Assembly (NCBI GenBank): GCA_005884115.1
Contig: VAXW01000003.1
Location: forward strand, 186,001 to 250,000
Direction of reading: 5' to 3'
Length of the DNA: 64,000 bases
DNA from: Actinomycetota bacterium
Lineage (GTDB): Bacteria > Actinomycetota > Thermoleophilia > Solirubrobacterales > Solirubrobacteraceae
Shown here: positions 1 to 64,000 of the stretch, piece by piece
Numbering within the stretch: the stretch's first letter is position 1
How the letters are laid out: the number at the start of each line of letters is the position of its first letter
Position numbers and translations under genes: made by a program
The notes under the pieces: generated by a model
Seen by the model: only the letters and a program-made list of their open reading frames with translations
What the model was told of the DNA's origin: nothing
Database searches by the model: none

Positions 1-140
1 AGGCGCTCAGCGCGCGCGCGCAGGACCGCGGCCTGCTGCTCGTGGCCCTGACCGAGCGGCGCTCGCGCGCGGACATCGACCGCCTAGCGGCGGCGCTGAA
101 GGCCGCGCTCGCCGCCGAGCGCGAGGTCGTGAGCGTGTGA
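1..140 (+). CDS. gcvPA: Glycine dehydrogenase (decarboxylating) subunit 1, 3' fragment
   Basis: Only the last 45 codons lie in the window, in the frame beginning at base 3 and ending with TGA at 138-140. The visible piece contains LLVALTERRSRADIDRLAAAL, which resembles the end of the N-terminal half-protein of two-subunit P-protein. The main support is context: the next gene is subunit 2 and its GTG overlaps this stop by four bases. P-protein decarboxylates glycine in the cytoplasmic glycine cleavage system. The 5' end is outside the window. Confidence 0.8.
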   Translation, partial: ALSARAQDRGLLLVALTERRSRADIDRLAAALKAALAAEREVVSV

Positions 141-1729
141 GCGCCGTGAGCACGCTGACAGGCAGCCAGCCGCCGCTGCAACGCGAGCGCGCGGTGACGA
201 TCTTCCAGAAGGGCGCGCCCGGGCGGCGGGCGTTCAGGAGCCCCGAGCTCGACGTGCCCGCCGGCGAGGGCGACGAGCTGCTGCCGTCGCGGTTGCGCCG
301 CTCCAAGCCGCCTGCGCTACCCGAGGTGTCCGAGCCGGAGATCGTCCGCCACTATGTCGGGCTCTCCAAGCGCAACTTCGACCTCGACTCGGGCTTCTAC
401 CCGCTGGGCTCGTGCACGATGAAGCACAACCCGCGTCTGCACGAGCGCGCCGCCGCGCTGCCCGGCCACGCGCGCTTGCACCCCCTGCAGGACGCCGAGC
501 GCGCGCAGGGGGCGCTCGAGCTGATGTTCAACCTGCAGCGCGCGCTCGCCGAGATCTCGGGGCTCGAGCACGTGTGCCTGGCGCCGTCGGCCGGTTCCCA
601 TGGGGAGCTGGCCGGCGTCCTGCTCACCCGCGCCTACCACGAGTCCCGTGATGAGGTGCGCCGCAAGGTGCTCACGCCCGACACCGCCCACGGCACCAAC
701 CCCGCGACGGTCACGATGGCGGGGCTGGAGGTCGTCAAGCTCGCGACCAACGACGCCGGAGGCGTCGATCTAGACGATCTCCGCGAGAAGGCAGACAGCG
801 ACGTTGCCTGCTTGATGCTCACCAACCCGAACACGCTGGGGCTGTTCGACCCCAACATCGAGGAGATCGCACAGATCGTGCATGGCGTGGGCGCGACGCT
901 GTACTACGACGGCGCCAACCTCAACGCCGTGATGGGCCTCTCGCGTCCCGGCGACATGGGCTTTGACATCGTGCACTTCAACCTGCACAAGTCGTTCACG
1001 CAGCCCCACGGAGGCGGCGGACCCGGCGCGGGCCCGATCGCCGTGTCGGAGCGGATCGCGCCCTTCCTGCCGCCGGGGCAGGTCGTGCGCGGCGAGGACG
1101 GGACGTTCGCGTTCGCGCCCGCAGCACCATCGTCGATCGGCCGCCTGCGCGGATTTAACGGCAACTACGGCTGCTTCGTGCGCGCCTACGCCTACATCTG
1201 CTCGCTCGGCGGCGACGGCCTGCGAGACGCGTCCGAGACGGCGGTTCTGAACGCCAACTACCTGCTCGCACGCCTGCAGCAGACGGTCGAGCCGGACGTG
1301 CGCTCGTACCTGCCGCTGGCGTACGGGCAGCTGTGCATGCACGAGTTCGTCCTTTCCGGCGGACCCATGCGCCGCGCGCTTGCAATAAAGACGGTCGATC
1401 TCGCCAAGCGGCTGCTTGACTTCGGCTTTCATCCCCCGACCGTCTACTTCCCCCTGCTCGTCGAGGAGGCCCTGATGGTGGAGCCGACCGAGACCGAGAC
1501 CAAGGAGACGCTCGACGCGTTCGCCGACGCGGTCGCGGCGATCATCGCCGAGGCGCTAAAGGACCCTCAGATCGCCCGGGACGCCCCCTACTCGACGCCC
1601 GTGCGCCGGCTCGACGAGGTCGCTGCGGCCAAGCGCCCGGTCGTGCGCGAGCGCCCCGTCGTGCGCGAGCGCCCGGCCGGAAACGGGCACGCGGCCGGGC
1701 ACAAGCACCCGGGCGGACACAGGCGATGA
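137..1729 (+). CDS. gcvPB: Glycine dehydrogenase (decarboxylating) subunit 2
   Basis: PLP-dependent C-terminal half of glycine cleavage P-protein. It decarboxylates glycine and passes the aminomethyl group to lipoyl H-protein, together with subunit 1 encoded just upstream. The PLP lysine is Lys285 in the motif HKSFTQPHGGGGPG. The GTG at 137 overlaps the gcvPA stop (GTGA), so the two are translationally coupled. At 530 residues it is slightly longer than usual because of a C-terminal tail from about residue 495, which contains two copies of RPVVRE and a Gly/His-rich end; the tail looks dispensable and disordered. The stop overlaps the trpS ATG (ATGA). Confidence 0.95.
   Translation: MSAVSTLTGSQPPLQRERAVTIFQKGAPGRRAFRSPELDVPAGEGDELLPSRLRRSKPPALPEVSEPEIVRHYVGLSKRNFDLDSGFYPLGSCTMKHNPRLHERAAALPGHARLHPLQDAERAQGALELMFNLQRALAEISGLEHVCLAPSAGSHGELAGVLLTRAYHESRDEVRRKVLTPDTAHGTNPATVTMAGLEVVKLATNDAGGVDLDDLREKADSDVACLMLTNPNTLGLFDPNIEEIAQIVHGVGATLYYDGANLNAVMGLSRPGDMGFDIVHFNLHKSFTQPHGGGGPGAGPIAVSERIAPFLPPGQVVRGEDGTFAFAPAAPSSIGRLRGFNGNYGCFVRAYAYICSLGGDGLRDASETAVLNANYLLARLQQTVEPDVRSYLPLAYGQLCMHEFVLSGGPMRRALAIKTVDLAKRLLDFGFHPPTVYFPLLVEEALMVEPTETETKETLDAFADAVAAIIAEALKDPQIARDAPYSTPVRRLDEVAAAKRPVVRERPVVRERPAGNGHAAGHKHPGGHRR
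1634..1669 (+). repeat. Two 18-bp in-frame tandem repeats in the gcvPB tail
   Basis: Two near-identical 18-bp units (1634-1651, 1652-1669) each encode RPVVRE in the C-terminal tail of subunit 2. The duplication is in frame and lies outside the enzyme core. Confidence 0.8.
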
Positions 1730-2739
1730 GGATCTTCTCAGGGATCCAGCCGACGGGGCAGAAGCACCTGGGCAACTACATCGGCGCGATCGTCCAGTAC
1801 GTGGCAAGCCAGGAGCGCGGCGAGGGCATCTTCTGCATCGTCGACCTGCACGCCATCACCGTCCCATTCGATCCTGCCGAGCTGCGCGAGCGCGGCTACG
1901 ACACCGCCGCCATCCTGCTCGCCGCGGGGCTCGACCCCGAGCGCTGCACCCTCTTTCGCCAGAGCGACGTGCCCGAGCACACCGAGCTCACCTGGCTGCT
2001 CTCAAGCGTGACCGAGCTCGGACGCCTGCAGCGCATGCACCAGTTCCGCGACAAGTCTTTCGGGCAGCGCGAGCTGGTGTCGGCCGCTCTGCTGCTGTAC
2101 CCCGTGCTGCAAGCCGCCGACGTGCTCGCCTACCGGGCGAGCGAGGTGCCGGTTGGCGAGGACCAGCGCGAGCACCTGGAGCTGATGCGCGACGCGGCAA
2201 GGCGCTTCAACGCGCGCTTCGGCGACGGCGATGAAGTGCTCGTCGTGCCCGAGCACCGGATTCCACAGGTGGGGGCGCGCATCATGGACCTGCAGGATCC
2301 GACCCGCAAGATGTCCACGACGGGCGGCTCGCCGCAGGGCACCGTGTTCGTGCTCGACGAGCCGGCGGCGATCGGGAAGAAGCTGCGCGGCGCCGTCACG
2401 GACTCCGGCAGCGAGGTCTGCCGCGCGCCGGAGAAGCCCGGTGTGAGCAACCTGATCGAAATCCTCGCCGCCGTGCGCGGCGTCGAGCCGGCCGCCGTCG
2501 AAGCCGAGTTCGCCTCTGCTGGGTACGGCGAGTTCAAGGCCGCGGTGGCGGGCGCCGTGGTCGACTACCTCGCGCCCGTGCGCGAGCGCTACCTGCAGCT
2601 GCGCGCCGACGAGACGGCGCTCGAGGCGATCCTCGAGGACGGGGCCCGCCGCGCGCACGAGATGGCGCACGCGACGATGCTCGACGTGCGCAAGCGCATG
2701 GGGCTCGGCGCTCCACGTCGGGACCGGGCGCTACGGTGA
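1726..2739 (+). CDS. trpS: Tryptophan--tRNA ligase
   Basis: Class I aminoacyl-tRNA synthetase that charges tRNA-Trp. The HIGH-type signature is HLGN at residues 14-17 after the typical start FSGIQPTG, and the KMSKS loop is KMSTT at residues 195-199, the usual TrpRS variant. Length of 337 residues is normal. The ATG overlaps the gcvPB stop, so it is probably cotranscribed with gcvPB. No leader or T-box precedes it. Confidence 0.96.
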   Translation: MRIFSGIQPTGQKHLGNYIGAIVQYVASQERGEGIFCIVDLHAITVPFDPAELRERGYDTAAILLAAGLDPERCTLFRQSDVPEHTELTWLLSSVTELGRLQRMHQFRDKSFGQRELVSAALLLYPVLQAADVLAYRASEVPVGEDQREHLELMRDAARRFNARFGDGDEVLVVPEHRIPQVGARIMDLQDPTRKMSTTGGSPQGTVFVLDEPAAIGKKLRGAVTDSGSEVCRAPEKPGVSNLIEILAAVRGVEPAAVEAEFASAGYGEFKAAVAGAVVDYLAPVRERYLQLRADETALEAILEDGARRAHEMAHATMLDVRKRMGLGAPRRDRALR

Positions 2740-2796
2740 CGCGGTGGGTTCGCGTCCAGTGAGCTGCGCCAAGGCCCGCGCCCCGGGGCTGCGGCG

Positions 2797-3594
2797 GTGA
2801 GCGTCGCGAGCTTCGAGCTCGACCTCGAGATCTTCTCGGGGCCGTTCGATCTGTTGCTCACGCTCGTGCTGCGCGAGGAGGTCGACCTGATGGAGCTCGA
2901 GCTTGCCGAGGTGGTGCTCGCGTATCTCGATCACCTCGAGTCGCGCGGCGAGCTCGACCTCGAGGCGGCGACCGAATTCATCGTGCTGATCGCCGCTCTG
3001 CTGGAGCTGAAGTCGCGACTGATGCTGGCGGGCGAGGAAGAGGGCCTCGACGCCCTGGCAGAGCTCGAGCCCGAGCACGCCGCCGAGGAGCTGCTCGCGC
3101 GCATGCTCGATGCGCGCCGCTACCGGTCAGCCGCAGCCCATTTGAGGGAGCTGCTCGCGCGCGAGCGTGGGGTGCGCTTCCGTGACGCGCCACTGCCCAC
3201 GCACTTGCGCCGCGTGATCATGCAGCCAGCCCCGGGCTCCGCCGACCCGCTGATTCTTGGCGAGGCGATCGGCCGGCTGCTGAGCGCTCCGCCGGCCATC
3301 AACCTCGAGCACGTCGCCGTCCCCCGCGTGCCCGTCGCCGAGCGCGTGGCGCACCTGCGCCGGCTGCTGCGCCGCGGGAGCTTCAGCTTCGACGAAGCCG
3401 TCGCGGGCGCAGACCGTATGACGGTCGCGGTCACCGTGTTCGCGCTGCTCGAGCTCTACAAGCGCGGCGAGGCCAACTGGGCGCAGGCGGAGAACTTCGG
3501 CGACATCGCCGTGCACGCAGCCAGCCCCCCCGCGACCGAGCGCGGGGCGCTGGAGCGGGCTGACCTCGCGCTCGCAGCCGGGGGTGCGATGTGA
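2797..3594 (+). CDS. scpA: Segregation and condensation protein A (kleisin)
   Basis: ScpA is the kleisin subunit that bridges the two SMC heads and recruits the ScpB dimer for chromosome compaction and segregation. The N-terminus contains the family hallmark FSGPFDLLLTLV followed by an acidic helix DLMELELAEVV; the C-terminal part contains a winged-helix-like region RMTVAVTVFALLELYKRGE that would contact SMC. GTG at 2797 is chosen because it directly precedes the conserved start. It is followed by scpB with a GTGA overlap. The SMC partner is encoded at 48.5 kb. Confidence 0.93.
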   Translation: MSVASFELDLEIFSGPFDLLLTLVLREEVDLMELELAEVVLAYLDHLESRGELDLEAATEFIVLIAALLELKSRLMLAGEEEGLDALAELEPEHAAEELLARMLDARRYRSAAAHLRELLARERGVRFRDAPLPTHLRRVIMQPAPGSADPLILGEAIGRLLSAPPAINLEHVAVPRVPVAERVAHLRRLLRRGSFSFDEAVAGADRMTVAVTVFALLELYKRGEANWAQAENFGDIAVHAASPPATERGALERADLALAAGGAM

Positions 3595-4232
3595 GCGGGA
3601 GTCCCCAGGAGCCGCAGCTCGTGCGCGCCGTCGAGCCGCAGCTCGTGAGCGCCGTCGAGCCGCAGCTCGTGCGCACGGTTGAGGCGCTGCTGTTCCTTTC
3701 CAACGATCCGCTCAGCGCGGGCGAGCTCGCTGAGGCGACGCAGGCGAGCGAACGGGACGTCGCCGGCGCGATCGCCCAGCTTCGACTCCACTACGCGCCC
3801 GGCGAGTCGGGCATCAGGCTGCGCGAGCTCGCAGGCGGGTGGACGTTCACGAGCGACCCCGCCGCCGAGGAGGCCGCGCGGCGCCTGTTCAGCCGCACGC
3901 GCGTGGCCGCGCTGACCCCCGCACAGGCCGAGACGCTCGCGATCGTCAGCTACCTGCAACCCGTCTCGCGGCCAGAGATCACGCGCATCCGCGGCGTGAG
4001 CGCCGACTCGGCGACCTCCACGCTGCTCGACCGCGAACTGATCGAGGAGGCCGGGCACTCGCAGTTCGGAGCGGTCCTCTACCGCACCACGACCCAGTTC
4101 CTCAAGCTCTTCGGGCTGCGCAGTCTCGATGAGCTGCCCGAGATCTCGCGCTGGGACCCCACGCCCGAGGAGCAGGGGCAGCTGCGTGAGCGCCTGCTGC
4201 GCGCCGGCGAGGCGCGGGCGGAGGTGCCTTAG
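3591..4232 (+). CDS. scpB: Segregation and condensation protein B
   Basis: ScpB forms a dimer of tandem winged helices that binds ScpA in the SMC-ScpAB complex. The core starts at VRTVEALLFLSNDPLSAGELAE and includes the conserved AETLAIVSYLQPVSRPEITRIRG. The extreme N-terminus is unusual: three copies of an eight-residue unit (PQLV-x-x-VE) precede the core, encoded by exact-length 24-bp repeats. GTG at 3591 overlaps the scpA stop; GTG codons inside the repeat are alternative starts. A short GC hairpin (4233-4246) follows the stop. Confidence 0.93.
   Translation: MSGSPQEPQLVRAVEPQLVSAVEPQLVRTVEALLFLSNDPLSAGELAEATQASERDVAGAIAQLRLHYAPGESGIRLRELAGGWTFTSDPAAEEAARRLFSRTRVAALTPAQAETLAIVSYLQPVSRPEITRIRGVSADSATSTLLDRELIEEAGHSQFGAVLYRTTTQFLKLFGLRSLDELPEISRWDPTPEEQGQLRERLLRAGEARAEVP
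3612..3683 (+). repeat. Three 24-bp tandem repeats at the 5' end of scpB
   Basis: Units at 3612-3635, 3636-3659 and 3660-3683 differ by few bases and encode PQLVRAVE, PQLVSAVE and PQLVRTVE. The last unit runs into the conserved ScpB domain, so the first two look like duplications of its first residues. Confidence 0.85.
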
Positions 4233-4318
4233 GGCGCCACTGCGCCGAGCGTGTGCCCTCAGCGGGCGAGGGCGGGAGTCGCTTTGCCCGACAGCGGTGC
4301 CCCTCGCTGGCTTCGCGG

Positions 4319-4324
4319 GATAAT
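4319..4324 (+). promoter_or_regulatory. Putative -10 box (GATAAT)
   Basis: GATAAT lies 8 bases before ATG 4333. With a start site about 7 bases downstream the mRNA would be nearly leaderless. This favours ATG 4333 over the upstream TTG at 4324. No -35 element is recognisable. Confidence 0.45.
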
Positions 4325-4332
4325 TGCTGCGG

Positions 4333-4692
4333 ATGTCGGCGAACGTGGACCTCGTGCGCTCGATCTATGCGGACTGGGCGCGCGGGGACTTCACCGCAAT
4401 CGGGTGGGCGGATTCCGAAATCGAGTTCGTGTTCGCTGGCGGACCTGCCCCTGGTGCTTGGACGGGCGTCAGCGACATGGCAGCCACCATGCGCGACTTC
4501 GTCATGGCCTGGAGGGACTTCCGGGTCAAAGCGGAGGAGTACCGCGAGCTCGATAACGAGCGCGTTCTCGTCTTCTCCAACCTCGGCGGGTCCGGCAAGA
4601 CGAGCGGACTTTCGCTGCGGGAGATGCGGTCGGAGGGAAGCGAGCTGTTTCAGATACGCCGCGGCAAGGTAGTGCGGCTGGTCATCTACTGA
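4333..4692 (+). CDS. SnoaL-like (NTF2-fold) protein
   Basis: A 119-residue protein with the pattern of SnoaL/NTF2-like small domains: N-terminal helix VDLVRSIYADWARGDF, a central YRELDNERVLVF strand pair and a C-terminal strand ending in GKVVRLVIY. Members are polyketide cyclases, isomerases or orphan small-molecule binding proteins, and the substrate cannot be read from the sequence. It is a stand-alone gene between scpB and the convergent rlmN (46-bp gap). The ATG is chosen because a GATAAT box precedes it and the conserved helix starts right after it. Confidence 0.75.
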   Translation: MSANVDLVRSIYADWARGDFTAIGWADSEIEFVFAGGPAPGAWTGVSDMAATMRDFVMAWRDFRVKAEEYRELDNERVLVFSNLGGSGKTSGLSLREMRSEGSELFQIRRGKVVRLVIY

Positions 4693-4738
4693 GATCGCGA
4701 CCGCGCGCTCGCCGATCTTGGGCTCGAGAAGTAGGGCT

Positions 4739-5932
4739 TCAGGCTACTTCGGCCGCCAGCTGCCCGCAGGCCGCGTTGATCGCACGCCCCCGCGTCAGGC
4801 GCACGGTGGCTGGGATGCCGCGCGACTGCAGCGCCGCTTGGAAGGCGGCGATCGACTCGCGGGTGGAACCCCTGTAGGGGTCGGCGCCTGCGGCGATGGT
4901 GGCGTTGTAGGGGATCAGGTTGACCTTGAAGATCGATGAACCGCGTGCGCCGGGCCGGGGTCCGGCAGCGGAGCGCTCGCCCGGGCCGCCCGCCGGACGC
5001 GCCCGTGCCGCCGGATAGGCGCCCGCCGCCGGCCCGGTGAGCAGCCGCGCCAGCGCGAGCGCTTGCTCGTAGCGGTCGTTGACGCCGGCGAGCAGCACGT
5101 ACTCCACGAAGATGCGGCGCCGTCTGCGCGCGTGGAAGGCACGAGCGGCGTCGATCACGTCCCTGAGCGGGAAACGGTCGTTGACGGGCATCAGCTGCGA
5201 GCGCAGCGCTTCCTCGGCGGCATGCACGGAGATCGCGAGCCGCAGTGGCCGGTCGTGCTCGGCGAGCCGTTCGATGCCCGGGATCCAGCCGACGGTCGAG
5301 ATGGTCGTGCGCCGCTGCGTCACGCCGAGGTCGGGCAGGCGCTCGCAGGCGGCGAGCACGGCATCGAGGTTGAGCATCGGCTCACCCATGCCCATGAACA
5401 CGCAGTGCGTGAGTGGCCGCGCGGCACGCTCACCCTGGCCGCTCGCGCGAGGCGTGGCGGGGTGTCCGCCGTGGGCGCCGTGGTCGCCGCGAGCTGCGCT
5501 CCGGTAGCGCGGGTGCTCTTCCACGCGCGTGAAGTGCAGCGCCTGATCGACGATCTCGGACGCGCTGAGGTTGCGCGCGAAGCGCATGCGCCCGGTCGCG
5601 CAGAACGTGCAATCGAGCGGGCAGCCGGACTGCGAGCTCACGCAGATCGAGCGGCGCCGGTCGCGGTAGCGCATCAGCACGGTCTCCAGCGGATGCCCGT
5701 CGCGCGTGGCGAACCGGGCCTTGATGGTTCCGTCGCAGGCGCGCGACTCGCGCTGGAGCTGCAGGCTGGAGAAGGGAAGCTCGCTCGCGAGCGCCTCGCG
5801 CAGCCAGGCGGGCAGGTCGGTCATCTGCTCATAGGAGGCCGCGCCCCTCGCAGCCCAGCCCCACACCTGGCGCGCGCGGAATCGCGGCTGCCCGTGCCGG
5901 GCGAGCGTCTGCTCCAGCAACTCGAGGTCCAT
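4739..5932 (-). CDS. rlmN: Dual-specificity 23S rRNA/tRNA adenine-C2 methyltransferase
   Basis: Radical SAM enzyme that methylates A2503 of 23S rRNA and A37 of some tRNAs. The cluster cysteines are C104, C108 and C111 (SGCPLDCTFC), C97 in ICVSSQ matches the conserved accessory cysteine, and C389 in AACGQL matches the methyl-carrying cysteine. FMGMGEPMLNLD is also typical. Two Gly/Ala/Arg/Pro-rich inserts, about residues 141-173 and 301-332, are not in usual homologues and bring the length to 397. ATG 5932 is chosen over upstream in-frame codons because it gives the normal N-terminus (MDLELLEQ). It leaves almost no room between it and the divergent pseudouridine synthase. Confidence 0.94.
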   Translation of the reverse strand: MDLELLEQTLARHGQPRFRARQVWGWAARGAASYEQMTDLPAWLREALASELPFSSLQLQRESRACDGTIKARFATRDGHPLETVLMRYRDRRRSICVSSQSGCPLDCTFCATGRMRFARNLSASEIVDQALHFTRVEEHPRYRSAARGDHGAHGGHPATPRASGQGERAARPLTHCVFMGMGEPMLNLDAVLAACERLPDLGVTQRRTTISTVGWIPGIERLAEHDRPLRLAISVHAAEEALRSQLMPVNDRFPLRDVIDAARAFHARRRRRIFVEYVLLAGVNDRYEQALALARLLTGPAAGAYPAARARPAGGPGERSAAGPRPGARGSSIFKVNLIPYNATIAAGADPYRGSTRESIAAFQAALQSRGIPATVRLTRGRAINAACGQLAAEVA

Positions 5933-5952
5933 CGATGCAATGGTTGCAGCAG

Positions 5953-6648
5953 ATGCGTCTTGCCAAGTACCTCGCGCACGCCGGCGTGGCATCGCGTCGC
6001 GCCGCCGAGAGGGTGATCGCAGACGGGCGCGTGACGGTTGACGGCGAGCTCGTCACGGACCCCGCATGCGACGTGGACGAGCAGAGCGTCGTCGCGCTCG
6101 ACGGAAGGCCGCTCGAGGGAGCCGAGCGGCGCGTGGTCTACGCGCTCAACAAGCCCGTTGGCGTGGTCTCGACGGCGCGCGACACGCATGGTCGGCGGAC
6201 GGTGCTGAGCCTCGTGCCATCGCACGGGCTGCGTCTGTATCCGATCGGGCGCCTCGACGTGCAGTCGAGCGGGCTGATCCTGCTGAGCAACGACGGGGAG
6301 CTCGCCAACCGCCTGACGCATCCGAGCTTTCAGGTCCCCAAGACCTACCGCGTGAAGGTCGGCGGGAGCAGGGTTTCTGAGCGCGCGCTGCGCGCGCTGC
6401 GCGCGGGCGTACATCTCGAGGATGGGCTGACGGCGCCGGCGGCGGCGCGCCTGCTGGGTGCGCACGCGATCGAGATCACGATCCACGAGGGCCGCAAGCG
6501 CCAGGTGCGGCGCATGTGCGCCGCGGTCGGGCATCCGGTGCTGGAGCTGCAGCGCGTCGCCTTCGGGCCGCTGCGCCTGGGGGCGCTGCAGCAGTCTGAG
6601 CACCGGCGCCTGAGCGCGGCAGAGATCGAGCAGCTGCGCGCGCTCTGA
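5953..6648 (+). CDS. rRNA pseudouridine synthase, RsuA/RluB family
   Basis: Converts a specific uridine of rRNA to pseudouridine. It has an N-terminal S4 RNA-binding domain (MRLAKYLAHAGVASRRAAE) and a catalytic domain with Asp102 in GRLDVQSSGLILL; the C-terminal IHEGRKRQVRRM is typical of the RluB/RluE/RsuA branch. In this neighbourhood (after scpAB, before the aro/cmk/der block) RluB is the usual member. ATG 5953 gives the standard N-terminus; ATG 5935 would add six residues. Divergent from rlmN. Confidence 0.92.
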   Translation: MRLAKYLAHAGVASRRAAERVIADGRVTVDGELVTDPACDVDEQSVVALDGRPLEGAERRVVYALNKPVGVVSTARDTHGRRTVLSLVPSHGLRLYPIGRLDVQSSGLILLSNDGELANRLTHPSFQVPKTYRVKVGGSRVSERALRALRAGVHLEDGLTAPAAARLLGAHAIEITIHEGRKRQVRRMCAAVGHPVLELQRVAFGPLRLGALQQSEHRRLSAAEIEQLRAL

Positions 6649-6654
6649 CACAAT
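6649..6654 (+). promoter_or_regulatory. Putative -10 box (CACAAT)
   Basis: CACAAT ends 8 bases before the aroH ATG; the same hexamer occurs 7 bases before hisC. It is a weak match to TANNNT, so this is tentative. Confidence 0.3.
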
Positions 6655-6662
6655 CGCGCCCC

Positions 6663-7028
6663 ATGCGGCTCTTCGCCCTGCGCGGCGCGATCAGCGTCGA
6701 GCGAAACGACGCCAAGGACATCCTGGACGCGACGGCGACCTTGATGCAGGAGATCATCGAGCGCAACGCGCTAAAGCCGCCGGACGTCGTCAGCTGCATC
6801 TTCACCGCCACCAACGACCTCAACGCCGAGTTCCCCGCGGTGGCGGCGCGCGCGATCGGCTTCGACCGCGTTCCGCTGCTGTGCGCGCGCGAGATGGGCG
6901 TGCCAGGAGCGCTGCCGCGCGTGATCAGGGTGCTGATCCACTACTACGCGCCGGAGGATCACAGCGCCACCCACGTCTACCTCGGCGAGGCGAGCTCGCT
7001 GCGTGCGGACTTGAGCGCGGCACAATAG
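6663..7028 (+). CDS. aroH: Chorismate mutase, AroH class
   Basis: Rearranges chorismate to prephenate, the first step towards Phe and Tyr. The 121-residue protein begins MRLFALRGAISVERND, with the conserved active-site Arg7, and has the family's C-terminal RVIRVLIHYYA segment carrying the second arginine. This is the trimeric Bacillus-type fold, not the helical AroQ type. It heads a block that continues with an aminotransferase, DAHP synthase and prephenate dehydrogenase. Confidence 0.94.
   Translation: MRLFALRGAISVERNDAKDILDATATLMQEIIERNALKPPDVVSCIFTATNDLNAEFPAVAARAIGFDRVPLLCAREMGVPGALPRVIRVLIHYYAPEDHSATHVYLGEASSLRADLSAAQ
7021..7026 (+). promoter_or_regulatory. Putative -10 box (CACAAT) before hisC
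   Basis: CACAAT spans the end of aroH and lies 7 bases before the hisC GTG, the same layout as in front of aroH. Weak consensus match. Confidence 0.3.
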
Positions 7029-7033
7029 GGCGC

Positions 7034-8110
7034 GTGTCGCTCGAGTTCTCAGCGCGCATCGCCCGCATCCCCAGCTATCCGGTGGCCGGCGGCTACGCGG
7101 CCGAGGCCCCGCCGGTGCGCCTGGCGAGCAACGAGTCTCCCTTCCCTCCGCTCCCGCCGGTGCGCGAAGCGGTCGAGCGCGCGCTTCAGACGCTCAACCG
7201 CTACCCCGACCCGTCCAACTCGCTGCTGCGCAAGCGCCTATCCGAGCGCTACGAGGTCCCGTCCTCTCGCATCGCGATCGGCAACGGCTCCTGCGACATC
7301 CTGCTGGCCGCCGGCGAGGCGCTGCTCGAGCCCGGAGCGGAGGTCCTCTACGCGTGGCCGTCGTTCTCGGTGTACCCGCACCTGAGCGCTGCGTCGGGCG
7401 CGCGTGCGGTGACTGTGGCGCTCGACGAGCACGAGCGCCACGACCTCGAGGCGATGCTCTCCGAGATCACCGTTGCGACGCGGCTGGTGCTCGTGTGCAA
7501 CCCCAACAACCCGACCAGCACGGCTGTGCCGCTGGCGCAGCTTGCCGACTTCGTCGCCGAGGTCCCGCCGCAGGTGTGCGTAATCGTCGATGAGGCCTAC
7601 TGCGAGTTCAGCACGCTGGAGGATCCCGACGCATCGATTGAGCTGCTCGACCGCCACCCCAACCTCGCACTGCTGCGCACTTTCTCCAAGGTCCACGGCC
7701 TGTGCGGGCTGAGGGTCGGGTTCGCGCTGTGCGGGTCCGAGGAGCTGCCGCTCGCGCTGGAGAAGGTGCGCCAGCCGTTCTTCTGCAACGCGCTGGCCCA
7801 GGCTGCGGCGACGGAGGCGCTGTCACACCAGGACGCCGTCATCGACCGCGTAGCCGCGACCGTGGCCGAGCGGATCTCGATGGATGAGAGGCTGCGCGCG
7901 CTGGAGCTCGAGCCGGCGGAGTCGCAGGCGAACTTCTGCTGGTTCTCCCTCGGCGAGCGCGAGGAGCTGCAGGTGCTGCGTGACCTCGAGCACCGTGGGG
8001 TGCTCGTGCGCGGCGGGTCGGCGCTCGGGCGCGAGGGCAACCTGCGCGTGACGTACGGCAGCTCGCGCGAGAACGAGCTGTTCCTGACGGCGCTTGCCGA
8101 AGTGCTTTGA
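7034..8110 (+). CDS. hisC: Histidinol-phosphate / aromatic aminotransferase
   Basis: Fold-type I PLP aminotransferase of 358 residues, HisC family. Key features are RLASNESPFPP near the N-terminus, CNPNNPTS for PLP contacts, DEAYCEF, and the Schiff-base Lys219 in RTFSKVHGLCGLRVGF. GTG 7034 immediately follows the aroH stop and gives the family N-terminus. HisC-like enzymes in actinobacteria can also act as aromatic aminotransferases. Its place between chorismate mutase and prephenate dehydrogenase makes a role in Phe/Tyr synthesis likely, but that is inference; the symbol follows the family. Confidence 0.88.
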   Translation: MSLEFSARIARIPSYPVAGGYAAEAPPVRLASNESPFPPLPPVREAVERALQTLNRYPDPSNSLLRKRLSERYEVPSSRIAIGNGSCDILLAAGEALLEPGAEVLYAWPSFSVYPHLSAASGARAVTVALDEHERHDLEAMLSEITVATRLVLVCNPNNPTSTAVPLAQLADFVAEVPPQVCVIVDEAYCEFSTLEDPDASIELLDRHPNLALLRTFSKVHGLCGLRVGFALCGSEELPLALEKVRQPFFCNALAQAAATEALSHQDAVIDRVAATVAERISMDERLRALELEPAESQANFCWFSLGEREELQVLRDLEHRGVLVRGGSALGREGNLRVTYGSSRENELFLTALAEVL

Positions 8111-8137
8111 AGCTGCTACAAAGTCGGCGAGACGACC

Positions 8138-8218
8138 GTGCACTGCGCAGCCACCGCATACCTTCGCAGCACCCTCGCGTGCGCCGCGCGCTCGTCCTAT
8201 TCCTGGCGATTTATGTAG
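8138..8218 (+). CDS. Candidate aromatic-amino-acid leader peptide upstream of aroF
   Basis: A 26-codon reading frame starting with GTG at 8138 and ending TAG at 8216-8218. Its last codons read SSYSWRFM, so Tyr, Trp and Phe codons (8198-8200, 8204-8206, 8210-8212) lie within the final seven codons; another Tyr is at 8159. GC-rich hairpins follow, then aroF (DAHP synthase) 210 bp downstream. This is the arrangement of ribosome-mediated attenuation: stalling at aromatic codons would change which hairpins form. The start is uncertain because no strong ribosome binding site is seen. A second overlapping short frame (8179-8244) encodes a hydrophobic peptide. Confidence 0.6.
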   Translation: MHCAATAYLRSTLACAARSSYSWRFM

Positions 8219-8427
8219 GCGCTTCGGCCCGGGTCCGACCGTGAGCGGGCCCGCGCGGCCGCTGCGGGTCCCCGCGCGGGACTGAGCGCCCTTTCCACGG
8301 GGCACTGGCCCCACTCGCGACCGCTCCGCGGCGCGGGCCTCACGGTACGCAGGCGGTGCCCGTGCGGGCGCTCCGCGCGCCCGGCGCGAAGGCCACAGCA
8401 AGCCGTAGTTATTGAAAGGATGAGTCG
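8219..8427 (+). promoter_or_regulatory. Structured leader (putative attenuator) of aroF
   Basis: Hairpins visible in order: 8226-8231 with 8246-8251 (6 bp); 8250-8258 with 8272-8280 (9 bp, perfect, overlapping the first by two bases and so competing with it); 8299-8303 with 8308-8312; 8365-8371 with 8377-8383 (7 bp, 5-base loop), terminator-like but without a T tract. A GAAAGGA Shine-Dalgarno at 8414-8420 serves aroF. No other gene is seen in the 8111-8427 gap. Confidence 0.5.
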
Positions 8428-9465
8428 ATGATGATTGTCATGAGGGAGACCGCGACCGACGAGGAGGTGGAAGCGGTCGTGCGCAAGATCGAGGGGGCCG
8501 GCGCGATCGCGCATCGCAGCCGCGGCGCGCGCGTGACGGTGATTGGCGCGATCGGCGACGTCGAGCAGGACGTCAGCGTCGAGAGCCTCGGGCTCGAGGG
8601 GCTGCCGGGCGTGGACCGCGTGGTGCCGATCCTGAAGCCGTACAAGCTCGCCTCGGCGCAGATCACGCACGGCGAGCGCACGGTGCTCGACATTGAGGGC
8701 CGAAAGGTGGGAGGCGAGAGCTTCGCCCTGATCGCGGGGCCGTGCACGGTCGAATCGCGCGACGTGACGCTGCAGACGGCGCGCATCGTGCGCGACGCTG
8801 GGGGGACGCTGTTCCGCGGCGGCGCTTACAAGCCGCGAACCTCGCCCTACGCCTTCCAGGGCCTGGGCGCGGAGGGGCTTCGCCTGCTCGCCGAGGCCAA
8901 GGCCGAGACGGGGATGCCGATCGTGACCGAGCTGATGGACATCCGCGATCTCGACGCGGTGCTGGAGGTGGCCGACGTCGTCCAGATCGGCGCGCGCAAC
9001 ATGCAGAACTACCCGCTGCTGGCCGAGATCGGTCGCTGCGGGCGCCCGGCGCTGTTGAAGCGAGGCCTGTCGGCGCCGCTCGACGAGCTGCTGATGGCCG
9101 CCGAGTACATACTCAAGGAAGGCAACCGCAACGTGATGCTGTGCGAGCGGGGGATCCGCACGTTCGAAACCGACCACCGCCGGGTGACCCTCGACCTGAT
9201 GGCGGTGCCGATCCTGAAGGAACTCTCGCATCTGCCGGTGATCGTCGACCCGAGCCATGCGGCCGGACGCCGCGAGCTCGTGCTGCCGATGTCCCTCGCG
9301 GCTGCTGCCGCAGGAGCGGACGGCATCATCGTCGAGACGCACCCCAATCCCGAGGAGGCTGTTTGCGACGGCCCGCAGGCGCTTCGCGCGGACGGCTTCG
9401 CAGACTACGTGGCCGCGGTCGAGCGGGCTGCGACGCTGGCGGGCAAGGCGCTCAGCGCCGTCTGA
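8428..9465 (+). CDS. aroF: 3-deoxy-7-phosphoheptulonate (DAHP) synthase
   Basis: Condenses PEP and erythrose 4-phosphate, the entry step of the shikimate pathway. Residues 1-70 form a ferredoxin-like regulatory domain (MIVMRETATDEEVEAVVRKI), as in Thermotoga-type I-beta enzymes; the rest is the KdsA-like TIM barrel with GPCTVES, FRGGAYKPRTSPYAFQG, ELLMAAEYI and DPSHAAGRR. Tandem ATG codons at 8428 and 8431 follow a GAAAGGA site at normal spacing. Probable feedback control acts through the N-terminal domain, plus attenuation through the upstream leader. Confidence 0.95.
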   Translation: MMIVMRETATDEEVEAVVRKIEGAGAIAHRSRGARVTVIGAIGDVEQDVSVESLGLEGLPGVDRVVPILKPYKLASAQITHGERTVLDIEGRKVGGESFALIAGPCTVESRDVTLQTARIVRDAGGTLFRGGAYKPRTSPYAFQGLGAEGLRLLAEAKAETGMPIVTELMDIRDLDAVLEVADVVQIGARNMQNYPLLAEIGRCGRPALLKRGLSAPLDELLMAAEYILKEGNRNVMLCERGIRTFETDHRRVTLDLMAVPILKELSHLPVIVDPSHAAGRRELVLPMSLAAAAAGADGIIVETHPNPEEAVCDGPQALRADGFADYVAAVERAATLAGKALSAV

Positions 9466-9526
9466 TGGCGGACCGGCCGCGGCGAGGAGCCAGCGCGCGG
9501 CCGGCCGTCCCGCGGGGGCGGACGCC

Positions 9527-10603
9527 TTGAGGGTTGCGGTCCTCGGCCTTGGGCTGATCGGCGGATCGATCGGGCTGGCGGCGCGCCGGCGCGGGGGCGC
9601 GGTGGTGGCCGGCTACGACCCCGACGAGCACGCCGCCTCCGCGGCGCTCGGGCTGGGAGCGATCGAAGCGCGCGCGCAGGACGTGCGCGGCGCGGTCGAG
9701 GGCGCGGAGGTGGTCTTCGTGGCCACGCCGGTGGGCGCCCTCGCGGAGACGGTTCGCGCGGCGCTTGAGCACGCGGGCGCCGACACAGTCGTCACCGATG
9801 TGGGATCGACCAAGCGAGTGGTGGCCGAGGCGGGGTCCGATGCGCGCTTCATCGGCGGTCACCCGCTCGCCGGCGCCGAGACCTCGGGCGTGGAGCATGC
9901 GCGTGAGGACCTATTCGAGGCCGCCACCTGGTATCTGACGCCCGCGCAGGGGAGCACGGCGGGCGTGCTGTACGAGCGCCTGCACCGCCTGCTCACGAGC
10001 ATGGGAGCGCGGCCTGCGGCGATCGACGCCGACACGCACGACCGCCTGCTTGCATGCGTCTCGCAGCTTCCGCATGTGCTCGCCAACCTGCTTGCAGCGC
10101 AGGCGGCGGGAGCGCTGAGCGGGCAGGAGCCGCGACGCCTGCCGGCAGTGGGCCCGAGCTTCCGCGACGCGACGCGCGTGGCGGGCGCGAACAGCGGCAT
10201 CTGGACGGACATCTACATGTCCAACCGCGACGCGCTGGCGACGGCCATAGACGAGTTTGCGGAACGCCTGGGGCAGATGCGCTCGTTGCTCGCCGCGGCG
10301 GACGCGGCGGGCGTGCGCGCGTGGAACGAGCGCGCGCGCGTCGATCGCGAAGCTCTGCTGGGCCCGGGCGTGACGGGCGGTCCGGTGCACGAGCTGCGCG
10401 TGTCGGTTCCGAACCGCCCGGGGGTGATCGCGGAGATCGCGCTCGCGCTGGGCGGCGCGGGCGTGAACATCGCGGACATGGCGCTGTCGCCGTCGGAGGA
10501 CAACAGCCAGGGGGTCGTTGCGCTGTGGATCTCCGGCGATCAGCAGGGCGCTCGCGCGCAGGAGCTGATCGCAGGGCTGGGCTTCCCGGTGGCGCGGCCG
10601 TGA
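9527..10603 (+). CDS. tyrA: Prephenate dehydrogenase with ACT domain
   Basis: Oxidatively decarboxylates prephenate to 4-hydroxyphenylpyruvate for Tyr synthesis. The protein starts with a Rossmann motif (MRVAVLGLGLIGGSIG), includes GGHPLAGAETSG for substrate binding and an all-helical dimerisation domain, and ends in an ACT domain (about residues 286-358, VHELRVSVPNRPGVIAEIA) suggesting Tyr feedback. TTG 9527 is chosen because it places the dinucleotide fold at the N-terminus and follows a GGGGGCGGA site; upstream in-frame sequence has no better start. 61 bp after aroF, probably cotranscribed. Confidence 0.92.
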   Translation: MRVAVLGLGLIGGSIGLAARRRGGAVVAGYDPDEHAASAALGLGAIEARAQDVRGAVEGAEVVFVATPVGALAETVRAALEHAGADTVVTDVGSTKRVVAEAGSDARFIGGHPLAGAETSGVEHAREDLFEAATWYLTPAQGSTAGVLYERLHRLLTSMGARPAAIDADTHDRLLACVSQLPHVLANLLAAQAAGALSGQEPRRLPAVGPSFRDATRVAGANSGIWTDIYMSNRDALATAIDEFAERLGQMRSLLAAADAAGVRAWNERARVDREALLGPGVTGGPVHELRVSVPNRPGVIAEIALALGGAGVNIADMALSPSEDNSQGVVALWISGDQQGARAQELIAGLGFPVARP

Positions 10604-10649
10604 GCGGCGCCGGCCCTGACCTCGCCGCCGGCGGGGGGGTGCGGAGGCG

Positions 10650-11945
10650 ATGAAGATGCGCTTCGAGCCCGCGCACGGCCTGGCGGGCGAGCTGAAGGCG
10701 CCGCCTGACAAGTCGATCTCCCATCGCGCCGCGCTGCTCGGCGCGATGGCCTCTGAGCCAGTCCGCATCGAGCGCTTCCTGCACGCCGACGACACGACGG
10801 CGACGTTGCGGGCGGTCGCGGCCCTGGGTGCGCTGGTCGAGGAGCGAGTGGAAGAGGTGATCGTGCGCGGGACGGGCCTGCGGGAGGCGCGCGAGCCTGG
10901 CCACACCATAGACGTGCGCAACGCCGGCACGCTCCTGCGCCTGCTGCCGGGCTGGCTTGCAGCCCAGGAGGGGCGCTCGTTCACGCTGGACGGCGACCAG
11001 TCGATCAGGCGGCGTCCGATCGATCGGATCGCTGAGCCGTTGCGCCAGATGGGGGCGGAGCTGAACCCCACCGACGGGCGCTACGCCCCGTTCGAGGTTC
11101 GCGGGGCTCGCCTGCGCGCGATCTCGCACGAGCTCGGCGTGGCGAGCGCGCAGGTGAAGTCGTGCGTCCTGCTCGCGGCACTGGCCGCAGACGGGGCGAC
11201 GACGGTCGGGGAGCCCGCGCAGAGCCGCGACCATACCGAGCGAATGCTGCTGGCGGCGGGCGTGGGCATACATCGTCACGGCCGCCATGTCACCGTGCAG
11301 AACACCGATGAGCTGCTGCTGCACCGCGTCCGCGTCCCCGGCGACGTCAGCTCGGCGGCCTTCCTGGTGACGGCTGGCGTGCTGGTTCCCGGCTCGCGCC
11401 TGCTGATCGGCGATGTGGGCGTGAACTGGTCGCGGACGGGCTTCTTGCGCATCGTGCGCCGCATGCAGGGGATCGTGCTCGGCGATCTGGAGCCCGAGGG
11501 CGGCGAGCTCTCGGCCGAGGAGCCGGTGAGCGACCTCGACGTTGCACATGGGGCGCTCGAGGGCGCGGTCGTGGAGGCCGAGGAGGTTCCGCTGGCAATC
11601 GACGAGCTGCCGCTGGTGGCGCTGCTGGGGTGCTTTGCGGAGGGCGAGACCGTCGTGCGCGGCGCGCAGGAGCTGCGCGTGAAGGAGTCCGACCGCATCG
11701 CCGGTGTGGTCGACGGGCTGCGCGGCCTCGGGGGCGAGATCGAGGCCACCGATGACGGCTTCGCAGTGCGCGGCACGGGCGGGCTGCGGGGCGGAGCGCT
11801 CGACTCGCGCGGCGACCACCGCCTGGCGATGATGGGCGCGGTGGCGGGCCTGGCCTCGCGCGAGGGCGTCGAGGTGGCGGGCATGGAGACGGCAGCCGTC
11901 TCCTACCCCTCGTTCGTCGAGGACCTTCAGAGCCTGCACCCGTGA
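10650..11945 (+). CDS. aroA: 3-phosphoshikimate 1-carboxyvinyltransferase (EPSP synthase)
   Basis: Sixth shikimate step, transfer of enolpyruvate from PEP to shikimate 3-phosphate. Family signatures are PPDKSISHRAALLGAMA near residue 15, RNAGTLLRLLPGWL, and RVKESDRIAG. Length of 431 residues is normal. The N-terminal motif has Gly in the loop LLGAMA. It lies between tyrA and cmk, a common actinobacterial order. Confidence 0.95.
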   Translation: MKMRFEPAHGLAGELKAPPDKSISHRAALLGAMASEPVRIERFLHADDTTATLRAVAALGALVEERVEEVIVRGTGLREAREPGHTIDVRNAGTLLRLLPGWLAAQEGRSFTLDGDQSIRRRPIDRIAEPLRQMGAELNPTDGRYAPFEVRGARLRAISHELGVASAQVKSCVLLAALAADGATTVGEPAQSRDHTERMLLAAGVGIHRHGRHVTVQNTDELLLHRVRVPGDVSSAAFLVTAGVLVPGSRLLIGDVGVNWSRTGFLRIVRRMQGIVLGDLEPEGGELSAEEPVSDLDVAHGALEGAVVEAEEVPLAIDELPLVALLGCFAEGETVVRGAQELRVKESDRIAGVVDGLRGLGGEIEATDDGFAVRGTGGLRGGALDSRGDHRLAMMGAVAGLASREGVEVAGMETAAVSYPSFVEDLQSLHP

Positions 11946-11958
11946 CGCGCGCGCCGCG

Positions 11959-12579
11959 ATGCTCGTAGCGATCGACGGCCCCGCGGGCGCCGGCAAGACC
12001 ACGGTCGCGCGAGCGCTCGCGCGGGAGCTCGGCTTTCCCTACCTCGACAGCGGTGCGATGTACCGCAGTGTGGCTTTGATGTGGCTCGCTTCGCCGGCCA
12101 GCGAGCCGGCTGCTCTCGCCAGAGGGTCGCGTATCGAGTTGCGCGGCGAGGTTGTGCTGCTCGACGGCCGCGACATCACTAGCGCGATCCGCGAGCCGCG
12201 GGTGACGGAGGCTGCCTCGACGCTTGCCGCGGACCGTGGTGTGCGCGAGGCGCTGGTGGCGAAGCAGCGGGCGCTGCTCACGAGCGGCGACTGGGTGGCC
12301 GAGGGCAGGGACATCGGCACGGTCGTGGCGCCTGACGCTGCGTTGAAGGTCTTCTTGACGGCGGCGCCGCGCGAGCGCGCACGCCGCCGCGCGGACGAGC
12401 TCGGCGCCGACGTGGACGCGGTGCTGGCCGAGCAGGCGCTGCGCGACGCGCGCGACTCCACGCGCGCACACTCGCCGCTGCGGCCGGCCGAGGGGTCGGT
12501 CACGCTCGACACGACGGGCATGTCCGTGGCGCAGGTGGTCGCGCACGTGGCCGCGCTCGCGCGCAAGGCTGGAGCCTGA
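11959..12579 (+). CDS. cmk: (d)CMP kinase
   Basis: Phosphorylates CMP/dCMP. The P-loop is GPAGAGKT at residues 7-14, followed by YLDSGAMYR and EGRDIGTVV, both typical of cytidylate kinases. At 206 residues it is a little shorter than the usual 220-230. ATG 11959 lies 13 bp after aroA. Confidence 0.94.
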   Translation: MLVAIDGPAGAGKTTVARALARELGFPYLDSGAMYRSVALMWLASPASEPAALARGSRIELRGEVVLLDGRDITSAIREPRVTEAASTLAADRGVREALVAKQRALLTSGDWVAEGRDIGTVVAPDAALKVFLTAAPRERARRRADELGADVDAVLAEQALRDARDSTRAHSPLRPAEGSVTLDTTGMSVAQVVAHVAALARKAGA

Positions 12580-12597
12580 CCGAGCGACCTGCGCGGT

Positions 12598-12603
12598 CAT
12601 ACT
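12598..12603 (+). promoter_or_regulatory. Putative -10 box (CATACT) before der
   Basis: CATACT ends 6 bases before the der ATG, the spacing expected for a leaderless transcript. One mismatch to TANNNT. Confidence 0.45.
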
Positions 12604-12609
12604 GGCGCC

Positions 12610-14010
12610 ATGAAGGTCGCCGTCGTGGGCTATCCGAACGTGGGCAAGTCCTCGCTCGTCAATCGCCTCTCGGGTACGCGCGAGGCGGTCGTGCACCGGC
12701 GTCCGGGCGTCACGCGCGACCGCAAGGAGATCCCGTGCGAGTGGAACGGCTTGCAGTTCGAGCTGATCGACACCGGCGGCGTCGACCTGCGCGAGCGAGA
12801 CTCGCTCGCGGGCTCGATACGCGAGCAGGCACAGGCGGCGCTCGCGGATGCGCAGCTCGCGGTGCTGGTCGTGGACGCGCGCGCGGGCGTGCGCCCGGGC
12901 GATGAGGAGCTTGCCGAGCTGCTGCGCCGCGCGCCGGCGCCGGCGATCGTCGCGGCGAACAAGATCGACTCGTCACTCGAGCTGGCGCTGGCTGCCGACT
13001 TCCACCGCCTGGGCCTGGGCGAGCCGCTGGCCGTATCCGCCGCCCAGGGCCTCGGCACGGGCGACCTGCTGGACCGCATCGTCGAGCTGCTCGGCGCGCC
13101 CAGCGAAGTGGCGCGCGAGACGCAGGGCGCGGGCGGGGCGGAGGCGGAGGCGCCGGCTGTGCGGGTGGCTGTCATCGGGCGCCCCAACGTGGGCAAGTCA
13201 TCGCTCGTCAACCGTTTTGCGGGCGAGGAGCGCGTGATCGTCGCCGAGGCGGCTGGCACGACGCGGGATGCGATCGACATGCCGCTGCGGGTGCAGGACC
13301 GCGAGCTCATCCTCGTCGACACAGCGGGCCTGCGGCGGCAGTCCAAGGTCGCTGACTCGGTCGAGTACTACACGGCGCTGCGCTCCCAGCGCGCCGCCGA
13401 GCGCGCTGACGTGGCGATGGTCGTGTGCGACGCGACCGACGGCGTGACGGCGCAGGACCTGCGCGTCGCGGAGCTTGCGATGAAGGCGGGCTGCGCGACG
13501 CTGATCGTGCTCAACAAGTGGGACCTGCAGGCGGATGGCGAGCAGGAGCTGAGGCGCGCGCGCGAACGCGTCGCCGAACGCCTGCGCCTGCGCCCGCGCG
13601 TTCTGACGGCGAGCGCGAAGAGCGGGCGCAACGTCTCGCGCCTGCTGAGTGAGGCGATCGCGCTTGGCGATCGCGTGGCCGGGCGCATACCGACGGCGGA
13701 GCTCAACCGCTTTCTCGCCGAGGCCGTGCAGGCGCGCCAGCCGCCGGTGGGCACGCGGCGCGGCTCGGCGCAGCACCGCTTGAAGCTGATTTTCATGACG
13801 CAGACCGCGCAGCGTCCGCACCGCTTCGCCATCCAGGTCAACTCCCGCGGGCGCGTGACGCGCGACTACGCGTACTTCCTCGAGAACCGCCTGCGAGCGC
13901 GCTACGGCCTGGAGGGCGTGCCGCTGATCATCGACTTCGTCGAGCGCGGCGAGCGCCGCGCCGGCCGCCGGCGCGCGCCGCTTCCCGGGAAGGGTGCGCC
14001 GCTGGCGTAG
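12610..14010 (+). CDS. der: Ribosome biogenesis GTPase Der
   Basis: Double-GTPase that assists 50S assembly. The first G domain has GYPNVGKS at 7-14 and DTGG, the second GRPNVGKS at about 190-197 and DTAG, and the C-terminus carries the KH-like domain ([17 protein letters not shown]). Length of 466 residues is normal. No Shine-Dalgarno precedes the ATG but a -10-like box does. The downstream metK has its own leader. Confidence 0.95.
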
Positions 14011-14013
14011 ACT
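14008..14013 (+). promoter_or_regulatory. Putative -10 box (TAGACT) before metK
   Basis: TAGACT overlaps the der stop codon. It would give metK a 5' leader of roughly 53 bases, too short for a known SAM riboswitch, and none is recognisable. Confidence 0.4.
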
Positions 14014-14072
14014 GTCGCCGCTCTCCGCCTGTCCGGCATCACGACGTACGACCCTGGAGCGATTTCTGCGCA

Positions 14073-15296
14073 ATGAGCGAGCTTTCTGACAGCGAATTCC
14101 TGTTCACGTCGGAGTCCGTAACGGAGGGACACCCCGACAAGATCGCCGACCAGATCTCCGACGGGGTGCTGGACGCGGTGCTCGCCGACGACCCGTACGG
14201 TCGCGTCGCGTGCGAGACGCTGGTCAACACCGGCCTGATCGTGGTCTCGGGCGAGATCTCCACGGAGACGTACGTCGACATCCAGGGGGTGGCACGCGAA
14301 ACGGTGCGCAAGATCGGCTACGACGACGCCGGCTACGGCTTCGACTGCCACACGTGCGCGGTCATCAACGCGATCGACAAACAGTCGCCGGACATCGCGC
14401 AGGGCGTCGATGCGGCGTATGAGACGCGCCATGACCCTTCCGACGAAGACGAGCTCGATGTGGCCGGCGCGGGCGACCAGGGGATGATGTTCGGTTACGC
14501 GACGAACGAGACCGAAGAGCTGATGCCGCTGCCGATCTCGCTTGCGCACAAGCTCGCCAAGCGCCTCTCTGAGGTCCGCAAGGGGGAGGTCATCCCATAT
14601 CTGCGCCCCGACGGCAAGACTCAGGTGACGGTGCGCTACCAGAACGGGCGCCCGGTGGAGGTCGAGAAGATCCTGATCTCGACGCAGCACGCCGACGGCA
14701 TCGACAGCGAGACGCTGATCAAGCCGGACCTGTTCGAGCACGTTCTGCGCCCGGTCATCCCGGCCGAGCTGTACGAGGAGAAGAAGCTGGCCAAGAACTT
14801 CCTGGTCAACCCGACGGGGCGCTTCGTGATCGGCGGGCCGATGGGCGACTGCGGGCTGACGGGGCGCAAGATCATCGTCGACACCTACGGGGGCATGGCG
14901 CGCCACGGCGGTGGCGCGTTCTCGGGCAAGGATCCCTCCAAGGTGGACCGCTCCGCGGCCTATGCGGCGCGCTGGGTGGCCAAGAACATCGTCGCGGCCG
15001 GCCTCGCCGACCGGGCCGAGGTGCAGGTCGCCTATGCGATCGGCGTCGCGCACCCCGTGTCGGTGATGGTCGAGACGTTCGGCACCGCGCAGGGCGGCGC
15101 GACCCGCACGACGATCGCGCGGGCTGTCGAGGAGGTCTTCGACCTGCGCCCGGGCTCATTCCGCGAGGAGCTCAAACTGCACCGCCCGATCTACCAGAAG
15201 ACCGCTGCCTACGGCCACTTCGGCCGCGACGAGCACGACTTCACGTGGGAGCGCATCGACAAGGTGGAAGCCCTGCGCGCTGCCGCCGGGCTCTGA
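14073..15296 (+). CDS. metK: S-adenosylmethionine synthase
   Basis: Makes SAM from methionine and ATP. Signatures: [20 protein letters not shown] at the N-terminus, [12 protein letters not shown] for ATP binding, and [16 protein letters not shown] near residue 275. Length of 407 residues is standard. ATG 14073 follows a GGAG stretch at 14054-14060. Confidence 0.97.
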
Positions 15297-15298
15297 CC

Positions 15299-15304
15299 TA
15301 GTGT
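15299..15304 (+). promoter_or_regulatory. Putative -10 box (TAGTGT) before priA
   Basis: TAGTGT starts just after the metK stop and ends 7 bases before ATG 15312, consistent with a leaderless priA mRNA. Confidence 0.45.
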
Positions 15305-15311
15305 CAGGGCG

Positions 15312-17384
15312 ATGCCAGCCATCGCCCAGGTGGAGCCGATGACCACGGCCCGCGCTCTGCGCGGGCCGTTCGACTACCGCCTGCCCGATGAGCTGCGGGA
15401 GGCGGGCGTGCAGGTCGGCTCGATGCTCGTCGTCCCCTTCGGCCGCCGCAACGTGCTCGGGGTGGTGGTCGGACTCGCCGACTCCAGCGAGGTCGTCGAG
15501 GAGAAGCTGCTGGCGCCCTTGCGCGCGCTGGAGCTGGGGGTGCCGCCGGCGCTGGTGGGACTGGCGGAATGGATCGCCGCCGAGTACTGCTCGACGCTTG
15601 CTCGGGCGCTGTCGCTGGTGCTCCCGCCGGGCGCCACACGACGCCTGGGTGGCCGCCGCCGGCGGGCGGTCCCAGCTCTGACTCATCTCCCGGTTGGCTC
15701 GCGCGCCGCCGCGCCGCCGGCCCTCAGCGGCGACCAGCGCGCGGTGCTCGAGGCCCTCGAACACGACCTCGTGGAGCGCCGCGCGGGGCTCAGGCTGCTG
15801 CACGGTGTGACGGGGTCGGGCAAGACGGAGGTCTACCTGCGAGCGGCCCACCTGGCGCTCGAGCAGGGCCGCGGGGTGATCGTGCTGGTCCCCGAGATCG
15901 CGCTCACACCGCAGATCGTCGGCCGCTTCATCGACCGCTTCGGTGAGACCGTCGCGGTGCTCCACTCGCAGCTGCGCCCCGCGGAACGCTACGCGGAGTG
16001 GCGCCGCCTGCGCGCGGGTGAAGCGCGCGTCTGCGTTGGGCCGCGCTCGGCCGTCTTCGCTCCCATCGAGGACGTGGGCCTGATCGTGGTGGACGAGGAG
16101 CACGAGAGCTCCTACAAGCACGAGGGCGACCCCCGCTACGACGCGCGTGAGGTGGCCGAGGAGCGAGCGCGCCGCTGCGGCGCCCTGCTGCTGGCGGGCA
16201 GCGCGACACCGCGCGCGGAGAGCGTGCACAGGCTCGCGCGGATGCAGCTGCCGCGCCGTATCGATGGGCGCCGCCTGCCGCGGGTCCACGTGCTCGACAT
16301 GCGCGAGCACGCTGGCGGGCACGGTCACCCCGTCGGGCACGGGCACCCCGTCGGGCACAGGCAGCCGGGCGGCCTTCACCCGCTCACCGATGAGGCGCTC
16401 GCGCGCGTGCGCGCCGCGCGCGGCAAGGCGATCGTGCTGCTCAACCGCCGCGGCTGGTCGAACTTCCTCTCCTGTCGCAGCTGCGGTCGCGTGTGGAGCT
16501 GCCCGCACTGCGACGTCGCGCTCGTCCTACACCGCGCCGCCCGCTGTCTGGCCTGTCATCACTGCGGCCACCGCCGGCCCACTCCGGCCAGCTGCGAGCA
16601 CTGCCTCTCGACCTCTGTGGCGCGTCACGGCGCCGGTACCGAGCGCCTGCAGCATGAGCTCGAGCGCGTGCTCGGCGACGGCGGCTTCCCGGTCTTCAGG
16701 CTCGACGCCGACGCGGTGTCGGCGGAGCCCTCCGGCGTTGCAGCCCTGCTGCACCGCTTCGAGAGCGCGGAGTGCGGCGCGCTGATCGGCACACAGATGG
16801 TGGCCAAGGGCCACGACTTCCCGGACGTCAGCCTGGGCGTCGTGCTCGACGCCGACGCCACGCTGCGCTTTCCGGACTTCCGCGCCGAGGAGCGCACGTT
16901 CGCGCTCATCGCCCAGCTCGCCGGACGGGTCGGCCGCGGGGGCGAGGGGCACGTGCTCGTGCAGACGATCGCGCCGCAGGCGCGCGCGATCGTCCACGCG
17001 GCCGCGCACGACAGCGAGGGCTTCCTCGCTGGGGAGCTCGAGCGCCGCCGCGCGCTCGGCTATCCGCCCTTCTCGCACCTGATCCGGATCGTGTGCGCGG
17101 CCGGAGACTCGCGCGCCGCGCGCGGCGCGGCGCAGGCCGTGCGCGGGCGGCTCGACGGCTTCGCGGCTGCGCACGGCGACGGCGTCTCGGACCGCCCCCC
17201 CGAGCGGGTCATCCTCGGACCGGCGGCGCTGTTTCGCCTGCGCGGGCGCGAGCGCCAGATGGTGCTCGTCAAGGCGGCCGACCGGCGCTCGGCGGTCCAG
17301 ACGGTCGGCCATGCCGTCGCGCAGGCGGCTGCTGCGCGCGAACACGCAGGGGTGAGCTTCAGCGTCGACGTGGACCCGCAGTAG
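15312..17384 (+). CDS. priA: Primosomal replication restart protein PriA
   Basis: Superfamily 2 helicase-type protein that reloads the replisome at stalled forks. It has an N-terminal 3'-DNA-binding domain, Walker A GVTGSGKTEV near residue 165, DEEHESSYK at 261, and a zinc-binding run of paired cysteines from about residue 388 (CRSCGRVWSCPHC, CLACHHCG, CEHC). Actinobacterial PriA often lacks helicase activity, but Walker A looks intact here. A His/Gly-rich insert made of three six-residue repeats lies before the zinc region. 690 residues. Confidence 0.93.
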   Translation: MPAIAQVEPMTTARALRGPFDYRLPDELREAGVQVGSMLVVPFGRRNVLGVVVGLADSSEVVEEKLLAPLRALELGVPPALVGLAEWIAAEYCSTLARALSLVLPPGATRRLGGRRRRAVPALTHLPVGSRAAAPPALSGDQRAVLEALEHDLVERRAGLRLLHGVTGSGKTEVYLRAAHLALEQGRGVIVLVPEIALTPQIVGRFIDRFGETVAVLHSQLRPAERYAEWRRLRAGEARVCVGPRSAVFAPIEDVGLIVVDEEHESSYKHEGDPRYDAREVAEERARRCGALLLAGSATPRAESVHRLARMQLPRRIDGRRLPRVHVLDMREHAGGHGHPVGHGHPVGHRQPGGLHPLTDEALARVRAARGKAIVLLNRRGWSNFLSCRSCGRVWSCPHCDVALVLHRAARCLACHHCGHRRPTPASCEHCLSTSVARHGAGTERLQHELERVLGDGGFPVFRLDADAVSAEPSGVAALLHRFESAECGALIGTQMVAKGHDFPDVSLGVVLDADATLRFPDFRAEERTFALIAQLAGRVGRGGEGHVLVQTIAPQARAIVHAAAHDSEGFLAGELERRRALGYPPFSHLIRIVCAAGDSRAARGAAQAVRGRLDGFAAAHGDGVSDRPPERVILGPAALFRLRGRERQMVLVKAADRRSAVQTVGHAVAQAAAAREHAGVSFSVDVDPQ
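16317..16370 (+). repeat. Three 18-bp tandem repeats in priA
   Basis: Units 16317-16334, 16335-16352 and 16353-16370 encode GHGHPV, GHGHPV and GHRQPG, a His-rich insert between the helicase core and the zinc-binding region. Confidence 0.75.
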
Positions 17385-17400
17385 CAACTGCGACTCGTGC

Positions 17401-17423
17401 GCCGATGAGCGGCTAGCATCGGC
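17401..17423 (+). terminator. Short hairpin after priA
   Basis: A 7-bp perfect stem (17401-17407 with 17417-17423) with a 9-base loop lies 16 bp after the priA stop. There is no T tract. The TAGCAT box of the next gene falls inside it, so it could be a terminator or a promoter-region structure. Confidence 0.35.
17414..17419 (+). promoter_or_regulatory. Putative -10 box (TAGCAT) of secreted protein gene 1
   Basis: TAGCAT is part of the 10-base string GCTAGCATCG (17412-17421), which also occurs at 19124-19133 upstream of the second secreted protein gene. Distances to the TTG starts are similar (41 and 37 bases), suggesting shared regulation. Confidence 0.4.
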
Positions 17424-17452
17424 CGGCAGGGACGAGTGAGGTGTGAGACCGC

Positions 17453-19018
17453 TTGAGGACCCGAAGATCGCACGGTGAACGCCACGCAGGGCGTCGCCGG
17501 CCGCTCGCGTGGGCGGTAGTAGGCGCGAGCTTGTCCGCCCTGCTGCTTGCGCTGTCGGCTCAACTCGCGTTCGCTGATGTGACGCCCACAGCGTCGTTCA
17601 TCGCGAGCGCGAACTACGGCGTGGAACTCCCGGTGCAGTTCGACGCGGGCAAATCGGAAGACCCCGACGGGAAGATCGTGAGGTACAGCTGGAAATTCGG
17701 TGACGGGAGCGAAGGCAGCGGTGTCGCGCCTGCACACACGTACGCGGCGACCGGTACCTACGAAGTGACGCTCATCGTCGAAGACGACGCACACCTCGAA
17801 GCGATGACGACACAATCGGTAGCGGTCAGGAAATCACAGAAAATCAGCTTCACCTCGACACCGCCGGGCGCGGCTGTGGTCGGCGGGGCCACGTACACGG
17901 TGGAAGCCACCGCGACCTCGGTCCTGCAGGTGTCGTTCTCCTCGGGCACGCCCGCCGTGTGCGCCGTCTCGGTCTCGACCGTGAGCTTCATCGGAGCTGG
18001 GACGTGCACGGTTCTTGCCGACCAGCAGGGCAACAACGAATTCGCTCAGGCGGTGCAGCGACAGCAGTCCTTCGCCGTCGGCAAGGGCACCCAGAACATA
18101 AGCTTCACCTCTGCTCCGCCAGGCGCGGCCGCGGTCGGCGGGGCCACGTACACGGTTGAAGCGGCCGCGACCTCGGGCCTGCCGGTCTCGCTCTCCTCGG
18201 GCACGCCAGGAGCGTGCGCCATCTCGGGCGCCACTGTGAGCTTCATCGGAGTTGGCACGTGCACGATCCTGGCGAACCAGCCGGGCAACGAAAACTACGA
18301 AGCCGCCGCGCAGCAAGGCCAGTCCTTCGCCGTCGGGAAGGGCACCCAGAAAATCAGCTTCACCTCGACCCCTCCGGGCGCGGCCGTGGTCGGCGGGGCC
18401 ACGTACACGGTGGGAGCCACCGCGACCTCGGGCCTGCCGGTGTTGTTCTCCTCGGGGACGCCCGCCGTGTGCGCCGTCTCGGGCTCGACCGTGAGCTTCG
18501 TGGGCGTCGGCACATGCACGGTGCTGGCTGACCAGGGCGGGAGTGGAAACTACAACGCGGCCGCGCAGGCGGCGCAGTCGTTTGCCGTGCGCGCCGTGCG
18601 CCCGTCGGCGCCTAACAGCAACTTCGGCGGGCATGCGAGCTACAACACGCGGACTGGCGCCATCACCGTGAATGTGACAGTCAGCAATCCGGGCAGATTC
18701 ACGTGGCGGGCGACGTTCGCCAACGGCAAGTTCGGCGTCTTCGCATCGGCGCGCTCCAAATGTCGCCATGGCCAACTGAGGCTGAACGGCAAGTGCCGGC
18801 CCGCGGCGATCACATTTGGCAAGGGCGTGACGAACGTGACGGGCGCCGGTCCGGTGACTTTCGTGATAAAGCCGAGCAGATCAGCGACACGGGCGCTCAA
18901 GTCCCGCGCGGGACGCAAGAAGGGCGTCCCAGTCAGCCTGAGCCTCAGATACCAGTCCTCGCTCGGCGGCGCACCCGTGTCGCACACGGCGTCCTTGACG
19001 GTCAAGCTCAAGGGCTAA
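17453..19018 (+). CDS. Secreted PKD/tandem-repeat surface protein
   Basis: 521-residue exported protein of unknown function. An Arg-rich n-region and hydrophobic core end at a likely cleavage site AFA-D near residue 42. Next come a PKD domain (about 45-125, YSWKFGDGS), three 85-residue Ig-like repeats (129-383), each with two cysteines (CAVS or CAIS, then GTCTVLA or GTCTILA), and a 134-residue C-terminal domain (388-521) with a cysteine pair and Lys/Arg-rich end. The C-terminal domain is shared with the next gene. TTG 17453 gives a complete signal peptide. It is probably envelope-associated or secreted; no LPXTG or transmembrane anchor is seen. Confidence 0.8.
   Translation: MRTRRSHGERHAGRRRPLAWAVVGASLSALLLALSAQLAFADVTPTASFIASANYGVELPVQFDAGKSEDPDGKIVRYSWKFGDGSEGSGVAPAHTYAATGTYEVTLIVEDDAHLEAMTTQSVAVRKSQKISFTSTPPGAAVVGGATYTVEATATSVLQVSFSSGTPAVCAVSVSTVSFIGAGTCTVLADQQGNNEFAQAVQRQQSFAVGKGTQNISFTSAPPGAAAVGGATYTVEAAATSGLPVSLSSGTPGACAISGATVSFIGVGTCTILANQPGNENYEAAAQQGQSFAVGKGTQKISFTSTPPGAAVVGGATYTVGATATSGLPVLFSSGTPAVCAVSGSTVSFVGVGTCTVLADQGGSGNYNAAAQAAQSFAVRAVRPSAPNSNFGGHASYNTRTGAITVNVTVSNPGRFTWRATFANGKFGVFASARSKCRHGQLRLNGKCRPAAITFGKGVTNVTGAGPVTFVIKPSRSATRALKSRAGRKKGVPVSLSLRYQSSLGGAPVSHTASLTVKLKG
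17837..18601 (+). repeat. Three 255-bp tandem repeats
   Basis: The string CAGAA(A/C)AT(C/A)AGCTTCACCTC recurs at 17837, 18092 and 18347, exactly 255 bp apart, defining three 85-codon units (17837-18091, 18092-18346, 18347-18601). They are highly similar at DNA level, especially around GTCGGCGGGGCCACGTACAC, so recent duplication or gene conversion is likely. Confidence 0.9.
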
Positions 19019-19125
19019 GGGCTCGAGCGCTGCCAGGCGAGGCCGACCCGGCGCGTCAGCTTGGTTTGATCCGCCGCGGCATTCGTCCAAATGTCCGTCT
19101 CGCCGGCGGTGTCCATGGCGGTCGC

Positions 19126-19131
19126 TAGCAT
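19126..19131 (+). promoter_or_regulatory. Putative -10 box (TAGCAT) of secreted protein gene 2
   Basis: Same TAGCAT within GCTAGCATCG as upstream of gene 17453. A GGGAGGA ribosome binding site follows at 19151-19157, just before TTG 19161. Confidence 0.4.
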
Positions 19132-19160
19132 CGCGCGGGCACGCGACGACGGGAGGAAGC

Positions 19161-21605
19161 TTGGCCGCTGGCCGATCGAGGCGCACACACTGGGACCTTG
19201 GATCAGGACCCGGGATGCGCGGTCGCGTGAGGTGGCTTGGAGCTCTCATCTGGTGCCTCTGCGCGCTGGCCGCGATCGCGGCGGGATGGGAGGCGCCCGC
19301 AGCAGCGGGAGCCGCGCGCGCGGTTCCGGCCAGCCAGACGCTGCTGGGCGGGCGCGCCTTCCCCTCCGGGGGCCAGAGTGCGCCCGTATCCCGGTCGATA
19401 CCTCTACGGGTGGTCGAACCGGTCGCGTACGGGCGTCAGAAGCGCGAAGCTAGCGAGCGAGCGAGAGCGGAAGCGCAGCGAGCGAGCGGTGCCTCCGATG
19501 CCTCCAATGTCTTGCTCGGGTCACGCTCGGGCTTCGGACCGAACGCCGTCCTCTTCGAATCGCTCAACAGTCCTGGTCTCAGCGGGTCGGGCGAACTGAC
19601 GCCACCGGACACGACGGGCGCGATCGGTCCAGCGCACTACGTCGAGTTCGTCAACTCCGAAGTCGCGGCCTTCTCGCGTGCGTCGCTCGGCGAGGTGGGC
19701 TCCGCGGTGGACCTGTCGACGTTCACGGGGGGGATCGCGGTGTGCGATCCGCAGATCAAGTACGACCCGCAGTCGAGTCGCTGGTTCTACGCAGCGCTCC
19801 GGTGTGACGGAACGAAAAAAGAAAATCGGCTGTACCTCGGCTTCTCGAAGACCAGTAATCCGACGGACTTCAGCATCGCGAAAGGGCACGGCTGGTGCGG
19901 CTACGAATACAACACCGGAGAAGCGCTCGAGGACTACCCAAAGCTCGGCCTGGACCCGACCCACATCATCCTGGGCACGAACAGCTTCAACGCCGTGAGT
20001 GAAGCGTTCGTCAGCGCACACATCTTCGCGGGCGCCAAGCCGACCGGGACGATCGAAGAATGCCCCGCCGCCCCCGAACTCAAACAGTTCGGCTCCCCAC
20101 TGAGAACCTCGGTGGGCATTCCCGGCAATCTCGCCTTCACGCCCGAGCCCGCGACGGTTTCGGGCGAATCGCCGACCGGCTTTGTCGTCTCGGCCGACAT
20201 CGGCGGGAAAAACCTCATGATCTGGCAGGTCGCTGGCACCGCGTCAAAACCCGAACTGTCAGCGCTCGGTGCCCCGGCAGTTCCGTCCTTCGAAGTTCCG
20301 CCGAACGCGCCGCAGCCTGGAACCGCCAATCAACTGGACACAAGTGACGCTCGTCTCACGCAGGCCGTCGCTGCCCCCGACCCGAATGCGGGCGGGGCTG
20401 AGGCCGTGTGGACCCAGCACACCATCGAAGGCGGCGCGGGGAGCGTGGTGCGCTGGTACGAGATCGTGCCGGGCAAACTGGAAGTGAGGCAGGTCGGCAC
20501 GATTTCCGAACCGGGCAAGTTCGTCTTCAACGGCGCCATCGCGCCGACCCTCTCGGGGGGTGCGGTGGTCAACTACAACACCGCCAGCAGCTCGGCGTTC
20601 GTGCAGCTGATGGCACAGTCGAGAATCGGCTCGGCGCCGCTCGGCACGATGAACACCTCGATCCTGCTCGCCTCCTCGAGCGCCGCCGACGTGGACTTCA
20701 GCTGCCCGAGTGAAACGAAAGAAAAAGAACCCTGTCGTTGGGGTGACTACGCGGGCGCGAGCGTCGATCCGACCAGCGAAGACGTGGTCTGGGGATCCAA
20801 CCAGACGAACGGCCTCGCCGCCGGAGGGTTCGCTCAGTGGCGCACTCGGAACTTCGCCCTCGAACCGAACGACCTCGTGCCAGTGGCCTCGTTCACGATC
20901 GTGCCCAACCCCGCCACGGCGGGCTCGCCGGCGGGCTTCAACGGCAACGCCTCGACCGACCCCGACGGCACGATCGCAAGCTACAGCTGGAACTTCGGCG
21001 ATGGCACCGCGGCGGGGAGCGGCGCGGTGCCGACTCACGTCTACGGCGCACCTGGCACGTACACCGCCACGCTCACGGTTACTGACAATGGTGGCAACAC
21101 GAGTTCGGTCTCCCAGGCGGTGAGCGTCGTGGCGGCGCCCGCGAGTTCGACCCTCACGCCGCTCCCCAGTGAACCTGCGCCCAAACCCAAACCGTCGCCC
21201 AACAGCGGCTTCTCCGGGCACGCGAGCTTCGATACGACGACCGGCGCCATCACGGTGAGCTTGACCGTCGCCAACTCCGGGATCTTCCGCTGGCTGGCGA
21301 CGTTCGCGAACGGCAGGTTCGGTGTGTTTGCGGCGCGGGCGGCCAAATGCAAGGCCGGGCAGATCAGGCTCAAGCGCAAATGCCGGCCGGCGAAGGTGAC
21401 GTTCGGCAGGGGCTCGAAGGCGGTGGCCGCCGCGGGGCCGGTGATCTTCACGATCAAGCCCACGGCCGCGGGCAGGAAGGCCCTGAAGACGGCCGCCAAA
21501 CACAAGAAGGGCTTACCCGTCACGCTCACGATCACCTACCAGTCGGCGCTCGGGGGCGCGGCGGTGACGCACACAGCGGTGCTCAGCGTAAAGCTCAAGC
21601 GCTAG
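19161..21605 (+). CDS. Secreted beta-propeller-like/PKD protein
   Basis: About 814 residues, exported. A hydrophobic signal segment (WLGALIWCLCALAAIAA) is followed by a variable linker, a roughly 430-residue region containing ELTPPDTTGAIGPAHYVEFVN and DPQIKYDPQSSRWFYAAL, motifs reminiscent of secreted sialidase-like propellers, then a PKD domain (573-661, YSWNFGDGT), a Pro/Lys linker and the 134-residue C-terminal domain (681-814) shared with the preceding protein. Function is unknown. TTG 19161 has a strong GGAGGA site; ATG 19215 is the alternative and would leave a shorter signal peptide. Codon choice is richer in AAA and GAA than neighbours, hinting at weaker selection or later arrival. 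Confidence 0.78.
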   Translation: MAAGRSRRTHWDLGSGPGMRGRVRWLGALIWCLCALAAIAAGWEAPAAAGAARAVPASQTLLGGRAFPSGGQSAPVSRSIPLRVVEPVAYGRQKREASERARAEAQRASGASDASNVLLGSRSGFGPNAVLFESLNSPGLSGSGELTPPDTTGAIGPAHYVEFVNSEVAAFSRASLGEVGSAVDLSTFTGGIAVCDPQIKYDPQSSRWFYAALRCDGTKKENRLYLGFSKTSNPTDFSIAKGHGWCGYEYNTGEALEDYPKLGLDPTHIILGTNSFNAVSEAFVSAHIFAGAKPTGTIEECPAAPELKQFGSPLRTSVGIPGNLAFTPEPATVSGESPTGFVVSADIGGKNLMIWQVAGTASKPELSALGAPAVPSFEVPPNAPQPGTANQLDTSDARLTQAVAAPDPNAGGAEAVWTQHTIEGGAGSVVRWYEIVPGKLEVRQVGTISEPGKFVFNGAIAPTLSGGAVVNYNTASSSAFVQLMAQSRIGSAPLGTMNTSILLASSSAADVDFSCPSETKEKEPCRWGDYAGASVDPTSEDVVWGSNQTNGLAAGGFAQWRTRNFALEPNDLVPVASFTIVPNPATAGSPAGFNGNASTDPDGTIASYSWNFGDGTAAGSGAVPTHVYGAPGTYTATLTVTDNGGNTSSVSQAVSVVAAPASSTLTPLPSEPAPKPKPSPNSGFSGHASFDTTTGAITVSLTVANSGIFRWLATFANGRFGVFAARAAKCKAGQIRLKRKCRPAKVTFGRGSKAVAAAGPVIFTIKPTAAGRKALKTAAKHKKGLPVTLTITYQSALGGAAVTHTAVLSVKLKR

Positions 21606-21606
21606 G

Positions 21607-21639
21607 CAGTCGCTCACCGCGATGCCGGGCGAGCGGCTG
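21607..21639 (+). terminator. Hairpin after the second secreted protein gene
   Basis: CAGTCGCTC (21607-21615) pairs with GAGCGGCTG (21631-21639), nine pairs with one G-U. It begins two bases after the stop and ends just before the def promoter box, so it probably separates the two transcripts. No T tract. Confidence 0.4.
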
Positions 21640-21643
21640 CGCA

Positions 21644-21649
21644 TAAACT
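21644..21649 (+). promoter_or_regulatory. Putative -10 box (TAAACT) before def
   Basis: TAAACT ends 6 bases before the def GTG at 21656. Expected transcription start coincides with the start codon, i.e. leaderless. Confidence 0.5.
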
Positions 21650-21655
21650 CAGGCC

Positions 21656-22291
21656 GTGGCCAACGAGAACACCGTGCAGGAGGCCGAAGAGGCCCCACTC
21701 GAGCACGCCGACGTCGAGGTTGAGCTCGAGCAGGGCGCGCCCCCCGTCGAGGAGCTCGACCCGGAGACGCGCGCGCGGCGCGACGCGGCGCTCGCCCGGG
21801 TGCGCAAGCTCGGCGACCCCGTGCTGCGCGCGAGCGCCGTCCCTGTGGAGCGCTTCGATGACGTGCTCGGCAGCGAGATAGACCGCATGGGTGAGCTCAT
21901 GCACGACGCGCTGGGCGTGGGGCTCGCGGCGACCCAGCTGGGCGTGCTGCATCGCGTGCTCGTCTACCGCGTGGACCCCGAGGAGCCGGTGACTGCGCTC
22001 GTCAATCCGGAGCTCGAGTGGACGAGCGAGGAGGTCGAGGTCGCCGAAGAGGGCTGTCTGAGCCTGCCGGGTGTGCACGTAGAGGTCGAGCGTCCAGCGC
22101 GCGTGCGCGTGCGCGCGCGCGACCGCGCGGGCGACGAGCTCGAGATAGAGGCCGAGGGTCTGCGCGCGCGCGTGATCCAGCACGAGATCGACCACCTCGA
22201 CGGCATCCTGATCCTCGATCGGATCTCGCGAGAGGCGCGCAAGGAGGCCATGCGAGCCATGCGCGAGTCGCGGGAAGCGGGCGAGCCCTGA
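21656..22291 (+). CDS. def: Peptide deformylase
   Basis: Removes the formyl group from new N-termini. All three family motifs are present: GVGLAATQ, EGCLSLP (metal-binding Cys) and HEIDH at residues 176-180. An acidic N-terminal extension of about 45 residues precedes the usual start (VRKLGDPVLRASAVPV). The promoter box 6 bases upstream supports the GTG at 21656, so the extension is probably real. fmt follows 22 bp later. Confidence 0.94.
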   Translation: MANENTVQEAEEAPLEHADVEVELEQGAPPVEELDPETRARRDAALARVRKLGDPVLRASAVPVERFDDVLGSEIDRMGELMHDALGVGLAATQLGVLHRVLVYRVDPEEPVTALVNPELEWTSEEVEVAEEGCLSLPGVHVEVERPARVRVRARDRAGDELEIEAEGLRARVIQHEIDHLDGILILDRISREARKEAMRAMRESREAGEP

Positions 22292-22313
22292 CCCAAGCCG
22301 AGCGGCGCTGATC

Positions 22314-23246
22314 TTGAGAACGGTCTTCCTCGGCACCTCGGACTTCGCCGCCGCGGTCCTCGATCAGCTCGCCGCCAGCGCGCGCCATCGCCCGGCCCTC
22401 GTGGTCACGCGCCCCGACCGGCCGAGTGGCCGCGGCCGGCGGATCACCTCTCCGCCCGTCGCCGATCGCGCGCGCGAGCTGAAGATCCCTCTGGTGCAGC
22501 CGGCCAGCGTCAACGACGTGCGCGCGCGGGAGCGCATCGCGCAAGCGGAGCCGGTGGTGGTGGTCGTGTGCGCGTTTGGCGCGCTGATCAAGGAGCCGCT
22601 GCTCTCACAGCATGAGCTGCTCAACGTCCATCCCTCTCTGCTGCCACGCTGGCGTGGCGCGGCGCCCATCGAGCGGGCGCTGATGGCGCGCGACGCATCC
22701 ACGGGCGTCTCGCTGATGCGCGTCACGCAGGGCCTCGACAGCGGCCCGGTGACGGCCGTGGCAAGCGAGGCGGTCGAACCGTCGGACACGTACGGCACGC
22801 TCTCCTCGCGGCTGCGACAGGCCGGCGGGCAACTGCTCGTGCGGACGCTCGACAGGCGCGAGGAAGGCAAGCCGCTGCCGTTCATCGAGCAGCTCGAGGA
22901 GGACGCCACCTACGCCGAGAAGATCTCGGCCGCCGATCGCATGCTCGACCCCGAGCGCCCGGCATCCGAGCTGGAGGCGCGCGTGCGCGCGCTCAGCCCG
23001 CACATCGGCGCCCGCGTAGCGCTGCCGGACGCGACGCTGCTCGGCGTCAAGCAGGCCCGGCTGCGCGATGGCGCGGGGCCCGCCGCCCCTATGGCCGACG
23101 TGAAGGGTGTGCAGGCGAGCGACGGCCGCCTGCTGCTCGCGTGCACGCCCGGGCTGCTCGAGCTGCTCGTCGTGCAGCCGCCCGGCGGCCGCCCCATGGA
23201 CGCCGCCTCATACCTGCGCGGTCACGGGCTGCCGGGGCGCCGGTAG
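22314..23246 (+). CDS. fmt: Methionyl-tRNA formyltransferase
   Basis: Formylates initiator Met-tRNA with 10-formyl-THF. Motifs: FLGTSDFAAAVLDQL at the N-terminus, LNVHPSLLPRWRGAAPIERAL (catalytic region) and GVSLMRVTQGLDSGPV; the C-terminal OB-like domain follows. TTG 22314 gives the conserved start. The gene pairs functionally with def. Its last 25 bases overlap the 3' end of the convergent flavin-binding gene. Confidence 0.94.
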   Translation: MRTVFLGTSDFAAAVLDQLAASARHRPALVVTRPDRPSGRGRRITSPPVADRARELKIPLVQPASVNDVRARERIAQAEPVVVVVCAFGALIKEPLLSQHELLNVHPSLLPRWRGAAPIERALMARDASTGVSLMRVTQGLDSGPVTAVASEAVEPSDTYGTLSSRLRQAGGQLLVRTLDRREEGKPLPFIEQLEEDATYAEKISAADRMLDPERPASELEARVRALSPHIGARVALPDATLLGVKQARLRDGAGPAAPMADVKGVQASDGRLLLACTPGLLELLVVQPPGGRPMDAASYLRGHGLPGRR

Positions 23247-23941
23247 CGACGGGCGTAGCTCGGCGGCTCAACGCCCGATGCCAGGAGGGGGTCGGGCTCG
23301 GGCGCACCCGCACGCATCTGCATCGGGATCACGCCCGCCCATGCGGGAAGGGCGTAGTCCTGCTCGTCATCGACGGGGGGCCCCGTGCGGATCTTGGCGG
23401 AGGCCTCCTCGATTGGAATCGCCCCTAGAGAGGTCGCCCTGAGCTCGTTCTCACTTGGCGGGCGAACATCCGGCCATCGTCCCGGGACGATGTGTTCGAC
23501 GATCGCCTCGAACGCCGCAAGCTTCTCCGCGCGGTCCTCGACGCTCCTGGCTTTCCCCAACAGCATCACGGAGCGGTATTGCGCCGAGTGGTGCATCGCC
23601 GAGCGTGCAAGCACGAGCCCGTCGATCAGCGAAACGGTCAGGCACACGGGTGCCCCCGACGTCAGGACCCTCAACGCGCGCCCGGCGGCCGCTCCGTGCA
23701 CGTATACGAGGTCGCCGCAACGCGCATGCAGCGTCGGGATCACGAACGGCTGCCCGTGCTCGTCGGCGAAGCCTAGGTGCGCAACCAGGCCCTCGTCGAG
23801 GATCGCGTCGATGTCTTTCCGCTCGTGGCTGCCCCTCTCACGCTTGCGTCGCAGGCGCACTCGGTCGGAAGAGGGGCGCGCAGGGGCTGTCTCGAGCGGC
23901 GGGGACGCTGGCGTTGCCGACGGTGTCTCGATATCTGTCAT
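23222..23941 (-). CDS. Pyridoxamine 5'-phosphate oxidase family (FMN-binding) protein
   Basis: 239-residue split-barrel flavoprotein of the PNPOx/NimA-like group: RGSHERKDIDAILDEGLVAHLGF, GQPFVIPTLHARCGDLVYVHG and CLTVSLIDGLVLARS are typical. Substrate is unknown; such proteins include flavin reductases, heme or nitro-compound enzymes. It is divergent from a MocR-type regulator only 11 bp away, a common pairing, so that regulator probably controls it. ATG 23941 is chosen over GTG 23968. A GATACT box on the minus strand (23974-23969) could be its -10. Confidence 0.82.
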   Translation of the reverse strand: MTDIETPSATPASPPLETAPARPSSDRVRLRRKRERGSHERKDIDAILDEGLVAHLGFADEHGQPFVIPTLHARCGDLVYVHGAAAGRALRVLTSGAPVCLTVSLIDGLVLARSAMHHSAQYRSVMLLGKARSVEDRAEKLAAFEAIVEHIVPGRWPDVRPPSENELRATSLGAIPIEEASAKIRTGPPVDDEQDYALPAWAGVIPMQMRAGAPEPDPLLASGVEPPSYARRYRRPGSP

Positions 23942-23948
23942 AGTACAG
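23935..23948. promoter_or_regulatory. Operator-like box 1 (CTGTCATAGTACAG)
   Basis: 14-bp imperfect palindrome with CTGT/ACAG ends, covering the start codon of the minus-strand flavoprotein gene and a CATAGT that could be the -10 of the regulator gene. It resembles box 2, whose start is 22 bp away (two helical turns). Confidence 0.45.
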
Positions 23949-23952
23949 AGCA

Positions 23953-25287
23953 ATGACTGCACTGACACAGTATCGCATCCGTGCGGGCAACGCGGCGCAG
24001 CTGGTTCGCAGCATCGAGGAAGGCGTCGCGAGCGGCGCCCTGAGACAGGGAGAGCCCCTTCCCTCCGTACGGCGCCTCGCCCGCGAGGTCAACTTGAGCC
24101 CCGCGACCGTCGCCTCGGCGCTGGCCGAACTGCGACGGCGGGGCGTGGTCGTGAGCGAGCAGCGGCGCGGAACGCGAATCGGCGACAGGCCGCCGATCGG
24201 CTCGGCGCTGTCGCCGCTGCCTGTGCCGGAGGGCGCCCGCGACCTCTCGCGAGGAAACCCCGACCCCGCCCTGCTCCCGGATATCTCGCGGGCGCTGGCG
24301 CGGACGCCGCTGCCGGTGCGCCTGTACGGCGAAGCGGCAGACGTGCCCGAGCTGATCGAGCTCGCGCGCGAACGGCTGGCGGCGGACGGGATCGCCGTGC
24401 GGGAGCTGTGCGTCGTCAGCGGCGCGCTCGACGGGATCGAGCGCGTCCTCGACGTGCACCTCCGCCCCGGCGATCGCGTAGCGGTCGAGAACCCGGGCTA
24501 CGCCGCACTGTTCGACCTGCTGCGGGCGCGCGGGCTCGCGATGGAGGCGGTCGCCGTCGACGAGCGCGGGATGCGCCCAGCTGAGCTGCGGGCCGCGCTG
24601 GCGCGCGGCGCGCGCGCCGTGCTGATCACCCCTCGCGGGCAGAACCCCACGGGTGCTGCGCTCGACGCGGCCCGGGCGCGCGAGCTGCGCGAGGTCCTCG
24701 CCGCGGCCCCGCACGCGCTCCTGATCGAGGACGATCACCTCGCGGAGGTGGCCGGCTGCGCGCTGCACAGCACGATCTCGGGCACGGGCCCGTGGGCGGC
24801 CACGCGCTCGGTCGCAAAGGCGCTTGGCCCCGATCTGCGGCTGGCGATCCTCGCGGGCGACGAGCGCACGCTGGCGCTCGTGCAGGGACGCCAGCGATGT
24901 GGCCCTGGCTGGGTGAGCCATGTTCTGCAGCGGGTCGTGCTCACGCTGCTCGGCGACCCGGGCGTGACTGCGTCGATCGCACAGGCGAGCTCCACCTACG
25001 CGACGCGGCGCGAGCGGCTGCTGAGGGCCCTGGCCGACCAAGGCGTGCCCGCAGTCGGCCCCTCGGGCCTTAACGTGTGGGTGCCCGTGGCGGATGAGAC
25101 GCACGCGGTCGGAGCGCTGCTGCAGCGCGGATGGGTGCTTGCCCCGGGCGCGCCGCACAGGCTTGCGGGCAGCGAGCCCGGCGTGCGGGTGACGATCGCC
25201 ACCCTCGCCGACGAGGAGCAGGCTCGGCGTCTGGCGGCCGACATCGCTGAGGTGCTCGAAGCGGGCGTGCCGAGCCGCAGCGGTTGA
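23953..25287 (+). CDS. MocR-type GntR regulator with aminotransferase domain
   Basis: 444 residues. An N-terminal GntR winged helix (about 1-75, LPSVRRLAREVNLSPATVASAL) is joined to a fold-type I aminotransferase-like domain with NPGYAALFDLL, TPRGQNPTGA and the PLP lysine K289 (SVAKALGPDLRLA). MocR proteins sense PLP or an amino compound. The divergent partner is a flavoprotein of the PNPOx superfamily and twin boxes overlap both starts, so auto- and cross-regulation are likely (inference). Not proven to be PdxR. Confidence 0.88.
   Translation: MTALTQYRIRAGNAAQLVRSIEEGVASGALRQGEPLPSVRRLAREVNLSPATVASALAELRRRGVVVSEQRRGTRIGDRPPIGSALSPLPVPEGARDLSRGNPDPALLPDISRALARTPLPVRLYGEAADVPELIELARERLAADGIAVRELCVVSGALDGIERVLDVHLRPGDRVAVENPGYAALFDLLRARGLAMEAVAVDERGMRPAELRAALARGARAVLITPRGQNPTGAALDAARARELREVLAAAPHALLIEDDHLAEVAGCALHSTISGTGPWAATRSVAKALGPDLRLAILAGDERTLALVQGRQRCGPGWVSHVLQRVVLTLLGDPGVTASIAQASSTYATRRERLLRALADQGVPAVGPSGLNVWVPVADETHAVGALLQRGWVLAPGAPHRLAGSEPGVRVTIATLADEEQARRLAADIAEVLEAGVPSRSG
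23957..23970. promoter_or_regulatory. Operator-like box 2 (CTGCACTGACACAG)
   Basis: Second 14-bp box matching box 1 at CTG, the seventh T and the terminal ACAG. It lies in the first codons of the regulator gene and reaches the putative GATACT -10 of the minus-strand gene. Paired direct repeats are typical targets of MocR regulators. Confidence 0.4.
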
Positions 25288-26759
25288 CGCTCGTGCCGGG
25301 CCCTTCCAACGGATCTAAGGTCGCGGTGGCGCCGGCGCGCGCGTGCGCATATGCGGTTCTGCGCAGGGTGTTCGAGCAGGGGGCGTTCGCCGAGCGGGCG
25401 CTGCGTGCCGAGGCGCGATCGCTACCCGGGCGCGATCGCAGGCTGGCGACGCGGCTTGCCTACGGTGCGGTGCAGCGCAGGCGCACGCTCGATCACTTCG
25501 CCGAAGTGCTTTCAGAGCGCCCGACGGCTCGGCTCGAGGCGCCTGTGCTGGCGGCCTTGCGACTGGGGCTATATGAGCTCGTCTACCTGGCCGGCGCGCC
25601 CGATCGCGCGGTCGTCGCTGATGCCGTCGAGCTCGCGAAGGCGAGCTCGCGCGCGGGCCACGGGCTCGTCAATGCCGTGCTGCGCCGCGCGGCGCGAGAA
25701 GGCACCGACTCGCTTCTCCGCGGCCTCGCCGACGACACGCCGGAGCAGGCCGCTCTGAAGCACTCGCATCCCACGTGGGTGGCGCGGATGTGGTGGGAGC
25801 AGCTCGGAGCCGACGCGGCGAGAGCGCTCATGGACTACGACAACGAGCCATCGGAGCTCGCCCTGCGAGCGAACACGCTCGTGATGGACGCCAACGCCCT
25901 CGCTGAGAGGCTCACCGGCGATGCGAGCGGGTCGGCCGGCGAGGCGCCGGCCGCTTCGGGTATGCGCGGAACGCAGCGAGGCGTGAAGGTGCACCTCGAC
26001 GCCAAGATCCCTGAAGCTGTGATCGTGGAGGGGCCGTTCGACGTGCACGGTTCGCCGCTGTGGCGCACCGGCGCCTGCATCGCCCAGTCGCGCGCCTCGA
26101 TGCTGGCGGCACGGAGCGTGGCCCCACGCCCTGGGGAGCGAGTGCTCGACCTGTGCGCTGCGCCGGGAGGCAAGACCACGCATCTGTCCGCGCTCATGGA
26201 CGCCCGCGGGGAGGTTGTGGCCGTCGAGCGGGACCGCCGCCGGGCGGGCGAGCTGGCGAGCACACTCCGGCGGATGCACGCCGGGAACGTGAGGATCGAG
26301 CTGGCTGATGCTGCCGCGCCGCTTGCCGGCGAGGCGCCGTTCGATCGCGTGCTCGTCGATCCGCCGTGCTCGGGACTGGGTACGCTGCAGGCGCGCCCCG
26401 ACAAGCGCTGGCGAGTCACCGAAGAGGACGTCGAGGAGATGGCGCGCGCGCAGGCGGCGATCCTCGCCGCTGGCGCCGACGTCCTTCGTCCGGGTGGCGT
26501 GGTTGTCTACTCTACGTGCACGATCTCCGCGATCGAGAACGAGCGTGTGGTTGCGGCTTTCCTCGACTCCCACGATGACTTCACCCTCGACGATCTCGCG
26601 GCCGAGCTGCCCTCATACGCGCACTGGCCGCTCGCGCGCGAGGGAGGGTCCGGCGCGCCGGTGGCCGCGCGCTGCTCGAGCACGGGCTCCACGGTGCTGA
26701 CGCTGCCCCACCGCGACCGCACGGCGGGGTTCTTCATCGCCCGACTGCGAAAGGCCTGA
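25284..26759 (+). CDS. rsmB: 16S rRNA cytosine-C5 methyltransferase RsmB
   Basis: Has an N-terminal NusB-like domain (RACAYAVLRRVFEQGAFAER) and a SAM-dependent RNA m5C methyltransferase domain: LDLCAAPGGKTTHLSALM, C362 in DPPCSGLG, and the nucleophile C412 in YSTCTI. Modifies 16S rRNA C967. TTG 25284 overlaps the MocR stop; GTG 25293 is possible and starts are not decided. A variable insert near residues 215-235 separates the two domains. Confidence 0.92.
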   Translation: MTLVPGPSNGSKVAVAPARACAYAVLRRVFEQGAFAERALRAEARSLPGRDRRLATRLAYGAVQRRRTLDHFAEVLSERPTARLEAPVLAALRLGLYELVYLAGAPDRAVVADAVELAKASSRAGHGLVNAVLRRAAREGTDSLLRGLADDTPEQAALKHSHPTWVARMWWEQLGADAARALMDYDNEPSELALRANTLVMDANALAERLTGDASGSAGEAPAASGMRGTQRGVKVHLDAKIPEAVIVEGPFDVHGSPLWRTGACIAQSRASMLAARSVAPRPGERVLDLCAAPGGKTTHLSALMDARGEVVAVERDRRRAGELASTLRRMHAGNVRIELADAAAPLAGEAPFDRVLVDPPCSGLGTLQARPDKRWRVTEEDVEEMARAQAAILAAGADVLRPGGVVVYSTCTISAIENERVVAAFLDSHDDFTLDDLAAELPSYAHWPLAREGGSGAPVAARCSSTGSTVLTLPHRDRTAGFFIARLRKA

Positions 26760-26762
26760 GCG

Positions 26763-27011
26763 ATGGACGACAACGCCCACACGCCGCCGAGGGCGGCGAT
26801 CGACCCCAGCCGCGAGTGTCCGGACTGCCACGAGCCGTGGCTGCGCCCGGCGAATCTGCCGGGCCGCTACCGCTGCGTCTACTGCCTGCACCGCTTCGAG
26901 CTCGCGTCGGTGTGCCCCAACTGCGGCGAGCACTCGACGATCGTGAGGATGTCCTCGACCGCGATCCTCAAGTGCAACCACTGCGGCGAGTCGATGCTGC
27001 AGCCGATATGA
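26763..27011 (+). CDS. Small zinc-ribbon protein
   Basis: 82 residues with four CxxC knuckles (CPDC, CVYC, CPNC, CNHC), so it should bind two zinc ions in a double ribbon. No catalytic motif. It starts 3 bp after rsmB and its stop overlaps the rpe ATG, so it belongs to that operon. Its partner is unknown; a nucleic-acid or protein contact role is only a guess. Confidence 0.75.
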   Translation: MDDNAHTPPRAAIDPSRECPDCHEPWLRPANLPGRYRCVYCLHRFELASVCPNCGEHSTIVRMSSTAILKCNHCGESMLQPI

Positions 27012-27697
27012 CCTCGCGCGCGCAGCCTCTGCTGCGCGGCGTGCGTGTGGCGCCATCGATCCTCTCGGCCGACTTCAGCCGCCTCGGCGAAGAGGTCGCC
27101 GAGGTTCTCGACGCCGGCGCCAGGATCATCCACGTGGACGTGATGGACGGGCACTTCGTGCCGCCTATCACGGTAGGCCCGCTGGTCGTGGCGGGCATCG
27201 CCGAGCAGGTGCAGTCCGCGGGGGCGATGCTCGACGTCCACCTCATGATCGAGCGCCCGGAGCGCCACGTCGCCGAGTTCGTGAAGGCGGGCGCCGACTC
27301 GGTGACGGTTCATGCCGAGGCCACTCCTCATGTGGCCTACGCGGCGAGCATCGTGCGCGAGAGCGGCGCCTGCGTTGGCGCGGCGGTCAACCCCGGGACC
27401 CCGGTGGAGGCGCTCGCCGAGCTCGCCTCCTCGATCGACGTGGCGCTGTGCATGACCGTGAACCCGGGGTGGGGCGGTCAGCCGTTCATGGCGGGCTCGC
27501 CGCAGAAGGTGGCTCGACTGAGGGCGATCGTTGCTGATGAGGTGGCGCTCGAGGTGGACGGCGGCATCGACGTCGACACTGCGCCGCTGTGCCGCGCGTC
27601 GGGCGCGAGCGTTTTCGTGGCGGGCTCGGCGATCTTCGCGTCGGGTGAGCCCGGCGAGGCCTACCGGGCGATCGCGCGCTCGGTAGGCGCCGAGTGA
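27008..27697 (+). CDS. rpe: Ribulose-phosphate 3-epimerase
   Basis: Interconverts ribulose 5-P and xylulose 5-P. TIM-barrel with VAPSILSADFSRLGEE, HVDVMDGHFVPPITVGP, DVHLMIE, MTVNPGWGGQPF and EVDGGID, covering the metal ligands and catalytic aspartates. ATG 27008 overlaps the zinc-ribbon stop (ATGA). 229 residues. The last 37 bases overlap the 3' end of the convergent flippase gene. Confidence 0.95.
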   Translation: MTSRAQPLLRGVRVAPSILSADFSRLGEEVAEVLDAGARIIHVDVMDGHFVPPITVGPLVVAGIAEQVQSAGAMLDVHLMIERPERHVAEFVKAGADSVTVHAEATPHVAYAASIVRESGACVGAAVNPGTPVEALAELASSIDVALCMTVNPGWGGQPFMAGSPQKVARLRAIVADEVALEVDGGIDVDTAPLCRASGASVFVAGSAIFASGEPGEAYRAIARSVGAE

Positions 27698-29106
27698 GGG
27701 GCGGCGCGCGCGAGCGTGCGCGAGCCCTGTCTGTATAGCGCCCACAACAGCGCCGTCAAGAGCCCCGCGGCGCCTGCGTAGCCGAGCTCGGTGCGCGTGA
27801 GCTGGTCGGAGACGGCGGGTGTCAGCATCCAAGCCAGGAACACGGCCGCGGCCAGCATCCAGCAGACCGCCGCGGCCCGCGCACGATCGCGTGCGAGCGC
27901 CGCCTGGTTCAGGGCGCCGGAGGCCAGGTGCAATCCCATGCCTATGCCCACCGCGGCGAGCCCCGCGCGCCCGTAGGAGTAGTCCTGTCCGAAGAGATGG
28001 CGCATCACGTAGGGCCCTGCCGCGAGCAGCGCCAGCGAGACAGCGCAGGCGAAGGCAGCGATCGCCAGCAGCGTCACGCGGATGGCGCGCGCGAAGGCGT
28101 CGTGGCCCGCCGTCGCCTCCAGGCCTGTCAGGTGGGGCAGGAGCGAGGTCTGGATCGCCTGGAAGAGCTGCAGCGGGGCGCGCGCTATCAGCAGCACCTC
28201 GAACACGACGCCCACGAGGGCCTTGCTGGACGAGGTCGCAGCGACCGTGAGCACGGCGGCGTTCAGCAGCGTCTGCTCGGAGAGCATGATCCCTGATACC
28301 CAGCCGGCGAAGCCGGTGCCGCGCCGCAGCGAGAGCTGATCGTGGGCCGCTGCCTCCTGCACGGCCTCGGTGCCCGGCCCGGCGAGCGCCGCGTCCGCCT
28401 CGTCGGCGGTGATCGGGCCGGCCAGGGCCTCGTCGGCGGCTCGCGTCTGGAGTGGGCGCGCGCCGCCGTCGCGCCGCTCGCCCCCGCGCCGCGCGAAGGC
28501 CGCGGGCACGACCACTAGCGAGACGAGCGGCGCCGCCGCGATGCCCATGGCGACGGCGCTCTGGCCGCTCGCCAGGCCGACGGCGACGGCGAGCGCGAAG
28601 CACAGGCGCGAGAGCGACTCCATCAGCACGAGGCCGCCGTAGAGAGCGAAGTACTCGTGCCCCGCGAGCCACCCACGCGCGAAGTAGCTGGCGGCGTAGG
28701 CGAGCGTGCCCGCGACCAGCACGAAGTACAGCGCTTCGTAGCCATCGAAGACTTCGTCCGTCAGCTGACCGTGCAGGATCACGGCGCAGAGCAGGAACGC
28801 CAGCGCGAAGCCAGCCTGGATCGCGAGCGGGACCCGCAGCGGGTGCTCGCGATGGCCGCGCGCGCGACGCTCGGCGATCGTGCGCGAGAGCAGCTGTTCG
28901 ATCGGCCTGTAGATGACGGAGATGAGCACGAACATGACTGACCACAGCAGCGCGATCCGCGAGGTCGCCGCTTCTCCCAGCACATGGCTCGAGGTGGAGA
29001 AGTAGGCGAGCGTCAGCGCGCCAGTCGAGGCGATCCCGACGGAGAGGATGCGCGCGCCGCGCCCGTAGGAGCGAGCGCGCGATTGCGGGGCCCTAGAGGC
29101 GGACAA
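27661..29106 (-). CDS. Polysaccharide-biosynthesis/flippase-type membrane protein
   Basis: 481 residues with a dozen or so hydrophobic segments (for example ALYFVLVAGTLAYAASYFA, VAMGIAAAPLVSLVVVPAA, LAAVGIGMGLHLASGAL). The pattern fits the MOP superfamily Wzx-like flippases, which move lipid-linked sugars across the membrane; homology is by pattern only. A hydrophilic stretch near the middle is rich in Ala, Glu and Asp. TTG 29106 is the only reasonable start and overlaps the methyltransferase stop by 14 bases. Third gene of a minus-strand operon with a GT2 and a methyltransferase. Confidence 0.78.
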   Translation of the reverse strand: MSASRAPQSRARSYGRGARILSVGIASTGALTLAYFSTSSHVLGEAATSRIALLWSVMFVLISVIYRPIEQLLSRTIAERRARGHREHPLRVPLAIQAGFALAFLLCAVILHGQLTDEVFDGYEALYFVLVAGTLAYAASYFARGWLAGHEYFALYGGLVLMESLSRLCFALAVAVGLASGQSAVAMGIAAAPLVSLVVVPAAFARRGGERRDGGARPLQTRAADEALAGPITADEADAALAGPGTEAVQEAAAHDQLSLRRGTGFAGWVSGIMLSEQTLLNAAVLTVAATSSSKALVGVVFEVLLIARAPLQLFQAIQTSLLPHLTGLEATAGHDAFARAIRVTLLAIAAFACAVSLALLAAGPYVMRHLFGQDYSYGRAGLAAVGIGMGLHLASGALNQAALARDRARAAAVCWMLAAAVFLAWMLTPAVSDQLTRTELGYAGAAGLLTALLWALYRQGSRTLARAAPHSAPTERAIAR

Positions 29107-29719
29107 GCAGCATCGTCCACGGCAGCGGCGAGCGCACCTCGACCACGTCCCCGTAGCGCGAGAGCAGCCGCTGGAAGGAGCGCTTGGAGAAGTGGTTGAG
29201 ATGGCCCGGGGTGTTGCCCAACTGCCTGACGTATGCGCCGCGCGCGAGGTTGAGCGCGCGCCAGAGGGGCTCGCGCGGAACCGACACGAGCAGGTAACGC
29301 CGGGCGCAGCGTGCCATCTCCGCGAGCGTGCGCTCGGGCTGCGGTACGTGCTCGAGCACCTCGATCGCGCTCGCGAGGTCGAACTCGTTGGCGGCGAAGG
29401 GAAGGCTTTTGGCGTCCACGGCGCGGTACTCGAGGTTGGGCGCGCGCCGCGCCGACCACCCCGCCTGGAGCGACTCCTCCTGCAGGTCGATGCCGACGAC
29501 GCGCACGTCCTCGCCGAGCCGCATGGCCCAGCGGTGAACGAGCACGCCCTCGCCGCAGCCGACGTCGAGCAACGACGCCGGGTCGGCGCGGTCGAGCAGC
29601 TCATCCAGCGAGCGCTCGAAGGCGCTCATCAGGTGTCGCACGACCGGGTTGGAGGCGCCGTACTTGTCGTATGTGTTGCCTGTGACGATCCCGTCCTCGG
29701 ACAGCGTCACGCCGCTCAC
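29093..29719 (-). CDS. Class I SAM-dependent methyltransferase
   Basis: 208 residues with motif I LLDVGCGEGVLVHRWA, acidic loop VVGIDLQ and motif FDLASAIEVLEHVPQPERTLAEM. The residues around NTPGHLNHFSKRSFQRLLSRYG match UbiE/ sugar-type methyltransferases found in glycan clusters. Substrate unknown, possibly a lipid-linked glycan. GTG 29719 overlaps the GT2 stop (GTGA), and the 3' end overlaps the flippase start, so the three are translationally coupled. Confidence 0.85.
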   Translation of the reverse strand: MSGVTLSEDGIVTGNTYDKYGASNPVVRHLMSAFERSLDELLDRADPASLLDVGCGEGVLVHRWAMRLGEDVRVVGIDLQEESLQAGWSARRAPNLEYRAVDAKSLPFAANEFDLASAIEVLEHVPQPERTLAEMARCARRYLLVSVPREPLWRALNLARGAYVRQLGNTPGHLNHFSKRSFQRLLSRYGDVVEVRSPLPWTMLLVRL

Positions 29720-30741
29720 ATTCGCACCGCCTCCCGCGGACGTGCGGCGGCGGGCTCCGCGTCGGGCGGTTGGCCCGCTTCGTAGTGTGACGGCGCTACG
29801 CCGAGCTCGAGCTCGATTCGCCGCACGCGCTCGAACGTCTTCTGCGTCATCACCCGCTGCGCTGCCAGGAGGTCGCCGATCACCCCCAGCGCCCACAGCA
29901 CGACGGCGGCTATGAACAAAACCGCGCCCAGGATCAACGACTGCACGTGGCCCTTGCCGTTGCCAGCGAGATAGGCGACCGTGAAGCGGACCCATACGCC
30001 GATAGCGCCCAGCCCGATCAGGACCGACAGGCTCCAGAACACGCGCAGGGGCTCGTACTGGGCGTAGATGCGAAAGATCGACAACGCGTTGCGGCGGACG
30101 TAGGCGCCCATCGAAGGGAACAGGCGCGACTCGCGCGTCTTGGTGTTGGTGCGCACGGGCACGTGGTCGATCGCGACGAGCAGCTTTCCGGCCTGGATGA
30201 TCGTCTCCAGCGTGTAGGTGAACTTCGAGACGACGAGCATCTGGATCGCGGCCTCGCGGTTGTACGCGCGGAATCCCGAGGTCGTGTCGGGCACCGACGT
30301 CGACGAAGCCTGGCGCACGACCCACGAGCCGAGCCGTTGGAGCGCCTTCTTCAGGGGCGAGAAATGCACCACGTCGCCCACCTCGCGGTCGCCGATGACC
30401 ATGTCGGCCCGCCCTTCCAGGATCGGGCGCACGAGCCGTGCGACGTCGGGGCCGTAGTACTGGTTGTCGGCGTCGGTGTTGACGATCACGTCGGCGCCGA
30501 GCTTCAGCGCAGTGTCGATCCCCGCCTGAAATCCGGTCGCGAGGCCCTTGTTGTTGGTGAGTCGCACGAAGTGGTCGACTCCGTGTGCGCGCGCGATCTC
30601 GACGGTGTCATCGGTGGAGCCATCGTCGACCACGAGCCACTCGACGACCTCGAAGCCCTCGACCTCTCGCGGAAGGTCGGCGAGCGTCCGCGGAAGCTGG
30701 TCGGCCTCGTTGAAGCAGGGGATCTGGATGATGAGCTTCAT
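29716..30741 (-). CDS. Family 2 glycosyltransferase, polyprenyl-phosphate sugar synthase type
   Basis: GT-A fold enzyme of 341 residues: PCFNEADQLPRTL, VVDDGSTDDTVEIA, and the metal-binding DADNQY, followed by a C-terminal membrane part with two predicted helices (FWSLSVLIGLGAIGVWV, LILGAVLFIAAVVLWALG). This layout matches DPM1/ArnC-like synthases that make polyprenyl-phosphate-linked sugars. The product could feed the two GT-C enzymes encoded divergently next door (inference). ATG 30741 chosen for the conserved MKLIIQIPCFNE. Confidence 0.88.
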   Translation of the reverse strand: MKLIIQIPCFNEADQLPRTLADLPREVEGFEVVEWLVVDDGSTDDTVEIARAHGVDHFVRLTNNKGLATGFQAGIDTALKLGADVIVNTDADNQYYGPDVARLVRPILEGRADMVIGDREVGDVVHFSPLKKALQRLGSWVVRQASSTSVPDTTSGFRAYNREAAIQMLVVSKFTYTLETIIQAGKLLVAIDHVPVRTNTKTRESRLFPSMGAYVRRNALSIFRIYAQYEPLRVFWSLSVLIGLGAIGVWVRFTVAYLAGNGKGHVQSLILGAVLFIAAVVLWALGVIGDLLAAQRVMTQKTFERVRRIELELGVAPSHYEAGQPPDAEPAAARPREAVRM

Positions 30742-30859
30742 CGCCGGCGATTGCCTAGACTGCGCCTCCGGCAGTATCCCAAAGCGCACGCCGCGATCCT
30801 GGCGGAAAGCGCGGACGGCGCGGACGGCGCCGATGCCGTCCGCAGACGGCCGAGTCTCG

Positions 30860-32392
30860 ATGCAAAGCGCGACGCTCACCCGGGCGGCACCGGGCCCGAT
30901 TCGGCTGGCGCGGCTGCGCGGCGTCTCGCCGGGCAGGTGGGCCGCCCTCGCCCTGGCGGCGATGTGCGTGCTGGCGCTGGTCGGCTACTTCGTCTACCCG
31001 ACCTATCCCACCTACGACTCCTTCTACGCGCTGCTCTGGGGCCGCGACGTGCTGCATCTGCACCTGCCCGACTTTCGCGTCTACCGCGGCCCCACCGAGC
31101 ACCCGCTTGCGATCGCGTTCGGGGCGCTGTGCTCGATCTTCGGCCAAGGCGGCGCCCGCCTGATGGTGCTCGGCTCGATCGCCTCGTTCGTCGCGGCGGT
31201 CTCTGGCCTGTACCGGCTCGGCTCCCTGTGCTTCGGACGGGTGGTCGGCGTCGCCGCCGCGCTGCTGCTGCTGAGCCGCTTCTTTCTCGAGAACCTCGCG
31301 GCGCAGGGCTACCTCGACATCTCCTACATCGCACTGGTGGTGTGGGCCGTGGTGCTCGAGGTGGAACGCCGCCGCCGTGGCGGGCCAGTGCTCGTCGTGC
31401 TCGCTGCGGCCGGCCTGCTGCGACCCGAGGCCTGGGTGCTGAGCGGCTGCTACTGGCTCTGGTGTTGCTTCGGGGGGCAGGCGCGCGAGCGCTCACGCGC
31501 TGGGCGCATCAGGCTCCTCGCGCTGGCGGCGATCGCGCCGCTGGGCTGGCTTCTCGTGGATCTCGTCGTTACCGGCAACCCCCTGTACTCGCTCAACTCG
31601 ACGGCCGGTCTGGCCCAGGAACTCGAACGCACGCAGGGACTCGCCAACGTCGTCGCGTCGGTGTGGACGTTCGGTGTTCGCATCGACAAGCTGCCCGTGA
31701 TCCTCGGCGCGCTCGCCGGGTGCGGGCTCTCGATCTGGCTCGCTCCTCGCCGGGCGCTCGCGCCCCTGGCCGCGCTGCTCGCACTGATCGGCGCGTTCGT
31801 CCTCGAGGGCGCCGCCGGCGCGTCGGTGATCGACCGCTACCTGCTCGGCGCGGCCACGCTGATGCTCCTCTTCTGCGCCGTCGCGGTCGGCGGCTGGTCG
31901 ATGCTGGAGGCGGGCTCGCTGCTGCGGCGCGCTTGGATCCTCGCTGCCGCGGCACTGCTGGCCTACGGCGTCTCGACGGCTGCCTCGACGGTCAGCCTCT
32001 CGACGCTGCGCACCACGCTCGCGTATCACGAGGACTTCCATAAGGGGCTTGCCGTCGCGCTCGCCAACCCCTCGGTGCGTGCCCAGCTGCACCGCTGCCC
32101 GCTACTGTCGCTGCCCAACAACAAGCTGATCCCGGACGCGCGCTGGATCCTCGGCAGCGTCGATCAGCACGACATCGTCGCCCGCAGCCAGGCACGCGCC
32201 GACGTGGGCAAGCACTCGCATGCGCTCGAGCACCGGCTGGCGCGCGGAAGCGTGGCCGTCTATCCGCTCGGCAGCGCGGTCTTCTACGTGGCGATCGTCG
32301 ATGTCGGCGACGATCCGCGCGACCAGATCCCACAGCACGGATTCCAGCGCATCTTCACGAGTCGCTACTACGCCGTCTATGGCAACTGCTGA
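30860..32392 (+). CDS. GT-C family membrane glycosyltransferase 1
   Basis: 510-residue multispanning protein. The first external loop contains PTYPTYDSFYALLWGRD, with an acidic residue at the position where GT39/GT83-type enzymes carry their catalytic Asp; at least nine further hydrophobic segments follow, then a roughly 100-residue soluble C-terminal domain. Such enzymes use polyprenyl-phosphate sugars on the outer face of the membrane. ATG 30860 is the first good start in the 118-bp divergent gap from the GT2 gene; a TAGACT at 30756 is a possible -10. Confidence 0.75.
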   Translation: MQSATLTRAAPGPIRLARLRGVSPGRWAALALAAMCVLALVGYFVYPTYPTYDSFYALLWGRDVLHLHLPDFRVYRGPTEHPLAIAFGALCSIFGQGGARLMVLGSIASFVAAVSGLYRLGSLCFGRVVGVAAALLLLSRFFLENLAAQGYLDISYIALVVWAVVLEVERRRRGGPVLVVLAAAGLLRPEAWVLSGCYWLWCCFGGQARERSRAGRIRLLALAAIAPLGWLLVDLVVTGNPLYSLNSTAGLAQELERTQGLANVVASVWTFGVRIDKLPVILGALAGCGLSIWLAPRRALAPLAALLALIGAFVLEGAAGASVIDRYLLGAATLMLLFCAVAVGGWSMLEAGSLLRRAWILAAAALLAYGVSTAASTVSLSTLRTTLAYHEDFHKGLAVALANPSVRAQLHRCPLLSLPNNKLIPDARWILGSVDQHDIVARSQARADVGKHSHALEHRLARGSVAVYPLGSAVFYVAIVDVGDDPRDQIPQHGFQRIFTSRYYAVYGNC

Positions 32393-34289
32393 TCTGCCCC
32401 GGCGCTGGGCGTGGCCGGGGCTAGCGGTGGTGATCGCCGGCGGTGCCGGCCTGCGGCTATGGGGGCTCCGCCAGGGGCTGCCGTACGTATTCAACACCGA
32501 CGAGGGCGACCACTTCGTGCCACACGCGGTCGCCATGTTCGGACACAGCCTGAACCCGCACTACTTCGCCAACCCGCCGGCGTTCACCTACGTGCTGCAC
32601 TTCCTGTTCGCGATCGCCTACGGCGGCACCGCTGGCGTGCGGCACGCCTACGCGCTGCATCCCGACCACCTGTATGCGCTCGCTCGCGCCACGGCGGCCG
32701 CGCTCGGGGCGATCGCGATCTGGCTCCTGTACGCGACCGGCGCGCGCCTGTTCTCGCGCACGGTCGGGCTGCTCGCGGCGGCGCTCGAGGCGGTGGCCTT
32801 CCTGCCCGTCTTCTACTCGCACCTCGCGCTCAACGACGTGCCTACGCTGGCCCCGCTCACGGCGTCGCTGCTGGGGACGGCCGGGGTCCTTCGCTTCGGG
32901 CGTAAGCGCGACTACGCGCTTGCAGGCGCGGGACTTGGGCTGGCGTGCGCGAGCAAGTACACGGCCGGGATCGCGCTCGTCCCGCTGCTCGCCGCCGTCA
33001 CGGCGCGCCTCGCGCGCGCCCGCTCCAGTCCAGCGGGCAACCCTGCCGCGGCGGGCACAGCCGCAAGCGCGCTCGCCGGCCTGTGCCTGAGTGGCGCGAT
33101 CGCGCTGGCCGCGTTTGTGATCGCCAACCCCTATGCGCTGCTCGACTTCGACAGCTTCCACGCCGAACTCGCCCACCAGTCGGCGCTGTCCTCAGAAGCG
33201 CAGGGCAAGCTCGGCGCGCCGAGGCACGGCGGCCTCCTCTACTACATGTGGTCGCTGACGTGGGGTCTCGGCTGGTTGCCGTCCCTGGCCGCCCTGGGCG
33301 GAGCGTGCACGGTGTGGTTCGCAGGGCGGGCCCGCTCGCGACGTCGCCCGGCGCCCGAGGTCGGCCGCCACGCGGCGGCGGGCGGCGGTCCGCAGCGGGG
33401 CGGCGCGAGTGGCACGAGCGGCGTGGAGCTCGGCCTCCTGCTCGTGCCGGCGCCGCTTCTCTTTCTTGCCTTCATGGGCGCCCAGGGGCGCTACTTCGGG
33501 CGGTGGCTTCTGCCGATCTTCCCGTCGCTGTGCCTGCTCGCCGCGTTCTTCATCGCGTTCGCGGGCGAGGGCCTCGCGCGCCGCTCCCAGCTGGCGCTCG
33601 TGGCGCTCCGCGCCCGGCGCCGGCGAGTGCCGGCCACGCCGGAGCCTCGCGCACGAGCCCCGCGTGCGATCGTCGCCGCGGCCGTCGCGCTGCTCGCCGC
33701 CGGCGCGCTCGCGCAGGGCGTCCTCTACAGCGTGCACGCGGGACTCGTGCTCTCGCGACCGGATACGCGCAACATCGCCCGCGCTTGGATGCTCGCGCAC
33801 ATTCCCGCCCGCACGCGAATCGTGGTGGAGCCGATCGCCCCTGACGACTGGGCCCGCGAAGGGCCTGCGGCCGGCTCGCGCTCGAGCCGCTATCGCTGGC
33901 TGAAGTATCCGTCGATGCGCTCGCGCATCACGCGCGCGGGCACGCTCGCGCCCGCGGCGGTCCGCGTGGGGATTGAGGAATACGAGCGCACGCTGAGTCC
34001 CGCGCTGATCGGCTACTACACCCGGCACTCCTACTGCTGGCTGATCAGCGGCTCGACGCAGTCGGGGCGCGCCTTCGCCGACCCCGCGGCGGTGCCGCTC
34101 GCGATCGCCTACTACCGGGCGCTGTGGCGCTATGCGCAGCTGGCGTATGGGGTATCCCCGTACTTCCGCGGGCGCGCGGCCGTGGCCTTCGGGTTCGATT
34201 GGAGCTTCGACTACTACCCTCTGGCCTACGCTCGGCCCGGGCCGGAAGTGCGGGTATATCGCCTGCACGGCGCTCGATGTGGGCTCTGA
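32379..34289 (+). CDS. GT-C (GT39/ArnT-like) membrane glycosyltransferase 2
   Basis: 636 residues. Right after the first membrane helix is LRQGLPYVFNTDEGDHFVPHA, whose Asp-Glu pair fits the DE motif of protein O-mannosyltransferase/ArnT enzymes. Many hydrophobic segments and a long C-terminal exterior domain (IPARTRIVVEPIAPDDW onward) follow. ATG 32379 overlaps the preceding gene by 14 bases, so both GT-C genes are coupled. The acceptor (protein, lipid or polysaccharide) is unknown. Confidence 0.82.
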   Translation: MATADLPRRWAWPGLAVVIAGGAGLRLWGLRQGLPYVFNTDEGDHFVPHAVAMFGHSLNPHYFANPPAFTYVLHFLFAIAYGGTAGVRHAYALHPDHLYALARATAAALGAIAIWLLYATGARLFSRTVGLLAAALEAVAFLPVFYSHLALNDVPTLAPLTASLLGTAGVLRFGRKRDYALAGAGLGLACASKYTAGIALVPLLAAVTARLARARSSPAGNPAAAGTAASALAGLCLSGAIALAAFVIANPYALLDFDSFHAELAHQSALSSEAQGKLGAPRHGGLLYYMWSLTWGLGWLPSLAALGGACTVWFAGRARSRRRPAPEVGRHAAAGGGPQRGGASGTSGVELGLLLVPAPLLFLAFMGAQGRYFGRWLLPIFPSLCLLAAFFIAFAGEGLARRSQLALVALRARRRRVPATPEPRARAPRAIVAAAVALLAAGALAQGVLYSVHAGLVLSRPDTRNIARAWMLAHIPARTRIVVEPIAPDDWAREGPAAGSRSSRYRWLKYPSMRSRITRAGTLAPAAVRVGIEEYERTLSPALIGYYTRHSYCWLISGSTQSGRAFADPAAVPLAIAYYRALWRYAQLAYGVSPYFRGRAAVAFGFDWSFDYYPLAYARPGPEVRVYRLHGARCGL

Positions 34290-34297
34290 GCAGGGGA

Positions 34298-34303
34298 TAT
34301 CCT
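34298..34303 (+). promoter_or_regulatory. Putative -10 box (TATCCT) before ribD
   Basis: TATCCT ends 6 bases before ATG 34310. It excludes an FMN riboswitch here, since only 20 bp separate ribD from the upstream gene, and supports a leaderless rib transcript. Confidence 0.5.
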
Positions 34304-34309
34304 GGGCGC

Positions 34310-35443
34310 ATGCCCGTCTACACCGACACCGACCGGGCGCATCTGGCGCGCGCCATCGAGCTCGCTCGAAGGGGCACGGGCGCGGTCCGCCCCAACCCGG
34401 TGGTGGGGGCCGTGATCGCACGTGGGGAAGAGATCCTGGGTGAGGGCTGGCACAGCGAGTACGGCGGCGCCCACGCGGAGGTGAACGCGATCGAGGCGTG
34501 CGGACTTGCGGATCTCAGCGGCGCAACTCTTTATGTCTCGCTCGAGCCGTGCTGCCACGAGGGCAAGACCCCGCCCTGCACCGAGGCGATCGTGCAGGCC
34601 GGGATCGGGCGCGTGGTGGTCGCCTCAGACGATCCGACCGAGAAGGCCTCGGGGCGCGGCCTGGGCATCCTGCGCGACGAGGGCGTGGAGGTCGTGATGG
34701 CCGACGGCGAGCTCACGACCAGCGCGCGCCTGCTCAACCAGGCCTTTCGCAAGCACGCGCGCTCGGGACGCCCGTGGGTCCGGTTCAAGTCTGCGATGAC
34801 GCTCGACGGGAAGGTGGCTACGCGAACGGGCGACTCGAAGTGGATCAGCGGCGAGGCCAGCCGCGAGCTCGCTCACCGCTGGCGCGCCTCCGTTGACGCG
34901 GTGGTCGTAGGCATCGGCACCGCGCTGGCCGACGATCCGCAGCTGACCGCGCGTCCCGAGGGGATGCCGGCCGAGCTGACGCGCCAGCCACGGCGCGTCG
35001 TGTTCGATACGCTCGCGCGCCTGCCGTTGACCTCGCAGCTGGTTGGCGCTGCGTCGGAGGTGCCGCTCACGGTGGTCGTCTCACGTGCCGCGCCACGCGC
35101 CGACACCGATGCCCTGGAAGCGGCGGGCGTGCAGGTGATTGTGGCGACCGGCGAGAACGAGCCCGCGCGCGTGCGCTCGGCGCTGGACCAGCTCGGCGCG
35201 GACGGGATCGCTTCGCTGCTCCTGGAGGGCGGCCCGCACCTGGCGGGCGCGTTTCTCGACGCCGAGGAGATCGACGAGATCAGGCTGTTCCTCGCGCCCC
35301 TGCTCCTGGGCGGGAGCGCGGCGCGCGACCCGTTGGAGGGCGGCGGCGTCGAGCACATCTCAGAGGCCGTTCGTGCGCTCACCTTCGACTGCGAGCGGGT
35401 CGGCGATGACCTACTGATCTCCGCGCGGCTGCACGAGTGGTGA
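34310..35443 (+). CDS. ribD: Bifunctional riboflavin deaminase/reductase RibD
   Basis: Catalyses deamination and reduction of the pyrimidine intermediate of riboflavin synthesis. The N-terminal deaminase has HAEVNAI and PCCHEGKTPPC zinc motifs; the C-terminal reductase has RFKSAMTLDGKVATRTGDSKWIS and LLLEGGPHLAGAF. 377 residues, standard. ATG 34310 is supported by the adjacent promoter box and the normal N-terminus (YTDTDRAHLARAIELA). First gene of ribD-ribE-ribBA-ribH. Confidence 0.96.
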   Translation: MPVYTDTDRAHLARAIELARRGTGAVRPNPVVGAVIARGEEILGEGWHSEYGGAHAEVNAIEACGLADLSGATLYVSLEPCCHEGKTPPCTEAIVQAGIGRVVVASDDPTEKASGRGLGILRDEGVEVVMADGELTTSARLLNQAFRKHARSGRPWVRFKSAMTLDGKVATRTGDSKWISGEASRELAHRWRASVDAVVVGIGTALADDPQLTARPEGMPAELTRQPRRVVFDTLARLPLTSQLVGAASEVPLTVVVSRAAPRADTDALEAAGVQVIVATGENEPARVRSALDQLGADGIASLLLEGGPHLAGAFLDAEEIDEIRLFLAPLLLGGSAARDPLEGGGVEHISEAVRALTFDCERVGDDLLISARLHEW

Positions 35444-35474
35444 GCGGCTTGCACGCGACGCGCGGACGAGTCTG

Positions 35475-36086
35475 ATGTTCACCGGCCTGATCGGCGACCT
35501 CGGGGTGGTGGGCGCGATCGAACGAGAGGGCGACGGTGCGCGCCTGCGCATACGGACGCGGCTCGCCGACGAGCTGAAGCCGGGCGATTCGATAGCCGTC
35601 AACGGCGTGTGCCTGACCGCGACGGAGGTCTCCGAGGGAGGCTTTGCGGCCGAGGCGATGCTCGAGACCCTCGCCCGCTCCTCGCTCGGCGCGCTGCGCG
35701 AGGACGCGGCGGTGAACCTCGAGCTTCCGCTGCGTGTCGACGACCGCCTCGGCGGGCACGTCGTGCAGGGCCACGTCGACGGCACCGGCAACGTGCGCGA
35801 GGTGCGCTCGGAGGGGTTTGCCCGCGTGCTCGAGATCGACACCGAGGAGAGGCTCGCGCGCCTGATGGTCGAGAAGGGATCGGTCGCGGTCGACGGCGTC
35901 AGCCTCACCGTCGGGGCGGTGCGCGAGGATGGCTTTCAGATCCGCCTGATCCCAGAGACGCTCAACCGCACGAACCTCGGCTCGGTAGGCGTCGGCGACC
36001 TCGTCAACATCGAGGTCGACGTGCTCGCCAAGCACGTGGCAAGGCTCGTGGGTGCGGCGGATGCAAGCAGCGAGGTCGCGACGTGA
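35475..36086 (+). CDS. ribE: Riboflavin synthase, alpha subunit
   Basis: Dismutates two lumazines to riboflavin. Two homologous barrels are visible: [10 protein letters not shown]...VNGVCLT in the first and [10 protein letters not shown]...VAVDGVSLT in the second. 203 residues. Its stop overlaps the ribBA GTG. Confidence 0.96.
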
Positions 36087-37417
36087 GCGAGTCGGTGAGC
36101 ACCCCGTTTGCGACCGTCGAGGAGGCGATCGAAGACGTTCGCCAAGGGCGCATGGTCGTCGTCGTGGACGACGAGCATCGCGAGAACGAGGGCGACCTCA
36201 CGCTGGCCGCCCAGTTCGCCACCGCGGAGGCGATCAACTTCATGGCCAAAGAGGGCCGCGGGTTGATCTGCCTGGCACTCACGCCCGAGCGCTGCGAGGA
36301 GCTCGGGCTCGACCTGATGGCCGCCAAGAACGAGTCCGCATTCGAGACGCCGTTCACGGTGACGATCGAGGCGCGTCACGGCGTCACCACGGGCATCTCC
36401 GCCGCCGACCGCGCGCGCACGATCCAGGTCGCGATCGACCCGAACTCCGGTCCGCGCGAGATCGTCCAGCCGGGGCATGTCTTTCCCCTGAAGTCGCGTC
36501 CCGGCGGCGTGCTCGAGCGCACCGGCCAGACCGAGGCCGGCGTCGACCTCGCGCGCCTGGCGGGCCTGAATCCGGCCGCGGTGATCTGCGAGATCCTCAA
36601 CGACGACGGCACGATGGCGCGCGTACCCGACCTGACGCAGTACTGCGCGCACCACGGGTTGCGCATGATCACGGTCGCCGACCTGATCGCCTACCGGCGC
36701 CGGCACGATCGCTTGGTCGAACGGATCGTTGCCACCCAGCTGCCAACCGCGTTCGGCGACTTCGAAGCGGTGGGCTACCGCTCGCTGATCGACGACAAGC
36801 ACCACGTCGCGCTGATCAAGGGGACGGTCGCTGGGAGGAGCGACGTGCTGGTGCGCGTGCACTCGGAGTGTCTCACCGGCGACGTCTTCCACTCGCTGCG
36901 ATGCGACTGCGGCGAGCAGCTCGAATCGGCGCTCGCGATGATCGAGCGCGAGGGCGAGGGAGTGGTCCTTTACCTCGCCCAGGAGGGCCGCGGCATCGGC
37001 CTGCTCAACAAGCTGCGCGCCTACAAGCTGCAGGAGGAAGGGCTCGACACGGTCGAGGCCAACCTGCGCCTGGGGCTGCCCGCCGACCTGCGCGAGTATG
37101 GCATCGGCGCCCAGATCCTCGTCGATCTCGGCCTCAGCTCGATCCGGATCCTCACGAACAACCCCAAGAAGATCCGCGGCATGGAGGGCTACGGTCTTTC
37201 GGTCAGCGCGCAGATTCCGATCGAGCACCTGCCCAACCCGCACAACGAGGCTTACCTGCGTGCCAAGCGCGAGCGCCTCGGACACACGCTGCACCACCAG
37301 GCGCTCAACCTCGACGAGGAGATGCTTCACGCCGAGCAGGAACGCGACGCCGCTAAGCAGCAGCTCCGGGATGAGGCCCTTGACCAGCGCAGACGCCGCG
37401 AGGCCGGAGGCGGATGA
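36083..37417 (+). CDS. ribBA: Bifunctional DHBP synthase / GTP cyclohydrolase II
   Basis: Supplies both riboflavin precursors. The N-terminal half has [19 protein letters not shown] and [13 protein letters not shown] (3,4-dihydroxybutanone 4-P synthase); the C-terminal half has [20 protein letters not shown] with the three zinc cysteines and [13 protein letters not shown] (GTP cyclohydrolase II). 444 residues with a charged C-terminal tail (about 30 residues). GTG 36083 overlaps the ribE stop; the stop overlaps ribH. Confidence 0.96.
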
Positions 37418-37851
37418 GTCCGGCGCGGTTCGCGATCGCCGTCGCGCGCTTCTATGAGGAGCTGGCCGAGCGACTGCTTGCGGGGGCGCAGGCGGCGTTC
37501 GCGGAGGCCGGTGGCGTCGGCGTCGAGGTGTTCGACGTCCCGGGGGCGTTCGAGCTTCCGCTCGCGGCGAGCTATGCGGCCCGCTCCGGGCGCTTCGCCG
37601 GCGTGGCGTGCCTGGGGGCGGTGATCAGGGGCGAGACCGACCACTACGACTTCGTCTGCGCCGAGGCCGCGCACGGCGTGATGCGGGTGCAGCTGGACAC
37701 CGGCGTGCCCTGCTCCTTCGGCGTGCTCACGTGTGAGACGATGGAGCAGGCGCTCGCGCGCAGCGGCGGCGACAAGCGTGACCAGGGTCGCCACGCGGCC
37801 TCGGCGGTCTTGGCGATGGCGGCTCTGCGCGGCGACCTCGACAGTCACTAA
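37414..37851 (+). CDS. ribH: 6,7-dimethyl-8-ribityllumazine synthase
   Basis: Lumazine synthase of 145 residues: FAIAVARFYEELAERLLAGA, VPGAFELPLAASYAA, GAVIRGETDHYDFVC and PCSFGVLTCETMEQA are the family landmarks, with the catalytic His in the DHYD motif. ATG 37414 overlaps the ribBA stop. Somewhat short at the C-terminus compared with 155-160 residues in most homologues. Confidence 0.95.
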   Translation: MSPARFAIAVARFYEELAERLLAGAQAAFAEAGGVGVEVFDVPGAFELPLAASYAARSGRFAGVACLGAVIRGETDHYDFVCAEAAHGVMRVQLDTGVPCSFGVLTCETMEQALARSGGDKRDQGRHAASAVLAMAALRGDLDSH

Positions 37852-37854
37852 ACT
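37849..37854 (+). promoter_or_regulatory. Putative -10 box (TAAACT) before rpmB
   Basis: TAAACT begins in the ribH stop codon and ends 9 bases before the rpmB ATG, giving at most a 2-3 base leader. Confidence 0.4.
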
Positions 37855-37863
37855 GGCGCGCCG

Positions 37864-38055
37864 ATGGCGAAGGTTTGTCACAGCTGTGGACGGGGGCCGG
37901 CGTTCGGCCACAGTCGCAGCCACTCGATGGTCGCCACCAAGCGGCGGTTTGACCCGAACCTGCAGAAGGTGCGGATCATGGTGGGCGCGGCGCCGGCGCG
38001 CGTGTATGTCTGCACCCGCTGCCTGAAAGCCGGCAAGGTCGTGAAGGCGCCCTGA
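37864..38055 (+). CDS. rpmB: 50S ribosomal protein L28
   Basis: 63-residue L28 of the zinc-binding type, with CHSC near the N-terminus and CTRC near the C-terminus, plus FGHSRSHSMVATKRRFDPNLQ. Standing before fakA and recG is a common arrangement in Gram-positive genomes. Confidence 0.95.
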   Translation: MAKVCHSCGRGPAFGHSRSHSMVATKRRFDPNLQKVRIMVGAAPARVYVCTRCLKAGKVVKAP

Positions 38056-38116
38056 AGCCGACACGGCTCGCCGCCGAACGCTGCCTCTCTCAGGGCGCGC
38101 AAAGCTGATTAGGGGT

Positions 38117-39862
38117 GTGATCGTGGCCGACACGAATCTGCCCCGCTTCCGCGCAGCCGTCGCAGGAGCGCTCGCGCATCTCGAATCGCGCCGGCAGGAG
38201 GTCAACGACCTGAACGTGTTCCCGGTCGCAGATGGCGACACGGGCGACAACATGACGCTCACGCTGCGCGCCGTGCTCGACGAGCTCGACCGCCTGCAGG
38301 GCGCAGACGGGGAACGCACGGTCGATGAGATCGGGCGCGATGAGATCGTGCAGTCGGTCGCCCGCGCGGCGTTGCTGGGAGCGCGCGGCAACTCGGGCGT
38401 GATCCTCTCGCAGCTGATTCGCGGCGCGGCCGAAGAGCTTGTCTCGCGGCCCGGTCAGCTGATCGATGCGACGCTGATCGGTGCCGCGCTCGCGCATGCC
38501 GCCGACCGGGCATATGGCTCGGTGCGACTGCCCGCCGAGGGCACGATCCTCACGGTGGCGCGCGAGATGGCGCACAAGATCGTGACCGACGTGGCGCACA
38601 GCGCCGAGAACCCGCGCATGGGCCCCGCCACCGAGCCGGCGGAGCAGGACCGCGCCATCGCCAGCGCGCTCGAGCGAGCGGTCGCTGCCGGGCAGGACTC
38701 CGTCAAGCGAGGCCCGGAGCTGCTCGCGCCGCTGCGCGAAGCCGGCGTGGTCGACGCCGGGGGCTACGGCCTGACCGTGATCCTGGCCGGCGTCGTGGCG
38801 GCGCTGCGCGGGGATGCGCCACCGGATCTCGAGCATCACGCTCCGGCCCGGATCAGCCACCCAGAGCACAGCTCGGGGACGTATCGCTTCTGCACGAACT
38901 TCGCGGTCACGGGCGAGGGCCTTGCGCCGGGCCGCTTCATAGCGCCGCTCGAGGAGATCGGCGACTCGGTGCTCGTCGTTGGCGACGCGAGCACGCTGAA
39001 GGTGCACGTGCACACCGACGACCCCGCTCGCGCCACCGCGGTGTTCGCGCAAGCCGGCGACGTCTCGCGCCTGGATGTCGCCGACATGCGCCTGCAGGTA
39101 GGCGCGCGCGGAGCCCGCCTCGCGGGCAGGATGGCGGCGGACACCAACGGCTCCGGGCCGGGTGGCGCGCCCGCCTCCGGACGGGGCACGGGAACATCCA
39201 ACGGCCTGGGGGCGGCACGCTGCGGCGCCGTCGCGGTCGTGAGCGGGGCTGGGTTGGAAGAGATGTTTCACGAGCTGGGGGTGCACACGATCGACGGAGG
39301 CTCCACGCTCAACCCGTCCACCTTCGACCTGCTCGCCGGCATCCACGAGGTCCCGGCGGAGGAGGTCGTGGTGTTTCCGAACAGCGCCAACGTGATCATG
39401 ACCGCGGAGCACGCCGCGAGGCTGTCGGACAAGCAGGTGCTCGTGGCCCCCACGCGCAGCCAGCAGGCTGGGCTCGTGGCTGCGCTCGCGCTCTCGCTCG
39501 ACCGCAGCGTCGAGGAGAACGCCCGCACGGTGACAGACGCGCTCACGCGCGTGCGCACCGGCGCGGTCGCGCCCGCAGCACGAGACGACGCGCTGGGGCG
39601 GTTCAGGCGCGGAGACGCGGTCGGCTTCATCGAGGACGAGGTGTTCGCGTGGGGTGACCCCGGCGAGACCCTGCGCGCGGTCCTTCGGGCGCTCGCGCGC
39701 CCAGGCGAGCTCTCTGCGGCGCCCGAGCTCATCAGCGTGCTCGCCGGCGAGGGGGCGCCTGTTGGCCTCGAGGAGGTCCGGGCGATGCTCGACGGCGGGG
39801 TGGAGCTCGAGCTTCGGCGTGGCGACCAGCCTTCGTACTGGTGGCTGCTCGCAGCCGAGTAG
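38117..39862 (+). CDS. fakA: DAK2/FakA-like (YloV) kinase
   Basis: 581 residues. The N-terminal DhaL (DAK2) kinase domain has LNVFPVADGDTGDNM with the Mg-binding aspartates, LLGARGNSGVILSQ and DAGGYGLTVIL; the C-terminal part (LKVHVHTDDPARA, FPNSANVIMTAEHAA) matches the FakA/YloV fatty-acid kinase family, which phosphorylates fatty acids bound by DegV-type FakB. No fakB lies in the window. A Gly/Ser-rich linker near residues 345-375 separates the halves. GTG 38117 chosen; GTG 38123 is equally possible. Confidence 0.9.
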   Translation: MIVADTNLPRFRAAVAGALAHLESRRQEVNDLNVFPVADGDTGDNMTLTLRAVLDELDRLQGADGERTVDEIGRDEIVQSVARAALLGARGNSGVILSQLIRGAAEELVSRPGQLIDATLIGAALAHAADRAYGSVRLPAEGTILTVAREMAHKIVTDVAHSAENPRMGPATEPAEQDRAIASALERAVAAGQDSVKRGPELLAPLREAGVVDAGGYGLTVILAGVVAALRGDAPPDLEHHAPARISHPEHSSGTYRFCTNFAVTGEGLAPGRFIAPLEEIGDSVLVVGDASTLKVHVHTDDPARATAVFAQAGDVSRLDVADMRLQVGARGARLAGRMAADTNGSGPGGAPASGRGTGTSNGLGAARCGAVAVVSGAGLEEMFHELGVHTIDGGSTLNPSTFDLLAGIHEVPAEEVVVFPNSANVIMTAEHAARLSDKQVLVAPTRSQQAGLVAALALSLDRSVEENARTVTDALTRVRTGAVAPAARDDALGRFRRGDAVGFIEDEVFAWGDPGETLRAVLRALARPGELSAAPELISVLAGEGAPVGLEEVRAMLDGGVELELRRGDQPSYWWLLAAE

Positions 39863-40031
39863 CACAGCGAGCCAACGGGGGCGCTTATGACCGCGTGTGC
39901 GGTCATCATGGCTTGCTATGGGCGCAGCGTCTCTAGAGCAGACGCCTTCCAGGCAGCGCTCGCGGGGATCCCGTCGAGCGCCCCGCGGCCCCTTCGCGTT
40001 CGCCTCGACGCGCGCGCTCTCGCGCCGCGCG

Positions 40032-42197
40032 ATGATCGGTGCCCCGGTGCGCTGGCCCCGGCCCTCGCGGCTGCTCGAGCCGCTGGAGCTGCCGGCGGGG
40101 AAGATGGCCGACGGCATGGCGTCGCTCGGGCTGCTGACGGTAGGAGCGCTGCTCGAGCACCTGCCCAGAGACAGCCGCGAGGCGCGCACCATCGCCACGC
40201 TCGCCATCGGGGAGCAGGCGACCGTCGCGGTCCAGGTGCGCTCGATCCGCGCACGGCCTGTGCGCCGGCGCGGGATGCGGCCGCTTGTCGAAGCGAGCGT
40301 CCACGACGCCACCGGAACCATGCGCGCGATGTTCTTCAACCAGCCCTGGCTGGCGAAGCGCTATCCCCCGGGCACCGAGCTGTTGCTGCACGGCAAGGCC
40401 GAGGCGCGCGGCAGCTTCCGCGTCACGCACCACGCGCTCGGCAGCGGCTCGCTCGCCGGCGGAGAGGCCGAGCCCGACGCGCCCGAGCGCGGGCTTGACG
40501 CGAACAGCGCTCCCTTCCATGGCGGCGGCGGCGATGGCGCCCAGGTCGCGCACTACCCGGCCAGCGAGGGCGTGAGCTCGACTCAGATCCTCACGCTCGT
40601 GCGAGCCGTACGGCCCGCGCTGAGGGATGTGCCCGACGCGCTGCCGGCGCGGACGCGCGTGGCCGAGCGCCTTCCCGACAGGCCGAGCTCGCTGTCGGTC
40701 ATGCACTTCCCGAGGTCGGCGGGCGAGACCGAGATCGCTCGCGGGAGGTTGGCGTTCGAGGAACTTCTGCTGGCGCAGCTGTTGCTGCTGCGCCGCCGCG
40801 CGCGCCGGCGGGCACGCGCGGGCGCACCGGTGCTCGCCGAGGAGGCGTCGCTCACGGAGCGCTGGCTCGAGCACGGACTTCCGTTCCCGCTCACCGGCGA
40901 TCAGGGGCACGCGATCGCGGAGATCGCCGCGGACCTGCGGGCGCCGCACGCCATGCAGCGCCTTCTGATGGGCGAGGTCGGAAGCGGCAAGACGGTGGTC
41001 GCGCTGTACGCGATGCTGCGCGCCGTCGAGCACGGCCGTCAGGCCGCGCTGATGGCTCCCACGGAGACGCTGGCCGAACAGCACTTCGCCACGGTCCAGA
41101 GCCTGATGGGCGCCGAGCCCGTGAGCGCTGCGCTCCTCACCGGCTCCACGCGCGCCAGCAGGCGGCGCGAGGTGCTGGGCAGGCTCGCGAGCGGCGAGCT
41201 CTCGCTCATTGTCGGCACGCACGCGCTGATCGAGCCGGATGTGCGCTTTCGCTCGCTGGCGGTGGCGATCGTCGACGAGCAGCACCGCTTCGGCGTGCGC
41301 CAGCGGACCGCACTCGACGAGAAGGGCCCGCCGCACATGCTGCACATGACCGCCACGCCCATCCCGCGAACGCTCGCGCTGGCCGGCTACGGCGACCTCG
41401 ATACGAGCGCACTGCACGAGCTGCCGCGCGGGAGGCAGCCGGTGCGCACGCGCATCGTCGTCGGCGAGCGCGCGCGCAGGCGCGCGTATGAGGAGCTGCG
41501 TCAGGAGCTCGCCACCGGCCGGCAGGCATACGTCGTCTGTCCCCTCATCGACGAGGAGGCCGGCTTGGGCGACGAGGACCGCGCGAGCGGCGCGCCGAGC
41601 GCGCGGGCCGCAACGGCCGAGCTCGAGCGGCTGCGCGCGGGCGAGCTCGCGGGGTACGAGCTCTCGTTGCTGCACGGCTCGATGCGCCCGCAGGCCAAGC
41701 AGGAGGCGATGGCGCGGTTTGCGTCTGGACGCGCGGATGTGCTCGTGTCCACCACCGTCATCGAGGTCGGCATCGACGTGCCAAATGCGACCGTGATGCT
41801 GATCGAGAACGCCGAGCGCTTCGGGATCTCGCAGCTGCATCAGCTGCGAGGACGGGTGGGGCGCGGCGCGCACCGCGGGCGCTGTCTGCTGATGGGCGCA
41901 TCCGCCTCCCCACAGCGACTGCGGGCCCTGGCCCAGCACTCCGACGGCTTCAGGCTCGCCGAGATCGACCTCGAGCTGCGCAAGGAGGGCGAGCTCGTGG
42001 GGACCCGCCAGTCAGGGATCAACCAGTTCAAGGTTGCCGTCATGCCCGAGGACGGCGCGCTGCTCGAGCGCGCGCGCGCGCACGCACAGAGCATCATGGA
42101 CGCTGATCCCGAACTCGAGGCACCCGAGCACGCGCTGCTGCGCGACGAGCTCGAGCGCATGTACGGTCGCGAGGCGATCGCGCCGCTGCGCGCCTGA
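40032..42197 (+). CDS. recG: ATP-dependent DNA helicase RecG
   Basis: Branch-migration helicase for stalled forks. Order: wedge/OB domain at about 60-170, Walker A GEVGSGKT at 314-321, DEQH at 415-418 in VDEQHRFGVRQR, and motif VI-type QLRGRVGRG. 721 residues from ATG 40032, chosen because homologues begin close to PRPSRLLEPLELPAGK; upstream in-frame GTG 39897 and ATG 39918 would add low-complexity residues. The OB region holds a variable insert (about 145-185). A GC hairpin follows the stop. Confidence 0.9.
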   Translation: MIGAPVRWPRPSRLLEPLELPAGKMADGMASLGLLTVGALLEHLPRDSREARTIATLAIGEQATVAVQVRSIRARPVRRRGMRPLVEASVHDATGTMRAMFFNQPWLAKRYPPGTELLLHGKAEARGSFRVTHHALGSGSLAGGEAEPDAPERGLDANSAPFHGGGGDGAQVAHYPASEGVSSTQILTLVRAVRPALRDVPDALPARTRVAERLPDRPSSLSVMHFPRSAGETEIARGRLAFEELLLAQLLLLRRRARRRARAGAPVLAEEASLTERWLEHGLPFPLTGDQGHAIAEIAADLRAPHAMQRLLMGEVGSGKTVVALYAMLRAVEHGRQAALMAPTETLAEQHFATVQSLMGAEPVSAALLTGSTRASRRREVLGRLASGELSLIVGTHALIEPDVRFRSLAVAIVDEQHRFGVRQRTALDEKGPPHMLHMTATPIPRTLALAGYGDLDTSALHELPRGRQPVRTRIVVGERARRRAYEELRQELATGRQAYVVCPLIDEEAGLGDEDRASGAPSARAATAELERLRAGELAGYELSLLHGSMRPQAKQEAMARFASGRADVLVSTTVIEVGIDVPNATVMLIENAERFGISQLHQLRGRVGRGAHRGRCLLMGASASPQRLRALAQHSDGFRLAEIDLELRKEGELVGTRQSGINQFKVAVMPEDGALLERARAHAQSIMDADPELEAPEHALLRDELERMYGREAIAPLRA

Positions 42198-42200
42198 GCG

Positions 42201-42238
42201 CCCGCCGCGGCGCGCACGCACGTAGACCGCGCGGCGGG
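42201..42238 (+). terminator. Hairpin after recG
   Basis: CCCGCCGCG (42201-42209) pairs perfectly with CGCGGCGGG (42230-42238), 9 bp with a 20-base loop, 3 bases after the recG stop. No T tract. The next gene has its own promoter box, so termination here is plausible. Confidence 0.5.
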
Positions 42239-42278
42239 GGCGAGGAACAGGGGGCGCCAGCGCTGGGGCGCGGACCGT

Positions 42279-42284
42279 TACGTT
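42279..42284 (+). promoter_or_regulatory. Putative -10 box (TACGTT) before rsmD
   Basis: TACGTT ends 6 bases before the rsmD ATG, consistent with a leaderless rsmD-coaD mRNA. Confidence 0.5.
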
Positions 42285-42290
42285 TGTGCG

Positions 42291-42833
42291 ATGCGGGTGA
42301 TCGCGGGACGGCTGGGTGGCAGGCGCCTGGCAGCGCCCAGGGGGAGAGGCACGCGGCCAACGTCGGACAAGGTTCGCGAGGCCGTCTTCGCGCTGCTCGG
42401 CGACGTCGCAGGAACGCGCGTCCTCGATCTGTTTGCCGGCACCGGCGCGCTCGGCATCGAGGCGCTCTCGCGCGGGGCGGCGGGAGCCGTTTTCGTCGAG
42501 CGCGACCGGCGCGCGGCGCGCGTGCTGAGCGCCAATCTCGGTTCGCTGGGCATCGATCCTGATGAGGTAGAGGTGCGCCGCGCCGACGTCCTGGACGTCC
42601 TGCGGAGCGCACGTCGCAGCGAAGAGACATACGATCTCGTCTTCATCGACCCCCCCTACCGCCAGGCGCGCGATCGGGGGCCGGAGCTATCGGAGAGCCT
42701 GATCCCGCTGCTTCGGCCGCGGGCACGCGTCGTCGTCGAGAGCGACGGGCGGGCGCCCCTGCGGCTCGGCGTGGGGATCGAGCTCGAGCGCCGCTACGGC
42801 GACACAATGATCACGATCCACCGTCACGAATGA
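42291..42833 (+). CDS. rsmD: 16S rRNA guanine-N2 methyltransferase RsmD
   Basis: Methylates G966 of 16S rRNA. Begins with the family start MRVIAGRLGGRRL, then RPTSDKVREAVF, LDLFAGTGALGIEALSRGA (SAM motif) and the catalytic DPPY in FIDPPYRQ. 180 residues. Its stop overlaps the coaD ATG. Confidence 0.95.
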   Translation: MRVIAGRLGGRRLAAPRGRGTRPTSDKVREAVFALLGDVAGTRVLDLFAGTGALGIEALSRGAAGAVFVERDRRAARVLSANLGSLGIDPDEVEVRRADVLDVLRSARRSEETYDLVFIDPPYRQARDRGPELSESLIPLLRPRARVVVESDGRAPLRLGVGIELERRYGDTMITIHRHE

Positions 42834-43330
42834 ACTTGAACGAAAAGGCGATCGCGGTGTGCCCGGGCACGTACGATCCGGTCACCAACGGCCATCTCGA
42901 CGTGATCCGTCGCACCGCCAGCCTGTATGACGAGGTGGTCGTGGCGGTCGTCAACCGCGCGGTCCGCAAGAGCGGTGTGCTGTTCGATATCGAGGAGCGC
43001 CTCGCGTTCATCGAGCATGCGATCGAGGGCTTCGAGAACGTGCGGGCGGAGGCCTTCTCGACGCTCGTCGTCGAGTTCGCACGCAGCGTCGGCGCCAGGG
43101 CTATCGTCAAGGGACTGCGAGCGATCTCCGACTTCGAGTACGAGCTGGAGATGAACCAGCTCAACCGCCGCCAGGATCCGGAGATCGAGTCCGTGTACCT
43201 GATGGCGAGCCCTCTGTACAGTTTCCTGTCATCAAGCGGCGTGAAGGAGCTCGCGACCTTTGGGGGTAGGATCGATGACCTCGTGCCGGACGAGGTGGCC
43301 AAGCGCTTGCAGGAAGAGCTCCGGCGCTGA
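42830..43330 (+). CDS. coaD: Phosphopantetheine adenylyltransferase
   Basis: Penultimate step of CoA synthesis. Nucleotidyltransferase motif GTYDPVTNGHLD at 13-24 (HxGH-type TNGH) and the C-terminal YSFLSSSGVKELATFGG, which matches the ISSS(T/L)-type ATP loop. 166 residues. The rsmD-coaD pairing is a conserved bacterial pair. Confidence 0.96.
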   Translation: MNLNEKAIAVCPGTYDPVTNGHLDVIRRTASLYDEVVVAVVNRAVRKSGVLFDIEERLAFIEHAIEGFENVRAEAFSTLVVEFARSVGARAIVKGLRAISDFEYELEMNQLNRRQDPEIESVYLMASPLYSFLSSSGVKELATFGGRIDDLVPDEVAKRLQEELRR

Positions 43331-43410
43331 CGAAAAATGGGATGTGACACGTGATTTTGATCCTCATCCCCGGCTCCTGTGGGCTGGGCCCTAGAGGCGG
43401 CAGGCCGTAG

Positions 43411-43875
43411 ATGGACGTTCTCGTACTCATCGACAAGCTGGACGACTTGGTGCACAACGCAAAGACGCTGCCCATGACGGACACGGTGCGCGTTGACAAG
43501 GAGGAGATCTACGACATCCTCGACCAGATGCGCGCGACGATCCCGGAGGAGATCAAGCAGGCCCGCTGGATCGTCAAGGAGCGCCAGGAGATGCTCGCCG
43601 AGGCCAAGAAAGAGGCCGAGCGCATCATCAAGGACGCGCGCGAGCGTCAGGACAAACTGGTCGGCGAGGAGGAGGTCACCAAACAGGCGGAGCGCGCCGC
43701 CGAGGACATCATCGAGGACGCGCGAGCGCGCGAGCGCGAGATCCGGCTCGGCGCCGAGGACTACGCCGATGAGATCCTGAACACGCTCGAGGTCAACCTG
43801 TCGAAGTTCATCGCCGCCGTCCAGCGCGGCCGCGAGCGACTGCAGGGAAAGGACGAACCGGCCGAGGTCGGCTGA
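43411..43875 (+). CDS. SepIVA-like coiled-coil cell-envelope protein
   Basis: 154 residues, mostly charged helix. The N-terminal pattern (LIDKLDDLVHNAKTLPM followed by VDKEEIYDILDQMRATIP) and Ala/Glu/Lys coiled coil with EEVTKQAERAAEDIIEDA resemble the mycobacterial DivIVA-domain protein SepIVA (Rv2927c), which also lies near DUF177 and rnc and is needed for division and membrane organisation. Homology is by eye. An alternative label is ATP-synthase-b-like coiled coil, which is less likely given the context. No membrane segment. Confidence 0.75.
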   Translation: MDVLVLIDKLDDLVHNAKTLPMTDTVRVDKEEIYDILDQMRATIPEEIKQARWIVKERQEMLAEAKKEAERIIKDARERQDKLVGEEEVTKQAERAAEDIIEDARAREREIRLGAEDYADEILNTLEVNLSKFIAAVQRGRERLQGKDEPAEVG

Positions 43876-43906
43876 GCGCGGTCGCCACCGTCGCGAGCGC
43901 GTTGGG

Positions 43907-43912
43907 TACGCT
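43907..43912 (+). promoter_or_regulatory. Putative -10 box (TACGCT)
   Basis: TACGCT ends 6 bases before GTG 43919 of the acyl-CoA ligase, so the start codon would be the first base of the transcript. Confidence 0.5.
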
Positions 43913-43918
43913 CAAACG

Positions 43919-45550
43919 GTGAACGCGCGGGAGGCTCGCCACAAGCTGCAGGTCGCGGCGACCCTGCTCGGCACGGGCATGCTCGCGCCGACGCGACCCG
44001 ACAAGGCGGCGCGGTCACTGGCGGCTCTTCACCGCTGGGGACCCACCTCCGCGGCCGCCTATCTGGGAGCCGCGATCCGCCACCCCGACCGGACGGCGAT
44101 CGTCGACGAGCGCGGGACGCTCACGTTCGGTGAGGTGCAGAAGCGCACCAACGCCCTCGCCAGGGGCCTGCTGCAATCCGGCGTCGGCGAGGGCGACGGC
44201 GTCGCGATCATGTGCCGCAACCACCGCGGCTTCATCGAGGCGACGGTCGCCTGCTCGAAGCTGGGAGCCAACGCCCTGTACCTCAACACGGCGTTCGCGG
44301 GTCCGCAGATCACCGACGTGGTGCAGCACGAAGACCCGGTCGCGGTGATCTACGACGAAGAGTTCGCTGAGCTCGTGGACGCTGCTGCAGCCTCCCGCAA
44401 ACGCTTCATCGCCTGGACGGAACCTGGCTCTCGGCACTCCGAGTCGCTGCTCGGGGAGATGTGCTCCTCGGGGCAGGACTCCGAGCTCGAGCCACCCCTC
44501 GAGAAGGGCCGCGTCGTGATCCTCACCTCGGGTACGACCGGCACGCCGAAGGGCGCGACGCGCAAACAGCCCGACTCGATCGACCCGGCGGCGTCTCTCT
44601 TCTCCAAGATCCCCATGCGTGCGCGCGAGACGACGGTGATCGCGGCGCCGATGTTCCATTCTTGGGGGTTCGCCCACTTCACGCTGAGCCTGCCGCTCGC
44701 ATCGACGCTCGTGCTGCACCGGCGATTCGACCCCGAGGACACTCTTCGGGCCGTGGCGCAGCACCGCGCGAGCGTGCTCGTGCTCGTGCCCGTGATGCTG
44801 CAGCGCATCCTCGATCTCGGCGAGGAGATGATCGGGCGCTACGACACGAGCTGCCTGCGCGTGATCGCACTGAGCGGCTCGGCGCTTCCGGGCGAGCTCG
44901 CGACGCGAGCGATGGACACGTTCGGCGACGTGCTCTACAACCTCTACGGCTCCACCGAGGTGGCGTGGGCGACGATTGCCACGCCGAAGGATCTCCGCGC
45001 CGCGCCGGGCACAGCTGGGCGGGCGCCGATGGGCACGGTCGTCAAGCTGCTCGACGAGCACGGCCAGGAGGCCAGGGCCGGGGAGCCGGGCAGGATCTTC
45101 GTTGGCAACGAGATGGTCTTCGACGGCTACACCGGCGGCGGCGGCAAGCAGATCATCGACGGGCTGATGAGCACCGGCGACGTGGGCCGCTTCGACTCGG
45201 CCGGGCGCCTGTTCGTCGAAGGCCGTGACGACGAGATGATCGTCAGCGGCGGGGAGAACGTGTTCCCGCGCGAGGTCGAGGACCTGCTCGCCGACCACCC
45301 GAAGATCGAGGAGGTCGCGGTCATCGGCGTCCCCGATGCGGACTTCGGCCAGCGCCTGAAGGCGTTCGTCGTGCTGCGCGACGGCGAGCGCATGAGCGAG
45401 CAGCAGGTGCAGGCGCACGTGAAGGCGAACCTCGCGCGCTTCAAGGTGCCGCGCGAGGTCTCCTTCCTGAAGCAGCTTCCACGCAACGCCACCGGCAAGG
45501 TGCTCAAGCGCGAGCTCTCGGAGCTCGGCGGCGCGGCGCCGGTCTCCTAG
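43919..45550 (+). CDS. Acyl-CoA synthetase (AMP-forming), FadD-like
   Basis: ANL-superfamily adenylating enzyme, 543 residues: ILTSGTTGTPKGATR (P-loop), LYNLYGSTEVAW, DGLMSTGDVGRFD, GGENVFPREVED and the catalytic Lys in LPRNATGKVLKREL. It should activate a fatty or other carboxylic acid with CoA; substrate is undetermined. It stands alone between the SepIVA-like gene and DUF177, with its own promoter-like box. GTG 43919 is favoured by that box. Confidence 0.88.
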   Translation: MNAREARHKLQVAATLLGTGMLAPTRPDKAARSLAALHRWGPTSAAAYLGAAIRHPDRTAIVDERGTLTFGEVQKRTNALARGLLQSGVGEGDGVAIMCRNHRGFIEATVACSKLGANALYLNTAFAGPQITDVVQHEDPVAVIYDEEFAELVDAAAASRKRFIAWTEPGSRHSESLLGEMCSSGQDSELEPPLEKGRVVILTSGTTGTPKGATRKQPDSIDPAASLFSKIPMRARETTVIAAPMFHSWGFAHFTLSLPLASTLVLHRRFDPEDTLRAVAQHRASVLVLVPVMLQRILDLGEEMIGRYDTSCLRVIALSGSALPGELATRAMDTFGDVLYNLYGSTEVAWATIATPKDLRAAPGTAGRAPMGTVVKLLDEHGQEARAGEPGRIFVGNEMVFDGYTGGGGKQIIDGLMSTGDVGRFDSAGRLFVEGRDDEMIVSGGENVFPREVEDLLADHPKIEEVAVIGVPDADFGQRLKAFVVLRDGERMSEQQVQAHVKANLARFKVPREVSFLKQLPRNATGKVLKRELSELGGAAPVS

Positions 45551-45591
45551 CGCGCGCCGCGCCGGGCGCGATGGATCGCTCGATGCGCCGC

Positions 45592-45597
45592 TAGTCT
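45592..45597 (+). promoter_or_regulatory. Putative -10 box (TAGTCT) before the DUF177 gene
   Basis: TAGTCT ends 8 bases before ATG 45606. It would drive the DUF177-rpmF-plsX-acpP-rnc string. Confidence 0.45.
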
Positions 45598-45605
45598 GGG
45601 ATGCG

Positions 45606-46124
45606 ATGGGTGCGCGGACGGATGAGTTCGATCTCGGTTCGCTGCGACTCGCGCCAGGGGAGGGCCGGCGACTATCGCTCGAGGTCTCGCTCGCGCCGCT
45701 CGTGCTGGGCAGCGAGACCTACCGCGCAGACCCTGCGCGCGTGCCAGTGTCGCTGGAGGTCTCGCGCATGCTCGGCGGCGGCTATGCGCTGCGCCTGAGC
45801 TTCGAGGCGGCGCTCAGCGGCGCGTGCATGCGCTGCCTGAAGCCGGCCAGCCCGCGCCTGGCCGTCTCGGCGCGCGAGGTCGACAGGCCCGGTCACGGGG
45901 AGGAGCTCGAAAGCCCGTACGTGAACGACGAAACTCTCGATCTGGCTGCCTGGGCTCGCGACGCCTTCGTGCTCACGGCTCCGCTCAAGGTGCTCTGCCG
46001 CGAGGACTGCGCCGGCCTGTGCCCGGTGTGCGCGGTCGATCTCAACGAGGCTCCTGCCGGCCACCACCACGAGCGTCGAGCGGATCCGCGCTGGGCCAAG
46101 CTGCGCGAGCTCAAGCTGAAGTAG
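45606..46124 (+). CDS. YceD/DUF177 family protein
   Basis: 172-residue protein almost always encoded just before rpmF. Cysteine pairs CMRC and CREDCAGLCPVC plus DLNEAPAGHHHER match the family (large-subunit rRNA accumulation protein YceD in Proteobacteria). Probable role in 23S rRNA processing; biochemistry is not established in actinobacteria. Confidence 0.88.
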   Translation: MGARTDEFDLGSLRLAPGEGRRLSLEVSLAPLVLGSETYRADPARVPVSLEVSRMLGGGYALRLSFEAALSGACMRCLKPASPRLAVSAREVDRPGHGEELESPYVNDETLDLAAWARDAFVLTAPLKVLCREDCAGLCPVCAVDLNEAPAGHHHERRADPRWAKLRELKLK

Positions 46125-46140
46125 CTGCGTTTGCTGCTGG

Positions 46141-46146
46141 TAGCCT
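46141..46146 (+). promoter_or_regulatory. Putative -10 box (TAGCCT) before rpmF
   Basis: TAGCCT ends 10 bases before the rpmF ATG, slightly longer than the leaderless spacing seen at other genes. Confidence 0.3.
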
Positions 46147-46156
46147 TCCCCCCTCG

Positions 46157-46366
46157 ATGGCCGTCCCCAAGAAAAAGCAGTCGCACAGCCGGACCGCCAA
46201 GCGCCGCGCCCAGCACAAGATCGGCGTCCCTGCATTGAACGCGTGCCCGCGCTGCCACAGCCCGCGGCGACCGCACAGGGTGTGCCCGGTTTGCGGCACC
46301 TACGCCGGCCGCGAGATCGTGACGCCGAGCACCGGCAGCGGCGATCACGAGCACGACCACGAGTAG
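46157..46366 (+). CDS. rpmF: 50S ribosomal protein L32
   Basis: 69 residues, start MAVPKKKQSHSRTAKRRAQHK is the L32 signature, followed by a zinc knuckle CPRC...CPVC. A short acidic/His-rich tail (GDHEHDHE) extends the C-terminus beyond the usual end. Confidence 0.95.
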   Translation: MAVPKKKQSHSRTAKRRAQHKIGVPALNACPRCHSPRRPHRVCPVCGTYAGREIVTPSTGSGDHEHDHE

Positions 46367-46373
46367 CACCGGC

Positions 46374-47471
46374 GTGGCGCCAGCGGCCCCGCGCTCCTCA
46401 TCGCCGGCCGCTGCGGATGACGCTCCGGCGACGGTCGTCGCGGTCGACTGCAACGGAGCCGACCTGGGTGCCGCCGAGGTCGCCGCGGGCGCGGCCCTCG
46501 CCGCCGAGCAGGGCGTGCACTCGCTCCTGTTCGGACCCGCCGAGGAACTCGGCGCGCGCTCTTCACGCGTCGAAGTGGTCGATGCGCCGGTCTCGATTGC
46601 CAAGAGCCCGGACCCGGCCGGCGCGGTGAGAGCACAGCCGCAGGCCTCGATCGTGCAGGCCGCGCGGGCTGTCGCCTCCGGCCGCGCACAGGCGCTCGTG
46701 TGCGCGGGCGGGACGGGCGCGGCGCTGGCGGCATCTCTCTTCAACGTCAAGCGAGCTGCCGGCATCTACAGGCCGGCGCTCGCGCTCCCGCTACCCGTGC
46801 CGCGCCACCCTGTGACGCTTCTCGACGTGGGGGCCAACGCGGTGGTGCGGCGCGAGCACATGGTGCAGTTCGCGTTCATGGGCGCAGCGCTGTCGCGGAC
46901 CGTCCTCGGGGTGGCGGAGCCGCGCTTGGGCCTGCTCTCCAACGGCGAGGAGGCAGGCCGCGGGAGCCCGCTCGTGCTCGAGGTCCATGCCGAGCTCTCG
47001 GAGCGCGCGCGCGCGGGCATCGAGGGCTTTCAGTTCGTGGGCAACGTGGAGGGCGATGACCTCGTAGCGGGGGCAGCAGACGTGGTCGTCACCGACGGCT
47101 TCACCGGCAACGTCGCGCTGAAGCTGATGGAGGGGGTCTCGCAGACGATGCTCTCCGCGATCAGGGAGGCGGCGGGTGCGCATCTGCGCGGCAAGATCGG
47201 GGGCGCGCTGCTGCGCGGCGCGCTGGGCTCCTTCCGCCACGAGATCGACCCGGAGCGGCAGGGCGGCGCGTACCTGCTCGGCCTGCGCCGGCTTGGCGTC
47301 GTGCCGCACGGCCGCTTCACCCGCGTGGGCTTCGCACAAGCGATCGTGCGCGCCGAGCGAGGCGCTCGCGAGGACATCGTCGGGCGCACCCACGACGCAC
47401 TCCAGCGCGCCGGCGCGCTGCGCGAAGCTCCCGTGTCCGCGCCGGTCGCTAGCCTGCGCAAGGCAGAATGA
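46374..47471 (+). CDS. plsX: Phosphate acyltransferase PlsX
   Basis: Makes acyl-phosphate from acyl-ACP for phospholipid synthesis. The body is recognisable: LLDVGANAVVRREHMVQFAFMG, LGLLSNGEEAGRGSPLV, FVGNVEGDDLVAGAADVVVTDGFTGNVALKLMEG. The usual N-terminal DAMGGD signature is altered to VAVDCNGADLG and preceded by an Ala/Ser/Pro tail of about 20 residues; the start (GTG 46374) is therefore uncertain. 365 residues. Order rpmF-plsX-acpP-rnc is conserved. Confidence 0.9.
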   Translation: MAPAAPRSSSPAAADDAPATVVAVDCNGADLGAAEVAAGAALAAEQGVHSLLFGPAEELGARSSRVEVVDAPVSIAKSPDPAGAVRAQPQASIVQAARAVASGRAQALVCAGGTGAALAASLFNVKRAAGIYRPALALPLPVPRHPVTLLDVGANAVVRREHMVQFAFMGAALSRTVLGVAEPRLGLLSNGEEAGRGSPLVLEVHAELSERARAGIEGFQFVGNVEGDDLVAGAADVVVTDGFTGNVALKLMEGVSQTMLSAIREAAGAHLRGKIGGALLRGALGSFRHEIDPERQGGAYLLGLRRLGVVPHGRFTRVGFAQAIVRAERGAREDIVGRTHDALQRAGALREAPVSAPVASLRKAE

Positions 47472-47552
47472 GGCGCTCGTCATTGCCAACCGGCGTATGG
47501 AGCACGCCGTGCAGCTGAGCGGACGGCCGTCGATCCCGGAGCGGCGGCGTCG

Positions 47553-47828
47553 ATGAAGGTTCGCCCGCGCGAGGAAGTGTTCTCGCTGATCCAGGCACAC
47601 CTCGCCGACGAACTCGATCTGGAACCGGATGCGATCGGCGAGGCGACGCGCTTCAGGGAGGACCTGGAGGCCGATTCGCTCGACCTCTACACGCTCGTTC
47701 AGGAGCTCGAGGACACCTATGGCGTGAGCATGTCCGACGAGCAGGCCGCCAAGATCCTGACCGTGGGGCAGGCCGTCGATTTCGTGCTCGCGAGCATGGG
47801 CGAGCGGGCTCACGACGGCAGCGGCTGA
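47553..47828 (+). CDS. acpP: Acyl carrier protein
   Basis: 91 residues with helical acidic composition. Phosphopantetheine attaches at Ser42 in EADSLDLYTLVQELEDTYG. The family residues DEQAAKILTVGQAVDFV follow. Carries acyl chains for fatty acid synthesis and PlsX. Upstream gap of 81 bp shows nothing clear. Confidence 0.94.
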   Translation: MKVRPREEVFSLIQAHLADELDLEPDAIGEATRFREDLEADSLDLYTLVQELEDTYGVSMSDEQAAKILTVGQAVDFVLASMGERAHDGSG

Positions 47829-47837
47829 TGACCGGCG

Positions 47838-48509
47838 ATGGAGCTGCTCCGCAAGCTGCTTGCAGAGTTGCCGCCGGAGCTCGAGCGGCAGGTCTTTACG
47901 CACTCGTCCTGGAGCGAGCGGCGCAGCGATTCATACGACCGGCTGGCCTTCCTCGGCGACAGCGTGCTCGCGCTGGCCGTCACGGCGCATCTGTACCCGC
48001 GCCTGGAGGCCGAGCGCTTCGGCGCGGGCAGGCTGACCAAGATCCGCGCACAGGCCGTCTCGGGGGTGTCCTGCGGCGCCGTCGCCGAGCGCCTTTCGCT
48101 GCCGCAGCGCCTTCGCGCGGCAGCTCCTCACGCGGCCCAGGACAGCGCGGCGGCGCTCGTTGTGACCGAGCGCGTCCTCGCGTCTGTCATCGAGGCCGTG
48201 ATCGGAGCCTGCTATCTGCATGCCGGCTACGAGCGCACCGCCGCCGCCGTGGTCGATGCCTTCGGCCCGGAGATCGAGCAGGCGCTCTTGAACCCGGTCG
48301 ATTTCAAGTCAGCTCTGCAGGAGCTCTTGGCCAGGCGCGGCGAGCGGGTCAGCTACGCGGTGGCGCGCGAGGAGGGCCCGCCGCATGCCCGCCGCTACAC
48401 GGTCTCGGCGTGCGTCGAGGGCAGGGTGCTCGGCACGGGCAGCGGCCGCAGCAAGAAGCACGCCGAGCAACAGGCAGCGCGCGAAGCGGTCGAGCAGTTG
48501 GAGGGGTAG
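47838..48509 (+). CDS. rnc: Ribonuclease III-like protein with altered active site
   Basis: 223 residues: RNase III domain (to about 145) and double-stranded RNA-binding domain (VDFKSALQELLARRGERVSY to the C-terminus with SGRSKKHAEQQAAREAVEQL). The signature reads YDRLAFLGDSVL. Compared by eye with E. coli, the position of E38 is D34, E41 is A37, D45 is kept as D41, D114 is S116 and E117 is kept as E119. Two of the metal ligands therefore appear missing. Cleavage activity is uncertain. It sits in the normal acpP-rnc-smc context. Confidence 0.85.
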   Translation: MELLRKLLAELPPELERQVFTHSSWSERRSDSYDRLAFLGDSVLALAVTAHLYPRLEAERFGAGRLTKIRAQAVSGVSCGAVAERLSLPQRLRAAAPHAAQDSAAALVVTERVLASVIEAVIGACYLHAGYERTAAAVVDAFGPEIEQALLNPVDFKSALQELLARRGERVSYAVAREEGPPHARRYTVSACVEGRVLGTGSGRSKKHAEQQAAREAVEQLEG

Positions 48510-48516
48510 GGGCCGC

Positions 48517-51327
48517 GTGTACCTGAAGTCGCTCACGCTGAAGGGCTTCAAGTCCTTCCCCGACCGCACGCGGCTCGACTTCGGTCCCGGCGTGAGCGTG
48601 GTCGTCGGCCCGAACGGGTCAGGCAAGTCGAACGTCACCGACGCCGTACTCTGGGCCATGGGCGAGCAGTCCCCGCTCGCGGTGCGCGGCCAGTCGATGC
48701 AGGATGTGATCTTCGGCGGAGGTCACGGCGTGCAGCCGCGCAGCTCGGCCGAGGTGGAGATCGTGCTCGATAACTCCGACGGCGCCATCGAGCTGCCGCT
48801 CAGCGAGATCTCGATCGTGCGCCGCCTCGACCGCACCGGCGAGGGTCAGTACAGGCTCAACGGCACCCGCTGCCGCCTCGGCGACGTGATCGAGGCGCTC
48901 TCCGACACGGGTCTTGGCAAGGAGACGCACTCGGTCATCTCGCAGGGCCGCGTCGAGGCGATCGTGACCTCCAGGCCTCGCGACCGGCGCCTGCTGATCG
49001 AGGAGGCGGCGGGCCTTGGCAAGCACCGCAAGCGCAGACGGCGGGCGCAGCTGAAGCTCGAGCGCACGCAGGAGAACCTCGACCGCGCGCTCGACGTCGA
49101 GCGCGAGGCGCGCACGCGCCTGCGCCCGCTCAAGCGCCAGGCCGAAGCGGCCCAGCTGAACGAGCGCCTGGAGCGCCAGATCCAGCAGGCGCGACTGGAG
49201 CTTGTCCGCGACGAGGTGCGCCTGCGAAGCGCAGAGATGGAGCGGGCGCGCGCAAGCGCGGCGGAGGCCCGCGGGCGAAGCGCCGAGCTGTCCTCGGCGC
49301 TGCAGGCCACGATCGACAGGCGCCTGGCCGCCGAGCGCGCGCTGGCCGAGCGAAGCCGTCTCCACGAGCAGCTGACATCGCGCGTATTCGCCGCGCGCGG
49401 CGCGCTAGATCGTCTGCTGTTGCGCGAGGAGCAGGCGCGTGCCAGCGCTGAGGCCCTGGCGCGCAGGATCGAGTGGGCCGAGCGGGAGAGCGCCGGCCTG
49501 CTGCAAGCGGGTGATGCCACGCACGCCGCCGAGGATGCGGCGAGCGCCGAGGAGCGGCTGGCGGCGTTGACGTCGCAGCTATCCGAGACGCAGGCAAGGC
49601 TCGCGCGCGGCCTCGAGGACCAGCTGAAGGAGCTTGTGGCCGAGAGCCACGCCGCGCGCGCAGGCGCCGAAGCTGCCGAGGAGGACCTGCTGCAGGCGCG
49701 ACAGGCGCGCGCGCGCGCCGATGAGATGGTCGAGCAGGCGCGTGAGGGAAGCGTGTGGGCTGAGACCTGGAAGGACGTGCGGCGCGTGATAGGGGAGGGG
49801 GTCAGACGGCTGCTCTCCCAGCGCGACGAGCGCCAGCGGCTGGCCGGCGTGGAGAGCGTCGCCGCCGAGGCCGAGCAGGTGGCGCGAGGCGTGGTCGAGT
49901 ACGCGCTCAAGGGCGTGCGCGCCGCAGAGGACGCCCGCGAGCAAGCCGAGATCGCGCTGCGGGACGCTGAGCGGCGCCTCACCGAGGCGCGCGAGGCCCA
50001 GCGCCGCAGCGAGTGGCTGATCGAGCAGCGGCGAGGCGCTGCCGAAGGCGGGCCTCTGGCGGTACGTCGCGCGGAGCTTGAAGGCGAGATCGCCGCCGCG
50101 CAGGAGCGGTTGGAGCGGCTGGCGGGTGCGAGCGCGCGGCGCCATGCCCGCGCGGAGGAGCTCCGCGCGATGCGAGCCTCCGACGGCGTCCTGCGTGAGC
50201 GCGCGCAGCGGCTGCTGGCGGCGATCGAGGGCGGACGGGAGGCGATAGCTGCCCGCGCGCAGGCTCTCGAGGGCGAGCTCGCGGGAGATCGCAGCGCCGG
50301 CGAGCAGATGGCGAGCCAGCTGCGCGCATGCGCGAGCGAGGAGGCCGAGCTGCAGCGCGCGCTGCGGGAGGCGGGCGAGCTGGTGACGGAGGCGGAGGTG
50401 AAGGCGCAGCGGGTCCACGACCAGCTGCAAGAGGCCGAGCAGGAGCTGGGCGCGATAGCCGAGCGGTTGGGCCTTCAGCCATCCGAGCTGGACGCCGCGC
50501 ACGCGGTGGCGCTGGGAGACGAGCAGGCCGCCGAGCTGCAGGCGCGTGTCGAGCGCCTCGAGCGCAGGCGCGCGCAGCTTGGACCGGTCAACCCGCTCGC
50601 CCAGCAGGAGCATGAGCAGGCCGTCGCGCACGTCGAGGAGCTCGAGGGGCGGCGTGTGGATCTGGAGACCGCGATGCGCGAGCTGCGGGCGCTGATTGCG
50701 GACACGGACAAGCAGATCGAGCAGACCTTCCAGCGGACGTTCACGGCCGCGGCGGAGAACTTCTCAGAGCTCGTCGACGAGGTCTTTCCCGGCGGCTCCG
50801 GCAAGCTGCGCTTGGTCAGCGAAGAGCGCGCACCGCGCCCGGTGCTCGGTGGTCAGCCGCTGTCCGCGGCAGCGCGGAACGGCGAGGGCAATGATGAGGA
50901 GGAGACCCCGGCCGAGGCGGGCGCCGAGCACGAGGCCGAGGTCGAGCTCGCACGACGCGAGCAGGAAGAGCTTTTAGGGGTCGAGATCGAGCTGACCCCC
51001 GCGGGCAAGTCAACCAAGCGGCTGTCTCTGCTCTCGGGCGGGGAGAAGTCGATGACGGCACTTGCCTTCCTGTTTGCCGTCTTCCTCGCGCGGCCATGCC
51101 CGTTCTACATCCTCGACGAGGTGGAGGCGGCCCTCGACGACCTCAACCTCGACCGCTTTCTCGGCCTGCTGCGCCGATACGCCGACCGCGCGCAGTTCAT
51201 CGTGATCACCCACCAGAAGCGCACGATGGAGGCAGCGGACTGGCTGTACGGGGTCTCGATGGGCTCCGATGGAGTCTCGAAGATCCTCTCGCGGCGCCTG
51301 CCGGCCGAGGTGGCCGAGGTGGCCTGA
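48517..51327 (+). CDS. smc: SMC chromosome condensation ATPase, short and apparently hinge-less
   Basis: 936 residues against about 1150-1200 for most bacterial SMC. The heads are intact: YLKSLTLKGFKSF, Walker A GPNGSGKS at 31-38, QGRVEAIV, LGPVNPLA at 688, ABC signature LSGGEKSM near 839 and Walker B D867-E868 (ILDEVEAALDD). Between them are two coiled-coil arms of roughly 230 residues. At the centre (about 405-470, around VWAETWKDVRRVIGEG) I see no hinge domain motifs. The C-terminal head has an acidic insert (about 768-815). GTG 48517 gives the standard start. Works with ScpA/ScpB. Confidence 0.9.
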   Translation: MYLKSLTLKGFKSFPDRTRLDFGPGVSVVVGPNGSGKSNVTDAVLWAMGEQSPLAVRGQSMQDVIFGGGHGVQPRSSAEVEIVLDNSDGAIELPLSEISIVRRLDRTGEGQYRLNGTRCRLGDVIEALSDTGLGKETHSVISQGRVEAIVTSRPRDRRLLIEEAAGLGKHRKRRRRAQLKLERTQENLDRALDVEREARTRLRPLKRQAEAAQLNERLERQIQQARLELVRDEVRLRSAEMERARASAAEARGRSAELSSALQATIDRRLAAERALAERSRLHEQLTSRVFAARGALDRLLLREEQARASAEALARRIEWAERESAGLLQAGDATHAAEDAASAEERLAALTSQLSETQARLARGLEDQLKELVAESHAARAGAEAAEEDLLQARQARARADEMVEQAREGSVWAETWKDVRRVIGEGVRRLLSQRDERQRLAGVESVAAEAEQVARGVVEYALKGVRAAEDAREQAEIALRDAERRLTEAREAQRRSEWLIEQRRGAAEGGPLAVRRAELEGEIAAAQERLERLAGASARRHARAEELRAMRASDGVLRERAQRLLAAIEGGREAIAARAQALEGELAGDRSAGEQMASQLRACASEEAELQRALREAGELVTEAEVKAQRVHDQLQEAEQELGAIAERLGLQPSELDAAHAVALGDEQAAELQARVERLERRRAQLGPVNPLAQQEHEQAVAHVEELEGRRVDLETAMRELRALIADTDKQIEQTFQRTFTAAAENFSELVDEVFPGGSGKLRLVSEERAPRPVLGGQPLSAAARNGEGNDEEETPAEAGAEHEAEVELARREQEELLGVEIELTPAGKSTKRLSLLSGGEKSMTALAFLFAVFLARPCPFYILDEVEAALDDLNLDRFLGLLRRYADRAQFIVITHQKRTMEAADWLYGVSMGSDGVSKILSRRLPAEVAEVA

Positions 51328-51345
51328 GATCGCTGGCGGCTAGTC

Positions 51346-51499
51346 GTCCTGAGTCAGAAATTCGACGGCGTTCCCGGCAGCTGCCCGCGCCTGACGCCAC
51401 CGTCGGCGCTCACGTACGGTTAGTACGCTTCGCGCCGCCGTCGAAGGCCAGACTCGACCATCCGCTCAGCAAACACTCCCCCAATTTCTGACTCAGGAC
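51346..51499. mobile_element. 154-bp palindromic, MITE-like element
   Basis: Ends are a perfect 17-bp inverted repeat: GTCCTGAGTCAGAAATT at 51346-51362 and its complement at 51483-51499. Inside are a second 10-bp perfect inverted repeat (51361-51370 with 51436-51445) and a CGTAC/GTACG hairpin (51413-51427). No coding capacity. No clear target-site duplication. It fills the smc-ftsY gap. Could be a miniature transposon, a structured RNA or a cruciform-forming regulatory element. Confidence 0.55.
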
Positions 51500-51504
51500 A
51501 CTCG

Positions 51505-52569
51505 TTGGCGCGCGACTGGAGCGATCTGTTCATCGTGTCCGGGCCTGGAGACGGGGGCAGCGTGCGCCCGCGCTCGGACCGAGCGCCGGCCGCAGAGGAC
51601 GCCAGCAAGAGCGGCGAGGACGGAGATCGAGATCCCGCGCGCCAGCAGTCGGCGCGTCGGGGATGGGTGCGGCGGCTGCGCGAGAGCATGGCCTCCACGC
51701 GCCAGGCGCTGGGCGGCGAGATCAACGCGACGCTCTCCGGCGCTCTCGACGAGAAGGCCTGGGAGCGCCTCGAGGAGGCGCTGATAGTGGCCGACGTCGG
51801 CGCCGCCACGACCGCGTCCGTGGTGGCGTCGCTCGAGGCTGCCGCGAGCACGGGAGAGGCGCGTGGCGGCGAGGCGCTCAGCGAGCGCCTGATCGCGCTG
51901 CTGGCCGACTCCACGCGCGTCGGGGAGGCGCGCATAGACATCCGCTCGAGGCCAGCGGTGATCATGGTCGTGGGCGTGAACGGCACCGGAAAGACGACCA
52001 CGGCGGGGAAGCTCGCGTGGCATCTGCGCAACGAGCTCGGCTGTACGGTGCTGCTCGCGGCGTGCGACACATACCGGGCTGCGGCGGCCGAGCAGCTGGG
52101 CGCGTGGGCGCGCCGGGCGGAGTGCGAGCTCGTCGCGGCAGAGCAGGGCTCAGACCCCGGTGCGGTCGCCTTCGAGGCAATGGCACAGGCCCGGCGCACA
52201 GGGGCCGACATGGTGGTCGTGGACACCGCCGGGCGACTGCACACGCAGACCGATCTGATGGCGGAGCTCGGCAAGGTCCGCCGCGTGCTCGGCCGCGCGC
52301 TGCCCGGTGCGCCGCATGAGACGCTGCTCACGCTCGACGCGACGACCGGCCAGAACGGGCTCGTGCAGGCGAGGCAGTTCGTGGAGGCGGCAGGGGTCAG
52401 CGGGGTTGTGATGACGAAGCTCGACGGCACCGCGCGAGGTGGGATCGCGCTGGCGATCGCCGGCGAGCTCGGACTGCCGGTGAAGCTGATCGGCGTGGGC
52501 GAGTCGCTCGAGGACCTGCGTCCTTTCGATGCGGACGATTTCGCCCGCGCGCTGATCGCGCCCGCATGA
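51505..52569 (+). CDS. ftsY: Signal recognition particle receptor FtsY
   Basis: SRP receptor GTPase that docks ribosome-nascent chains at the membrane with Ffh (54.8 kb). N-terminal acidic region, NG domain with GVNGTGKTTT at 157-166, DTYRAAAAEQL, DTAGR and TKLDGTARGG. 354 residues. TTG 51505 has no evident ribosome binding site because the palindromic element ends 5 bases upstream; a start at GTG 51538 or ATG 51689 cannot be excluded, the latter still keeping the NG domain. Confidence 0.9.
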   Translation: MARDWSDLFIVSGPGDGGSVRPRSDRAPAAEDASKSGEDGDRDPARQQSARRGWVRRLRESMASTRQALGGEINATLSGALDEKAWERLEEALIVADVGAATTASVVASLEAAASTGEARGGEALSERLIALLADSTRVGEARIDIRSRPAVIMVVGVNGTGKTTTAGKLAWHLRNELGCTVLLAACDTYRAAAAEQLGAWARRAECELVAAEQGSDPGAVAFEAMAQARRTGADMVVVDTAGRLHTQTDLMAELGKVRRVLGRALPGAPHETLLTLDATTGQNGLVQARQFVEAAGVSGVVMTKLDGTARGGIALAIAGELGLPVKLIGVGESLEDLRPFDADDFARALIAPA

Positions 52570-52593
52570 CGCGCGGCGGCGCGCTTGCAGGGA

Positions 52594-52599
52594 TATTCT
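52594..52599 (+). promoter_or_regulatory. Putative -10 box (TATTCT) before nfeD
   Basis: TATTCT ends 6 bases before ATG 52606, supporting that ATG over the upstream in-frame TTG at 52585. Confidence 0.5.
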
Positions 52600-52605
52600 G
52601 GAGAC

Positions 52606-53037
52606 ATGGACACATGGGTCCTGTGGCTGGTGGCGGCGTGCGTCCTCGGCGTCGGCGAGATGCACCAGGGCGGCTTCTACCTGGCACCGTTCGCTCTGGG
52701 GGCAGCGCTCGCCGCCATGGTCAGCCTGCTCGGGGTGGGTGCGCTGCTGTCCACGATCGTGTTCCTGCTCGCGTCGGCGATCGTCTTCGCGACGCTACGG
52801 CCCGTCGCCCGCCGCCACCGCCATCTGCCGCCGCCTATCCGCACGGGGGCTGCTGCGCTCGTGGGGCGCCCGGCGATCGTGCTCGAGCGAATCGCCAACT
52901 CCGAGGGCGTCGGTTGCGTGAAGATCGACGGCGAGGTGTGGACGGCTCGCAGCTACGACGAAGAGCAGGTGTTCGACCCGGGCGAGCGCGTCGAGGTCGT
53001 CGAGATCCGCGGAGCGACTGCGCTTGTGATGCACTGA
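52606..53037 (+). CDS. NfeD-like membrane protein
   Basis: 143 residues: two to three membrane helices (VLWLVAACVLGVGEMHQ, LAPFALGAALAAMVSLLG, LLSTIVFLLASAIVF) then an OB-fold C-terminal domain (GAAALVGRPAIVLERI ... DGEVWTARSYDEEQVFDPGE). NfeD proteins accompany SPFH/stomatin partners, and one follows 49 bp downstream, so a membrane-microdomain pair is likely. Confidence 0.9.
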   Translation: MDTWVLWLVAACVLGVGEMHQGGFYLAPFALGAALAAMVSLLGVGALLSTIVFLLASAIVFATLRPVARRHRHLPPPIRTGAAALVGRPAIVLERIANSEGVGCVKIDGEVWTARSYDEEQVFDPGERVEVVEIRGATALVMH

Positions 53038-53086
53038 GCTTGCGCCGGCACTTGCACGCGGGAAGACAAGAGAAAGGAACCCACCG

Positions 53087-54136
53087 ATGGTCGCTGTGAT
53101 CGTAGTCGTGGTCGTGGTTGTGTTCGCGCTGATCGTCGCCGCGCGCACGATCCGCGTGATCCCGCAGGCGCGAGCGGGGGTGGTCGAGCGCCTCGGCCGC
53201 TATAACCGCACCCTGCAACCGGGGCTGACGATCGTCACGCCGTTCATCGACCGCGTGCGCCCGCTCGTGGACCTTCGCGAGCAAGTCGTCAACTTCGCGC
53301 CCCAGTCCGTCATCACCGAGGACAACGTCGTGGTGGGGATCGAGACGGTGCTCTATTTCACGATCACCGACCCGCGCTCGGCCACGTACGAGATCGCGAA
53401 CCCGCTTCAGGCGATCGAGCAGCTGACGGTGACGACGCTGCGCAACGTGATCGGCGGGCTGACGCTCGAGGCGACGCTCACGGCGCGCGAGAACGTCAAC
53501 GCGGAGCTGCGCACGGTGCTCGACGAGGCAACGGGCAAGTGGGGTATCCGCATCAATCGCGTGGAGATCAAGTCGGTCGACCCGCCGCCTGACATCAAGA
53601 CGGCGATGGAGAAGCAGATGCGCGCCGAGCGCGACCGGCGCGCGGCGATCCTGACCGCAGAAGGAGAGAAGCAGTCGCAGATCCTGACCGCCGAGGGCGC
53701 CAAGCAGGCCGCGGTCCTGACAGCTGAGGGCGCGCGCCAGTCCGCGATCCTGCGCGCGGAGGGCGAAGCGAAGGCGATCGACACGGTCTTCTCGGCCATT
53801 CACGCCGGCCACCCGACCCGGGAGCTGCTGAGCTACGAATACCTGCAGATGCTCCCCCAACTGGCCGAAGGCGATGCGAACAAGGTGTTCGTCGTCCCAT
53901 CCGAGTTCGCGCAGGCATTCGGCGGGCTCGGCGCCGCGCTCGCGCGCGCGACGGAGCCCGCGCCGCCTGGTGCGCTGCCGGGCGCGCAGGGCGATGGTCC
54001 GCCTGGGCAGGCCACCGGCGGGCCCCCGCCGCCCCCGAGCGCTGCCCCCCCGCGGGCGCCCGGAACGCCCCGACGCCGCGGCGCCGAGGAGACGCCGCCG
54101 CGGTCCGATGATCAGCCGGCAGACGGCGCCCGCTGA
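53087..54136 (+). CDS. SPFH/stomatin-like membrane protein
   Basis: 349 residues: an N-terminal Val-rich anchor (VAVIVVVVVVVFALIVAA), an SPFH domain (VVERLGRYNRTLQPGLTIV, PQSVITEDNVVVGIETVLYF) and a helical region of 10-residue repeats (ILTAEGEKQS, ILTAEGAKQA, VLTAEGARQS), then a Pro/Gly-rich tail. Similar to QmcA/paraslipin. Start follows a GAAAGGA site. Likely oligomerises at the membrane with the NfeD protein upstream. The 3' end overlaps the O-methyltransferase by 29 bp. Confidence 0.9.
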   Translation: MVAVIVVVVVVVFALIVAARTIRVIPQARAGVVERLGRYNRTLQPGLTIVTPFIDRVRPLVDLREQVVNFAPQSVITEDNVVVGIETVLYFTITDPRSATYEIANPLQAIEQLTVTTLRNVIGGLTLEATLTARENVNAELRTVLDEATGKWGIRINRVEIKSVDPPPDIKTAMEKQMRAERDRRAAILTAEGEKQSQILTAEGAKQAAVLTAEGARQSAILRAEGEAKAIDTVFSAIHAGHPTRELLSYEYLQMLPQLAEGDANKVFVVPSEFAQAFGGLGAALARATEPAPPGALPGAQGDGPPGQATGGPPPPPSAAPPRAPGTPRRRGAEETPPRSDDQPADGAR

Positions 54137-54773
54137 GGTGACGCTGATCGATGAGGCGCTCGAGCGCTACGCGCACGAGCATACGACGCAGCTCGCCGAG
54201 TGGATGCGGGAGCTGGAGCGCGAGGCGCGCTCTTCCTTGCCCTACCCGCAGATGCTCAGCGGCCAAGTGGTCGGGCGCCTGCTGGAACTGCTCGTCCACG
54301 CAGTCGGGGGCCGCAACGTTCTCGAGATCGGGACCTACGCGGGCTACTCCGCGCTGGCGATGGCCGCCGGCCTGCACCCGGAGGGCCGCGTGATCACGTG
54401 CGAGATCGAGCCGGAGTTCGCGGCCTTTGCGCGACGCCACATCGAGCAGAGCCCGTACTCCGAGCGCATCGAGATCCGCGTCGGCCCGGCGCTCGACACG
54501 ATCGAGACGCTGAGCGGCCCGTTCGACTTCGTGTTCATCGACGCGGACAAGACAGGCTACCCCGCCTACTACGAGGCGGTCCTGCCCAAGCTCGCGCCCT
54601 CGGGGCTGATCGCGCTCGACAACACGCTGCGCTCCGGCACGGTGCTCGATCCTGGTGCGAACGAGGCGGCGCGCGCGATCGACGAGCTCAACGCGACGCT
54701 CGCGCGCGACGCTCGCGTCGTGTGCACACTGCTGACCGTGCGCGATGGCATAACGCTCGTGCGCCGACGCTAG
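54108..54773 (+). CDS. Class I O-methyltransferase (caffeoyl-CoA/catechol type)
   Basis: 221 residues. SAM motif VLEIGTYAGYSALAMA and metal-binding FVFIDADKTGYPAYYEAVLP and IALDNTLRSGTVLDP identify the Mg-dependent small-molecule O-methyltransferase family. Substrate unknown. ATG 54108 is chosen because upstream in-frame sequence overlaps the SPFH gene without conserved features. Confidence 0.88.
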   Translation: MISRQTAPAEVTLIDEALERYAHEHTTQLAEWMRELEREARSSLPYPQMLSGQVVGRLLELLVHAVGGRNVLEIGTYAGYSALAMAAGLHPEGRVITCEIEPEFAAFARRHIEQSPYSERIEIRVGPALDTIETLSGPFDFVFIDADKTGYPAYYEAVLPKLAPSGLIALDNTLRSGTVLDPGANEAARAIDELNATLARDARVVCTLLTVRDGITLVRRR

Positions 54774-54776
54774 CCT
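54771..54776 (+). promoter_or_regulatory. Putative -10 box (TAGCCT) before ffh
   Basis: TAGCCT overlaps the methyltransferase stop and ends 8 bases before the ffh GTG at 54785. Confidence 0.45.
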
Positions 54777-54784
54777 GGCCAGCG

Positions 54785-56113
54785 GTGTTCGATTCGCTCG
54801 CACACAAGCTGCAGGGCACGCTCAGCGAGGTGCGCAACCGCGGCACGCTCACCGAGCGCGACGTGGATCTGACCATGCGCGAGATCCGTCTGGCGCTGCT
54901 CGAGGCCGACGTGAACTTCCAGGTGGTCAAGCAGCTCACGGCTGACCTTCGCGAGCGTTGCAGAGGGGCTGAGGTGATCGGCCACCTCAACCCTGGCCAG
55001 CAGGTGGTGAAGATCGTGGCCGAGGAGCTGACGAAGCTGATGGGGGGCGCCGCAGCGGCGCTGAGCTTTTCGGCCCGCCCCCCGACCGTGATCATGATCG
55101 CGGGCCTGCAGGGCTCGGGCAAGACGACAGCGGCGGCCAAGCTCGCGCGCCACCTGCGCGGGGAGCACTCGAGCAGCGTGGCGCTCGCCGCCTGTGACAC
55201 CCGCCGCCCGGCGGCGGTCGAGCAGCTCGTGAAGCTGAGCGCGCAGGCGGGCGCCGCCGCGTATGAGCGCGGAACCGACGCTGACCCCGTCGAGATCGCG
55301 GCGTGGGCGCTCGAGCGCGCTCGCGACGAGGGCAAGGACGTGCTGATCGTCGATACGAGCGGGCGCCTGCACGTGGACGAGGAGTTGATGGGCGAGCTCG
55401 TGCGCATGCAGGCGGCGCTGGAGCCGCACCACGTGCTGCTGGTGGTCGATGCGATGACGGGCCAGGACGCGGTGAACGTCGCCAAGACGTTTGCCGAGGC
55501 GGTCGACTTCGACGGCGCCGTGGTCTCCAAGCTCGACGGCGATGCCCGCGGCGGCGCGGCGCTGTCGGTGCGCGCGCTGACGGGCAAGCCGATCCTGTTT
55601 GCCTCCACCGGCGAGAAGCTCGAGCAGTTCGAGCGCTTTCACCCCGATCGCATGGCGCAGCGGATCCTGGGGATGGGCGACGTGATGAGCCTGATCGAGG
55701 CCGCGGAGCACGAGTTCGACGAGGACCAGGCGCGCGACCTGGAGAGAAAGCTGCGACGCAACGAGTTCGGCCTCGACGACTTTCTGGGCCAGCTCAAGAT
55801 GATCCGCCGCATGGGCCCGCTGAGCAACCTGCTGGGCATGATCCCGGGGCTCGCAGCTGTCCAGCCGCAGCAGGTCGATGAGCGCGAGCTCGACCGGATC
55901 CAGGCGATCATCCTCTCGATGACCGGCGACGAGCAGCGCAGGCCGGAGCTCATCAACGGCTCGCGGCGGCTGCGAATTGCGCGCGGGTCGGGGACGAGCG
56001 TGCAGCAGGTCAGCGCGCTGCTCAGGCAGTTCTCGGAGATGCGCAAGATCATGCGCCAGCTCAGCCGCGGCCGGATGGGCGACATTGGCGCCCTGCTGCG
56101 CGGAGGTCCCTGA
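54785..56113 (+). CDS. ffh: Signal recognition particle protein Ffh
   Basis: SRP54 GTPase, 442 residues. N domain starts FDSLAHKLQGTLSEVRNRG; G domain has GLQGSGKTTAAAKLA, DTRRPAAVEQL, DTSGRLHVDEELM and SKLDGDARGG; the M domain follows with MGPLSNLLGMIPG and RIARGSGTSVQQVSALLRQF. GTG 54785 gives the standard N-terminus. Binds signal peptides and 4.5S RNA and docks at FtsY. No ffs gene was seen in the window. Confidence 0.96.
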   Translation: MFDSLAHKLQGTLSEVRNRGTLTERDVDLTMREIRLALLEADVNFQVVKQLTADLRERCRGAEVIGHLNPGQQVVKIVAEELTKLMGGAAAALSFSARPPTVIMIAGLQGSGKTTAAAKLARHLRGEHSSSVALAACDTRRPAAVEQLVKLSAQAGAAAYERGTDADPVEIAAWALERARDEGKDVLIVDTSGRLHVDEELMGELVRMQAALEPHHVLLVVDAMTGQDAVNVAKTFAEAVDFDGAVVSKLDGDARGGAALSVRALTGKPILFASTGEKLEQFERFHPDRMAQRILGMGDVMSLIEAAEHEFDEDQARDLERKLRRNEFGLDDFLGQLKMIRRMGPLSNLLGMIPGLAAVQPQQVDERELDRIQAIILSMTGDEQRRPELINGSRRLRIARGSGTSVQQVSALLRQFSEMRKIMRQLSRGRMGDIGALLRGGP

Positions 56114-56150
56114 GCGCATCTGCACGGCGGCGCGGCGGCCAGACACCGTC

Positions 56151-56156
56151 TAAGCT
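56151..56156 (+). promoter_or_regulatory. Putative -10 box (TAAGCT) of the rpsP operon
   Basis: TAAGCT lies 39 bases before TTG 56196. The leader carries a GAGAGGA ribosome binding site (56184-56190), 5 bases before the start, unlike the leaderless genes nearby. Confidence 0.4.
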
Positions 56157-56195
56157 CTGGCTCGCAGGAGCAGAAAACGAGCAGAGAGGACAGAG

Positions 56196-56450
56196 TTGGC
56201 GGTCAGGTTGAGGCTCACGCGCGTGGGCGGAAAGAAGGACCCGATCTGGCGGGTGGTCGTTGCCGACCAGCGCTCGCCGCGCGACGGTCGCGTGATTGAG
56301 ACGATCGGCCATTACAACCCGCAGAGCGATCCGTCGACGATCGTGCTCGATGAGGAGCGCGCGCGCAGCTGGCTGGCGCGCGGTGCTCAGCCATCGGACA
56401 CGGTTCGCAAGCTGCTGCGCATCAGGGGCATCTCCGCGGGCGGCGCGTGA
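56196..56450 (+). CDS. rpsP: 30S ribosomal protein S16
   Basis: 84-residue S16: [20 protein letters not shown] and [19 protein letters not shown] are diagnostic. TTG start follows a GAGAGGA site at ideal spacing. Heads rpsP-khpA-rimM-trmD, all linked to ribosome and tRNA maturation. Confidence 0.97.
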
Positions 56451-56481
56451 GCATGTCCGGCAGCCTCCAAGGGCGACCGGC

Positions 56482-56763
56482 ATGACCGCGCACAGCGACG
56501 CCGACGATCTTGCGCAGCCGGGCGAGATTCCGCGACAGCTGCTCGAGTATCTGGCCGAATGCCTCGTTGACTCGCCTGAGAAGGTCTCGGTGGAACGTTT
56601 CGAGGGCGACGGCGGGACGATCGTCCTGGAGCTGTGCGTCGGCCCCGACGACTACGGCAGGGTGATCGGCCGCGGCGGGCGAACCGCCCATGCGCTGCGG
56701 GCGGTCGTCAAAGCGGCGGCCACGGGCGAGGGCTCGCACGTGCTCGTCGACATCGTCGAGTGA
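56482..56763 (+). CDS. khpA: KhpA-type KH-domain RNA-binding protein
   Basis: 93 residues with a single KH domain; GRVIGRGGRTAHALR contains the GxxG loop. Usual occupant of the rpsP-rimM gap. N-terminal 20 residues are acidic. Stop overlaps the rimM GTG. Confidence 0.92.
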   Translation: MTAHSDADDLAQPGEIPRQLLEYLAECLVDSPEKVSVERFEGDGGTIVLELCVGPDDYGRVIGRGGRTAHALRAVVKAAATGEGSHVLVDIVE

Positions 56764-57341
56764 GCGGGGGCCGCGAGCGGCCGCCAGCGGTTGCAGTGCG
56801 AGAGCCGGACGCTCAACTCGAGGCGGGTCGCGTTGGCCGGGCGCACGGCCTGGACGGGAGCTTCTACGTGACCGGGGCGCAAGCGCGCCTGCTGGTGGTG
56901 GGCACGCTCGTGAGCGTCGCGGGCGCCACGGCCGCGATCGTGCGCCGCGCCGGGACCGACGAGCGCCCGATCGTGCGCCTGCAGGGAGTCGACGACCGAG
57001 CCTCCGCCGAAGAGCTGCGCGGCCTTTCGCTCACTGTCCTGCGGCGGCAGGAGCCGACGCTCGCTCCGGGGGAATGGTGGTCACGGGAACTCGAGTCGTG
57101 CGAGGTATGGGACCGCGGGCGACGGATCGGCACCGTGGCTCGAGTGCTCGAGCTTCCTTCGTGCGAGGCCCTGGAAGTACGGCTTATCTCGGGCGGAGAC
57201 CCGCTCCTCGTGCCGATGGTCAAAGACGCGGTGTTGCGCGTCGACACAGCGCGCGGCACGATCGAGATCGACGGCGAGTTCCTCGGCCTCGCCGGCACTG
57301 GCGCTGGCGCCGGAGCGGATGCGGACACGGAGCGCGGCTGA
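56760..57341 (+). CDS. rimM: Ribosome maturation factor RimM
   Basis: 193 residues. N-terminal RimM barrel with [16 protein letters not shown] and [18 protein letters not shown]-terminal PRC-barrel ([23 protein letters not shown] ... [14 protein letters not shown]). Binds S19 and aids 30S head assembly. GTG 56760 overlaps khpA; GTG 56796 would remove a 12-residue leader and is also possible. Confidence 0.93.
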
Positions 57342-57345
57342 GACC

Positions 57346-58041
57346 GTGCAGATTGACGTTTTCACCCTGTTTCCCCAGTGGTTTGAGTGGTTTCGCTCGC
57401 AGCGCCACGTGCGCAACGCGCTTGTCGGCGGGTCGTCTGTGGAGTGCGTGGACATCCGCGCTCACACCCCGCTCGCGGGCGGTCAGGTCGACGACGTGCC
57501 CTTTGGGGGCGGCGCGGGCATGCTGCTGCGGGTGGATGTGCTCGACAGCGCGCTGAGCGCTCACTACGGCGTCGACTCGACGCAGCTGCGGGCTGAGCGC
57601 CGCGTGATCGCGCTCGCCCCGGTCGGTCGCGGGCTCGACGAGCAGCTCGCCGCGGAGCTCGCCTCCGAGCCGGCGCTGACGCTGCTGTGCGGGCGCTATG
57701 AGGGCTTCGACGAGCGCATCATCGAGCATCTGTGCAGCGACGTGATCTCGATCGGGCCGTACGTCCTCTCGGGCGGCGAGCTCGCGGCAATGGTCGTCTG
57801 CGACGCCGTGCTGCGCAAGCTCCCGGGAGTGCTCGGTGACGAGCGCTCGGCGCTCGAGGAGTCCTTCAGCGCGGCGCTTAAAGGAGCGCCGGAGTACCCG
57901 CACTACACCCGTCCGGCCGATTACCGCGGCTGGCGCGTACCTGCGGTCCTGCTATCGGGGCACCACGCGGAGATCGAGCGCTGGCGGCACGAGCGCAGCC
58001 TCGAGCGCGGCGCGCGTGCCGACGGCGGTGGGCAGGGCTGA
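57346..58041 (+). CDS. trmD: tRNA guanine-N1 methyltransferase TrmD
   Basis: Methylates G37 of tRNAs. SPOUT-family knot: [56 protein letters not shown], then [23 protein letters not shown]. The usual SIGDYVLSGGE has Pro for Asp. 231 residues. GTG 57346 chosen 4 bp after rimM. Confidence 0.95.
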
Positions 58042-58143
58042 CCGCAAGCGCGGGCGCGCATCTCCGCTACCATGCTTCGGCGCAGGCCGGAGCATCGCTT
58101 TCAGGCCCGCTCCCGGCCGTCCCATCCGCCTCTCCTGACCAAC

Positions 58144-58863
58144 ATGAGCAGCGTCATCGAAAGCATCGAGCGCGCGCAGCTGCGACGTGTTCCCAACTTC
58201 GCGCCAGGCGACCGCGTCAAGGTGCATTTCCAGGTCATCGAGGGGTCTCGTCGCCGCGTGCAGGTGTTCGAGGGCGTGGTGATCAAGCGGCAGGGGCACG
58301 GCGCGCGGGAGACGTTCACGGTGCGCAAGCAGTCCTTCGGGGTCGGCGTCGAGCGAACCTTCCCGGTGCACTCGCCGAAGATCGAGCGGATCGAGCTGGC
58401 TTCGCGGGGCGACGTTCGCCGGGCCAAGCTCTACTACCTGCGTGCCCGCGTCGGCAAGCGCGCGCGGGTTCGCGAGCGCCGCTACGCAGGCCCCGAGGCG
58501 GAGCTCGAGCCGGGCCTGCTGCACGAACCCGACGGAGCGACCGATGCCGAGGGCGTGACCGCGGAAGAGGCGGTTGCCGCCGAAGCGGGCGGCGAGCAGC
58601 CGCTCGAGGAAGCAGCCGGCGGCGAGGATGGCGAGCCCTCGGGCCCCGCCGAGGCGGCGGCGGACGCCCCCGAGGGCCCCGGCGAGGGCGCAGCCGATGC
58701 GCCTGAGCAGAACGATGGGGGGGAGTCGAGCCACGCAGAAGCAGGCGACGCTACGCTGGATGGCCCGGCCGACGCCCAGGCCGCCGAGGCGGTCGCGGGC
58801 GAAGAGTCCCCCGATGGCGGAGCGGATCAAGGGGATACGCCTGCCGGCGCTGAGCCGGCGTGA
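58144..58863 (+). CDS. rplS: 50S ribosomal protein L19 with long acidic C-terminal extension
   Basis: Residues 1 to about 117 are canonical L19 ([66 protein letters not shown]). A further 120 residues, very rich in Glu, Ala, Gly and Asp and with no basic clusters, extend the protein to 239, about twice normal. The reading frame of the tail is open and overlaps lepB. ATG 58144 gives the normal N-terminus; a TACCAT box (58068-58073) could be the -10 with a 64-base leader. Confidence 0.92.
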
Positions 58864-59504
58864 GGCTAATCCCAAAGCCGAAGTCGACGCTCGGCTCGAT
58901 CGTCGAGCTCGCCGTCATCATCGCGATCGCGCTTGGCCTCGCGCTCGCGATCCAGGCATACATCGTCAAGCCGTACCGCATTCCGAGCGGCTCGATGGAG
59001 CCCACACTGGCGGTCGGGCAGCGCGTGCTCGTAAACCGTATCGGCACCCACTTCAGCGATCCGCACGTCGGCGAGATCGCGGTGTTCCATCCCCCCAAGC
59101 ACGCTCAGCAGGAGGTCTGCGGCCCGGTGCCCCACACGATCCGGCCCGGCGGGGCCGCCTGCGCGGAACCTGAGCCGAAAAGTTCGGGCGTGAACTTCAT
59201 CAAGCGCATCGTGGCGGGGCCGGGCGACGAGATCTACATCCGCGAAGGTCATGTATTTCGCAAGCCGGCAGGTAAGAGCAGCTTCAAGGGCGAGCCCGAC
59301 CACTACATCAAAGGCTGCTCCCAGGGCGCCTCGGAGTGCAACTTCCCAACACCGATTAGGATACCCGCCGGTCACTGGTTCATGATGGGCGATAACCGTG
59401 GGGAATCCGACGACAGCCGGTTCTGGGGACCGGTCCCGACCGGATGGATCGTGGGCGGGGCCTTCGCCACTTACTGGCCGCCCGACCGCATCGGGTTCCT
59501 CTAG
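58860..59504 (+). CDS. lepB: Signal peptidase I
   Basis: Membrane serine protease that cleaves Sec signal peptides, 214 residues. One N-terminal membrane helix ([23 protein letters not shown]), catalytic Ser45 in PSGSMEPTL, Lys115 in [13 protein letters not shown] and the box [14 protein letters not shown] 58860 overlaps the rplS stop. An inserted segment with two cysteines lies between the Ser and Lys boxes. It would process the secreted proteins encoded at 17-21 kb. Confidence 0.95.
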
Positions 59505-60264
59505 CGTCGCGGTAGCTGACGCCACCACCACGCCGCCGGCCGCGGCCGGCGCGCGCGGCGCTCCCCCCTCGGCGCGCGCCGGAGGGGCATCTGCCAGGGA
59601 CAGGCGACGTGGCCGGCGCGCTGCCAGCGGGCGGCGCCTGTTCGCGTTCGACCGCCGCCTTGGGGTGCGGCTCGTGGCGGGCGCGGACGAGGCCGGCCGC
59701 GGCAGCCTCGCCGGGCCCCTGGTGGCGGCGGCGGTGATGTTTGACTACGAGGCGATCAGCACGCGCGAGATGCGGGCCTTGCGCGCGCTCAACGACTCAA
59801 AGCAACACACGAGCGAGGCTCGCGATGAGCTCTTCCCGCTCGTGCTGCGCAGCGCGGCACGGGTCGCAGTCGTCAGCCGCTGCGTGCGCGGGATAGACGC
59901 GCGGGGCCTGCACAAGACCAATCTCGCCGCTCTGCGCGACGCGCTCAGCGCTGTCACGAGCGGCGTCCCTGGCGAGGTCGCCTGCCTGCTGGACGGCTTC
60001 TCGGTGTCGGGACTCGAGCGGCCGGTGCGCGCGATCGTCGACGGCGACGCCACGAGCGCCGCGATCGCCGCCGCTTCGATCGTGGCCAAGGTCACGCGCG
60101 ACCGGTTCATGCGCCACGCGGACGCCGAGCATCCGGGTTGGAGCTTTGCCGAGCACGTCGGCTACTCCACGCCCGAGCACCGGGACGCGATCATGCGCCA
60201 GGGCATCTCACCGCTGCACCGGCTGTCGTTCCAGTCGCTCGCCTACCAGCAGCTCGCTCTCTGA
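59398..60264 (+). CDS. rnhB: Ribonuclease HII
   Basis: Cleaves RNA in RNA-DNA hybrids and removes single ribonucleotides. Active-site segments are visible: GADEAGRGSLAGPL, LLDGF, VDGDATSAAIAAASIVAKVTRD. The core begins near RRLFAFDRRLGVRLVAG (base 59632). No ATG, GTG or TTG is in frame between GTG 59398 and GTG 59665, so either translation starts inside lepB (107-bp overlap, adding about 78 low-complexity residues), or a CTG such as 59638, or GTG 59665 is used. I give the longest form. Confidence 0.8.
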   Translation: MGNPTTAGSGDRSRPDGSWAGPSPLTGRPTASGSSSVAVADATTTPPAAAGARGAPPSARAGGASARDRRRGRRAASGRRLFAFDRRLGVRLVAGADEAGRGSLAGPLVAAAVMFDYEAISTREMRALRALNDSKQHTSEARDELFPLVLRSAARVAVVSRCVRGIDARGLHKTNLAALRDALSAVTSGVPGEVACLLDGFSVSGLERPVRAIVDGDATSAAIAAASIVAKVTRDRFMRHADAEHPGWSFAEHVGYSTPEHRDAIMRQGISPLHRLSFQSLAYQQLAL

Positions 60265-60280
60265 GGCTCTCGCGTAGGCG

Positions 60281-60712
60281 CTAGAAGGCGCCTTCGACGT
60301 GGCGCAGCTCGCGCAGGGCGCCGTCGCGGTCCAATATCACGCCGATGGCGTCGAAGCGGATCGCCCGCGCCGAGGGCCGGGCGCGGGTCTCGCGCAGCCA
60401 CGCGGATGCAAGCCTGCGCAGGCGCGCTCGCTGGCTCCCCTGCAGCCCGCTGAGCGGCTCGTGCTCGGTGAGGAGGCGGCGCGCGAAGACGCGACGGGTC
60501 TTGACCTCGGCGAACACGAGCGTGACGCCGTCGAACGCGACCAGGTCGATCTCCCCGGCGCGCGTTCGAACGTTGCGCGCGAGAAGCTCAAACCCCCGCG
60601 CACGCAGGTGTCGCGCGGCGATCTGCTCACCGGTCCGGCCCAAGGCGCGTCGCAGGTCGGCGTCCTCAGTGGGTGGCTGCTGCGCTTGCGAGGAATCGGG
60701 CCCTGAACGCAC
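60281..60712 (-). CDS. yraN: UPF0102 (YraN) family nuclease-like protein
   Basis: 143 residues: GRTGEQIAARHLRARGFELLARNVRTRAGEIDLVA and FAEVKTRR hold the D-ExK residues of restriction-endonuclease-like folds. Biological role is unsettled. GTG 60712, with a TACGGT box 9 bases upstream on the minus strand. It is convergent with rnhB, only 16 bp apart. Confidence 0.9.
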   Translation of the reverse strand: MRSGPDSSQAQQPPTEDADLRRALGRTGEQIAARHLRARGFELLARNVRTRAGEIDLVAFDGVTLVFAEVKTRRVFARRLLTEHEPLSGLQGSQRARLRRLASAWLRETRARPSARAIRFDAIGVILDRDGALRELRHVEGAF

Positions 60713-60854
60713 GAGGGGCGCACCGTAGCGCGCCCTGCGGAGGTGTATTTACCTACTTTCGCCGCGCGCCAACCATAGGTCTTTTGCGGCGAGATATAAG
60801 CCGAGCGTATGGATCTACTTCCTCGGGTGGCGCCTCTGTCGTAGCCTCTTCGGC
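60713..60854. other. Divergent intergenic region, unusually AT-rich
   Basis: 142 bp between yraN and the thioesterase gene. It contains GTGTATTTACC, GATATAAG and a 9-bp hairpin (60757-60765 with 60786-60794, one G-U) in an otherwise very GC-rich window. It should carry promoters in both directions. Confidence 0.5.
60842..60847 (+). promoter_or_regulatory. Putative -10 box (TAGCCT) before the thioesterase
   Basis: TAGCCT ends 7 bases before GTG 60855, the leaderless spacing. Confidence 0.5.
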
Positions 60855-61385
60855 GTGGAAGACGCTTCTGCAACCTCCGAGGAGCGCGACGGCTCGGCGA
60901 GCGGGGCTCCGGCGCGTGGGCGCGGCGGAGCGGCGCAAGACTCCGACGGGGCCGCGCCCTCGGAACCCGCCGGCCCGGGCCGCGGGGCAGGGGCGTTCGA
61001 TGGCGTCAGCGGCTTCATGGGCTTGCGCTGGGACGATCCGCAGACGGTGCGCCTGCAGATCCGCCCCGAGCTGATCAATGCCGGAGGGCTGCTCTCGGGC
61101 GTGGTGACGTACGCGATGGTCGACTACTGCATGGGCTCGACGCTGTGGGCGCAGACGATCGCGGAGGAGCGCATCGCGACGATCAGCATCTCGATCAACT
61201 ACGTCCAGACGGCGGTCGAGGGTGAGCTCGTGTGCCGGTCGGTCCTGGATCGGCGCAATCGCACCAATGCGGTGATGCGCAGCGAGATCCGCCACGAGGA
61301 CGGGCGCCTGCTCGTCACGGCGATCGGCAGCTACACGATCTTCCCCAGGCGCAGGTCGCGATCGGGCGGGAGCGAGAGACGCTGA
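60855..61385 (+). CDS. Hotdog-fold (PaaI-type) thioesterase family protein
   Basis: 176 residues. The first ~50 are acidic/Gly-Ala-rich and probably disordered; the rest is a 4HBT hotdog domain with [23 protein letters not shown] and [20 protein letters not shown]. Such enzymes hydrolyse acyl- or aryl-CoA thioesters; substrate unknown. GTG 60855 supported by the adjacent -10 box. Confidence 0.83.
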
Positions 61386-61388
61386 GCC

Positions 61389-62306
61389 ATGCAGGGCTCC
61401 GGCGGGAAGGAGGCAGACTCGGGCGAGGAGGCGGCGCGCGCCGCCAACGATCTCGCCGGGGCGGACGTGTCCGACCGGCTGCTCAGACCGGCGCGGGCGC
61501 TTACGATCGCGGGCTCGGACTCAGGCGGCGGCGCGGGAATACAGGCGGACCTGAAGGCGTTCGCGCGCTGTGGCGTGTATGGGATGAGCGCCGTGACGGC
61601 GATCACCGCGCAGAACACGCTCGGCGTGAGCGCTGTGCACCTGGTGCCTGGCGAGGTGATCGTCGCGCAGGTGCGCGCGGTCGTGGAGGACATCGGCGTC
61701 GATGCCGTCAAGGTGGGCATGCTGGGTGGCGATGAGGGCGCGCGGGCCGTGGCGCGCGCGCTGGCGGAGCTGCCTGCTGCTGTTCGGATTGTGGTCGATC
61801 CGGTGATGGTCGCGGAGTCCGGCGCGAGCCTGCTCGACGAGCAGGCGCGGCGCGTGCTGGTCGAGGAGATCCTGCCGCGCGCGACGGTGGCCACGCCCAA
61901 TCTTTTTGAGGCTCGCGCGCTGGCCGGCCGTGCGGGGGGCGCGGGGGACGAGGCGGAGGCTCAGGCGCTGGCGCGCGCGGTGCTCGCGCTGGGTCCGGAC
62001 GTGGTCGTGCTCACGGGCGGGCACCGGCACGAGGCTTGCGACGTGTTCCTCGCCGCCGAGCGGCCGGACGAGGCGATCGAGATTCCCGGTGAGCGCCATC
62101 CCGACGGCGCGGCCCACGGCTCGGGGTGCACGCACTCCTCGGTGCTGGCCGCCCAGCTCGCGCTCGGCGCGACCGCGCTCGATGCAGCGCGCACGGCGCG
62201 CGAGCTCGCGGGCGAAGCTGTGGCGCACGGACTGCGCGCGATCGGCGCGGGCGCGGGCCCGGTCGACGTGCTCGGCCTCGATCGACCGACAGCGCGTTTG
62301 CCATAA
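61389..62306 (+). CDS. thiD: Hydroxymethylpyrimidine/phosphomethylpyrimidine kinase
   Basis: Two-step kinase of thiamine pyrimidine synthesis, ribokinase fold: [53 protein letters not shown] and the anion-hole GSGCTHSS. 305 residues, with about 35 extra at the N-terminus. No TPP riboswitch upstream: the gap to the thioesterase is 3 bp. Confidence 0.93.
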
Positions 62307-62316
62307 TCCAGGCGCA

Positions 62317-62580
62317 ATGAGGCTGCTGCGTCTGACTCCGGGTCACGGCGAGATCGTGCTCGCGGAGGGCGACGTGGAGGTGCCCGAGCAGGAGCGGGAG
62401 CTGATCGAGGCGTTTCGTCGCGAGCTCGATGCGGGCATGTGGGCGGCGGTGCCGACCGCGGCCGGGGATGGCCGCCGGCAGGCGGAGATGGTCAAGAGCT
62501 TCGACGAAGTGCCGCGCGGCGCCGAACGCGTGATCTTCTTCCCGCGCGCCGCAGGCGGCGCGCCTTCAACGGGCCGCTGA
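62317..62580 (+). CDS. Uncharacterised 87-residue protein
   Basis: Small soluble protein (MRLLRLTPGHGEIVLAEGD start, acidic middle, then MVKSFDEVPRGAERVIFFPRA). I do not recognise the family. It sits between thiD and a membrane-anchored protein and starts 10 bp after thiD. A CATAAT box (62302-62307) is 9 bases upstream. Its end pattern, with a MVKSF/RVIFFPR strand, suggests a small alpha/beta fold. Confidence 0.6.
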   Translation: MRLLRLTPGHGEIVLAEGDVEVPEQERELIEAFRRELDAGMWAAVPTAAGDGRRQAEMVKSFDEVPRGAERVIFFPRAAGGAPSTGR

Positions 62581-62585
62581 GAGCG

Positions 62586-63224
62586 ATGGCGCTTGCGCTG
62601 GGCACGGCCGGCCTGGTGCTGATCGCGCTTGCGCTGCAGCTTGCGTGGCCGAGCCTCAAGCGTGGGCTTGCGTGGCTGCGCGCGCAGCGCGCCGCGCGCC
62701 GCGCTGCCGGCGCCGCGCGGGAACGTGCGGGATATGACCCGGGTCGCGAGCTGCGCGCGGAGCAGCGCGCGCGCGATCTGCTTCGCTCGTGCATCGAGGA
62801 GCACGATTGGGCGATGTACCGGGACCTGGGCTTCTTGCGCGTGTGGGGCGGGTTGGGAGCGCAGCCGGCCGCCGGCGAGGGCACGCCGCAGGCGCCGCGG
62901 GCGCCGTATGCGTACCTCATCTACCCGCACCGACCGATCGTCGCCTACATGCCGCAGGGCGGCGTGCTGCTGAGCGAGTACTGCGTGGAGTTTCCCGACC
63001 ACGCGCGCCCCTATGGCGGCGCGCGGCTGCCGGACTCTGACGACGTGCTTGCCAAGTGGATGGCGCTCACGGCCGATGAGCGTGGCTTGATCTCCGAAGC
63101 CAACATGCACCTCCCCGGACGTCAGATCGACCCCGAGATGGTGCGGCGCGACCTGCTGCGGCTCGCGCGCTGGGAGCGCGAGCGCGACGCACGGCGTCGA
63201 GCGGATATCGTGCGCGCCGCGTGA
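62586..63224 (+). CDS. Membrane-anchored uncharacterised protein
   Basis: 212 residues: one N-terminal helix (ALGTAGLVLIALALQLAW), an Arg/Ala-rich stalk (about 25-60), then a soluble domain with LLRSCIEEHDWAMYRDLGF, YLIYPHRPIVAYMPQGG and LISEANMHLPGRQIDPEMVRRDL. I do not recognise a characterised family. It overlaps ilvD by four bases. Confidence 0.65.
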   Translation: MALALGTAGLVLIALALQLAWPSLKRGLAWLRAQRAARRAAGAARERAGYDPGRELRAEQRARDLLRSCIEEHDWAMYRDLGFLRVWGGLGAQPAAGEGTPQAPRAPYAYLIYPHRPIVAYMPQGGVLLSEYCVEFPDHARPYGGARLPDSDDVLAKWMALTADERGLISEANMHLPGRQIDPEMVRRDLLRLARWERERDARRRADIVRAA

Positions 63225-64000
63225 GCAGCAGCCCTGCAGTTGACATAAAGCACCGCAGTCGCGCCCTCACCGAGGGGCCGGAGCGCGCGGCGGCGCGCGC
63301 CTACCTGCACGGCATCGGCTACTCGGCCGACGATCTCCGTAAGCCGATCGTTGGAGTGGCGCACTCGTGGATCGAGACGATGCCGTGCAACTTCAACAAC
63401 CGGGTGCTGGCGGCCAAGGTCAAGGAGGGCATTCGCGCGGCGGGCGGCACGCCGATGGAGCTCAACACGATCGCGATCTCCGACGGCATCACGATGGGGA
63501 CGCCGGGGATGCGCGCATCGTTGGTCTCGCGCGAGCTGATCGCGGACTCGATCGAGCTGGTCGCTGGCGCGCACCTTTTCGACGCGATGGTCGCGATCAG
63601 CGGTTGCGACAAGACCATCCCGGGCACGGTGATGGCGCTCGCGAGACTCGACATCCCTGGGCTGATGCTGTACGGCGGCTCGATCCGGCCCGGCTCCTAT
63701 AGGGGCGCGGACGTGACGATCCAGCAGGTCTTCGAGGCGGTAGGTGAATTCGCGTCGGGCGAGCTCTCGGAGGAGGAGCTGCACGAGCTGGAGGAGGCAG
63801 CCTCTCCGGGCGCGGGCGCGTGCGGCGGGCAGTTCACCGCGAACACGATGGCGATGGCGTTTGAGGCGCTCGGCATCTCGCCGGCCGGCTCCGCGATGGT
63901 GCCGGCGGAGGACGGTCGCAAGCTCGAGGTCGCAAGGCGCTGCGGCGAGCTCGTGATGGACGTGCTGCGCAGGGGACAGCGGCCGCGCGAGGTGATCACG
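63221..64000 (+). CDS. ilvD: Dihydroxy-acid dehydratase, 5' part
   Basis: First 260 codons, open to the window edge. GTG 63221 overlaps the previous stop (GTGA). Iron-sulfur cluster cysteines are at C56 (MPCNFNN), C129 (ISGCDKTIPG) and C201 (GACGGQFTANTMAM). Catalyses the third common step of branched-chain amino acid synthesis. Full-length members are about 560 residues. Confidence 0.95.
   Translation, partial: MSSSPAVDIKHRSRALTEGPERAAARAYLHGIGYSADDLRKPIVGVAHSWIETMPCNFNNRVLAAKVKEGIRAAGGTPMELNTIAISDGITMGTPGMRASLVSRELIADSIELVAGAHLFDAMVAISGCDKTIPGTVMALARLDIPGLMLYGGSIRPGSYRGADVTIQQVFEAVGEFASGELSEEELHELEEAASPGAGACGGQFTANTMAMAFEALGISPAGSAMVPAEDGRKLEVARRCGELVMDVLRRGQRPREVIT

Follow-up and report, generated by a model that had tools for sequence, protein, structure and literature searches.

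A frame of 26 codons stands before aroF, the gene for DAHP synthase, in the window (the whole 64,000-nucleotide stretch of DNA analysed here), and the question that this locus raises is whether the frame belongs to a leader through which the cell senses aromatic amino acids. In the trp, his and phe attenuators, a short leader ORF carries grouped control codons, and its stop codon is followed by an RNA structure that a ribosome can cover. To our knowledge, gene regulation in the Solirubrobacterales has been little studied. Our analysis of the sequence indicates that the 5' leader of DAHP synthase is likely to be a ribosome-position sensor for aromatic aminoacyl-tRNAs, and that the leader and the stem behind it probably let the cell sense a shortage of Tyr, Trp or Phe without the usual terminator.

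The frame (8138-8218) is located between hisC, which ends at 8110, and aroF (8428-9465). The neighbouring genes encode an AroH-type chorismate mutase, HisC, DAHP synthase, prephenate dehydrogenase and AroA, the last two downstream of aroF. The aroF product is a DAHP synthase (TIGR01361, 360 bits) and the sole PF00793 match in the genome assembly, which is 88% complete and contains zero matches to TIGR00034. No aromatic leader was found in the upstream stretch examined for the one PF00425 gene of the genome, presumed to be trpE. The features of the locus are as follows.

8114-8122, forward strand: promoter-like extended -10 (TGC TACAAA), recognised by its sequence, shortly after the hisC stop codon
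8138-8218, forward strand: leader peptide ORF of 26 codons with GTG start and TAG stop, VHCAATAYLRSTLACAARSSYSWRFM
8207-8212, forward strand: CGA UUU codon pair (Arg-Phe), conserved at the nucleotide level
8218-8227, forward strand: 5' arm of the conserved stem (GGCGCUUCGG, one bulged base), from the last base of the stop codon
8228-8281, forward strand: apical part of the stem, with two side-by-side hairpins
8282-8290, forward strand: 3' arm of the conserved stem (CUGAGCGCC)
8291-8427, forward strand: spacer to aroF without a conserved terminator, with a Shine-Dalgarno-like GAAAGGA at 8414-8420
8428-9465, forward strand: aroF, class Ibeta DAHP synthase of 345 amino acids, the presumed controlled gene

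The frame proposed in an earlier note on this DNA was confirmed from the sequence: GTG at 8138 to TAG at 8216-8218 encodes 26 codons, with the C-terminal end SSYSWRFM. In the genus alignment, all 16 relatives, which were chosen by the motif, end in WRFx and a stop codon, and 12 of the 16 have an ATG aligned with the window's GTG. The DNA motif CGATTTNNNTAGGCG was present in 17 of 17 sampled genomes of the window's genus. Because of this conservation, the shared WRFx-stop end and the RNA-model match given below, the frame is not a chance one. Conservation of the short frame in close relatives had been set beforehand as the test on which the proposal would stand or fall; we ran it, and the frame was conserved.

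To follow the element beyond the genus, loci were selected by the DNA pattern CGATTT...TAGGCG, so that constancy at these positions is by construction. The pattern was present in 143 of 399 genomes of the class, compared with 7 of 399 for a reversed control pattern. At least 120 stretches of a named-genome collection carried it; among 80 titles listed, 61 were Solirubrobacterales, Solirubrobacteraceae, Thermoleophilia/Thermoleophilaceae, Solirubrobacter, Conexibacter or Svornostia, 17 were broadly named, and two came from other taxa (Enterobacter, Rhodospirillaceae) and look like chance matches. The assignment of pattern matches to the order Solirubrobacterales was judged from such titles of named relatives. 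A less biased set was obtained by an AroF scan of the family, which gave a match in 55 of 61 genomes. Among the matches, 30 loci were listed, and 24 of these had a leader ending in (W/Y)RFx-stop and CGATTTNNNTAGGCG upstream of aroF; no leader was recognisable by eye in the other six (L011, L026, L028, L029, L030, L031). Seven more AroF-selected loci comprised five that have CGATTT together with the stem or a stem variant (L195, L197, L198, L199, L201), one that had diverged (L196) and one without the element (L200).

An RNA model (R1) was derived from 47 sequences, none of which is known to come from the window's genus. Under strict filters it matched 120 of 151 sampled genomes of the order, with one match per matching genome except in G169 and G369. 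The window genome was among the 31 without a match, having been missed by the strict filters, and these 31 count against the clamp model proposed below. With the filters off, the window copy was found at 8204-8291 (25.2 bits, E 7.8e-4), and the runner-up within the window reached 15.8 bits. A phylum-wide sample yielded matches in 6 of 296 genomes, all six inside the order. The element is, as predicted from these matches, an order-wide regulator at the entry into aromatic synthesis, nearly always present in single copy, and it is readable from sequence alone. One pattern-selected locus outside the order (L034, genome G350, family f10 of the class) has the element before aroF with a leader peptide identical to that of L068, which may reflect a misplaced contig or horizontal transfer.

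We investigated which genes follow the leader in the pattern-selected loci. From 175 pattern matches, a second copy of the window locus (L001) was dropped, as were 18 further matches that were without pyrimidines plus CGG after TAGGCG; these 18 include six true leaders before aroF (L039, L042, L043, L045, L046, L048) and 12 without an Ibeta match. A DAHP synthase follows in 146 of the 156 filtered loci: 95 Ibeta, 46 Ialpha (an assignment based on a TIGR00034 match in three proteins tested) and five with Ibeta and Ialpha in tandem. Six of the ten remaining loci run out of sequence within 284 bases, and the four with no enzyme behind the pattern (L052, L146, L158, L177) are probably chance matches. 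In all 146, the alignment to the first enzyme begins 88-256 nt downstream of CGA. The Ibeta and Ialpha enzymes do not match each other's NCBIfam models. Both were found behind the leader in each of three families (49 loci typed), and Conexibacter sp. DBS9H8, whose genome is titled complete, has the leader before an Ialpha enzyme and no Ibeta match. Since both enzyme types stand behind the same leader, the leader follows the pathway step. The tandem loci (L070, L113, L118, L149, L168, and also L233) are possible intermediates in an exchange of the enzyme.

The content of the leader peptides was assessed after the 156 loci, which include some genomes twice, had been reduced to 120 and then to 109 representatives (<75% identity); later steps omitted sequences in which the gene distance or an arm could not be placed. 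Aromatic residues occupied 34% of the final 12 in-frame codons, compared with 4.0% and 1.1% in the other frames. They were dense over codons -1 to -10, counted from CGA, and dropped to 2-7% beyond codon -10. Tyr, Trp and Phe all occurred within the last 14 codons in 108 of 109 representatives, Phe being guaranteed by the search pattern. Typical peptides end in YAYAYAYAW|RFR, FYSYW|RFI or AWYW|RFS; the window peptide, with three aromatics in its last 14 codons, lies at the low end of the range, together with the 10 of 109 that have three. The earlier proposal that the leader senses Tyr, Trp and Phe together is thus well supported, as a prediction, by the order-wide conservation, the in-frame enrichment and the linkage across enzyme types.

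The nucleotides at the end of the leader are conserved beyond the peptide. The CGA codon is kept three codons before the stop, and CGA UUU was present in 24 of 24 AroF-selected leaders, this motif having been the means of recognising them. At other positions of the leaders, CGA accounts for 5 of 211 Arg codons, and the 95 Phe codons comprise 84 UUC and 11 UUU. The weak matches of the RNA model, which were drawn by a model containing the motif, included one false match among ten (L245); CGA was retained in all nine true variants, among them L239 (UUU to UUC) and L240 (UUU to ACC), which also keep the reading frame, and L243 and L244, where Trp is replaced by Pro or Leu. Conservation of CGAUUU at silent positions, against the UUC and non-CGA codons preferred elsewhere, is what one would expect of an RNA element, such as a protein or nuclease site at CGAUUU plus the stem, to which the peptide is incidental. 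However, an aromatic enrichment limited to the reading frame is hard to explain without translation, and UUU is replaced in L239 and L240 while the frame is kept, so that we regard this explanation as very improbable. The leader of L240 (genome G376) ends in WRTV-stop, a natural variant of the conserved end that has lost Phe and retained CGA.

We identified 43 tRNA genes in the window genome; the Arg anticodons among them are ACG, CCG, CCT and TCT. The anticodon TCG was not found in this set, which is incomplete (a Cys tRNA is missing too); therefore, CGA is presumably read by an inosine tRNA. According to the accessible text of a Salmonella study, a leader-peptide assay with the his leader found CGA to be slow and Phe NNC to be read faster than NNU (PMC4046918). 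The last sense codon varies among the 109 representatives (AGC 75, ATC 13, ACC 9, CGC 6, others), and a small hairpin seen by eye at the leader end alone was rejected, being broken by this variation. Tyr is UAU in 90 of 219 leader codons of the representatives and in 4 of 35 in eight window genes, a comparison between different genomes; the excess is perhaps a preference for the slower codon.

Directly at the stop codon, the loci share one conserved stem of 9-11 bp, whose first base is the G of UAG (GGCGYYCGG(CC) with (GG)CCGRGCGCC). Its arms in the window are 8218-8227 and 8282-8290, with one bulged base. Covariation was assessed in an alignment (A2) of 47 of 84 selected sequences, from which the bulged form of the window's genus was left out. 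Pairing was found in 94% of cells versus 30-43% when the partner was slid, a percentage inflated by the choice of 3' arms for pairing with the 5' arm; the covariation columns and the count over 120 loci are fairer. Cells changed on both sides numbered 27 compared with 10.4 in shuffles, and the covariation score was 0.201 versus 0.143, with 0 of 500 shuffles as high. Pair types in A2 did not stand out (9 versus 8.8 in shuffles; 299 of 500 as high), nor did pairs changed on both sides (4 versus 2.1; 28 of 500 as high), and the four basal pairs were invariant; these results count against the proposed sensor. All nine pairs were present in 107 of 120 loci, compared with 4.9% of shuffles, and variants outside the pattern showed compensatory changes (GGUACUCGG/CCGAGUGCC in L195, an A-U pair in L198).

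The interior of the stem varies between genera, from two hairpins to a mostly bare, pyrimidine-rich loop. The earlier note had read 8226-8251 and 8250-8280 as competing hairpins and had asked whether the peptide ending and the hairpins are kept in the order. The ending WRFx-stop is conserved. The hairpins of the window (8231-8252 and 8253-8277) fold side by side inside the larger stem 8218-8227/8282-8290, which had been missed, and no conserved competing helix was found. The stability of the window fold was not above that of shuffled sequence (z -0.90). Rfam 15 gave no match at the leader (window at the gathering score; five loci at E<=1); one weak miRNA match lay elsewhere in L066. A pseudoknot between the loop (GUCUCCG) and CGGAGAC after the stem was visible by eye in L013-L015 only.

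The position of the stem suggests how the leader may work. Measured from its first base, the Trp codon is 14 nt upstream of the stem, whose own first base is also the last base of UAG. Given the general extent of ribosome footprints, this geometry predicts that shortage would free the stem and plenty would open it. When Tyr, Trp or Phe is short, a ribosome would stall at codons -1 to -10 from CGA with its leading edge before the stem, which could then form; this would be the on-state. With all three plentiful, the ribosome would pass the slow CGA-UUU pair and reach UAG, where it would cover the 5' arm wholly or for the most part and so hold the stem open. This off-state would reduce aroF expression together with that of the downstream genes; candidates for the last step are a premature end of transcription without a U-run hairpin, a diverged Rho or a translational effect. 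In three loci (L195, L197, L236), UAG is lost, CGAUUU and the stem are kept, and a new stop lies inside the stem's loop, so that a ribosome at full speed would still invade the 5' arm. A pause at CGA could, however, have the reverse effect to the proposed clamp, by keeping ribosomes at a place from which they leave the stem free.

The fuller reading, namely a single-stem switch without a terminator, timed by CGA, whose output runs through a further step in an order with a strongly diverged Rho, and which was kept before DAHP synthase while the enzyme types were exchanged in each of three families through possible tandem intermediates, is put forward tentatively, as something short of an even prospect. 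If the single stem is the whole switch, leader-peptide control would be possible without a terminator in GC-rich bacteria, and the conserved slow codon makes the timing of ribosome versus RNA polymerase testable.

We investigated whether a classical trp-type attenuator could operate instead, with the stem as antiterminator (2:3) and the downstream hairpin 8365-8383, which the earlier note had called terminator-like, as intrinsic terminator. The stop codon and the stem do resemble segments 1-2-3 of known attenuators in position, and the 3' region of the window stem (GAGCGCCC) can pair with GGGCGCUC in that hairpin (duplex z -1.55). When the 5' arm was removed, the 3' arm paired mainly downstream in 57 of 101 folds, which had no shuffle control, mainly upstream in 20, and was mostly free in 7. 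However, this 3:4 pairing, suggestive in the window, was rejected because the 113 sequences examined showed no enrichment of it and no conserved alternative partner of the 3' arm (mean z +0.41, 6 of 113 below -1.64). The spacer showed no excess structure (mean z +0.69, 3 of 107). T runs were rare, five T occurring in 1 and four T in 20 of about 105 representatives, and 31 of 111 loci had <60 nt from the stem to the gene start, as assigned by a simple start-codon rule; four short-spacer loci (L020, L051, L066, L107) had no evident hairpin by eye. The candidate terminator at 8365-8383 was itself rejected, for it has no U-run behind it, lies in a gapped stretch of the genus alignment (rows listed) and was not picked up by a terminator scan of the window region, whose single match (8192-8209) is inside the end of the leader peptide. 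With no conserved alternative helix and no excess spacer structure, the loci lack the off-state structure that a classical attenuator would have. These results indicate that classical termination is unlikely, since there is no conserved partner for the 3' arm, no excess spacer structure and few U-runs; the trp-type arrangement as a whole appears quite improbable.

The absence of any conserved terminator in the loci examined would fit control at the level of translation, in which the state of the stem alters initiation or reinitiation at the enzyme start without ending transcription, and actinobacterial ileS T-boxes and riboswitches are said, in the accessible portion of one report, to act on translation initiation (PMC1262725). 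We modelled Shine-Dalgarno accessibility in 83 of the 109 representatives. The mean accessibility of the Shine-Dalgarno region and start was nearly equal in both modelled states, on versus off values for the former being 0.52/0.48 (n=57) and 0.47/0.45 (n=26), and sequestration by an alternative state was rejected. Single loci shifted by more than 0.15 either way (Shine-Dalgarno region 12 lower and 8 higher in the off-state, of 83). Translational control is thus unlikely.

Rho-dependent attenuation would use the same stem in another manner: a terminating ribosome would open it, its C-rich loop and the spacer would load Rho, and transcription would end before or within aroF, the closed stem hiding the loading site. 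C was more frequent than G in 87 of 100 loops of the stem and in 75 of 99 spacers, compared with 36 of 101 gene starts, and the smallest loops are pyrimidine-rich and mostly unpaired. Control by a uORF and Rho has been described for E. coli toiL, as far as the available text of that work goes (PMC12121999). However, C exceeds G just as often in the leader ORF (87 of 101), which makes the bias unspecific. Moreover, the best Rho-like match of the window genome reached 139 bits against the TIGR00767 cut-off of 509.45, and none of 61 genomes of the order reached the cut-off (best 268.5 bits); in a control, 8 of 14 known genomes passed, which ones not being given, and lineage-typical insertions may lower these scores. 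The Rho homologue of the order is, judging by these scores, strongly diverged, and we consider attenuation by Rho doubtful. The best Rho-like protein of the window genome (L278, 1486-2718) keeps the Rho N-terminal and RNA-binding domains, and its ATPase part is below the Pfam cut-off.

The proposed sensor was compared with known systems. Its nearest known counterpart is aroR-aroF of Corynebacterium glutamicum, where a leader peptide with Phe-Tyr-Phe precedes the DAHP synthase gene and ribosome stalling when Phe is limiting is reported to raise transcription; this leader, to which the earlier note had referred, is in print (PMC11802643, PMC4046766). By their descriptions, the two share an aromatic-codon leader before DAHP synthase; Tyr, Trp and Phe occur together here, unlike Phe-Tyr-Phe in aroR, and the available portions of the aroR descriptions mention neither WRFx-stop nor CGA-UUU nor a stem abutting the stop. 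For the Actinobacteria, the accessible part of Seliverstov et al. (2005) predicts leaders or elements for trp, cys, leu and ilv as well as ileS T-boxes, and states that no conserved structure was seen for the remaining amino acid pathways (PMC1262725). The Mycobacterium cys-operon leaders and the LEU element treated in that part likewise have a leader peptide without a conserved terminator, whereas here a covarying stem abuts the stop, and the amino acids and genes differ. The ilvB-II and related uORF motifs, seen in an excerpt of their description, also contain short ORFs rich in the amino acids of their pathway, namely branched-chain ones in other clades, a likeness of ORF content (PMC10272879). 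Among the entries listed by our searches of the literature on leaders and RNA motifs, which excluded most subscription journals, none described the element.

Like the trp, his and phe attenuators, the element has an ORF with control codons followed by a structure that a ribosome at the stop codon would cover; unlike them, it has no conserved competing helix or U-run terminator that we could find. It is a leader peptide by its short conserved coding ORF before a structural gene, with the promoter predicted from a -10-like site, and by the pathway-product control codons grouped at -1 to -10 before the stem, but it does not appear to be a terminator-based attenuator, as neither mutually exclusive helices nor an intrinsic terminator with a U-run were found.

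The start of the transcript was assessed from promoter-like sites. Of 106 representatives, 72 have a -10-like site <=35 nt from the leader start assigned to them, compared with 15.6 expected from shuffles, and the promoter-like -10 region TGCTACAAA is kept in most rows of the genus alignment; a sigma-70 consensus scan found no promoter. The predicted -10 at 8114-8122 would place the transcript start near the GTG of the leader. A second -10-like site (TANNNT), mostly 30-40 nt before the enzyme gene, was present in 60 of 105 representatives versus 20.8 expected, and could serve as a bypass promoter around the leader. The window's own second site is perhaps TAGTTAT at 8406-8412, an inexact fit to TANNNT.
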